From positions 1 through 31,463 of IMG/VR virus record IMGVR_UViG_3300001680_000205: a stretch of 31,463 bases of DNA; one strand, given 5' to 3'. Source of the DNA: a virus. This document shows positions 1-31,463 of this stretch, one piece after another. Every line of letters begins with the position of its first letter. Position 1 is the first letter of the stretch. Under the pieces are notes generated by a model. The model was not told where the DNA came from. It searched no databases and saw only the letters and a program-made list of their open reading frames with translations. The translations under genes and the position numbers were made by a program.

Positions 1-1
1 A

Positions 2-253
2 CCAGATTTTACTATAAAAACAAAGTCTGGTAAAACTATATACGTAGAAGCCAAGGGCTGGTTCAGGCCACAGGATAGAACTAAGATGATTAGAGTTAAA
101 GAGAGCAACCCCGATGCGGATATACGATTCATCTTTGAAAGATCTAGTACTAAAATACGAAGAAACTCAAAGACAACGTACGCAATGTGGTCTGATAAGA
201 ATGGATTTGAGTACGCAGATTTGGTTGTTCCGGGGGAGTGGCTTAAGGAATAA
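2..253 (+). CDS. Endonuclease I (T7 gp3-like Holliday junction resolvase), 5'-truncated by window edge
   Basis: The last 83 residues of a T7 endonuclease I homologue; the N-terminus lies outside the window. The T7 enzyme resolves branched DNA and helps degrade host DNA to nucleotides. The visible part carries the PD-(E/D)xK core: PDF near residue 2 of the fragment, then VEAKG about 14 residues later, matching T7 Asp55, Glu65 and Lys67. Further collinear matches to T7 are the DR-K pair after the core, a P-D-x-D-I-R-F-I-F strand, the S-T-K-I motif, and the ending PGEWLKE (T7 PAEWIKE). The T7 protein has a longer basic C-terminal tail (about 14 more residues) that is absent here. It is followed after 6 bases by the amidase gene, the T7 gene 3-3.5 order. 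The assignment is firm. Confidence 0.93.
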   Translation, partial: PDFTIKTKSGKTIYVEAKGWFRPQDRTKMIRVKESNPDADIRFIFERSSTKIRRNSKTTYAMWSDKNGFEYADLVVPGEWLKE

Positions 254-259
254 TGACAA

Positions 260-724
260 ATGAGGAAATCTACAAAATATGGAGTAGTACATTGCACCAT
301 GACCACCGAGGATTGTGACATAGACATAGAAGAAGTTCATAGGTGGCATGTTCGTAGGGGAATTCAAGCACCAAGTGGTAGCCTTTCTGGGTACCATGGT
401 CTTATCAAAAGGGATGGGACTTTACAATTAGGTAGGGATCAAAATGAAATTGGGGGTCACACGCCGGGGTATAATGACATTAGTGTTGGTATTGTACTGG
501 TTGGCGGTCTTGTGTCTGATGGTCTACCTGGGAAAAATTTTAGATTAAAACAGTTTTATAAATTGAGTGAAGTTATAAATTACTGGAAAATACTTTGGCC
601 TAGTATTATTATATTGGGCCATTGTGATTTAGTTAAAGGTAATAAATGCCCATCGTTTGATATACAGGGGTGGATGAATGGAATGTTTAATCACGTAAGA
701 AAAAAACAAAAGGGAGAAGAATAG
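260..724 (+). CDS. N-acetylmuramoyl-L-alanine amidase (T7 lysozyme, gp3.5-like)
   Basis: A 154-aa Zn-dependent amidase (T7 lysozyme is 151 aa) that cuts the bond between muramic acid and L-alanine in peptidoglycan. Zn ligands and catalytic residues align with T7: His11 (VVHC; T7 His17), Tyr45 in GYHGLIKRDG (T7 Tyr46), His121 in GHCD (T7 His122), Lys128 and Cys130 in KCPSFD (T7 Lys128, Cys130). GRD and the VGIVLVGG strand are also conserved. The start is fixed by an in-frame TGA at 254-256, so the protein cannot extend upstream; an AAGGA at 245-249 serves as ribosome site. In T7 this protein also binds and inhibits phage RNA polymerase through its N-terminal tail. Here the first Zn ligand is six residues closer to the start, so that tail is missing. 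Role in lysis is likely; a regulatory role is doubtful. Confidence 0.96.
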   Translation: MRKSTKYGVVHCTMTTEDCDIDIEEVHRWHVRRGIQAPSGSLSGYHGLIKRDGTLQLGRDQNEIGGHTPGYNDISVGIVLVGGLVSDGLPGKNFRLKQFYKLSEVINYWKILWPSIIILGHCDLVKGNKCPSFDIQGWMNGMFNHVRKKQKGEE

Positions 725-726
725 AT

Positions 727-969
727 ATGATGTTTGAATTGGGTAGAAATAAAAAAAGTAAAAGCCAAAGGGCACAAGTACTAGATTATCTCGTTAAGAG
801 AAATAGTATTACACAAGTCCAAGCCCTTGTAGAGTTTGGGTGCTTTCGTTTGGCTGCTAGGATCGAAGAGCTTCGGCGTGCGGGGCATAGTATTAAGTCA
901 TCTCGCCGTACTGCTGAGAATGGTGCTAGGTATGTTAAGTACATGTATGCTCATGGCTCGAACGAATAA
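727..969 (+). CDS. Small helix-turn-helix protein (HTH_39-like)
   Basis: An 80-aa basic protein. Residues about 15-60 read as a winged or simple helix-turn-helix: a first helix QRAQVLDYLV, a turn NSITQVQAL, the block FGCFRLAARIEELRRAGHSI, then a basic wing. The GCFRLAARI-x2-LR-x-GH-x-I pattern is typical of a small phage HTH family I know as HTH_39. It probably binds DNA; target and effect are unknown. Two in-frame ATGs lie at 727 and 730; the GGGAGAAG at 711-718 fits either. It lies between the gp3.5- and gp4-like genes, where T7 has only small genes of unknown role, and just before a strong hairpin, so it ends an early transcript segment. A transcription regulator of the phage or host is a reasonable guess, not shown. 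Confidence 0.75.
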   Translation: MMFELGRNKKSKSQRAQVLDYLVKRNSITQVQALVEFGCFRLAARIEELRRAGHSIKSSRRTAENGARYVKYMYAHGSNE

Positions 970-977
970 AAATAGAG

Positions 978-1001
978 GAGGGGGGGCGAAAGCCCCCCTT
1001 C
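978..1001 (+). terminator. GAAA-capped GC hairpin: terminator or RNA processing site
   Basis: A 10-bp stem, 978-987 paired with 992-1001, with one G-T pair at 980/999 and a GAAA tetraloop at 988-991. It lies in the 56-base gap between the HTH gene and the primase-helicase gene. There is no U-tract after the stem (the following bases are A-rich), so it is not a canonical Rho-independent terminator. It may be a pause or processing site, or a 3' stabilising structure, and it sits just upstream of the primase ribosome site GGGGG at 1012-1016. Confidence 0.5.
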
Positions 1002-1025
1002 ACAAAACATAAGGGGGATAAAGTA

Positions 1026-2672
1026 TTGTCATTAGCACACGGTAAGTGTACCGAACACGTGTCTTGTCCAGACTGTGGTAGTAAGGACAACGTGGGTGTG
1101 TACGAAGATGGTTACGAGAAGTGCTTTGGTATGGGGTGTGGGTACTATAAGATGCCAGGTCAGGATGTTGATCCCAACTACCCGCTGCGCCCACAGTTCA
1201 CAATTAGTGATGCGCAAGACACACCTAAGTCTACTGGACTTCTTCTAGGAGACTACGAAGCACTTTCAAAACGCTGCATCCCAGTAAATACATGTAGAAA
1301 ATACGGATACATGAAGGTCAAATACAAGGGAGAGACTGCGTATGCTGCCACATACTACGACAAGCACGGCAAGCCAGTGGCACAGAAGATTAGGATGCGT
1401 GGTAAGAAGTTCAGTTGGGTGGGCAGCCCATCCGAGGCTGGATTATTTGGCTCTCAAGTATGGGGGCGTGGAAAAAAGATCGTTGTTACTGAGGGTGAGA
1501 TAGATGCGCTAAGTGTGTCGACCTGCCAGGGAGATCAGTGGCCTGTCGTTTCTGTACCGAATGGGGCGGGGGGTGCGGTCAAGTCAATCAGAGAGAACCT
1601 CGAGTATCTTGAAGGTTTCGAGGAAGTTGTTCTCATGTTTGACAATGATATACCAGGTAGGGATGCGGCAATAGAGTGCGCAGAACTCTTTGCACCAGGC
1701 AAGTGCAAGATCGCGAAGCTATCTCGAAAAGATCCGAATGAACATCTGGTTGCTGGTGAGCCCAAGGCAATTATATCTGCCATGTGGGGAGCCAAGGAAT
1801 ATAGACCAGATGGGATCATTCCAGGCAAAGAGCTTTACGATGCAGTCATGAAGGAGGACGAGCATTCACCTTATGTTTATCCCTTCCCAGGTCTTAACGA
1901 AAAGCTACATGGTATAAGACCTTCTGAAATTGTGTGTATCACTGCTGGGTCTGGTATTGGTAAGTCTGCGTTGGTTCGTGAAATTGCGTACAGCTTGATA
2001 CATCAAGGTGTGACAATAGGAATGGTGTGCTTGGAAGAATCTGTAAGGAGAACGGGTCTTGCACTTATGGGTTTGGCTATGGATAAGCCAGTACACATAC
2101 CATCAGTACGCAAGGACTGTCACGAAGTAGAACTCCAAGAAGCCTTTAAGGAAACGCTCGGTACTGGCTCTGTATATTTGTACGACCATTGGGGTAGTAT
2201 TGATATAGATAACCTTATTGGCAAGCTCAGGTATATGGTAAGGGGATGTGGATGTTATGCCATCATACTAGACCATATATCAATAATGGTTAGTGGCGTA
2301 GAGGAGGGGGATGAGAGGAGACTTATAGATAATACAATGACGAAGCTTAGAAGTCTTGCACAAGAGCTCGACATTATATTGATTATAGTTTCTCACCTTA
2401 AGAGGCCATCGGGTAACCGGGGGCATGAAGAGGGAGCGTTCACCAGCCTCGCTCAGTTGCGTGGTAGTGCCAGTCTTGGCCAGCTAAGTGACTGTGTTAT
2501 TGGACTAGAGCGTGACCAACAAAGTGAAGATGCAGCCAATGAAGTTACTGTAAGAATACTTAAGAACAGGTTTTCTGGTGAGACTGGTATAGCTTGTAAA
2601 CTTATATACTCACAGGAGACTGGGAGACTCACAGATATAAATGGGGAGGAAGAAGTTGAGGTGCCTTTTTGA
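1026..2672 (+). CDS. Primase-helicase (T7 gp4-like)
   Basis: A 548-aa bifunctional replication enzyme (T7 gp4A is 566 aa): primes lagging strands and unwinds DNA as a ring. Domains in order: Zn-binding domain with Cys14, Cys17, Cys33, Cys38; Toprim primase with TEGEID at 155-160 and the DND acidic motif at 206-208; linker; RecA-like helicase with Walker A GSGIGKS at 308-314, LEES at about 336-339, the ILDHIS Walker B strand at 414-419, VSHLKRP with His457, the LRGS-x4-QLSD block at 478-489, and the arginine-finger motif ILKNRFSGETG with Arg515. All match T7. The start is TTG at 1026, supported by the zinc domain beginning at once and by AAGGGGG at 1010-1016. The last 32 bases overlap the DNA polymerase gene. 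The acidic C-terminal tail ending in Phe resembles the T7 tail that contacts polymerase. Confidence 0.97.
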   Translation: MSLAHGKCTEHVSCPDCGSKDNVGVYEDGYEKCFGMGCGYYKMPGQDVDPNYPLRPQFTISDAQDTPKSTGLLLGDYEALSKRCIPVNTCRKYGYMKVKYKGETAYAATYYDKHGKPVAQKIRMRGKKFSWVGSPSEAGLFGSQVWGRGKKIVVTEGEIDALSVSTCQGDQWPVVSVPNGAGGAVKSIRENLEYLEGFEEVVLMFDNDIPGRDAAIECAELFAPGKCKIAKLSRKDPNEHLVAGEPKAIISAMWGAKEYRPDGIIPGKELYDAVMKEDEHSPYVYPFPGLNEKLHGIRPSEIVCITAGSGIGKSALVREIAYSLIHQGVTIGMVCLEESVRRTGLALMGLAMDKPVHIPSVRKDCHEVELQEAFKETLGTGSVYLYDHWGSIDIDNLIGKLRYMVRGCGCYAIILDHISIMVSGVEEGDERRLIDNTMTKLRSLAQELDIILIIVSHLKRPSGNRGHEEGAFTSLAQLRGSASLGQLSDCVIGLERDQQSEDAANEVTVRILKNRFSGETGIACKLIYSQETGRLTDINGEEEVEVPF

Positions 2673-4485
2673 TATTGAAACTAACGGACTTTACGAACAG
2701 GTAAATAGAATACACTGTATAGTTGCTAGAGATATTGATACAGATGAAGAATATGTCTTTGGCCCTGATAAAATTAAGGATGCTCTTGATCTTTTATCTT
2801 CAGCAGATTTATTATCAGGACATAATATTGCAAGGTATGACATTCCAGTTATTGAAAAACTATTTCCGAATGTGAAGCTAACTAGTTTACTACTAGATAC
2901 CTTTGCCATTAGTCGAATGATGTTTATCTCCAGGCTAAGGGAATGGGATACGGAAGAGGGAATTGAGAAGAGGTTGGTTGGGTCGCACTCCCTAGAATCT
3001 TGGGGGGTGCGGCTCGGATCTCATAAGGGTGAGTACCACAAGACAGCCAACTGGTCTAGATTTACAGATGATATGTTGCAGTATTGTAGGCGGGATGTGG
3101 TTGTTAATATGAAGTTGCTTGACTTCCTGACTAACCATAATCCAAAGGGGTACGAGGAAAGATTTAGTTTTGAATCAATGGTCGCTGAATCTAAGGTTAC
3201 CCGTATACTACACATACAGGAGTTGCATGGTGTGGGGTTTAATGCGCCAGCCGCTGCAAGATTGTATGGTGATTTACTACAAGAACGAGAAGACACACGT
3301 AGAAAATTACAGGATATATTCAAACCAATGTTCATAAAGAAGGGGGAGTTTACACCCAAAGTGTGCAACAAGAAGTTTGGGTACGCCCCAGGTGGAACTC
3401 TAACTAAGATAGAACTACAAGAGTTCAACCCAGGCAGCAATGCGCAGATTGCAAAGAGACTTATAGATATTTACGGTTGGGTTCCAAAGGAGTTTACACC
3501 AGAAGGTCAGCCCAAGGTTGATGAAAGAACCTTGGCATCATTAGAGTACAAGCCAGTACAGACCCTTCTCAAGTACAAGTTGCTTGATAAGAGGATAGGC
3601 ATGGTTGCGGAGGGTACCAACGCTTGGCTAAAACTAGAAGACAGGGGTGTTATACATGGGGGAGTCCACGCAACTGGAGCAAGAACGGGCAGATCCTCTC
3701 ACTCCAAACCAAACCTGGCACAGGTTCCTTCCGTTGGATCTTTATACGGGGAGGAGTGCAGAGATTTATTCGGTCCTGTGCATGAAGGTGGTTTTCTTGT
3801 TGGTATCGACGCTTCTGGTCTTGAGTTACGGATGCTGGCTAATAGGTTATACAACTATGACAAGGGTGCTTTCACTCAAGAAATCTTAAGTGGTGATCCG
3901 CACATAGCATTTATGAAAGGCACAGGACTTAAGGATAGATCCACACAGAAGAATTGGACTTACGCTTTCCTGTATGGTGCTGGACTGTATAAACTAGGGA
4001 CTCTAGTTGTTAAAGATAGAAGGAAAAGAAACCTATCTTATGTGATAGATGACTTTGCTATACCTAAACTTGGTAACGAATCAAAGAGAGCTCTTATTGA
4101 GAAGATCCCATCACTCGGTAAGCTACTTAATGCCTGTAAAAAAGCGCATGATCGTGGTTGGATAAAACTTCTAGACGGTAGACTCGTTCAAAGTGCCAGT
4201 CAACACTCAAGTCTTAACACATTATTACAGGGTGATGGTGCTGTTATTATGAAGTGGGCACAAGTAAGACTACATGAGAAGATGGTTGAGTCTGGTATTA
4301 GCGGTTGGAATTGGTGCTTAACTGTGCATGATGAATGGCAAATAGAAGTAGATACAGAAGAGATGGGTACCTATGTTGGAGACCAGGCTGTTGATGCACT
4401 TAAGTGGGCAGGGGATACCTTGGGAGTAAGGTGCCCCCTTGATGGTAAATATAAGATAGGTAAAACATGGGGAGAAACACACTAA
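2641..4485 (+). CDS. Family A DNA polymerase with 3'-5' exonuclease (T7 gp5-like)
   Basis: The replicative polymerase, 614 aa against 704 in T7. Exonuclease motifs: DIETN at 11-15, HNIARYD at 61-67, YCRRD at 148-152. Polymerase motifs: A, GIDASGLELR from 388 with Asp390; B, QKNWTYAFLYGAG at 436-448; C, HDE at 563-565. The TGR and PNLAQVP strands near 348-362 also match T7. The gap between the thumb helix (around FKPM, residue 230) and the EFNPGS motif (261) is about 45 residues shorter than in T7, so most of the thioredoxin-binding loop is missing. The ATG at 2641 lies inside the primase gene (32-base overlap), and the exonuclease core starts only ten residues later. The gene's A+T content looks higher than that of the structural genes (one 60-base line counted at 35% G+C). 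Confidence 0.97.
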   Translation: MGRKKLRCLFDIETNGLYEQVNRIHCIVARDIDTDEEYVFGPDKIKDALDLLSSADLLSGHNIARYDIPVIEKLFPNVKLTSLLLDTFAISRMMFISRLREWDTEEGIEKRLVGSHSLESWGVRLGSHKGEYHKTANWSRFTDDMLQYCRRDVVVNMKLLDFLTNHNPKGYEERFSFESMVAESKVTRILHIQELHGVGFNAPAAARLYGDLLQEREDTRRKLQDIFKPMFIKKGEFTPKVCNKKFGYAPGGTLTKIELQEFNPGSNAQIAKRLIDIYGWVPKEFTPEGQPKVDERTLASLEYKPVQTLLKYKLLDKRIGMVAEGTNAWLKLEDRGVIHGGVHATGARTGRSSHSKPNLAQVPSVGSLYGEECRDLFGPVHEGGFLVGIDASGLELRMLANRLYNYDKGAFTQEILSGDPHIAFMKGTGLKDRSTQKNWTYAFLYGAGLYKLGTLVVKDRRKRNLSYVIDDFAIPKLGNESKRALIEKIPSLGKLLNACKKAHDRGWIKLLDGRLVQSASQHSSLNTLLQGDGAVIMKWAQVRLHEKMVESGISGWNWCLTVHDEWQIEVDTEEMGTYVGDQAVDALKWAGDTLGVRCPLDGKYKIGKTWGETH

Positions 4486-5303
4486 TGTACGCTGATATAG
4501 AAGCATATGTTGATACTGATGTACTTTTGTACAAGTTTGGGTTTGCCTGCGAGCAGTCCACAGAGTGGGAAGATGGTATGTGGACACACACGGGTAACAT
4601 AGATAGGGCACAGTCTGAGTTCGATAACTTGATTGATACAGTATTTGAGGATCTTGCAGAGTGGTACGGTGATGACAATGTTGAGATAGAAATGAATATG
4701 TGTTTCTCGAGCAGGGCTGGGTCATTTAGAAAGCTTATATGGGATGGGTATAAAAAATCTAGGAAGGGGAAGCGCAAGCCCGTTATAATGAGTGACTTCA
4801 GGCAATGGGTAGAAGATTGTTATAGTTGTATTAGTGAGCCCTGGCTTGAGGGAGATGATATACTTGGTATATGGGGTGCTACTTATGATGCACCGTTAAA
4901 GCCAACAGGTAACGTGAAGGTCATGTGTAGTATAGATAAAGATCTTATGACTGTGCCTGGGTACCACTACAATTGGGACAAGAGGGGTATGGGAGTCATA
5001 TCCGTTGATAGGGAAATGGCAGCCAAGAACTTTTACCTCCAAACACTCTCCGGTGATGCGGTAGATGAGTACCCTGGGTGCCCCACAATAGGCCCGAAGA
5101 GGGGGCTTAAGATTATTAAAGATGCACTCAAGAACAACGTACCACTGTGGGAGGCTGTTGTTAAAACATTTGAAAGCCACAATAGGGACGAACGATTTGC
5201 ACTACAAATGGCTAGGTGTGCTTATATATTACAACCAGATGACTTTGATAAAGAGTTAGGTTCAATAGAACTGTGGTCTCCAAGGAAAGATAAGGGGGAG
5301 TAA
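4485..5303 (+). CDS. 5'-3' exonuclease / flap nuclease (T7 gp6-like)
   Basis: A 272-aa nuclease of the FEN/T7 gp6 family that removes RNA primers and helps degrade host DNA. Metal-binding acidic residues (numbered from the start at 4485): VDTD at 9-12, LEGDD at 121-125, SIDKD at 149-153, and GDAVDEYPG from 190; the last is followed by a helix-hairpin-helix-like TIGPKRG. T7 gp6 (about 300 aa) has the same blocks in the same order. I chose the ATG at 4485, which overlaps the polymerase stop by one base (TAATG) and has GGGGAG at 4469-4474 ten bases upstream. An in-frame ATG at 4467 would add six residues and is possible. It completes the T7 4-5-6 order. Confidence 0.93.
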   Translation: MYADIEAYVDTDVLLYKFGFACEQSTEWEDGMWTHTGNIDRAQSEFDNLIDTVFEDLAEWYGDDNVEIEMNMCFSSRAGSFRKLIWDGYKKSRKGKRKPVIMSDFRQWVEDCYSCISEPWLEGDDILGIWGATYDAPLKPTGNVKVMCSIDKDLMTVPGYHYNWDKRGMGVISVDREMAAKNFYLQTLSGDAVDEYPGCPTIGPKRGLKIIKDALKNNVPLWEAVVKTFESHNRDERFALQMARCAYILQPDDFDKELGSIELWSPRKDKGE

Positions 5304-5308
5304 CCAAG

Positions 5309-5620
5309 ATGGCTAGGGAAAAGATCAAGACAGAAGATGATGCAGCGAGTGCTGGTGAATTAGTACATGGGTTCCAAGATGGTGTACAATTTAAGCCAGC
5401 TTATTACAAACCAGTAAATCATTCAGAGCTCATACACCCAGAGGCTGATGTGTGGGACGTTGTTCATGCCTTCGATATTAGCAACTCAATGACAAGCATG
5501 GCCCTTAAGTATATAATTAGGGCGGGCAAGAAAACTGGCAACCCAGCCTCACAGGATTTGACTAAGGCTATGGAGTGTTTGCAAAGGGCGATTCATTTCT
5601 CAAAGTCTGTGGGTGAGTAA
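5309..5620 (+). CDS. DUF3310-like small phage protein
   Basis: A 103-aa protein. Residues 30-100 follow the DUF3310 pattern seen in many phage replication modules: P-x-Y-Y near 30, an E-L-I motif near 40, AFDISNSMTSMALKYIIRAGKK in the middle, and a closing DLTKAMECLQRAI helix. The biochemical role of the family is not established; it has been called nucleotide-kinase-like in annotations, but there is no P-loop here. AAGGGGGAG at 5291-5299 is the ribosome site, 5 bases after the exonuclease stop. The stop overlaps the next start by one base (TAATG), so it is translated with the metallopeptidase-like gene. Confidence 0.75.
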   Translation: MAREKIKTEDDAASAGELVHGFQDGVQFKPAYYKPVNHSELIHPEADVWDVVHAFDISNSMTSMALKYIIRAGKKTGNPASQDLTKAMECLQRAIHFSKSVGE

Positions 5621-5967
5621 TGAACGGCAGGGAATTATCTAAGATAGTTAAAAAACTACAGATAATTGTGCCTGCCATGTACCCCGTTTCAGTTGGAACT
5701 AAAAGTATAAAAGAGGGATGGTACGGGGCTTGTCAGATAATAAAAAGAAAAGGTTCTTCTAGGTTTAAAATAACAATAAATTCCTTTGACAACTACACGA
5801 AGGAAGAGGTTGTAGACATACTACAAACGCAAATTCTTATACATGAATACGCCCATGCTACCCAATGGAGAAACTCCAGACAGGAGATTGAGAGGTCTAG
5901 TGACCACGATTCTGAGTTCGGTGTACACTACGCCAGGATATACAAACTTCTGGGTATGGCAGATTAG
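5620..5967 (+). CDS. Putative zinc metallopeptidase (SprT-like, HEXXH)
   Basis: A 115-aa protein with an HEYAH motif at 75-79 preceded by a hydrophobic helix (ILQTQILI), and a second block at 94-107, SDHDSEFGVHYARIY, whose His96 or His103 could be the third zinc ligand. The pairing of HExxH with a downstream D-H-D-x-x-F-G-x-x-Y-A-R-x-Y block is typical of small SprT/WSS1-like phage proteins. Related cellular enzymes cut proteins crosslinked to DNA, but no substrate can be inferred here. There is no signal peptide or membrane segment, so it should act in the cytoplasm. The start overlaps the previous stop by one base. T7 has no counterpart at this place. It could be catalytically inactive. Confidence 0.7.
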   Translation: MNGRELSKIVKKLQIIVPAMYPVSVGTKSIKEGWYGACQIIKRKGSSRFKITINSFDNYTKEEVVDILQTQILIHEYAHATQWRNSRQEIERSSDHDSEFGVHYARIYKLLGMAD

Positions 5968-5989
5968 GGTCCACTACTGAATTATTGGA

Positions 5990-6244
5990 GTGAAAATACC
6001 ACACATGAAAGAAAATAGGCGGGAGTTTAGGGAGATTTATGGGCTACCAAATACGGTACCCGAGCTACTAGAACATCTTGATTTAAGATACCCCAATAGG
6101 TGTGTCGGTCCCAATGTCTCCATTGAGCAGGCCCACAGGGAGGCTGGTAATAGGGAGGTTGTAGATTACCTACTCACGCTTTCGGCTGATGATGAGTCAG
6201 TTGTTATAAATGATCCTGTTGTTAGGACTATTAAAAATACTTAA
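5990..6244 (+). CDS. Conserved small phage protein of unknown function
   Basis: An 84-aa (from GTG 5990) or 79-aa (from ATG 6005) soluble, acidic, mostly helical protein. It contains an E-L-L-E-H-L-x-x-R-Y-P-x-R-C block, then E-Q-A-H-x-x-A-G-x-R-E-V-V-D-Y-L, a pattern I associate with small uncharacterised proteins near structural genes in T7-like phages. GGAG at 5987-5990 lies 14 bases before ATG 6005, rather far, while nothing good precedes GTG 5990; the start is therefore open. Its last codons overlap the AAAGGAG ribosome site of the next gene. No function is proposed. Confidence 0.6.
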   Translation: MKIPHMKENRREFREIYGLPNTVPELLEHLDLRYPNRCVGPNVSIEQAHREAGNREVVDYLLTLSADDESVVINDPVVRTIKNT

Positions 6245-6257
6245 AGGAGTTACATAG

Positions 6258-6521
6258 ATGTGTTCACCTAGTATGCCTGATCCGCCCGATCCTATAGCAG
6301 TTGGAGAGGCCCCCGAAGCGGCCACAATTAGGGGCCGAAAGCGTCGTGGTGGGCGTCGTGGTGCCACTGGTATGTCCGGTCTTAGAATTCCGCAGGCGTA
6401 CACACCTGGTGGTGGTATGGGTAGTCTTCTAGCTGCATTGCTTATCCCCGGAGGGGCCACTGGGGGAACAGGCACCAACATTGGTTCATCCAATTACCCC
6501 GGTGGGGCGGCAGGGGCATAG
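6258..6521 (+). CDS. Gly/Pro-rich basic protein, gp7.3-like by position
   Basis: An 87-aa low-complexity protein: a Pro-rich N-terminus (MCSPSMPDPPDP), a basic patch GRKRRGGRRG at 29-38, a G-L-R-I-P segment, and a Gly/Ala-rich tail. T7 gp7.3, a virion and tail-assembly protein encoded just before the portal, ends with a similar G-R-K-basic-GG-basic-S-L...GGG pattern, and the location is the same, so a shared role is plausible. Sequence similarity is too weak to be certain. AAAGGAG at 6243-6249 gives a strong ribosome site 8 bases before the ATG. The three-base gap to the portal start couples the two genes. Confidence 0.6.
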   Translation: MCSPSMPDPPDPIAVGEAPEAATIRGRKRRGGRRGATGMSGLRIPQAYTPGGGMGSLLAALLIPGGATGGTGTNIGSSNYPGGAAGA

Positions 6522-6524
6522 GGT

Positions 6525-8150
6525 TTGGAACTCACCCAGGAAACAGGTAGAGCAGCCTCTAGGTACGCTAAGCTAGAGGACAAGCGTTCTTATTATCTAA
6601 GACAGGCAGAACAATCTGCTAGTCTGACAATACCCTCCCTGTTCCCACCCTTCTCAGACTCAAGAGACAGGACATACCCCCAAGACCTCCCTGATCCTTG
6701 GCAAAACTTTGGAGCGTATGCGGTCGAGAGCCTTGCTTCCAAGTATCTTGTTACATCGTTCCCCCCACAAGCTACATTCTTCAGGTACGAAATTACCGAG
6801 AAAAGCATTCAGGAAGCTAGGGATGCTGGTCTAGATGATGCTGCTGTTGCGGACCTTCGACTAGAAATACAGCAAGCCCTCGCCGCCAGGGAGCGGGCTA
6901 TTGTAAAGGAGTTCGACACAGGTACCTACAGGGTCGGACTTGCTGAAGTATTTAGGCAACTGATCGTGTCTGGAAATTGCTTGGTGAATGTCCCCAGGGG
7001 TGGGGGCGGTCTGCGCATATTCCACCTTAATAGATATGTTATTAAGCGCGGGCCTATGGGTAAGCTTCTCGAGCTTGTTATAAAAGAAGATGCAGAGTGG
7101 GTCGCACTACCAGACAACATAAAGGAACTGTCGGATAACCCATCCGATCCAGACTCGCACCGTGATGAGAGGGTTTCAATCTTCACACACGTTGAGTACC
7201 GTGATGGCTTCTACCAAAGTTCCCAAGAGGCATTCGGAAAAATTATTCCTGGGTCTGAATCCAAATTCCCAGAAGATAAGTCACCGTGGTTGGCTCTCAG
7301 ATTCACTACAATAGAGGGTGAGGACTACGGGAGAGGGTTCGTTGAGCAGTACAGGGGTGCGCTAAATAGCCTAGAGGTTTTGCGAAGGGCTATCACGGAG
7401 AACGCTGCCGCTTGCGCACGAACCATTTTCATGGTCAGGCCGAATGGTGGTACAAAGGTTAGAAACTTACAGAATGCTCCAAACGGTGGGTACGTTAGTG
7501 GGGACGCCAATGACGTAAGCGTCCTCAGGATGGATAAACAGGGCGATATGATGATCGCCAAAGACACTGCGCAAGAGCTCATCAAAGAACTGAGCTTTGC
7601 GTTTCTCCTAAACTCCGCAGTGCGCAGGGACGCAGAGCGTGTTACGGCAGAGGAGATTAGAGAACTTGCAAAAGAGCTTGAAAGTACGCAGGGGGGTGTG
7701 TGGTCTGTTCTTAGTCAAGAACTACAACTCCCAATCGTAAAGCGTATTGAAGCAATTTTGGAGGCCAGGGGGGACATTAAGAGTCTTCCAAAGAACACAG
7801 TAGAGCCCATCATAGTTACGGGACTACAGGCTATCGGACGAACACAGGATCTTGTACGCATTAGAGAAATGCTCCAAGACCTAGCTGCCGTAGCACAACT
7901 AAAACCAGAGGTAATGCAGTTCATTGACGCTAGAGATTTGGTCACTAAGATTTTCATTGGGCACGGGATACCCGAAGACGGCCTCCTCAAATCCAAGGAG
8001 GAGGTTGAGGAAGAAATGCAGGCGATGCAACAGCAGGCACAGCAACAGGCTATGCAGCAAGCGATGACTGATGCAATTCCTGGCACTATCGAAAAGGGTG
8101 TTGGGGGTATGATGCAACAGGGGATGGGCAACGGTGCCCCCCCGCAATAA
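6525..8150 (+). CDS. Portal protein (T7 gp8-like head-tail connector)
   Basis: A 541-aa portal (T7 gp8 is 536 aa) that forms the dodecameric ring at one capsid vertex for DNA entry and exit. Collinear T7-like blocks: YYLRQAEQSASLTIPSLFP at 23-41, PWQNFGAYAVESLASK at 58-73, the GNCLVNVP strand near 148, DGESYGRS-like EGEDYGRGFVEQY, the FAFLLNSAVRRDAERVTAEEIR block near 360, and SQELQLPIVKR. The C-terminus is Gln/Met-rich (runs of Q from about 500) and ends with Gly/Pro, also as in T7. The start is TTG at 6525, since no ATG exists before the conserved N-terminal helix; AGGGGC at 6512-6517 precedes it. A stop-adjacent AAGGAG leads to the next gene. Confidence 0.96.
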   Translation: MELTQETGRAASRYAKLEDKRSYYLRQAEQSASLTIPSLFPPFSDSRDRTYPQDLPDPWQNFGAYAVESLASKYLVTSFPPQATFFRYEITEKSIQEARDAGLDDAAVADLRLEIQQALAARERAIVKEFDTGTYRVGLAEVFRQLIVSGNCLVNVPRGGGGLRIFHLNRYVIKRGPMGKLLELVIKEDAEWVALPDNIKELSDNPSDPDSHRDERVSIFTHVEYRDGFYQSSQEAFGKIIPGSESKFPEDKSPWLALRFTTIEGEDYGRGFVEQYRGALNSLEVLRRAITENAAACARTIFMVRPNGGTKVRNLQNAPNGGYVSGDANDVSVLRMDKQGDMMIAKDTAQELIKELSFAFLLNSAVRRDAERVTAEEIRELAKELESTQGGVWSVLSQELQLPIVKRIEAILEARGDIKSLPKNTVEPIIVTGLQAIGRTQDLVRIREMLQDLAAVAQLKPEVMQFIDARDLVTKIFIGHGIPEDGLLKSKEEVEEEMQAMQQQAQQQAMQQAMTDAIPGTIEKGVGGMMQQGMGNGAPPQ

Positions 8151-8163
8151 GGAGCCCAAGAGT

Positions 8164-8367
8164 ATGGCTGGGAGAAAGAAAAAGGAACAGGAGCCCAAAC
8201 CTAAGAAAACCCTACATCAGATTATTTCTGAAAAGCAGTACAGTAGGTCTTTGGGTAAAAAGAAATATAAAGTTCTTGAGTCCACCAAACCCCTATGGGG
8301 TATTGTGGAGTTTGATTTAAACAGTCCGGTCGAGGAAGAGGATACGGATGAACGGGAGGAGATTTAA
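8164..8367 (+). CDS. Small Lys-rich protein of unknown function
   Basis: A 67-aa protein between portal and scaffold. The first half is highly basic (MAGRKKKEQEPKPKKT), the C-terminus strongly acidic (EEEDTDEREE), giving a charge-polarised small protein. AAGGAG at 8149-8154, overlapping the portal stop, lies 9 bases before the ATG at 8164, so this start is preferred over a GTG at 8134 that would overlap the portal gene. No T7 counterpart exists at this position and no motif is recognised. It may assist head assembly, judging only from its place. Confidence 0.7.
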   Translation: MAGRKKKEQEPKPKKTLHQIISEKQYSRSLGKKKYKVLESTKPLWGIVEFDLNSPVEEEDTDEREEI

Positions 8368-8369
8368 GT

Positions 8370-9149
8370 ATGGGTGAATCAGTAGGTGAACTAGGACAGG
8401 CGCAACAATTAAGCCAGATTAGTATCACTCCTACAGAACCCGACGCAGACGGGAATGTCCCTGAAGTAGTCGAATCTGTAGAAGCAGGCCAGCGGCCTGA
8501 CTCTGATGGAGCTAGTACGTCAACAACGGCACCCCCAGGTGAATCACCCACACCTGAAGGCACCGACAACTCAGACCTAGAAGTAAGTCAAGATCAAGTA
8601 GAGAATTTGCTGGCTGTTGCTGGCTTGGATATGAACGAACTCTCTGGTGAGTACGAAGAGAATGGCGCTCTGTCCGACGCTAGTTACGATAAGCTAGTAA
8701 CCTCTGGCTTCCCTAAAGCTCTTGTAGATAGTTACATACAAGGGCAAGAAGCTCTTAGGGAAAACGCAACCCGGTTTATTGATGATACTGCCTATGGTAT
8801 TACTGGCAGCAAGGAGGGCTACCAAGCCCTTTCTCAATGGGGTGGTGCGAATTTATCAAAAGCAGAGATCGAGACTTACAACACAGCGGTAACTAGCCTC
8901 GACCCCGCAAAAGCCGAAGCGGCTATTAGAGGACTACATCATAAGATGCAGTCCGTTGAGGGGTTTGAGGGATCTACTACTCAAGTTGGGAGTAGGTCTG
9001 GAGTTGAATCAGATACATACTCAGATCGGACACAGATGATGGTTGATCTGGGTAACCCTCTGTATGACAAGAGCTCAGCATTCAGGCAAAAGACTGATGC
9101 TAAGATTTCTAGGTCGCGTCAGAGGCATGGCGGGGATCTTCCCGCGTGA
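8370..9149 (+). CDS. Capsid assembly scaffolding protein (T7 gp9-like)
   Basis: A 259-aa protein that guides capsid assembly from inside the procapsid and then leaves. The N-terminal third is acidic and disordered (many E, D, T, P, S). A central block matches T7 gp9: E-Y-E-E-N-G-A-L-S-D-A-S-Y-D-K-L at about 95-110, then FPKALVDSYIQGQEAL at 113-129. The C-terminus has the shared D-R-x-x-M-M-V-D-L-x-x-P-L-Y pattern followed by a basic, helical tail as in T7, where it contacts the capsid protein. GGGAGGAG at 8354-8361 is the ribosome site. Shorter than T7 gp9 (307 aa). Confidence 0.93.
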   Translation: MGESVGELGQAQQLSQISITPTEPDADGNVPEVVESVEAGQRPDSDGASTSTTAPPGESPTPEGTDNSDLEVSQDQVENLLAVAGLDMNELSGEYEENGALSDASYDKLVTSGFPKALVDSYIQGQEALRENATRFIDDTAYGITGSKEGYQALSQWGGANLSKAEIETYNTAVTSLDPAKAEAAIRGLHHKMQSVEGFEGSTTQVGSRSGVESDTYSDRTQMMVDLGNPLYDKSSAFRQKTDAKISRSRQRHGGDLPA

Positions 9150-9164
9150 GGTTTAATTTAATAT

Positions 9165-10211
9165 ATGAGTGATTATGCAGCACCTAGTAGGTTAGGTGTA
9201 GACAAAACTACGAACGCTAGCTTTGCCCAAGATAACGCCCTGTTCCTTGAGGTGTTTGGTGGTGAAGTTCTGAATGCGTTCAATACAGCGAACGTAACTA
9301 TGAGCCGCCACAAGGTACGAACCATTTCTGAGGGTAAGACCGCAAGGTTCCCCAGTACATGGAAGACTACTGCCTACACGCACGTTCCCGGCGAAATCCT
9401 TGTTCCAAAGTCAATCGAACATACGGAGATGACAATCTCCATTGATGATCTTCTCGTTGCGCCCGTCTTCATTGATCGGCTTGATGAGGCGAAAAATCAT
9501 TACGAGGTTCGACGGGAATACTCCAAGCAGGTAGGTGAAGTTCTCGGTAACACGATGGATGCTAATGTTCTTCGCAATATGGTTATTGCTGCGAACACAG
9601 CTACTCGACATACGAACGGCGATGGTGGCTCTGTTCTTGGTGCAAACCTTGCCAACGTGATTTCTGGTGATCTTGAGGTTCTCATTGATGCAATCTTTGC
9701 GTCCTTGAAGCGTCTTGACGAGAAGAATGTTCCTGGCGTTGGGCGGCAAGTCTTTGTCCGACCTTTGGAATGGTACGGTCTTCTTCGTGCTGGAGCGGCA
9801 CTTGGCGCAGCACTTTCAGGCAATGCCACTTCTCCCATCGGTTCAATCATGGATCGTGATGTGGGTGGTAACGGCAACCTTACTGAAGGTGTCATGCCGC
9901 GCATTGGTGGGGCGGAATTGATTAAGAGCAACAATATTCCGCAAGCCGATGAAACCCAGGCAGGTGTCGACGAACCCGGCGAGAACGTAAATTCTAAGTA
10001 CCGTGTAGATAGTACGGACATCATGGCACTCGTTAACACGGGTGACTGTGTTGGTACTGTCAAACTGCTTGATCTCGCGATGGAGCAGGAGTATGACATT
10101 ACTCGCCAGGGTCATCTGATTGTCGGCAAGTATGCCGTTGGTCATGGTGTCCTCAGATCAGAATGTGCTGTAGCCATTTCGGATGCTGCTAGTCTGACCC
10201 TTACTGCATAG
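9165..10211 (+). CDS. Major capsid protein (T7 gp10-like, HK97 fold)
   Basis: A 348-aa shell protein (T7 gp10A is 345 aa). Matches along the whole length: ALFLEVFGGEVLNAF at 24-38, SRHKVRTISEGKTARFP near 46, HTEMTISIDDLL at about 86, NHYEVRREYSKQ at about 110, the VGTVKLLDLAMEQ strand-helix near 298 and KYAVGHGVLR near 322. GAGG at 9148-9151 is 13 bases before the ATG, with an A+T-rich spacer, so the leader should be unstructured. No -1 frameshift extension like T7 10B is evident: no slippery run is present near the stop and the terminator follows closely. It is probably the most expressed gene of the window. Confidence 0.97.
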   Translation: MSDYAAPSRLGVDKTTNASFAQDNALFLEVFGGEVLNAFNTANVTMSRHKVRTISEGKTARFPSTWKTTAYTHVPGEILVPKSIEHTEMTISIDDLLVAPVFIDRLDEAKNHYEVRREYSKQVGEVLGNTMDANVLRNMVIAANTATRHTNGDGGSVLGANLANVISGDLEVLIDAIFASLKRLDEKNVPGVGRQVFVRPLEWYGLLRAGAALGAALSGNATSPIGSIMDRDVGGNGNLTEGVMPRIGGAELIKSNNIPQADETQAGVDEPGENVNSKYRVDSTDIMALVNTGDCVGTVKLLDLAMEQEYDITRQGHLIVGKYAVGHGVLRSECAVAISDAASLTLTA

Positions 10212-10230
10212 ATAGTAAGTAACTGAACAC

Positions 10231-10250
10231 CTCACCGCACTAACGGTGAG
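10231..10250 (+). other. Small hairpin downstream of the capsid gene
   Basis: A perfect 7-bp stem, 10231-10237 with 10244-10250, and a six-base loop. It lies between the capsid stop and the main terminator, 3 bases before the latter's stem. It may stabilise the 3' end of the capsid mRNA or be an RNase III-type cut site, as such sites flank late genes in T7; both roles are inference. Confidence 0.55.
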
Positions 10251-10253
10251 CAT

Positions 10254-10300
10254 AGGGGTACCAAGGGTTATTCCCCTTTCCCTTGGTACCCCTTTTTTTT
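10254..10300 (+). terminator. Strong intrinsic terminator after the capsid gene (T-phi position)
   Basis: A perfect 14-bp stem, 10254-10267 paired with 10280-10293, a 12-base loop and a run of eight T at 10293-10300. It includes a GGTACC on each arm. This is the position of T-phi in T7, right after gene 10, where it limits read-through into the tail genes so that capsid mRNA is the most abundant. The loop contains a CCCC that can pair with the GGGG of the left arm, so an alternative shorter hairpin is possible. Confidence 0.93.
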
Positions 10301-10323
10301 AATCTTTTTAAATAGGAGCGGCT

Positions 10324-10920
10324 GTGCCTGTTGAGACTCTAGTTAAGACGGACAGACTTGGTGCTGTCAACTCCATGTTACGTATGATTGGCGAATCATC
10401 AGTAGCAGACCTCGAAAGCCCCACGCGAAGTGATGTGGTAGCAGCAATAGAATTGCTTTACGAAGTTAGTAGAGAAATCCAATCTGAGGGTTGGTGGTTT
10501 AATAGGGAAACTATTAAGCTTACTCCCGACGTTGTTACTGGCGAAGTCCTTATTAATTCTGAGGTTTTATCAGTTGACAGGGTACTGTACTCCCCCGGTA
10601 AGGAGTACGTTGAGCGGGACGGTAAGCTGTACAATGTTAAAGACAATACTTATATATTTACAGATTCATATGTTGAGTTGATAGTTACTTATCAGTTTGA
10701 ATTTGAAAAACTACCAGAGGTTGTTCGTAAAGCTATCACCTCCAGGGCAACTAGATTCCTGTGCGAAGCCAGGGTGCTTGATATTAGCCTCGCCAAGATC
10801 CTCTCACAAGATGAGCTTATCAACAGAGCCAAGCTCGAGGACGCTGAATTGTCTAACGGTGACTACAATGTGTTCAAGGGGCCTGACTTGTACAAACTGG
10901 TGAGCCCTTGGCACCGTTAA
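10324..10920 (+). CDS. Tail tubular protein A / adaptor (T7 gp11-like)
   Basis: A 198-aa protein (T7 gp11, 196 aa) that forms the ring joining portal to nozzle. T7-like features: AVNSMLRMIGESSV at 14-27 (T7 AVNDILASIGEPPV), a helix with REIQSEGWWFNRE near 49-61 (T7 RQIQSRGWTFN), a beta core, then the EKLPEVVRKAITSRATR helix near 126-143 and an acidic helix with NGDYNVFKG near the end (T7 GGYNMLDG). The start is GTG at 10324 with TAGGAG at 10312-10317. It is the first gene after the terminator. Its end overlaps the start of the gp12-like gene by 13 bases. Confidence 0.93.
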   Translation: MPVETLVKTDRLGAVNSMLRMIGESSVADLESPTRSDVVAAIELLYEVSREIQSEGWWFNRETIKLTPDVVTGEVLINSEVLSVDRVLYSPGKEYVERDGKLYNVKDNTYIFTDSYVELIVTYQFEFEKLPEVVRKAITSRATRFLCEARVLDISLAKILSQDELINRAKLEDAELSNGDYNVFKGPDLYKLVSPWHR

Positions 10921-13900
10921 TCAATAAGGAAATTGATTCGTTTCTGGGTGGTGTTTCGCAACAGCCCCCCGAAACCCGCCTGGATTCTCAGGTAGAAGAG
11001 TCCCTGAACTCTCTCCTAGATACAACTTCAGGAGCCATGAAGCGTCCCCCGCTCTTGTACAAGGCTAATATAAATTCCACTACAATGCGCGAGACAAATA
11101 CCCACATCATTGATAGGGACGAGAACGAAAACTACATTGTAAATGTGGAGAAGGGGGTTGCTGGTGTTTCAAATACCACGCTCAAGGTGTTGGATGCTTC
11201 CACCGGGTCTGAAATTAATATTATTGATGTAAGGAAAAACGATAAGCGTCTTAATTTTCTGGTAGTTGATAGTTGGTTAAATGGGACAGGCGCAACAAGC
11301 GATGCTTTGATACAAGTATCTGGGCACCGTGATAACCAGAACCCCGAAACCAATGAGTTTGGTCTTCTGTCTGAGTCCCTGACCGTTGAAGATACTATTA
11401 CATTTTCAGGAACTGGAGAGGCGTTCCTAGACGGAAACACTTTTAATATTGGTACAGTAAACGATTTCTCCAGTACATTTACACTTGCGGGCACTACGGT
11501 GGGTAATCCTGGGCCTGGGGCCGGGGGTGCTTCGTTTGTTGGATCTATAGTTGAAATTGTTACCCAGTGGTACAATGTGAAGGGTTGGGGTGGGGGTGCG
11601 GGGTCTGATGTAACCATACAACTTAACGATACTGAGACACTAGATGAAACTATCGCACCAGGGTACCCCGGAACGAATACTATTGTTATAAATGGTACAG
11701 GTGAAGTCACTATAGACGGCATCACCTTTACCGTGGAAAATCTTGGTTCTGGGATACTACGGCTTCACGGCACCACGGCACACGCATTTGTGAGCTCTTT
11801 CTTTACGCCCCTTGTCGGAAACATAACCCATGTAAATGGTGTAGCTGTGGTAGCGGACCTCCCTTCCAATTACATTTCAGATGTAGGCACTCCAAACAAG
11901 TCTATTCGTATGCTTACAATCGCAGACTCAACTTTCGTTGTTAATCGACTAAAGACAGTTGCCATGGGCGGGAGCCCACCGGCAGTTCCAAAAGATCGTG
12001 TATGTATATCGTGTTCTGGGGGTGGTGCGCTTACCGCAAGCGGGCAAGTCTTCGCGGAGACAGCCGTATCGGGGTCTGACGCTGATGAACCGAAGGCTTT
12101 GGAAGGGGTTAGGTGGAGTAACCCCATCCCCCCAGCCATCGTCTCCGCCATCACGCCCGGCAATACATCGAATGATAAACAGTCTCTTCAACAAATACAT
12201 GTGACGCTTGTCGCGCTCGCCCACTATGAAGAGATATTCACAGGCAGCTCCCCCTATAATGGACAAACTCTTTTTCATCCCATTGAGCTATACTGGGAAG
12301 AGCTAACTTTAGCTCAGAATAATCTAAACGCTCCTCACTTCAGGGGTAATACTGGGTGGGATTGGTTCTCTCCTGGGCTTCCACCGAACTCGATACCAGG
12401 GACGATAGCTAGTGACGAGGCTCAGTCTAATTTTATTATCGGTGAATACACAAAGGGGGATAATGTCCACCCCGCTTCGGTTGGTGGTGGTATAACTCCC
12501 GTCACGGTCCCAGACCGCGAACGCATAGATTTCAACAAGGGTGCTGATAGCTTGGTGGTCGTACACAACTGGAACGGTCCATCAGACGTATCCAAACTCC
12601 CCGCTAAGTGTGTCGATGGTTTCGTAACAAAGATTGTTGGGGACGCGGAAGTAGAAGCAGATGAGTATTATCTTAAGTTCTCCGAAAAAGACAGCGCATG
12701 GATTGAATCTCTAGCGGAAGCAACTACAGACAACACACCTCTAGATAGTTCTTTTGATGTCTACACGATGCCCCATGTCCTTAAACGGAGAGTTGCTACT
12801 AACGATTTCCATGAAGACCATTTTCAAAACCTAGCAGAAGGGGTTATTTACTTCACGTTCGGCCCAGAGAACTGGGCTTCTAGAACAGTGGGGGATGAGG
12901 TCATGTCCCCAGAACCCTCGTTCGTTGGGCAGAACCTAAATGATGTTGTCTTGTACAAAGACAGGCTCACGCTTCTAAGCAGGGACTCGGCTGTATTCAG
13001 TGAGGTTCGGGAGCCTTTAAACTTCTGGCCCACCTCCATCATGGCTTTTGTAGACTCTGACCCCATTGATGTGCAGGCTGCTACAACCACAGACGGTGTA
13101 AGCAACTTCCATAGTGGTGTAGCTACTGAAGCTGGCTTGCTGTTGTTTACAGACTCAGGACAGTTCCTAGCCAGGTCTGGTTTCCAAGACCCATTCACCT
13201 CGAGAACTGTGCATATTGACCAGATTTCTCGGTACCAGTCTGAGAACATATCCAAGCCTGCGTTCATTGGTTCCAGGGTGTACTGGGTAACTGAACAGGG
13301 AGTTAACTCTAAAGTCTGGGAGTACATCGTAACGTCTGCTTCGGGTGGGGGAAGCTTTTCGGGCTCTGCGACAGAGATTACTGGGCACGTTCCTAGGTAC
13401 TTACCTAGAAACATCTACAAGATTACTGGGAATGACAACGAAAACATTGTGTGTTTCTTTTCCAGGGACGAGGCCGAGACAATATATGTGTACCAGTACC
13501 TATTTTCTGGCAATAACAGGCTCCAGTCTGCTTGGAGCAAGTGGACATTCGACCAAGATATTGTTAACGGGGGTTTCATAGATAGGAACCTACACCTGTT
13601 GATGGACAGAACCGATGTCTTCCACGGTCCATCAACAACCCTAGAGTACCTTCCTCCCAGGATGAGTGATCCAAACATCGATGATTCCCCGATAGCTGAT
13701 ATGCCTGTGTACTTGGATCATAGGTCTCAATACACAGTTACCGATGTCCTCCACCAAAACCCAAGTGGGCTGCACCAACTAGTAGCGGGCTCTCCCGCAT
13801 GGTTTGATGAAATTGTCTTGCCTTACCCGGTTCCCAGAGACCCGGATAACACGGCTCTTATACACCCAGACATGAGGATTCTCATGGGTGGAACCACTGA

Positions 13901-14396
13901 GTACTCTGGTAATGTTATAGTACCGCAACCGATCCTGGGTCTCCCCATAGTAGACAACGCAGTACCTAATTCAATGTTTGTTTTAGTTGTCGGTGATATA
14001 TTGCTTAATATGCCATTATTTATAGGGAAGAAGTACAATCAGGAACTAAGCTTGAGTAGGTTTGTTATCAAGACAACTGATAGAACCAGAACCGTTAAAC
14101 CGTACACAAGCGGTCGCACTCAAATACGGACGTTTACTATGCGCTTCTCACGGTCTGGACCGTTTACCGTTACCGTTAATAATGGTGGAACCATTTATTC
14201 GTACGACTACTTTGAGCCTTGGGTATTAGGACAGACCTTTGGCCCTGGCGTTAGCGATAATAATGAGTTTAAGGTAGATGTGGGTGGACGTAACACAGAG
14301 ACAAGCGTTAGTATTCTTAACGATTCTCCATTCCTAAGTAACTTCATTGGGGCACGATACGAAGCTAGCTGGAACACTAGAAGCAAGAGGATATAA
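10908..14396 (+). CDS. Tail tubular protein B / nozzle (T7 gp12-like) with large insertions
   Basis: A 1162-aa nozzle protein; T7 gp12 is 794 aa. T7-like blocks: FLGGVSQQP at 12-20, KRPP at 45-48, the IRMLTIADSTFVVNR strand at 333-347 (T7 LRMVTVADYTFIVNR), GFVTKIVGDA-x5-DEYYLKF at 571-591, PSFVGQNLNDVVLYKDRL at 670-687, NFWPTSI-x8-DPIDV at 705-722, ITGHVPRYLP at 824-833, and a C-terminal SRFVIKT near 1050. The extra length lies mainly at about 123-330, which contains two similar beta motifs (GTGEAFLDGNTFNIG and GTGEVTIDGITFTV), and at about 360-545. The start is TTG at 10908, inside the gp11-like gene; the protein then reads MAPLINKEI like the T7 start MALISQSI. The inserted parts may be surface-exposed domains on the nozzle. 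Confidence 0.95.
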   Translation: MAPLINKEIDSFLGGVSQQPPETRLDSQVEESLNSLLDTTSGAMKRPPLLYKANINSTTMRETNTHIIDRDENENYIVNVEKGVAGVSNTTLKVLDASTGSEINIIDVRKNDKRLNFLVVDSWLNGTGATSDALIQVSGHRDNQNPETNEFGLLSESLTVEDTITFSGTGEAFLDGNTFNIGTVNDFSSTFTLAGTTVGNPGPGAGGASFVGSIVEIVTQWYNVKGWGGGAGSDVTIQLNDTETLDETIAPGYPGTNTIVINGTGEVTIDGITFTVENLGSGILRLHGTTAHAFVSSFFTPLVGNITHVNGVAVVADLPSNYISDVGTPNKSIRMLTIADSTFVVNRLKTVAMGGSPPAVPKDRVCISCSGGGALTASGQVFAETAVSGSDADEPKALEGVRWSNPIPPAIVSAITPGNTSNDKQSLQQIHVTLVALAHYEEIFTGSSPYNGQTLFHPIELYWEELTLAQNNLNAPHFRGNTGWDWFSPGLPPNSIPGTIASDEAQSNFIIGEYTKGDNVHPASVGGGITPVTVPDRERIDFNKGADSLVVVHNWNGPSDVSKLPAKCVDGFVTKIVGDAEVEADEYYLKFSEKDSAWIESLAEATTDNTPLDSSFDVYTMPHVLKRRVATNDFHEDHFQNLAEGVIYFTFGPENWASRTVGDEVMSPEPSFVGQNLNDVVLYKDRLTLLSRDSAVFSEVREPLNFWPTSIMAFVDSDPIDVQAATTTDGVSNFHSGVATEAGLLLFTDSGQFLARSGFQDPFTSRTVHIDQISRYQSENISKPAFIGSRVYWVTEQGVNSKVWEYIVTSASGGGSFSGSATEITGHVPRYLPRNIYKITGNDNENIVCFFSRDEAETIYVYQYLFSGNNRLQSAWSKWTFDQDIVNGGFIDRNLHLLMDRTDVFHGPSTTLEYLPPRMSDPNIDDSPIADMPVYLDHRSQYTVTDVLHQNPSGLHQLVAGSPAWFDEIVLPYPVPRDPDNTALIHPDMRILMGGTTEYSGNVIVPQPILGLPIVDNAVPNSMFVLVVGDILLNMPLFIGKKYNQELSLSRFVIKTTDRTRTVKPYTSGRTQIRTFTMRFSRSGPFTVTVNNGGTIYSYDYFEPWVLGQTFGPGVSDNNEFKVDVGGRNTETSVSILNDSPFLSNFIGARYEASWNTRSKRI

Positions 14397-14410
14397 GGGA
14401 GTAGATTAAT

Positions 14411-14869
14411 ATGAGGGGGTACTTCAGGCCAACTGAAGAGTCCGATATAGCTATAATTGCCCCGAACCTTCGCGAAGCAGACATGGAAGAGCTTCGCATA
14501 GCGGGGACAGAAACAGCCACTTACTATCTTGCTAGTGGCTATGAGGAGTCTGAGGTATGCAATACCATAGTTCTTGATGGTGTTCCCTCTGCAATGTTTG
14601 GTATCGCCAGGACTGACTGGGGAGGTGTTCCTTGGCTTTTGTCTACAAGTGACTTTAAGTGCGTTAGGTTTAGCTTCCTAAAGCAGAGTAAGAAATGGCT
14701 AGATGATATAGCTCCGTCGTATGGTCTTTTAAAGAACATAGTGCATGACCAGAATACAGTAGCTATACGTTGGCTTAAATTTTTAGGTTTTGAACTTACA
14801 ACTAAAATCCCTATAGAAAAAGATAATAAACTTTATTATTTCTGGGAGTTTGAAAGGAGAGATGTTTAG
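14411..14869 (+). CDS. GNAT-like protein, T7 gp13 homologue
   Basis: A 152-aa protein in the position of T7 gene 13 (138 aa), whose product is needed for correct internal virion protein assembly. It starts with an RPTEESD segment like T7 RPTKSTD, then has a GVPSAMFGIARTDWGGVPWLLSTSDF stretch matching the T7 G-F-P-L-A-I-G...W-F-V-T-S-D region, and ends with the acceptor-side part of a GNAT fold (NTVAIRWLKFLGFELTT, like T7 NTSHIRFLKTIGAVF). The canonical acetyl-CoA P-loop (Q/R-x-x-G-x-G/A) is not evident, so acetyltransferase activity is unlikely. GGGAG at 14398-14402 is the ribosome site. The ejection genes follow directly. Confidence 0.88.
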   Translation: MRGYFRPTEESDIAIIAPNLREADMEELRIAGTETATYYLASGYEESEVCNTIVLDGVPSAMFGIARTDWGGVPWLLSTSDFKCVRFSFLKQSKKWLDDIAPSYGLLKNIVHDQNTVAIRWLKFLGFELTTKIPIEKDNKLYYFWEFERRDV

Positions 14870-15436
14870 ATGTGTTTGCCCGCAATTCCCGCTCTTGTCG
14901 CTGCTGGTATTTCAGGACCGATGCAGGCTATGATTGCTATCACTGCGGCTCTTAGCGCAGCAACCTCAGTTGGAACGGCAGTTTCGGCATCCAACGCTCA
15001 AGGTCGCCAGAATCAGAGAGCCGCAGAAACAGCCGCCAGAGCTCGCGCACTCGAGAGTGCTAAATTGGGTGCCTCTATGCGCCAATCCGCAGAGATCGCC
15101 ACACGGAAGAAGCTAGGGATCGAGAGGGCACGTATTTCGGCACAGGGAGAGGCGATGACGCAAGCTGCCGAGACTGGTGGTCAGGGCAACTTCCTACAGG
15201 CAATTCAGCGCAATGTCAACTTGCAAGCGGGTGATAAGGTTTCTGCTGTTGAGGCACAACAGGCACTCGCCAGAGAGCGTGGGTTTTTCTCAAATGCTGA
15301 ATCTAACCAAAGGCTGGCTGGCCGGATTGCTGGTCTTCCTGAGCCCCCGAATATGGGACTAGCAATTGGTGGCTCCATTATACAGGGCGCTACGTCTGCC
15401 ATCAATATGGGTGTAGGCGTGGCTGGACTTAAATAA
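14870..15436 (+). CDS. Internal virion protein gp14-like (ejectosome component)
   Basis: A 188-aa protein with the architecture of T7 gp14 (196 aa), which leaves the virion first and forms the outer-membrane part of the ejection channel. It begins MCLPAIPAL (T7 MCWAAAIPI), has a small-residue hydrophobic segment at about 8-45 rich in Ala/Gly/Ser, then a long Ala/Gln/Arg helix region (RQNQRAAETAARARALE...) and a short hydrophobic C-terminus. The ATG directly follows the gp13 stop (no gap) and has AAAGGAGAG at 14853-14861. Assignment rests on order, size, start and composition; the middle is low in complexity. Confidence 0.88.
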   Translation: MCLPAIPALVAAGISGPMQAMIAITAALSAATSVGTAVSASNAQGRQNQRAAETAARARALESAKLGASMRQSAEIATRKKLGIERARISAQGEAMTQAAETGGQGNFLQAIQRNVNLQAGDKVSAVEAQQALARERGFFSNAESNQRLAGRIAGLPEPPNMGLAIGGSIIQGATSAINMGVGVAGLK

Positions 15437-15438
15437 TA

Positions 15439-17175
15439 ATGGCAAGAGGTAAGATAAGTACAGACTTAGTAGGGACCGCCCCAGCAACCCTCCAGCCCAC
15501 CGTCGCGCCTGGCCCAGTCCAGTACATACCACCCGGCAAACAAGACGCTACTGCAACCGGCCTTGCAAGACTGGCGGATAGTCTTCAACTCCTTCCACGC
15601 TCCCTTATAGGTGCCGCAGGGGCGGTTAAGGACTCTGCGATTGAGAGGGGTCAAGAACTAGCAGAAAAACACGCCGCACTAACAACTCAAGAAATTCTAG
15701 ATATAGAGGGAATCAGTTCGTGGGTTAGCGACTGGACTGCTATTGGCATTAATGATATTAAGGGTACAAACCTGGGCAGGGAGTGGGCACAGAATTACGT
15801 AGCAACTAATATGGCTGGTGGGATTACAGAGAACTCCACGCAAGATGACGCGATGGGGGTTATGGACGAAGCCTTTGCTGACTATGTAAAGACATTCGGG
15901 AGAGACATTACTCTTGGGCCTGTCGGGCCGGGCGACACGGGCTTCCTTGAAAGAAATAGGAAAGCCATGTCAAAGTCCGCTTACTCAGAGTACAACAAGA
16001 TGAGGGACAGGATAGGACTTAAGGCTCTTTCTTTAATAGAAGGTGCCAGAAACTCTGCCTTTAAGGGGGTTGTGGACTCTGCCGTGAGAAACGCTTTTAC
16101 AAATAATGATGGGTATAAAGAACTATTGAAGGAAGCGGAGCAGGGATCTCCGGGTGAGAGCGAAAGTTTGATGTTTAAAGCCACAACCTTTGGGATACCT
16201 AAGCACAAGGTCAGGTCCGCTATTGTCGATTCTATTGTAAATAGTCTTAATGCTGATGCCTTCAACCCAAAGCAACTATACCAAGCAGCGAAGCTAGTAA
16301 CCGCACCTCGAGTCAGACTAGCAACATCTGCGGCTGGTACTGTAGGTCCTGGTACACCGGGAGAAGACTCAATATTCTTTAACAATACAGAAGACCTTTC
16401 AAAGTTTATGATTGCCCTTAGAGGTTCCGAGAGTCGGCACGAGGCTTCAATATCAAGAAGCTACGCCAGTAGGGAGGCGGCTAATAAGAAAGAAATTAAT
16501 GTCTTTTATAGAGATCTTGCAGCTGCGGCGGGAGATGAAACTACTCCTATGAGAGTAATTAATGATCTGGAAATATCCGCTATAAGACTTCGCCTTCCCA
16601 TTAATGTCGTTCAGAATAGCCTTAAGACAACGGGCAATTCCCTAACTCCCATACAATGGGAGGGAGTACAGAATAGTATTGTTACCAAGAATGAAACTGG
16701 TCTCACCCCCGAGCAGGAGGATGGGCTTACTGCCAAGGGCCATAATTTGATAATGGGGTTTAGGCAGGAGAGGTCTAGGATTATCGCAAGTGTACGTAGC
16801 AATCCATCATTTAAATCCTTCTTGCACAGGTTCGCTAATGTTCTTGGTGGCAAACTAATAACTACGATGGACGGTACTACTTATTTTACAGGATCTGGTT
16901 CTATCAAAGACCAAAACAGGGAGGTAGCAGCACAAGCCCTGTTCACGCGGGTGATGAGGGAGATGATTGGGTATGTTCGTACACCCGATGATGTATATGG
17001 CTTGGGAGGGCCATCAGCCGGGGAGATGGACAGTAATTGGAATAAGGTATTTATCGCTAATCTGGAAGCCTGGAATACGTACAATACTCCTGCGACTCAG
17101 AAGAATACAGCCAATAGGGATTATCTTGTAAGAAGCTGGTATTCCGACCCCTCACGCGGCGCATTTGATTATTGA
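15439..17175 (+). CDS. Internal virion protein gp15-like (ejectosome component)
   Basis: A 578-aa mostly helical protein between the gp14- and gp16-like genes. T7 gp15 (747 aa) forms the periplasmic tunnel of the ejectosome with gp16. The N-terminus has a proline-rich lead (about 14-35: APATLQPTVAPGP), then LARLADSLQLLP, similar in style to gp15 proteins of other T7-like phages; helical repeats follow. No catalytic motif, signal peptide or membrane span is visible. It is about 170 residues shorter than T7 gp15. ATG at 15439 comes two bases after the gp14 stop. The call is made from position, length and helical character rather than strong identity. Confidence 0.82.
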   Translation: MARGKISTDLVGTAPATLQPTVAPGPVQYIPPGKQDATATGLARLADSLQLLPRSLIGAAGAVKDSAIERGQELAEKHAALTTQEILDIEGISSWVSDWTAIGINDIKGTNLGREWAQNYVATNMAGGITENSTQDDAMGVMDEAFADYVKTFGRDITLGPVGPGDTGFLERNRKAMSKSAYSEYNKMRDRIGLKALSLIEGARNSAFKGVVDSAVRNAFTNNDGYKELLKEAEQGSPGESESLMFKATTFGIPKHKVRSAIVDSIVNSLNADAFNPKQLYQAAKLVTAPRVRLATSAAGTVGPGTPGEDSIFFNNTEDLSKFMIALRGSESRHEASISRSYASREAANKKEINVFYRDLAAAAGDETTPMRVINDLEISAIRLRLPINVVQNSLKTTGNSLTPIQWEGVQNSIVTKNETGLTPEQEDGLTAKGHNLIMGFRQERSRIIASVRSNPSFKSFLHRFANVLGGKLITTMDGTTYFTGSGSIKDQNREVAAQALFTRVMREMIGYVRTPDDVYGLGGPSAGEMDSNWNKVFIANLEAWNTYNTPATQKNTANRDYLVRSWYSDPSRGAFDY

Positions 17176-17189
17176 TATGAGGAGCCTGC

Positions 17190-18242
17190 GTGGCCAAGAT
17201 AGATAATTACGAACAGTTCCTTATCGAAAATGAGGGCAAAGAGTCCGAGGCGTACGCCGATGTATATGAAGATGTGCAGAAGTATGTACAGTTAGAGTAT
17301 CTTGATAAGGGGAGGCCAGATCCTAGAATAAAGTCAAACAGAGTTAATATTCCGTTTGACCCTAAATTAAATATGACAATAGGTTATGGGCACCGCATAC
17401 TCAGTAGTGAGTGGGCGAACTTTAATCAAGCAACTCTTTCCGAAATGGATATGTTGGAGATTCTTCGGAATGACATTACAATTCATAGGTCTAGGGCAGA
17501 GAACATTATAGAGAATGGCATACCCGGGCACTTCCCACCCACACCCTGGGAGTCACTATCGGAGACACAAAAGACAGCCCTTACGGATTATGAGTTTAAC
17601 CCTGGCATTTCCCAGTTTCCAAAACTTACTGCCGCAATTGTATCTGGGAATGTTGATGCTATTCGTACAGAGTTTTGGAGGCACGCTGGTACTGCGCCAC
17701 TCGGGAGAAGAAACGAAGATTGGTGGGACACGTTCGGTGAGCCACTAACGGGAGCCACTTTTAAAGAAGTTCTAGATGAAAGGAACGGCATAGTGCCTAA
17801 CCAGCCCAATCAACCACTCCCAAGCGGGAAGTCTGGGTACGCTGAAGGTGACCCAAGCGGCCACACTCTATTGGACTATGTAGATAAGGCGTTTAGCCCA
17901 GAAGCAATTCGTCAGGCAGAGGAGATTGTACTGGGCAATCCACTGAGGGACGTAACAAAAAGAAGCGGTATTCAAGATATGCAGGATACTGCACAGGTTG
18001 TTTGGCACAACCTTTTAGCAAGTGCTGGAAACTCAGCCGCTGGTGTAGCCTCAGAGTTTATCTTTGAGACACTAAAAGAAAGACTGTCTGGTCTGCTGGC
18101 ACCTATAAACGAAAAACTTGAACCGATAAACGAATTTGACGATGGTGAAGATTCTGTTATAACAATTCCCGCACACGAAGAACAACCACTAGAGTTCGAC
18201 CAAAATCAACCAAACACCAATCCCCAGGTGGATAAACAATGA
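17190..18242 (+). CDS. GH24 (T4-type) lysozyme, stand-alone gene in ejection module
   Basis: A 350-aa protein whose first ~200 residues are a GH24 muramidase, cutting the MurNAc-GlcNAc bond. The catalytic triad is visible: Glu15 in ENEGKE, Asp24 in AYADVY (same 9-residue spacing as T4 Glu11-Asp20), and Thr63 in MTIGYGH. Later GH24 blocks are TALTDYEFNPGISQFP near 129-144 and LGRRNEDWW near 171-179. About 33 extra residues separate Asp24 from Thr63. The C-terminal 150 residues are a non-lysozyme extension: helical at 225-310, then acidic and Pro/Gln-rich. There is no signal peptide. Start GTG 17190 has GAGGAG at 17179-17184; the stop overlaps the gp16-like start (ATGA). Lying inside the ejection operon, it is likely a virion-carried lysin for DNA entry rather than the lysis enzyme. 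Confidence 0.9.
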   Translation: MAKIDNYEQFLIENEGKESEAYADVYEDVQKYVQLEYLDKGRPDPRIKSNRVNIPFDPKLNMTIGYGHRILSSEWANFNQATLSEMDMLEILRNDITIHRSRAENIIENGIPGHFPPTPWESLSETQKTALTDYEFNPGISQFPKLTAAIVSGNVDAIRTEFWRHAGTAPLGRRNEDWWDTFGEPLTGATFKEVLDERNGIVPNQPNQPLPSGKSGYAEGDPSGHTLLDYVDKAFSPEAIRQAEEIVLGNPLRDVTKRSGIQDMQDTAQVVWHNLLASAGNSAAGVASEFIFETLKERLSGLLAPINEKLEPINEFDDGEDSVITIPAHEEQPLEFDQNQPNTNPQVDKQ

Positions 18243-21200
18243 CATCAATAAACCTAGATACGAACCCCCTCCTCGAGCCAGAGGATGAAGGTTCTCTTTC
18301 AGGCGTTATAGGGGCTGAGAAGGCACGGAAGCAAGAACAAAGCACACTAATTAACGCCATGGCTTCAGATGGTGTAGACATTTTCAATGCTAGTGTTCTG
18401 GACTCGCCCCTCAGTCCCGAAGGTGATTCGGATAGTGTTCCTCGTTCATCAGCCTCTCCCTCTGGTGGATTAGAGTCTGAACCATCCGATGAATCTGGGG
18501 CTGAGGGGCCGGAATCCTACGGGGGCCTTTTACCAAATGTTGTTGCTGGGGGTATTGAGGGAGTTCTCAACACATGGAATAATACCGTTGTTCCAATTGC
18601 TGAGTGGACAGCGAATGAATATTCGGACAATGCGCAAATAATGCAACATGGAGAAGTGATAAACCCACAGGACTACGACTTTAGTGGTGCTTCTGTAGAT
18701 ATAGAGGCACTTAGAAACCTTGAAGTTGATGGTAAGAAGGTGTGGCCTGAGCCTGAAGATGCTATTGAAGCTGGCGCGAAAGGTCTTTCACAGTTTCTAG
18801 TTCCATTCGTTCCAGCCTTTAAAGCACTTGGAGCAGTCAATTGGATTAAGAACTTTGAGAAGGCCAGCACCTTTGGGAACTCTGTAGCTATCCTTCGTGG
18901 AGCCGAGAGATGGCTACGTAGGGGGATTAGGGGCTCATTTGCTGGTATATTTGGAGATGCTCTGCCCTTTGATCCCTGGGAAGAACGCTTATCAGATATT
19001 ATTATTGATAATACCGAACTAGAAAGCGCCATACTGGATTTTATGGCGACTGACCCCTCCGATTCCATGGGGGAGGCAATGTTTAAGAGAGCTCTGGAGG
19101 GGTTTGGGTTAGGGTTCGCCCTTGAGGGTGCTGGTAGGTTTGGTGTGTACGGTGCTAAACATACGCTTCCCATGATAGAGAACGCAGTTAAAAGAGTTAA
19201 GTTCCACAGAACCATGCCAACGGAACTGGTCAAGAGGGGGGGCCTTACAACCATTCAGGCAGAGTCCCTTAACGAAACTGCCAAAAGGGTAACACATTAC
19301 AGGGAAGCCTTTAATACAATCACAGAGCTTATCGAACAAGTAAAGAATTTCAATACTGGTAACCCGCACATTTCAGAGGCAAGGCAGGCACTTAAATCCT
19401 TAATAGACGAGGCAGGCTATGCGGGGGGAACGCTTAGACCCAAAATAAGTAGGGGGCTACCCGACCCAGACGATACTGTAGATGGTAAATTTGACGTTCC
19501 CGGAGAATGGCTAGATGAACTCTCCCCTCAAGCTAGAACATATATTGAAAGTGCCATTTACCAAGCGGCACCAGACGCTGGACCCAGATTTATAAGCATA
19601 TTATCGTCCTTCGATAACCTTGTAGGCCCCGAGATGCGAACAGGTGCTGCCTCACTTATAGATGAACTTGAGGCTATTGGTGGTGGTGTGTTCGGTAATA
19701 TGGCCAAGGGACTGCGTACCGTCTTAGATAAGGGCGGGGAAGTAGACGGGTTCCGACACGGTATCATTACTAAACTTGAAGAGGCTGAAGATGATTGGCT
19801 TAGAATGGCTTCCACGGATAACGTTAAAGGTCTTCCAAAGGGACTACAGCGTGATCTTTTGAACGGTGTGAACCCCATCAGAGATCCGTATACCCATGTA
19901 CACCCGAAGACCGTAGAGGCTCGAGCGCGACTTAAGGCTATTTTCGAGGGAGATACAACTACACCCACGGGAGTTAAACTGAAGCCTAGGGATGGCGTTG
20001 ATGAAGCTGCCGAGAGTGGCGCATCTCGACCGATCATACCCGTAAGCAGGGCGACCCAGAACGCTTCAGACTTCTTGTTTGGTAGCGGGAACCAAATAAA
20101 AATAACTGAAGCTGAAACGGAAGAACTATTCCAAATACTCAGATCAGATGAGATTGACCCCAGGGATCTTGCTGATTTTTATGGTAAGGTAAACGGTGGT
20201 AAGGGCATTCCCCCCGATCTGAATCTTGAGAGGATCGCGAATGGGGAAGACCTCGAAAGAGTCTTCATGGCGATGCTGAGAGTTGGTAGTAAACCTGGGA
20301 GAAGGCCACTAATCAGAAGGTCTCTTCAGCCTAGGCCAATGGAAACAACAATACAGGGTGCTGATCCAGTAATAGAATATCTCAACAGACTACTACGGGA
20401 CGAGGGAAAGATATATGGAGTCCCACCGTCCAGGGTTCAAAGGTTTCTAGAAACATGGGGGAATCCTACGAACGCGACACGTAAGATGAATGAAATCGTA
20501 GAAGATGTTCATGTGTTGAGGGCCATGAACGCTAATATACATGCTGCGATTATTACATATGCAAGGGCGATCAGGGGTGGTCACGGGATTATGGAGGTTA
20601 AGGCCAAGGTTCTTAATCTTATTGAAGTAGCTGCAAACTGGAATGATCTTGTGGCTGGTGCAACTACAGCTATGGGCAGGGGTCTACAGATATTCAATCA
20701 CACCCTACAGCCCGATGGTACCTTAAAGCGTATGCTCTCGTTGGATCAAGACTTTGTAAACATGACAGACGAAGAGTGGCTTCGCTGGTCAGTTGGTGTC
20801 ATATCAGCTAAAAGCAACTCAAAGCGCCAGAAGTTACTATTCAGAAAGCCCGGTGCCCAGAATATGCTTGCAGAGTTGTATGTAAACAACATCATCTCTG
20901 GGCCTATTACATCAATGGTCAATGTTACCTCAGTAGCAATTACTGGTATATTCAATCCCATAAGCGAGCTGCTCGGCACTGTAATAAACAAAACTATCTG
21001 GGACAGGTCTAGTGGCCAATGGGGAGCCGATGTTCTGGATGCGTGGAACTCCAGTATGGATGAAATCATTGGTATAATTACTACTCAATCAGATGGTGTT
21101 AAGTTGCTTGGTACTGCCGGAACTCTAGATACCCTTGGTAGGGCTGCTGGAAGGTTCTCTAAAACATTCGTTAGCCTAGACTCAACCCACGCCAACGCTG

Positions 21201-23173
21201 CCAGACAGATTATAGAAGAATCAGATATTAAACCGTGGATGAAGACCCTGTTTACTGGTAGAAACTATCTGGACCCTGCACGAGGCGCACGGGCGAGTGA
21301 GTTAGGAATGGACAAGACATTGGGGGCATCTCATACTGGGTCTAGACTTAGGGCTATCACTAGCGACAATGTTTCAGACATGATTAATAGGACACCTTTA
21401 GTTGGCCAATATAACCCTGGTAGAATTGCTAGGCATGGGACTCCCGGTGGTAAGCTTGTTGACGCTTTAGGTGTTACATCAAGTTTGGTTGCTAGGCTTG
21501 TATCAACTGGGGATGAGTTGACAAAGGGGATATTCTACCGTGCTAATTTAGTTAAACAGGCGCGTAGGATTGCTAGGGAAGAGGGTCTTGAGGGTGTAGA
21601 TTTTCATAAGTACGTAAAAGATGCAACTGAAAATGTTCCTAGGTGGGCAGAGATGGACATAGAAGACCCGCTAATGGAAGTCTATGAGGGTATGCACAGG
21701 GATGCAATAGAACACGCAAGGACTGTTTCGTTCACAAATCCAGTAAACAGTCAGCCCGCTCTAGTAATCCAAGATGCAATATCAAAAGCACCCATTGTAA
21801 AATTGTTTGTGCCTTTTATCAGAACACCAACAAACCTACTGAAGTACGTATTTGAGCGAACGCCTGTTATTTATAGGTGGTCTAAAAGATACAAAAATAT
21901 TCTTAAAAAGCTTGATGATGATCCCAAGAGTGTGCGCGCAAAACGTGAACTAGAACTATTCCAGGCACACGCAACTACTGGCAAGGCTCTGTGGGGAACG
22001 GCATTTTACTTGGCACTCAATGATAAGATAACTGGGGCAGGCCCGACAAACCCGCACGAACGAAGGGCCAAGGAAATGACTGGTTGGAAACCCTTCTCTA
22101 TATGGGTTGGCACAAAAGAGGATGGCACACCGGACTGGGTTCAGTACAGAAGGGGCGATCCATATGGTACATATCTTGGGTTCGCGTCTACGGTTGCAGA
22201 AAACTTTGCTGAAGTTCAGGAAGCGCCCGGTGGGGCTGAAATGAGCATGGAATTAGCCGGGACTATAATGGGAGCTAGTGCAATTATTGCCAAGGATAAA
22301 TCCTATTACCAAGGTATGTCTGACTTGTTCGATATGTTCGATGGCAGGCTGGCCAGTAAAGATAAGATACAGAGATGGCTTGCTAAAACAAGTGCCGCCC
22401 TAGTAGTACCAAATCTTTATTCGTCTATAGCAACTACTGGTGTCTATCCATTTACAGAGGGACTTGAGGCAATCTACGAAGCAGAGACTGTTCTGGATCA
22501 CATTAAGAAAAAGGCTGGAATTGTAGATAGTCTGTACCCGCACCGAAATATGTTTGGTGAGGTTATCCCTAGGCCCCTAGCAATTGGATGGGACTGGTTA
22601 AGCCCATTCTTTACCAATGAACAAAAGACAAGTCCATTAAAGGACTTGCTTGCTGAGTCCAACTACGGTGCCGATTTTAGGGCTAAGACAGAAAGCATAG
22701 CTGGCGAAGAGCTTCCGGCGCGTATGCGGGATAGGTTGAAGAGAGTATCTGGAACATTCATCAAGAGGGAGCTGGAAGCAGCACTACCAGAGCTCAGGAT
22801 GCTTGGTGTGGAAATTAAATCTCAGGGTGTTAAGGGTGGGCGTCTAGCCAGAATAGAAAGCATTGTTGCGGACAATATGGAGGATGCTAAGGATCTTGTT
22901 GCTAATGGTTGGGATATTTCTGAAGATGGTAATGTCTATAAACTTAGTAACGAAGGTTCCGAAGAGGACAAGAGAGCTTATAGAGAGGCACAACTCTTTA
23001 CCCAAAGGCTCCAGAATGCAGACCTAATCAAAGAGCTATCGGAGGATGTCTCTGGGCAGCTTCTCACAGAAACTGGCGAATCTGGGGATTCTACGTGGAT
23101 AAACAACTTGATAGATGAAAACAAAGATATTAAGGATACTATGAAATCGGTTAGAGAAAGGATTGTGGAATAG
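18239..23173 (+). CDS. Internal virion protein gp16-like (large ejectosome protein)
   Basis: A 1644-aa protein, the largest of the window; T7 gp16 has 1318 aa. T7 gp16 carries a lytic transglycosylase at its N-terminus and spans the inner membrane after ejection. Here residues 1-110 are instead an acidic Ser/Pro/Glu-rich, likely disordered region without transglycosylase motifs. Hydrophobic or amphipathic stretches that could insert in membranes lie near 180-205 (LSQFLVPFVPAFKALGAV), 280-295 and 880-920 (NIISGPITSMVNVTSVAITG...). Near 1185-1210 there is a block VKLFVPFIRTPTNLLKYVFE that I associate with large ejection proteins of marine podoviruses. The ATG overlaps the lysozyme stop by 4 bases, consistent with lysozyme and gp16 being made together. 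Assignment by place and size is firm; the exact domain borders are not. Confidence 0.86.
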   Translation: MTSINLDTNPLLEPEDEGSLSGVIGAEKARKQEQSTLINAMASDGVDIFNASVLDSPLSPEGDSDSVPRSSASPSGGLESEPSDESGAEGPESYGGLLPNVVAGGIEGVLNTWNNTVVPIAEWTANEYSDNAQIMQHGEVINPQDYDFSGASVDIEALRNLEVDGKKVWPEPEDAIEAGAKGLSQFLVPFVPAFKALGAVNWIKNFEKASTFGNSVAILRGAERWLRRGIRGSFAGIFGDALPFDPWEERLSDIIIDNTELESAILDFMATDPSDSMGEAMFKRALEGFGLGFALEGAGRFGVYGAKHTLPMIENAVKRVKFHRTMPTELVKRGGLTTIQAESLNETAKRVTHYREAFNTITELIEQVKNFNTGNPHISEARQALKSLIDEAGYAGGTLRPKISRGLPDPDDTVDGKFDVPGEWLDELSPQARTYIESAIYQAAPDAGPRFISILSSFDNLVGPEMRTGAASLIDELEAIGGGVFGNMAKGLRTVLDKGGEVDGFRHGIITKLEEAEDDWLRMASTDNVKGLPKGLQRDLLNGVNPIRDPYTHVHPKTVEARARLKAIFEGDTTTPTGVKLKPRDGVDEAAESGASRPIIPVSRATQNASDFLFGSGNQIKITEAETEELFQILRSDEIDPRDLADFYGKVNGGKGIPPDLNLERIANGEDLERVFMAMLRVGSKPGRRPLIRRSLQPRPMETTIQGADPVIEYLNRLLRDEGKIYGVPPSRVQRFLETWGNPTNATRKMNEIVEDVHVLRAMNANIHAAIITYARAIRGGHGIMEVKAKVLNLIEVAANWNDLVAGATTAMGRGLQIFNHTLQPDGTLKRMLSLDQDFVNMTDEEWLRWSVGVISAKSNSKRQKLLFRKPGAQNMLAELYVNNIISGPITSMVNVTSVAITGIFNPISELLGTVINKTIWDRSSGQWGADVLDAWNSSMDEIIGIITTQSDGVKLLGTAGTLDTLGRAAGRFSKTFVSLDSTHANAARQIIEESDIKPWMKTLFTGRNYLDPARGARASELGMDKTLGASHTGSRLRAITSDNVSDMINRTPLVGQYNPGRIARHGTPGGKLVDALGVTSSLVARLVSTGDELTKGIFYRANLVKQARRIAREEGLEGVDFHKYVKDATENVPRWAEMDIEDPLMEVYEGMHRDAIEHARTVSFTNPVNSQPALVIQDAISKAPIVKLFVPFIRTPTNLLKYVFERTPVIYRWSKRYKNILKKLDDDPKSVRAKRELELFQAHATTGKALWGTAFYLALNDKITGAGPTNPHERRAKEMTGWKPFSIWVGTKEDGTPDWVQYRRGDPYGTYLGFASTVAENFAEVQEAPGGAEMSMELAGTIMGASAIIAKDKSYYQGMSDLFDMFDGRLASKDKIQRWLAKTSAALVVPNLYSSIATTGVYPFTEGLEAIYEAETVLDHIKKKAGIVDSLYPHRNMFGEVIPRPLAIGWDWLSPFFTNEQKTSPLKDLLAESNYGADFRAKTESIAGEELPARMRDRLKRVSGTFIKRELEAALPELRMLGVEIKSQGVKGGRLARIESIVADNMEDAKDLVANGWDISEDGNVYKLSNEGSEEDKRAYREAQLFTQRLQNADLIKELSEDVSGQLLTETGESGDSTWINNLIDENKDIKDTMKSVRERIVE

Positions 23174-23809
23174 ATGGCCACTCAGACAACAGCCACATTT
23201 GTAGGCACTAACCAGTTTCTTATCTCATTCCCATTTCTAGACCCAACTCACATAGAGGTTAAACTAAATAATGTCGTCAAGGTTCTGGACGTTGATTATA
23301 GATTAGACACAGCACCAAGCAGTGTTGTATTTTTAAGCCCAGTGACATTGGTGAATGGTGACGTTATTGTCATAACAAGAATCACACAGACCGCCACACC
23401 AATGGTAGACTGGCCTAGCCAAACTGCAATTGGTGGTTCTGGTTTGGACACAACAACGAAACAACCGATATACGCAATTGAAGAGCATAGAGACAGAGCA
23501 GGCGAGGCCCTGGCCCAGGAAGTTATTGATCGTGACGCTGCCCTGGCCCAGGAAGTTATTGATCGTGACGCTGCGGTTACAGCAGAAACAAATCGCGCTA
23601 TTGCAGCAGAGTTGACCAAGGAACCACTCCTTAGAGATTCCAGTGTTGGTCAGAGAAGTGCGTTTTCACCGCCCACCAATACACCCGCCTCACATGGTGA
23701 TATTATTTGGTCTTCGATACCATTCGTAAATAGCCCCCTTGGTTGGGTCTGTTACTCTTCTTCGCCTGGCCCCGTAACTCTGTGGAGAAGTTTTGGATCT
23801 GGGCCATGA
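23174..23809 (+). CDS. Short tail fibre / fibre adaptor (T7 gp17 N-terminal domain)
   Basis: Only 211 aa against 553 in T7 gp17. Residues 1-95 form the T7-type virion-attachment domain: an F-L-I-S-F-P-F-L start (T7 F-N-I-P-F), V-K-L-x-N-x-V-K-V-L-x-x-D-Y-R-L (T7 V-L-T-I-N-T-D-Y-R-F) and an I-x-R-I-T-Q strand before a DWPSQT turn. Residues 105-150 are an alpha-helical, coiled-coil-like stalk with an exact 11-residue duplication (LAQEVIDRDAA twice). The C-terminal 50 residues end in a GWVC...P-x-x-L-W-R-S-F-G motif, common as a closing unit in phage structural proteins. There is no receptor-binding tip of usual size, so another protein may supply host recognition. ATG follows the gp16-like stop directly. 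Confidence 0.88.
   Translation: MATQTTATFVGTNQFLISFPFLDPTHIEVKLNNVVKVLDVDYRLDTAPSSVVFLSPVTLVNGDVIVITRITQTATPMVDWPSQTAIGGSGLDTTTKQPIYAIEEHRDRAGEALAQEVIDRDAALAQEVIDRDAAVTAETNRAIAAELTKEPLLRDSSVGQRSAFSPPTNTPASHGDIIWSSIPFVNSPLGWVCYSSSPGPVTLWRSFGSGP
23507..23572 (+). repeat. Exact 33-bp tandem duplication in the tail fibre gene
   Basis: Two identical copies, 23507-23539 and 23540-23572, each coding 11 residues (ALAQEVIDRDA). The lack of any silent difference implies a recent duplication. The 11-residue period fits a hendecad coiled coil, so the duplication lengthens the fibre stalk by one turn unit without disturbing register; the following VTAETNRAIAA looks like a third, diverged unit. Confidence 0.95.
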
Positions 23810-23855
23810 TAGTTGAAAATATAGAGATTGGTATATATGTATTGGAAACTCACTA

Positions 23856-24167
23856 GTGCCTGTAGATGCAACACCCGAAAATCTTGTGGGTGCAGTTGTT
23901 GCGGCAATAACAGCCGCACTCGCTGGCCTAGGTCGATCACATATGAAAATAAGAGACAGACTAAAAACTTCAGAGGTAAGGTTGAATGCTGTGGAAAGCA
24001 AACTAAATAAAATTGAAGAAACGCGGGAAAGCGTAATACGTTTAGAGTGTTCTATGTTAGGTCTTGAAGACGATATGAAAAACTCAATACGCCGACAAGA
24101 GAGAATCCAGAAGACAATTACAAGAATAGAGCGTATGTTCAAGATGAATGGAGATAATGGTAAATGA
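23856..24167 (+). CDS. Membrane-anchored coiled-coil protein in lysis region
   Basis: A 103-aa protein from GTG 23856. Residues 10-28 (LVGAVVAAITAALAGLG) form a short hydrophobic segment, followed by a long charged helix (about 35-95) with coiled-coil character (EVRLNAVESKLNKIEETRE...). It follows the fibre gene after 46 bases, with TTGGAAA at 23842 as a weak ribosome site, and its stop overlaps the next start (ATGA). Position and topology suggest a lysis accessory or a virion/membrane protein; an alternative i-spanin is possible but the better spanin pair lies downstream. I do not recognise the family. Confidence 0.65.
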   Translation: MPVDATPENLVGAVVAAITAALAGLGRSHMKIRDRLKTSEVRLNAVESKLNKIEETRESVIRLECSMLGLEDDMKNSIRRQERIQKTITRIERMFKMNGDNGK

Positions 24168-24328
24168 TAGAATTTATTATGGCAAACAAAGATCAACTTG
24201 TGTCTATTATTATTGCATCGATGGCATTGGGTGGTCTTATCGTAAAGCTTACGCCAACAAAGGCAGACGATGCGTGGTTTAAAAAGATTTCAACATTCTT
24301 CGGTAGATTCTTTGGTGGGGGAGTGTGA
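24164..24328 (+). CDS. 54-aa membrane protein, holin candidate (gp17.5 position)
   Basis: A 54-aa product with one clear transmembrane helix (about residues 12-28: LVSIIIASMALGGLIVK), followed by a V-K-L-T-P-T-K-A-D-D-A-W-F-K-K segment. This TM plus L-T-P-T-K-x-D-D pattern is common in small phage proteins next to spanins that are called holins. T7 gp17.5 holin (67 aa, one or two TM) occupies the same place after the fibre. It is linked on both sides by 4-base overlaps: ATGA with the coiled-coil gene and GTGA with the i-spanin. Function as the holin is inferred from context only. Confidence 0.72.
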   Translation: MIEFIMANKDQLVSIIIASMALGGLIVKLTPTKADDAWFKKISTFFGRFFGGGV

Positions 24329-24558
24329 CAACAACCGTTCTTGTAATAGGTATAATTTTCCTTAACCTTATGATGATTAGGCAGATAAATAAACTCTCTA
24401 GGGAGGTAGGTTCAAGTGAAGCGTTTCTTAAAAAGCAGAAAAAATTCTTCAAGAAAGAGGGTAGGATTCAAGAGGTTATTGCCAAGCCTACTCCTAGGTT
24501 TGATAAGTTGGCAGTTATTGTTGACAGGATGCGCGAGCCTGAGGGGAAAAACAATTGA
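24325..24558 (+). CDS. Rz: Putative i-spanin (Rz-like)
   Basis: A 77-aa protein from GTG 24325, overlapping the previous stop (GTGA). It has an N-terminal signal-anchor (TVLVIGIIFLNLMMI at 4-18) and then a charged helical region with many Lys/Glu, as expected for an inner-membrane spanin with a periplasmic coiled coil. It is short for Rz (T7 gp18.5 is 143 aa). The main support is architecture: an o-spanin reading frame begins inside this gene in the +1 frame, exactly the lambda Rz/Rz1 arrangement. Together they would fuse inner and outer membranes at the last step of lysis. Confidence 0.72.
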   Translation: MTTTVLVIGIIFLNLMMIRQINKLSREVGSSEAFLKKQKKFFKKEGRIQEVIAKPTPRFDKLAVIVDRMREPEGKNN

Positions 24559-24715
24559 GCTTAGCCAACCCCAGGTGCCACCTTGTCCCGTCCCTGACGA
24601 ATATGTTTCAGATGAGTTGTACTATATTTGGGCTAAATACCCTTCAACGTATGACTTTGTTGCGCGCCTTGTTGTCCATTGCGAGGCGATAGATATACTA
24701 AGAGAGGACTATTGA
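24416..24715 (+). CDS. Rz1: o-spanin lipoprotein (Rz1-like), overlapping Rz
   Basis: A 100-aa outer-membrane lipoprotein. The first 20 residues are strongly basic, followed by a hydrophobic core (LLPSLLLGLISWQLLL) and a lipobox LLTGC with Cys39 as lipidated residue; mature sequence starts CASLRG. T7 gp18.7 has the same layout (basic N-terminus, then ISGCAS). The mature part begins with a Pro-rich stretch (QPQVPPCPVP), typical of Rz1, and contains two further cysteines. It starts at GTG 24416 with GGGAGGT at 24401-24407 as a good ribosome site and overlaps the i-spanin gene by 143 bases in the +1 frame. Pairing with the i-spanin is likely. Confidence 0.85.
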   Translation: MKRFLKSRKNSSRKRVGFKRLLPSLLLGLISWQLLLTGCASLRGKTIELSQPQVPPCPVPDEYVSDELYYIWAKYPSTYDFVARLVVHCEAIDILREDY

Positions 24716-24716
24716 A

Positions 24717-25001
24717 ATGGCAAGTGAAGTTAAAAGACTGGGGGAGCTACACAATATACTCACGGAAGAATTTATTGACCAAGTTGTTAATGGAACTTCT
24801 GTTAAAGTGGAGACTAAGACTGGGTTTGTGGTAAAGAAGGTTAGTCCTGGCGCATCTCTTCTCAATGCAGCTAGGCAGTTCCTTAAGGACAACAATATAG
24901 AAGTTGATCCTACTCGACCCTCTAGGTCTGTATCAAAACTAACTAAATCACTCGAAAATGACGAACACTACGACCCGGATCTCCCTGAATTTAATCAATG
25001 A
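24717..25001 (+). CDS. terS: Terminase small subunit (T7 gp18-like)
   Basis: A 94-aa DNA maturase subunit that recognises the concatemer and recruits the large subunit. The block SLLNAARQFLKDNNIEVD at 51-68 corresponds to the T7 gp18 S-P-Q-L-Y-N-A-I-N-K-L-L region and is typical of small terminases of T7-like phages. An N-terminal helix (VKRLGELHNILTEEFIDQVV) precedes it. The C-terminus is acidic. It starts one base after the o-spanin stop, and its stop overlaps the large terminase start (ATGA), fitting equal production of the two subunits. In T7 the spanins lie between genes 18 and 19; here they come before 18. Confidence 0.87.
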   Translation: MASEVKRLGELHNILTEEFIDQVVNGTSVKVETKTGFVVKKVSPGASLLNAARQFLKDNNIEVDPTRPSRSVSKLTKSLENDEHYDPDLPEFNQ

Positions 25002-26716
25002 AAACAACCGAAGAAAGGGCAAGGGAGGACTTCAAGGTTTTCCTTTGGTTGGTATGGAAGTTCTTAAATCTTCCAGAACCAACACCATTGCAGTACGACA
25101 TAGCGGAGTTCCTACAGGGCAACGCTGGTAAGCGTAAGGTTATACAGGCTTTCCGTGGTATAGGTAAAAGCTATATCACATCAGCCTATGTAATCTGGAG
25201 GCTGTTCAAAGATCCCGAAGAGAACATACTGGTAGTGTCAGCGAGTAAAGATAGATCGGATGCGTTTAGTAGATTCACAAAGATGGTGATCCATGAAATG
25301 CCACTCGTTAAACATCTTGAGCCCCGGCACGGCCACGGGTTTGATAGTATTGAAAAGTTTACCGTTGGAACTGCTTCAGTGTCTCAAAGTCCGAGTGTTA
25401 AATCGGTAGGTCTTTACGGAATGATCACAGGCACTCGAGCCGACGTTATCGTTGCTGATGATGTTGAAGTGCCTAACAATAGTGAAACTGCCACACAAAG
25501 GGAAAAACTGTCTGAGCGTGTTAAGGAGTTTGCAGCAATACTTAAACCAGAAGATGAATCTGGTGAGTCTAAACATGAAGTTATATTCCTTGGGACACCT
25601 CAGAATGAAGACAGTCTGTACAATAAGCTGCCATCCAGGGGGTATATAGTTAGAAATTGGCCAGCCAGAGTTCCATCTGAATCACAACTTCATAAATATA
25701 ATGACTGTCTCACACCTACAATTCACGAACGGTCACTTAAGGGCGAGACTGAGTGGGGCGAGCCAACAGATACCCGATTTGATGAGATTGAATTGCAGGA
25801 GAGGGAGGGTGAGTACGGAAGAACTGGCTTCTCTCTGCAATTTATGTTGGACACTGCCCTGTCTGACATGGACAGATACCCACTTAAGTGCCGAGATATG
25901 ATTGTATTCGACACAGACTGTGACATTGCCCCCGAAAAGATGGTCTGGGGGTCTAGTCAACAGCAGATTATCAACGATATACCCATGATTGGACTGCCAG
26001 GAGACAGATTCCACACCCGAATGGAGGTTGATGGTGAGAAATGGTTGTCTTATAGCGGATCTGTGATGGCTGTAGACCCTTCGGGCAGGGGGAAGGACGA
26101 AACGGGCTATGTTGTAGTCAAGATGCTTCACGGTCAGTTGTTTGTTAGGAAGTGCGGCGGGTTTAGGGGGGGATACGACAACAAAACCCTTACCAAGCTA
26201 GCTCACATAGCTAAGGAAGAGAAGGTAGGTATGGTTATCGTTGAGCCTAACTTTGGTGACGGTATGTTCGTAGAGCTCTTCAAGCCGATCATGAGGGGTG
26301 TTCACCCATGCTCAATTGAAGATGCCCCTAGGTCCGTACATCAGAAGGAAGCTAGGATAATCAATGTCCTAGAACCACTACTGAATCAGCATAGGCTGAT
26401 ATTCGATAGGGAGATGCTGAAGAATGACGTAACGTACCAAGATGAAACTGACAATAATTATATCCATCGTAAACTTGTCCACCAACTCACCAGAATCACC
26501 AGGGACAGGGGTGCATTAAAACACGATGATAGGATTGACCCGCTCGCTATGGCTTGCCAGTATTGGGTGGATCAAATTGCGGTGAGTGTAGATGAGCAGA
26601 TAATGGAACACAGGACCGATCTCCTCGAGAAAGAGCTTGAGGAGTTCAAAGATCATGTATTTAATCTTAAGGGCCGACGAAAACAAAAGACTTGGCTCAC
26701 CCCTATGGGGATTTAG
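24998..26716 (+). CDS. terL: Terminase large subunit (T7 gp19-like)
   Basis: A 572-aa packaging motor (T7 gp19 is 586 aa). ATPase: Walker A FRGIGKS at 52-58 (T7 has the same QAFRGIGKS), Walker B VIVADD at 150-155, coupling motif FLGTPQ at 197-202. Nuclease: Asp360 in MAVDPSGRGKDE, Glu416 in VIVEPNFGDG, and Asp510/Asp511/Asp514 in HDDRIDPLA. All active-site residues appear intact. The C-terminus has a charged helix ending KTWLTPMGI, which probably contacts the portal. ATG 24998 overlaps the small subunit stop. In T7 the genome almost ends after this gene; here an exported-protein cassette follows after 11 bases. Confidence 0.97.
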   Translation: MKTTEERAREDFKVFLWLVWKFLNLPEPTPLQYDIAEFLQGNAGKRKVIQAFRGIGKSYITSAYVIWRLFKDPEENILVVSASKDRSDAFSRFTKMVIHEMPLVKHLEPRHGHGFDSIEKFTVGTASVSQSPSVKSVGLYGMITGTRADVIVADDVEVPNNSETATQREKLSERVKEFAAILKPEDESGESKHEVIFLGTPQNEDSLYNKLPSRGYIVRNWPARVPSESQLHKYNDCLTPTIHERSLKGETEWGEPTDTRFDEIELQEREGEYGRTGFSLQFMLDTALSDMDRYPLKCRDMIVFDTDCDIAPEKMVWGSSQQQIINDIPMIGLPGDRFHTRMEVDGEKWLSYSGSVMAVDPSGRGKDETGYVVVKMLHGQLFVRKCGGFRGGYDNKTLTKLAHIAKEEKVGMVIVEPNFGDGMFVELFKPIMRGVHPCSIEDAPRSVHQKEARIINVLEPLLNQHRLIFDREMLKNDVTYQDETDNNYIHRKLVHQLTRITRDRGALKHDDRIDPLAMACQYWVDQIAVSVDEQIMEHRTDLLEKELEEFKDHVFNLKGRRKQKTWLTPMGI

Positions 26717-26727
26717 GAAAGGTAACA

Positions 26728-27183
26728 ATGCGTAATAGTATTATTGGACTATTTGCAACAGCATTTGCTCTGTTGTCCTTGGTCCCCGGAAGTGCTTTGG
26801 GTGCGGCTGATCCTACAAAGCCTTTAATTTCAAATTCGTCAAGTATAGGAGCGAACTACGCCCCGAAATGCGTCAATCTAAGGGCCAGTGGCGGGAGGTG
26901 CTTTTGGTGGAACGCAATTAATAGTGCTGGAGCTTCCGCTACTTTTTCTCTTAGAGGCCGAACTAAGGTATGTATGAATCTCATCGGCACTCCAGTTGTT
27001 GAGGTTCAGATCAATGAAGTAATTGCGCCTGGATCTCCGGTTGTATCCATTGCACCCCCTGCCGCGATCCTAGACGGTACAGATTGTCTATTCTTGTACG
27101 CAGGAGTGTACTGGTTTGAAATCTCTACTGTATCTGGTACCGCAGGCGATCTAGTAATTTCGTTGGTGGAGGACTTGGACTAA
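26728..27183 (+). CDS. Exported four-cysteine beta-rich protein, unknown function
   Basis: A 151-aa protein with a clear Sec signal peptide: MRNS, hydrophobic core IIGLFATAFALLSLV, and a likely cleavage SALG|AADP after residue 25. The mature part is predicted from its pattern to be a beta-sandwich (alternating hydrophobic strands, few charges) with four Cys at 48, 58, 82 and 120, suitable for two disulfides in the periplasm or outside. I do not recognise a family. AGGAAAGG at 26715-26722 is the ribosome site before ATG 26728; a start further upstream at 26692 would overlap terL and bury the signal peptide, so it is rejected. First gene of the four-gene exported cassette. Confidence 0.8.
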   Translation: MRNSIIGLFATAFALLSLVPGSALGAADPTKPLISNSSSIGANYAPKCVNLRASGGRCFWWNAINSAGASATFSLRGRTKVCMNLIGTPVVEVQINEVIAPGSPVVSIAPPAAILDGTDCLFLYAGVYWFEISTVSGTAGDLVISLVEDLD

Positions 27184-27184
27184 A

Positions 27185-28924
27185 ATGTCTTTTATAAAAA
27201 TTCTTAAGTACACCGCTGCCCTAGCATCCGTGCTGGTGGCTGGTGCTGTGTACTCTGGATCGGCTACCAATCCTGTTTATAGCGGTAGCGGTGGATCTGT
27301 TGGCCCCTCCGGTGCCACTATGGTGACACAGAAAGACGGGGCAACGCAGGTTGGTTCTACAGCTATTATGGACTTCACGGGTAATGTTACTGTGACTCCA
27401 AGTGGAAATACCGCAACTGTCGATATTACTGGTGGTGGTGGCGGCGCGACAACCGAGACTTCTGGAGTGGTTCACCCCACCCCCGTTACTCCCAGTACCT
27501 TCATAGAAGACTTTGCTGTCGGTGGTGTTTCCAACGTGCCAGGTACGGAATTCTTCTTTGATACGTCTACTGGGATGCTCCACCTAAACCGAGCGGGGGC
27601 TGGGATCATAGTAGAGCCCGCCGCAGCCTTAGGTTCGGGGTTATTCCTTGGTGAAGCAAGTCAGGGGGGTACCGATGGTCTTACGATTGCGGTTGATAAT
27701 ACCGACTGGCCCTCGGGTCTAACATGTACCGTCGATTCGTCGGGTGTCTGGACGGGTACTGGGTGTGTGAGCTTTGGTTCCGCTGGTGCTGTTGGACAAA
27801 GCCTGATTCTCAGTGAAGCAGGCGGCAGTGAAACATTCACCCTTGAGACTGGTTCTGGTGATATGTTGGCTGACCAAACATGTACTTTAGGAGAATTTGG
27901 TGAAGTTGGTCCGACATGCTCTTTGTTCAATGCGTTTCGTGACCGTACTTTAACTGGGCTGCCTTCTTCGTCTACTAAGTCTGTTGGGGAAATCTGGCTT
28001 GAAGTAAACGAGACAGTTACTATTAGTGCGAGTGGTGTTCAACTTCCCAGTAATACAACAATGACTAACCAAGCTAAAGACACTGGGAATTGGAGTAACT
28101 ATCTGACATTTGATCGTATTGTTAATTGGCACGGTGTACCAACTGGGACACCACAATACGATCAATGTGTGACTGGGTTAACCCAAGGCAACAACGTATC
28201 TAACTGGTGGGATGCGAATACTTCCTCTGCCTTAAACTCAAATGTTCCTCCCATATGCACAAGCGAAGCCGCACTATATGTCGAACCTGCCTACCCCGTA
28301 CATGCCGCCTTCACCACAACATTTACTGGGAACGCATTTGACCCCACAACTCTGGTGTGGAATACGAACCCAGTAACTACAGACAACCGTACTGGATCTT
28401 ACCCAACGGCTGTTAAGATTACTGACGACGACGCTAACCGAACCGGTTCCGGGGGGCTCAGTCAAGTAGAGATATTTGATATTAGCCCCGGTCTGACCGG
28501 AACTACATACGAGATTACAGCTTCGATAGTAGACTTTGCCGGGGCAGGCCGCTGTGGAATAGCATTGTACGGTGGTACCTCGGGCCTTACTCTGTATCTG
28601 ATGGTAAGTACTTGGGCCGGTAATAATCTGCAAACACCGAGTGGTGGCCTTCTCACGCCGCTCAATGCCCCTTCAACCGCGACAACTAATATCACCGTAA
28701 CTGGGGCCGTTTCAGACGCGCTTGCTCTGTGGAGGACTAGGCCACAGACTCAAATCATAGACACCTGCTTCTGGGGGTTATCAGATGTGACCTTACTCCC
28801 CAATGTTGGAGGCCTCGCTGTAAACACTGGTGATGGTGCTTTCCCTGGTGGGGCCTCCGGGGCCTGGAACCCCGTGACATTTGCTGGCGGACGGATCACA
28901 TTAGCAATTAAGAGGCTCCCATAA
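27185..28924 (+). CDS. Exported Gly/Ser/Thr-rich protein with tail-fibre-like motifs
   Basis: A 579-aa protein. Residues 1-27 look like a Sec signal peptide (two Lys, core YTAALASVLVAGAVYS). Residues 48-88 carry a motif frequent in phage fibres and baseplate proteins: T-x-x-D-G-x...V-G-S-T-A-I-M-D-F-T-G-N-V-T-V-T-P-S-G-N-T-A-T-V-D-I, then a Gly5 hinge. Residues 151-194 and 206-245 are two similar units (L-x-L-x-E-A ... T-C-T ... G ... C), resembling the E-A-x-x-x-G-T-x-x-x-T-L-P units of marine phage fibres but with a Cys pair in each (181/194 and 233/245). Residues 365-579 resemble a jelly-roll binding domain. In all there are eight Cys (also 328, 358, 457, 528). ATG is one base after the previous stop, with GGTGGAGGA at 27166-27174. 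A surface adhesin-like or virion appendage role is likely; the exact role is unknown. Confidence 0.78.
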   Translation: MSFIKILKYTAALASVLVAGAVYSGSATNPVYSGSGGSVGPSGATMVTQKDGATQVGSTAIMDFTGNVTVTPSGNTATVDITGGGGGATTETSGVVHPTPVTPSTFIEDFAVGGVSNVPGTEFFFDTSTGMLHLNRAGAGIIVEPAAALGSGLFLGEASQGGTDGLTIAVDNTDWPSGLTCTVDSSGVWTGTGCVSFGSAGAVGQSLILSEAGGSETFTLETGSGDMLADQTCTLGEFGEVGPTCSLFNAFRDRTLTGLPSSSTKSVGEIWLEVNETVTISASGVQLPSNTTMTNQAKDTGNWSNYLTFDRIVNWHGVPTGTPQYDQCVTGLTQGNNVSNWWDANTSSALNSNVPPICTSEAALYVEPAYPVHAAFTTTFTGNAFDPTTLVWNTNPVTTDNRTGSYPTAVKITDDDANRTGSGGLSQVEIFDISPGLTGTTYEITASIVDFAGAGRCGIALYGGTSGLTLYLMVSTWAGNNLQTPSGGLLTPLNAPSTATTNITVTGAVSDALALWRTRPQTQIIDTCFWGLSDVTLLPNVGGLAVNTGDGAFPGGASGAWNPVTFAGGRITLAIKRLP

Positions 28925-31008
28925 TGAGTAGGCTACTAGTATCCGTTGTTGCCCTTTTGCTGTCAGCAAGCCTTGTCTCGGCTGCTGGTTACTCGACGGG
29001 TGGAATGCTCACTGCGTCGATCCGACAGAAGCCGCAGAACATGATTATCCTGATGTCAGAAGAAATGGGCACCACCACGATTGACGCATTCGAGTCAATC
29101 TACAGCCCGAACCATCCGTCACAAAACATCACCACGACATCGGCTGGAGTGGATTGGACAACCACCACTACAGATAGGACTCCCAACTTCAACAAACTAC
29201 TTCTTAATGGCATTTCATTCAGGGGTATGTGGGCAGGAAACCAGTGTGGTCCCACCCAGGCGATACTTGAATCTGGGCGCATGGATGGAGATCTTGCTGC
29301 CATGCAGCCACTCCCTGGTGGGCTAATGAGTATAAGGCTCCGGCTGGCATATGAAAATGGAGACTACCTGAGCTTTGCCGGTGGGCAGGGATTCTTAGGA
29401 GCAAACGAGAGCATTGTTCCTGCGGGTAGAACAGACCCAATTCATACCAACACCGTTCGATTCGACCACGGCTCTCGTGTCGTATCACATGGATTTGGCA
29501 CTCACTTCCCGATATGGAGAAATGGCCTCAATCCCGGCAACTTCGGCGCTAGTGGCGACGATCCGAGCGAATACTATACGCCCACAAATATCAATCTCCA
29601 GCAGGCGGTTGGCACATTTCAGGAAGATATAATCGACGACGCCGCTACAGCATTTACAGCTTGCGAATGGCCCGATAACCCGGGTGGGCTTCCAGAATGT
29701 GCTGCCCCTGGAGACCGTTTTGACTACTCATGGCGCGCAGGCACACGGTACTCCATTGAAGAGTTCTTGGAGAACGAGGTCTATGGTGGATTCGGTCCCA
29801 GTGCTAGCTACCTACACTCCTGGCTCGCGCCCCCGTTCATCATTACTTACAACTCAAGGATCGCCCACCCTGGAAAGATGCAACAGTTGTGGGGCATGAA
29901 CTTTCAGACAAAACATGATGGAACTACGCCGCTCACATACGAAGACCTCGACGAGTCTTTTAACGCCACTGTAATGGCAGGACTCGCGGGGTCTACCGGG
30001 CTGACCTATAGCCAGATTAGGTACTGGTGGGCAGGGGGTAACTTTCCACGACACGGAATAGCCACACAGTCCTTTCTCCCCCTCGTCGGGATCGCGATGC
30101 CCATTCAATGGTCATGCCCGCTAGGAGTGGGAGCATTCTTTGGATCACCGGCCACGCCAGCCGATTTCAACTGCCAAACCAATTCCGGTTGGGTAGAAAT
30201 AGACACCCAACTAGGCAGGTATCTTGACTATCTGGAACCTTCATTCGCCATCGGGAACACACTGATAATGATCACTGGAGACAATGCCGATTCGGGTCCG
30301 TACATGCCAGGCAGGGTTGGAATGGGATACTACGGGTTGGACGAACAACTCAATCCAGGGGTACCTACAGCCGGTAATTGTACAACTTTTGCCAATCCCA
30401 ATAATCAAGGTTTAGGTGGTAATGGTTGTGGTAGAAACAACCTATCGGAAAGTGGCATCAACGTCCCGTTCATTGTGGCGTATGGGCGCATACCCGAAGA
30501 AACCCGTGGTGGCGTATCGCACATTCGATTGACCTTCGCTGATCTCGCAGAGACTGTTGTCCATATCGCAACAAACGACACAACAGAAGGTGCCGACACC
30601 TATAGCGGGGATGGACGGAACTTCGCTGCGCTGCTCGATACAGGCGCACCCACAGGTCAGGCCCTTTTGATACCGAGCTTGTCGGGGTTCGGTACAACTC
30701 TGGGAGAAATCCCCGGGATCAGCGGCATGGCTGCGGCGGCTCTCCAGCCGACAGATGATGGTACCAATCTCTTTAGTTGGCGGCTGACACGCAGGAATGG
30801 GGAATGCGACCACTTGCAGAACCTGCTTGCAACGGACCCACACCTTGATTACCGGGGTGACCTGGGCGATCCGGCCTCTCCACAGTCCATTGCATACGCA
30901 ACCCTTTCTGCCGCAGTCATCGCACAGGGAGCAGGGCGCGGTGAAGGAATGGTGACAGGTGTTGTTCCTTGGCCTACCTTTCCGCGCCTGTACGGTTCGT
31001 GCCCGTGA
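28924..31008 (+). CDS. Exported sulfatase-fold protein with altered active site
   Basis: A 694-aa protein with a signal peptide (LLVSVVALLLSASLVSA|AG) and arylsulfatase/alkaline-phosphatase-fold signatures in order: PQNMIILMSEEMG at 37-49 (usual P-N-I-L-x-I-x-x-D-D-x-G), DRTPNFNKLLLNGISF at 84-99, CGPTQAILESGRM at 108-120 (usual C-x-P-S-R-x-x-x-L-T-G-R), PPFIITYNSRIAHP with His315, a QLGRYLDYLE helix at 429-438, NTLIMITGDNADSG with Asp453 and Asn454, ESGINVPFIV at 509-518, and a C-terminal NLLATDPHL. The Cys108 that would become formylglycine, Pro110, His315, Asp453 and Asn454 are kept. Changed are the N-terminal Asp pair (Glu46-Glu47), the Arg of the maturation motif (Gln112) and the usual G-K-W-H-L-G site (here GGQGFLG at 153-159). 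It may be a modified or inactive hydrolase, or a binding protein. Start overlaps the previous stop by one base. Confidence 0.85.
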   Translation: MSRLLVSVVALLLSASLVSAAGYSTGGMLTASIRQKPQNMIILMSEEMGTTTIDAFESIYSPNHPSQNITTTSAGVDWTTTTTDRTPNFNKLLLNGISFRGMWAGNQCGPTQAILESGRMDGDLAAMQPLPGGLMSIRLRLAYENGDYLSFAGGQGFLGANESIVPAGRTDPIHTNTVRFDHGSRVVSHGFGTHFPIWRNGLNPGNFGASGDDPSEYYTPTNINLQQAVGTFQEDIIDDAATAFTACEWPDNPGGLPECAAPGDRFDYSWRAGTRYSIEEFLENEVYGGFGPSASYLHSWLAPPFIITYNSRIAHPGKMQQLWGMNFQTKHDGTTPLTYEDLDESFNATVMAGLAGSTGLTYSQIRYWWAGGNFPRHGIATQSFLPLVGIAMPIQWSCPLGVGAFFGSPATPADFNCQTNSGWVEIDTQLGRYLDYLEPSFAIGNTLIMITGDNADSGPYMPGRVGMGYYGLDEQLNPGVPTAGNCTTFANPNNQGLGGNGCGRNNLSESGINVPFIVAYGRIPEETRGGVSHIRLTFADLAETVVHIATNDTTEGADTYSGDGRNFAALLDTGAPTGQALLIPSLSGFGTTLGEIPGISGMAAAALQPTDDGTNLFSWRLTRRNGECDHLQNLLATDPHLDYRGDLGDPASPQSIAYATLSAAVIAQGAGRGEGMVTGVVPWPTFPRLYGSCP

Positions 31009-31352
31009 AGAAAGGAATAGTCCTTGCGATAACCCTGCTGTTCTCAGGACACGCGCAGGGGACGGAACTGGAAGACATGACCAATACCCAACTGGCCTCT
31101 GAAGCCACACACACCCTGTGCATGATGAAGTTGCGCGAAGGCCCAGCCATTGCCCTCCATGACCGCTTCCGGCCCCTTGTCGACACTGAGGAGCAGTGGG
31201 ACAAGCTGGTCAGTGTGGTTCTGGAGGCATGGCACGTTGCCTGCTTCTCTCTACTTGGCACAACGGACAATCGAGAGGAGGACAACCAGATGCCTTGGGT
31301 TGACCCTGGACCCATATGCCAAAGCACAAAGCTGTCATCCCCAGGCCCTTAA
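31005..31352 (+). CDS. Small exported three-cysteine protein, unknown function
   Basis: A 115-aa protein from GTG 31005, overlapping the sulfatase-like stop (GTGA). It starts MKKGIVLAITLLFSGHAQG, a standard Sec signal peptide with probable cleavage after Gly19. The mature part is about 96 residues, helical, acidic, with Cys39, Cys80 and Cys105 and a Pro-rich tail. No ribosome site precedes it, so translation probably depends on coupling to the sulfatase-like gene, which suggests linked functions (a partner, chaperone or inhibitor is possible). No family is recognised. The next start follows 17 bases after its stop. Confidence 0.72.
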   Translation: MKKGIVLAITLLFSGHAQGTELEDMTNTQLASEATHTLCMMKLREGPAIALHDRFRPLVDTEEQWDKLVSVVLEAWHVACFSLLGTTDNREEDNQMPWVDPGPICQSTKLSSPGP

Positions 31353-31369
31353 ACGCCCTGGAGTCTACT

Positions 31370-31463
31370 GTGAGCGACTTTTATGGTGGGTCTGGGGGTG
31401 AGGCTAGGTTTACCTGCATTAACTGTGGGGGGCCTCTCAGCGGGCGTAAGTGTAAATTGGTGT
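31370..31463 (+). CDS. Start of a CxxC zinc-ribbon protein, cut by window end
   Basis: An open frame from GTG 31370 to the window edge (31 codons), with TGGAG at 31359-31363 as ribosome site. It reads MSDFYGGSGG and then a cysteine motif FTCINCGGPLSGRKCK, i.e. C-x2-C followed by G-x-P-L and a third Cys 9 residues on, as in the N-terminal zinc ribbon of some HNH nucleases or small zinc-binding phage proteins. Too short to assign. It is on the same strand and in the same tight spacing as the exported cassette, but has no signal peptide. Confidence 0.5.
   Translation, partial: MSDFYGGSGGEARFTCINCGGPLSGRKCKLV

Follow-up and report, generated by a model that had tools for sequence, protein, structure and literature searches.

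Four consecutive genes (A, B, C and D) at the end of a virus record with a T7-like late region form a cassette of proteins with predicted Sec-type signal peptides, whose strict order and coupling are retained in unrelated phages and whose middle pair, B and C, is exchanged. With a probability of about one half, the cassette is a late, exported and exchanged module that acts on variable, probably sulfated, glycans of the cell surface or matrix and is likely to aid the release of progeny.

Layout and spread of the cassette

The window (the whole stretch of DNA analysed) is a linear virus record of 31,463 bases from IMG/VR. Its late region is T7-like and ends with a short T7-type tail fibre gene (23174–23809, 211 aa), Rz/Rz1-like genes, terS and terL. 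The last of these lies directly 5' of the cassette and serves as the backbone marker. The features are as follows (signal peptides are predicted).

24998–26716, plus strand: terL, T7-type terminase large subunit (PHROG 38, E=6.5e-109; Pfam Terminase-T7_RNaseH-like)
26728–27183, plus strand: gene A, 151 aa; signal peptide at about residues 1–27; four conserved cysteines; constant partner
27185–28924, plus strand: gene B, 579 aa; signal peptide at about residues 1–24; conserved N-terminal module, the rest variable; exchanged partner
28924–31008, plus strand: gene C, 694 aa; signal peptide at about residues 1–20; S1 sulfatase fold; exchanged partner
31005–31352, plus strand: gene D, 115 aa, GTG start; signal peptide at about residues 1–19; helical

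The spacings terL-A, A-B, B-C and C-D are 11, 1, -1 and -4 bases, respectively. The stop of terL at 26716 is separated by 11 bases from the ATG of A at 26728, and a single base lies between the stop of A at 27183 and the ATG of B at 27185. B and C have one base in common within TAATG (28922–28926), and C overlaps with D by GTGA (31005–31008), D opening with GTG. The genes, their strand and the four junctions were re-derived from the sequence and agree in every point with those given by the earlier note; from the spacing we infer co-translation of A–D with terL. Searches of the window for RNA families, tRNAs, promoters and terminators gave nothing, or nothing above chance. In front of the cassette, promoter signals of the sigma-70 type (the search did not extend to promoters of phage RNA polymerases) and terminator signals were likewise not above chance.

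Further carriers were found by scans with C and D. The scan with C alone returned 11 viral contigs, all of which contain D, and the overlap of C and D is present in 11 of 11 cases. In the close relative L002 (IMG/VR, terL 93% identical) and in the T7-like L052 all four genes follow terL in the order A-B-C-D, and in the T7-like L058 terL is followed by B-C-D with no A seen. In L046, L047 and L053 the complete set is located after the major capsid gene; the terminase of these contigs differs from the T7-like one and shows 44% identity to that of Pelagibacter phage Skadi. L057, whose capsid protein shares 69% identity with that of Planktothrix and Synechococcus phages, carries A-B-C-D before coiled-coil membrane genes, as L048 and L050 carry C-D. 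In L061 the complete set is followed by a coiled-coil gene and an M15 endolysin, so that the cassette adjoins lysis genes here and in L052. Homologues of A were found in L002, L046, L053, L052, L057 and L061. At least four phage backbones thus contain the ordered, overlapping cassette, which follows terL or the capsid gene or lies beside lysis genes. Co-occurrence in other phages, a check set by the earlier note, was thereby confirmed.

The cassette is rare. Of 34 T7-like terL loci that extend 1 kb or more past terL, one (L002) has it, so it is an accessory module outside the T7-like core, absent, as a moron-type element is, from most relatives at the same place. No relative of the cassette was detected in 50,697 phage records; in cultured phages no relatives of B and C were found, and A and D give chance matches only (E≥0.1). 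D, the most conserved part and the hallmark of the cassette, was found neither in plasmids nor in 84,980 prokaryote genomes searched by peptide pattern and tblastn, a procedure which misses relatives lacking the two patterns.

Export signals, the sulfatase fold and the orphan families

Signal peptides were evaluated by a home-made score combining the charge of the n-region, a 9-residue hydrophobic core and small residues at -3/-1. A–D of the window score 4.72–5.57; the best of the other 26 genes reaches 4.14, and most of the 26 have no candidate at all. If the four high scorers were placed at random among the 30 genes, they would occupy the last four positions with a probability of 3.6e-5. This ranking bears out the Sec-type signal peptides that the earlier note had assigned to all four proteins. 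A candidate signal peptide was recognized in each of the 35 cassette proteins of the window and ten further contigs, including five copies of D that have no basic residue before the core and score 3.5–4.2, similarly to the best non-cassette gene of the window. The proteins of the window possess neither a lipobox nor a twin-arginine (Tat) motif, i.e. they resemble neither lipoproteins nor Tat substrates.

Cysteine makes up 1.56% of the cassette proteins of the window and 0.23% of the products of its virion genes (approximately 7-fold, p=1e-8); in phage G002 the excess is 4-fold (p=2e-5). Four cysteines are present in every copy of A. Cys39 and Cys80 of D are both replaced in the related contigs L060 and L061 and both present in nine others, which is expected for a disulfide pair, and these residues are probably paired. 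The predicted signal peptides together with the cysteine content fit periplasmic or extracellular proteins, for which cleavage and export are likewise predictions.

The analysis supports the sulfatase fold of C proposed previously. All five members of the C family scanned match PF00884 of Pfam (best E=1.2e-15), with C of the window alone staying under the curated cut-off (21.6 vs 25 bits). Profile matches of the family in the PDB are sulfatases with E-values down to 2e-9. The AlphaFold model of C has low confidence (pLDDT 42) and was used for the fold only; its 50 best structure matches in the PDB are all sulfatases (E down to 2e-8). The cellular relatives, with about 25% identity, are sulfatases mostly from Verrucomicrobia, Planctomycetes and Bacteroidetes. 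In the tree, nine phage copies form a supported clade (100/99). C of L052 (4240–6033 of that contig) forms a long branch far from the other phage copies, and it may be a sulfatase recruited separately into the same slot.

Nine sites, which we take from sulfatase enzymology to be catalytic, were compared. They are nearly invariant across 45 cellular relatives, and most of the catalytic residues are kept in nine of the ten phage copies. The exception is the window, where five of the nine sites are changed (Asp-Asp to Glu-Glu, CxPxR to CGPTQ, Lys to Gln and Lys to Arg), so that the metal-ligand, Lys and His positions read Glu-Glu, Asp-Asn, Gln, Arg and His:

29059–29064, plus strand: Glu46-Glu47 where all 45 cellular relatives have the metal-binding Asp-Asp
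29245–29259, plus strand: residues 108–112, CGPTQ, at the formylglycine motif CxPxR (Arg to Gln; all 45 cellular relatives and every other phage copy have Arg)
29386–29388, plus strand: Gln155 at the catalytic Lys of the GK motif (all 45 cellular relatives and every other phage copy have Lys)
30280–30285, plus strand: Asp453-Asn454, metal-binding pair, kept
30433–30435, plus strand: Arg504 at the second catalytic Lys (44 of the 45 cellular relatives and every other phage copy have Lys)

The sites are retained in the other nine phage copies, except for Asp replaced by Glu in two of them; the L050 sequence stops short of the Asp pair. Of CxPxR, the Pro is shared by just three copies, L057, L058 and the window, and the full motif by L057 and L058 alone; the remaining phage copies, the window apart, have Cys and Arg without Pro. 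C of the window accordingly lacks both the CxPxR motif and the set of metal ligands and Lys of an active S1 sulfatase, the latter set being complete or nearly complete in the other copies. Eight phage records, the window among them, were searched for a formylglycine-generating enzyme, and none was detected. The claim of a sulfatase-type protein holds with regard to the fold, but five altered active-site residues out of nine make sulfate removal by the window copy doubtful. Because conservative substitutions are among them, the copy has likely, though not certainly, lost its activity. It is possible that this copy binds its ligand rather than cuts it.

For A, B and D no relative of family or structure was found in Pfam, PHROGs or the PDB, nor for B in INPHARED. 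D is predicted to be helical, with good confidence over residues 30–90, and its predicted structure has no match in the PDB. Alignment of A with B by hhalign superimposes only their signal peptides, and a relationship between domains of the two proteins was rejected. B of the window contains 13.5% Gly and 14.5% Thr. In the B family (279–719 aa) the N-terminal module is conserved and the remainder variable. The earlier note had described B as a Gly-rich, fibre-like protein. No profile match to fibre families was obtained for any of eight B proteins, nor for B against a fibre-like protein of the cassette-bearing phages G001 and G002. With databases and profile comparisons without a fibre relative, the likeness comes down to composition, and the identification of B as a fibre was judged unsupported.

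Exchange of B and C between constant partners

The T7-like L002 and the unrelated L050 have D genes with 93.5% DNA identity over 277 bases, and the match covers almost exactly D, which indicates recent transfer. In G001 and G002 most structural genes are 92–98% identical, A 97% and D 89%, with 47% for B and 42% for C; the identity drops 60–90 residues into B and recovers within D. In L048 and L050 the neighbouring genes are 81–100% identical, D 81% and C 35%. For the window and L002 the values are 93% for terL, 72% for A, 55% for D, 35% for B and 29% for C, so that D has diverged there too. The tree of C conflicts with the backbones: L002 groups with L048 and L061, and L050 with L057. Since near-identical pairs keep D (and A, where present) best and differ in B and C, the latter two behave as an exchangeable pair.

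Other regions of G002 (L144/L145) also deviate from G001. Genes of 840 and 1255 aa (10495–13017 and 27270–31037) are strongly different, and the capsid protein (36267–37229) is 69% identical, with 97% for the portal. Hence B-C is not the sole variable site of these phages.

Proposed function and relation to known systems

In the proposed mechanism, the four co-expressed proteins would leave the cytoplasm by the Sec pathway late in infection and would act outside it, as a complex, on a variable surface or matrix glycan that is probably sulfated. C would be a sulfatase-type protein, an enzyme in most carriers and, in the window, perhaps no more than a glycan-binding descendant. B would be its variable partner, B and C setting the specificity and being exchanged together, and the constant A and D would serve to hold or anchor the complex. 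The gain would most likely come when infection ends: with the glycans trimmed or covered, the progeny could leave the dying cell and avoid binding to debris. Several findings speak against this function: the five altered sites of nine in C of the window, the phage records without a formylglycine-generating enzyme, the low scores of five D copies and the variability of other G001/G002 genes (capsid 69%). Of the earlier interpretation, the predicted exported cassette, its co-occurrence and the sulfatase fold are retained; B as a fibre is unsupported, and desulfation by C of the window is doubtful. More tentatively, the cassette may represent a new class of phage system, a secreted four-protein complex in which constant A and D would present an exchangeable binding protein and sulfatase (B and C) to the glycans of the cell surface as infection ends, the enzyme having in places turned into a binder.

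It is also conceivable, though we consider it unlikely, that the periplasm is where B, along with A, C and D, acquires its fold and disulfides before it is added to the virions at or after lysis as an extra receptor-binding or glycan-degrading appendage. A conserved N-terminal module with a variable remainder is a feature of receptor-binding proteins, the T7-type fibre of the window has just 211 aa and none was found in the L052 record. However, virions of caudoviruses are assembled in the cytoplasm, yet all four proteins carry export signals; the cysteine content of the cassette is unlike that of virion proteins, L053, L056 and L059 possess other fibre-like genes, and B has no fibre relative.

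Superinfection exclusion, in which the exported proteins would cover or change the receptor of the infected cell and thereby keep competing phages from adsorbing, appears somewhat more doubtful. It employs the same parts as the release function and differs from it mainly in timing, and the diversity of receptors would account for the exchange of B and C. The cassette follows the late genes, and the sequence before it shows neither promoter nor terminator signals above chance; this placement is late for exclusion. G001 and G002 have in common a fibre-like gene that is 92% alike, yet their B and C differ. A metabolic role, in which the sulfatase would free sulfate or sugar for the infected cell, is very improbable: the cellular relatives are indeed S1 sulfatases of polysaccharide-degrading bacteria, but the late position, three obligate orphan partners, the exchange of B with C and the altered active site of the window all contradict it. 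A chance cluster of unrelated genes, for which only the rarity among T7-like terL loci could be adduced, is refuted by co-occurrence across phages, with order and coupling unchanged in four or more backbones.

To our knowledge, tailed phages change the host exterior mainly by virion-borne spikes or by single exported proteins. Tail-spike depolymerases and deacetylases are virion proteins without signal peptides that act on host surface glycans. They resemble the cassette in the glycan target (proposed for the latter) and in the exchange of modules, a variable remainder being joined to a constant N-terminal part, whereas the cassette consists of four separate proteins with Sec signals. T5 Llp and conversion genes are single exported phage proteins changing the host surface. 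Export during infection (predicted for the cassette) and a possible block of adsorption are common to both; the cassette differs as a four-gene module with a sulfatase fold, an exchanged pair and no lipobox. S1 sulfatases (PF00884, alkaline phosphatase superfamily) have the same fold as C and are exported likewise, and most phage copies of C share their metal ligands, nucleophile Cys, Arg, Lys and His. Phage C proteins are distinguished by about 25% identity to them, a clade of their own, the usual replacement of Pro in CxPxR and the fixed partners A, B and D. A sulfatase fold is also encoded by giant viruses (Terrestrivirus, Satyrvirus, Yasminevirus and Tetraselmis virus 1), but their hosts are eukaryotes, the identity to C is about 10% and no A, B or D is known there. 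Pseudoalteromonas phages encode a formylglycine-generating enzyme, a phage link to sulfatase activity (PMC10232697). There only the activating enzyme is present, and none was found in the cassette-bearing records.

A narrow search of the open literature, outside subscription journals and weak as evidence of absence, found no description of an exported phage sulfatase cassette. The fold of C is already known; no description was found of the cassette, its pattern of spread and exchange or the families A, B and D. An exported operon that unrelated phages pass to one another, and in which constant partners flank a variable pair, is a sign of selection on a little-studied extracellular step of infection, and the cassette makes release and exclusion directly testable against each other. 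Phage sulfatase-type proteins, none of which was found in cultured phages here, may also serve as tools for sulfated polysaccharides.

Some minor observations concern the neighbouring fibre and lysis genes. The L052 record (G003, turned) contains no T7-type fibre between the gp16-like gene and terS (39449–44628). Overlapping Rz-like and Rz1-like genes (24325–24558 and 24416–24715) precede terS in the window, with a lipobox LLTGC in the latter, whose assignment is weak (PHROG 456, E=0.044). A small membrane and coiled-coil protein is encoded 3' of D in several carriers (L002 15264–15623, L052 6338–6676 and L061 6922–7245); the window encodes a protein of the same type before the Rz-like gene instead (23856–24167).
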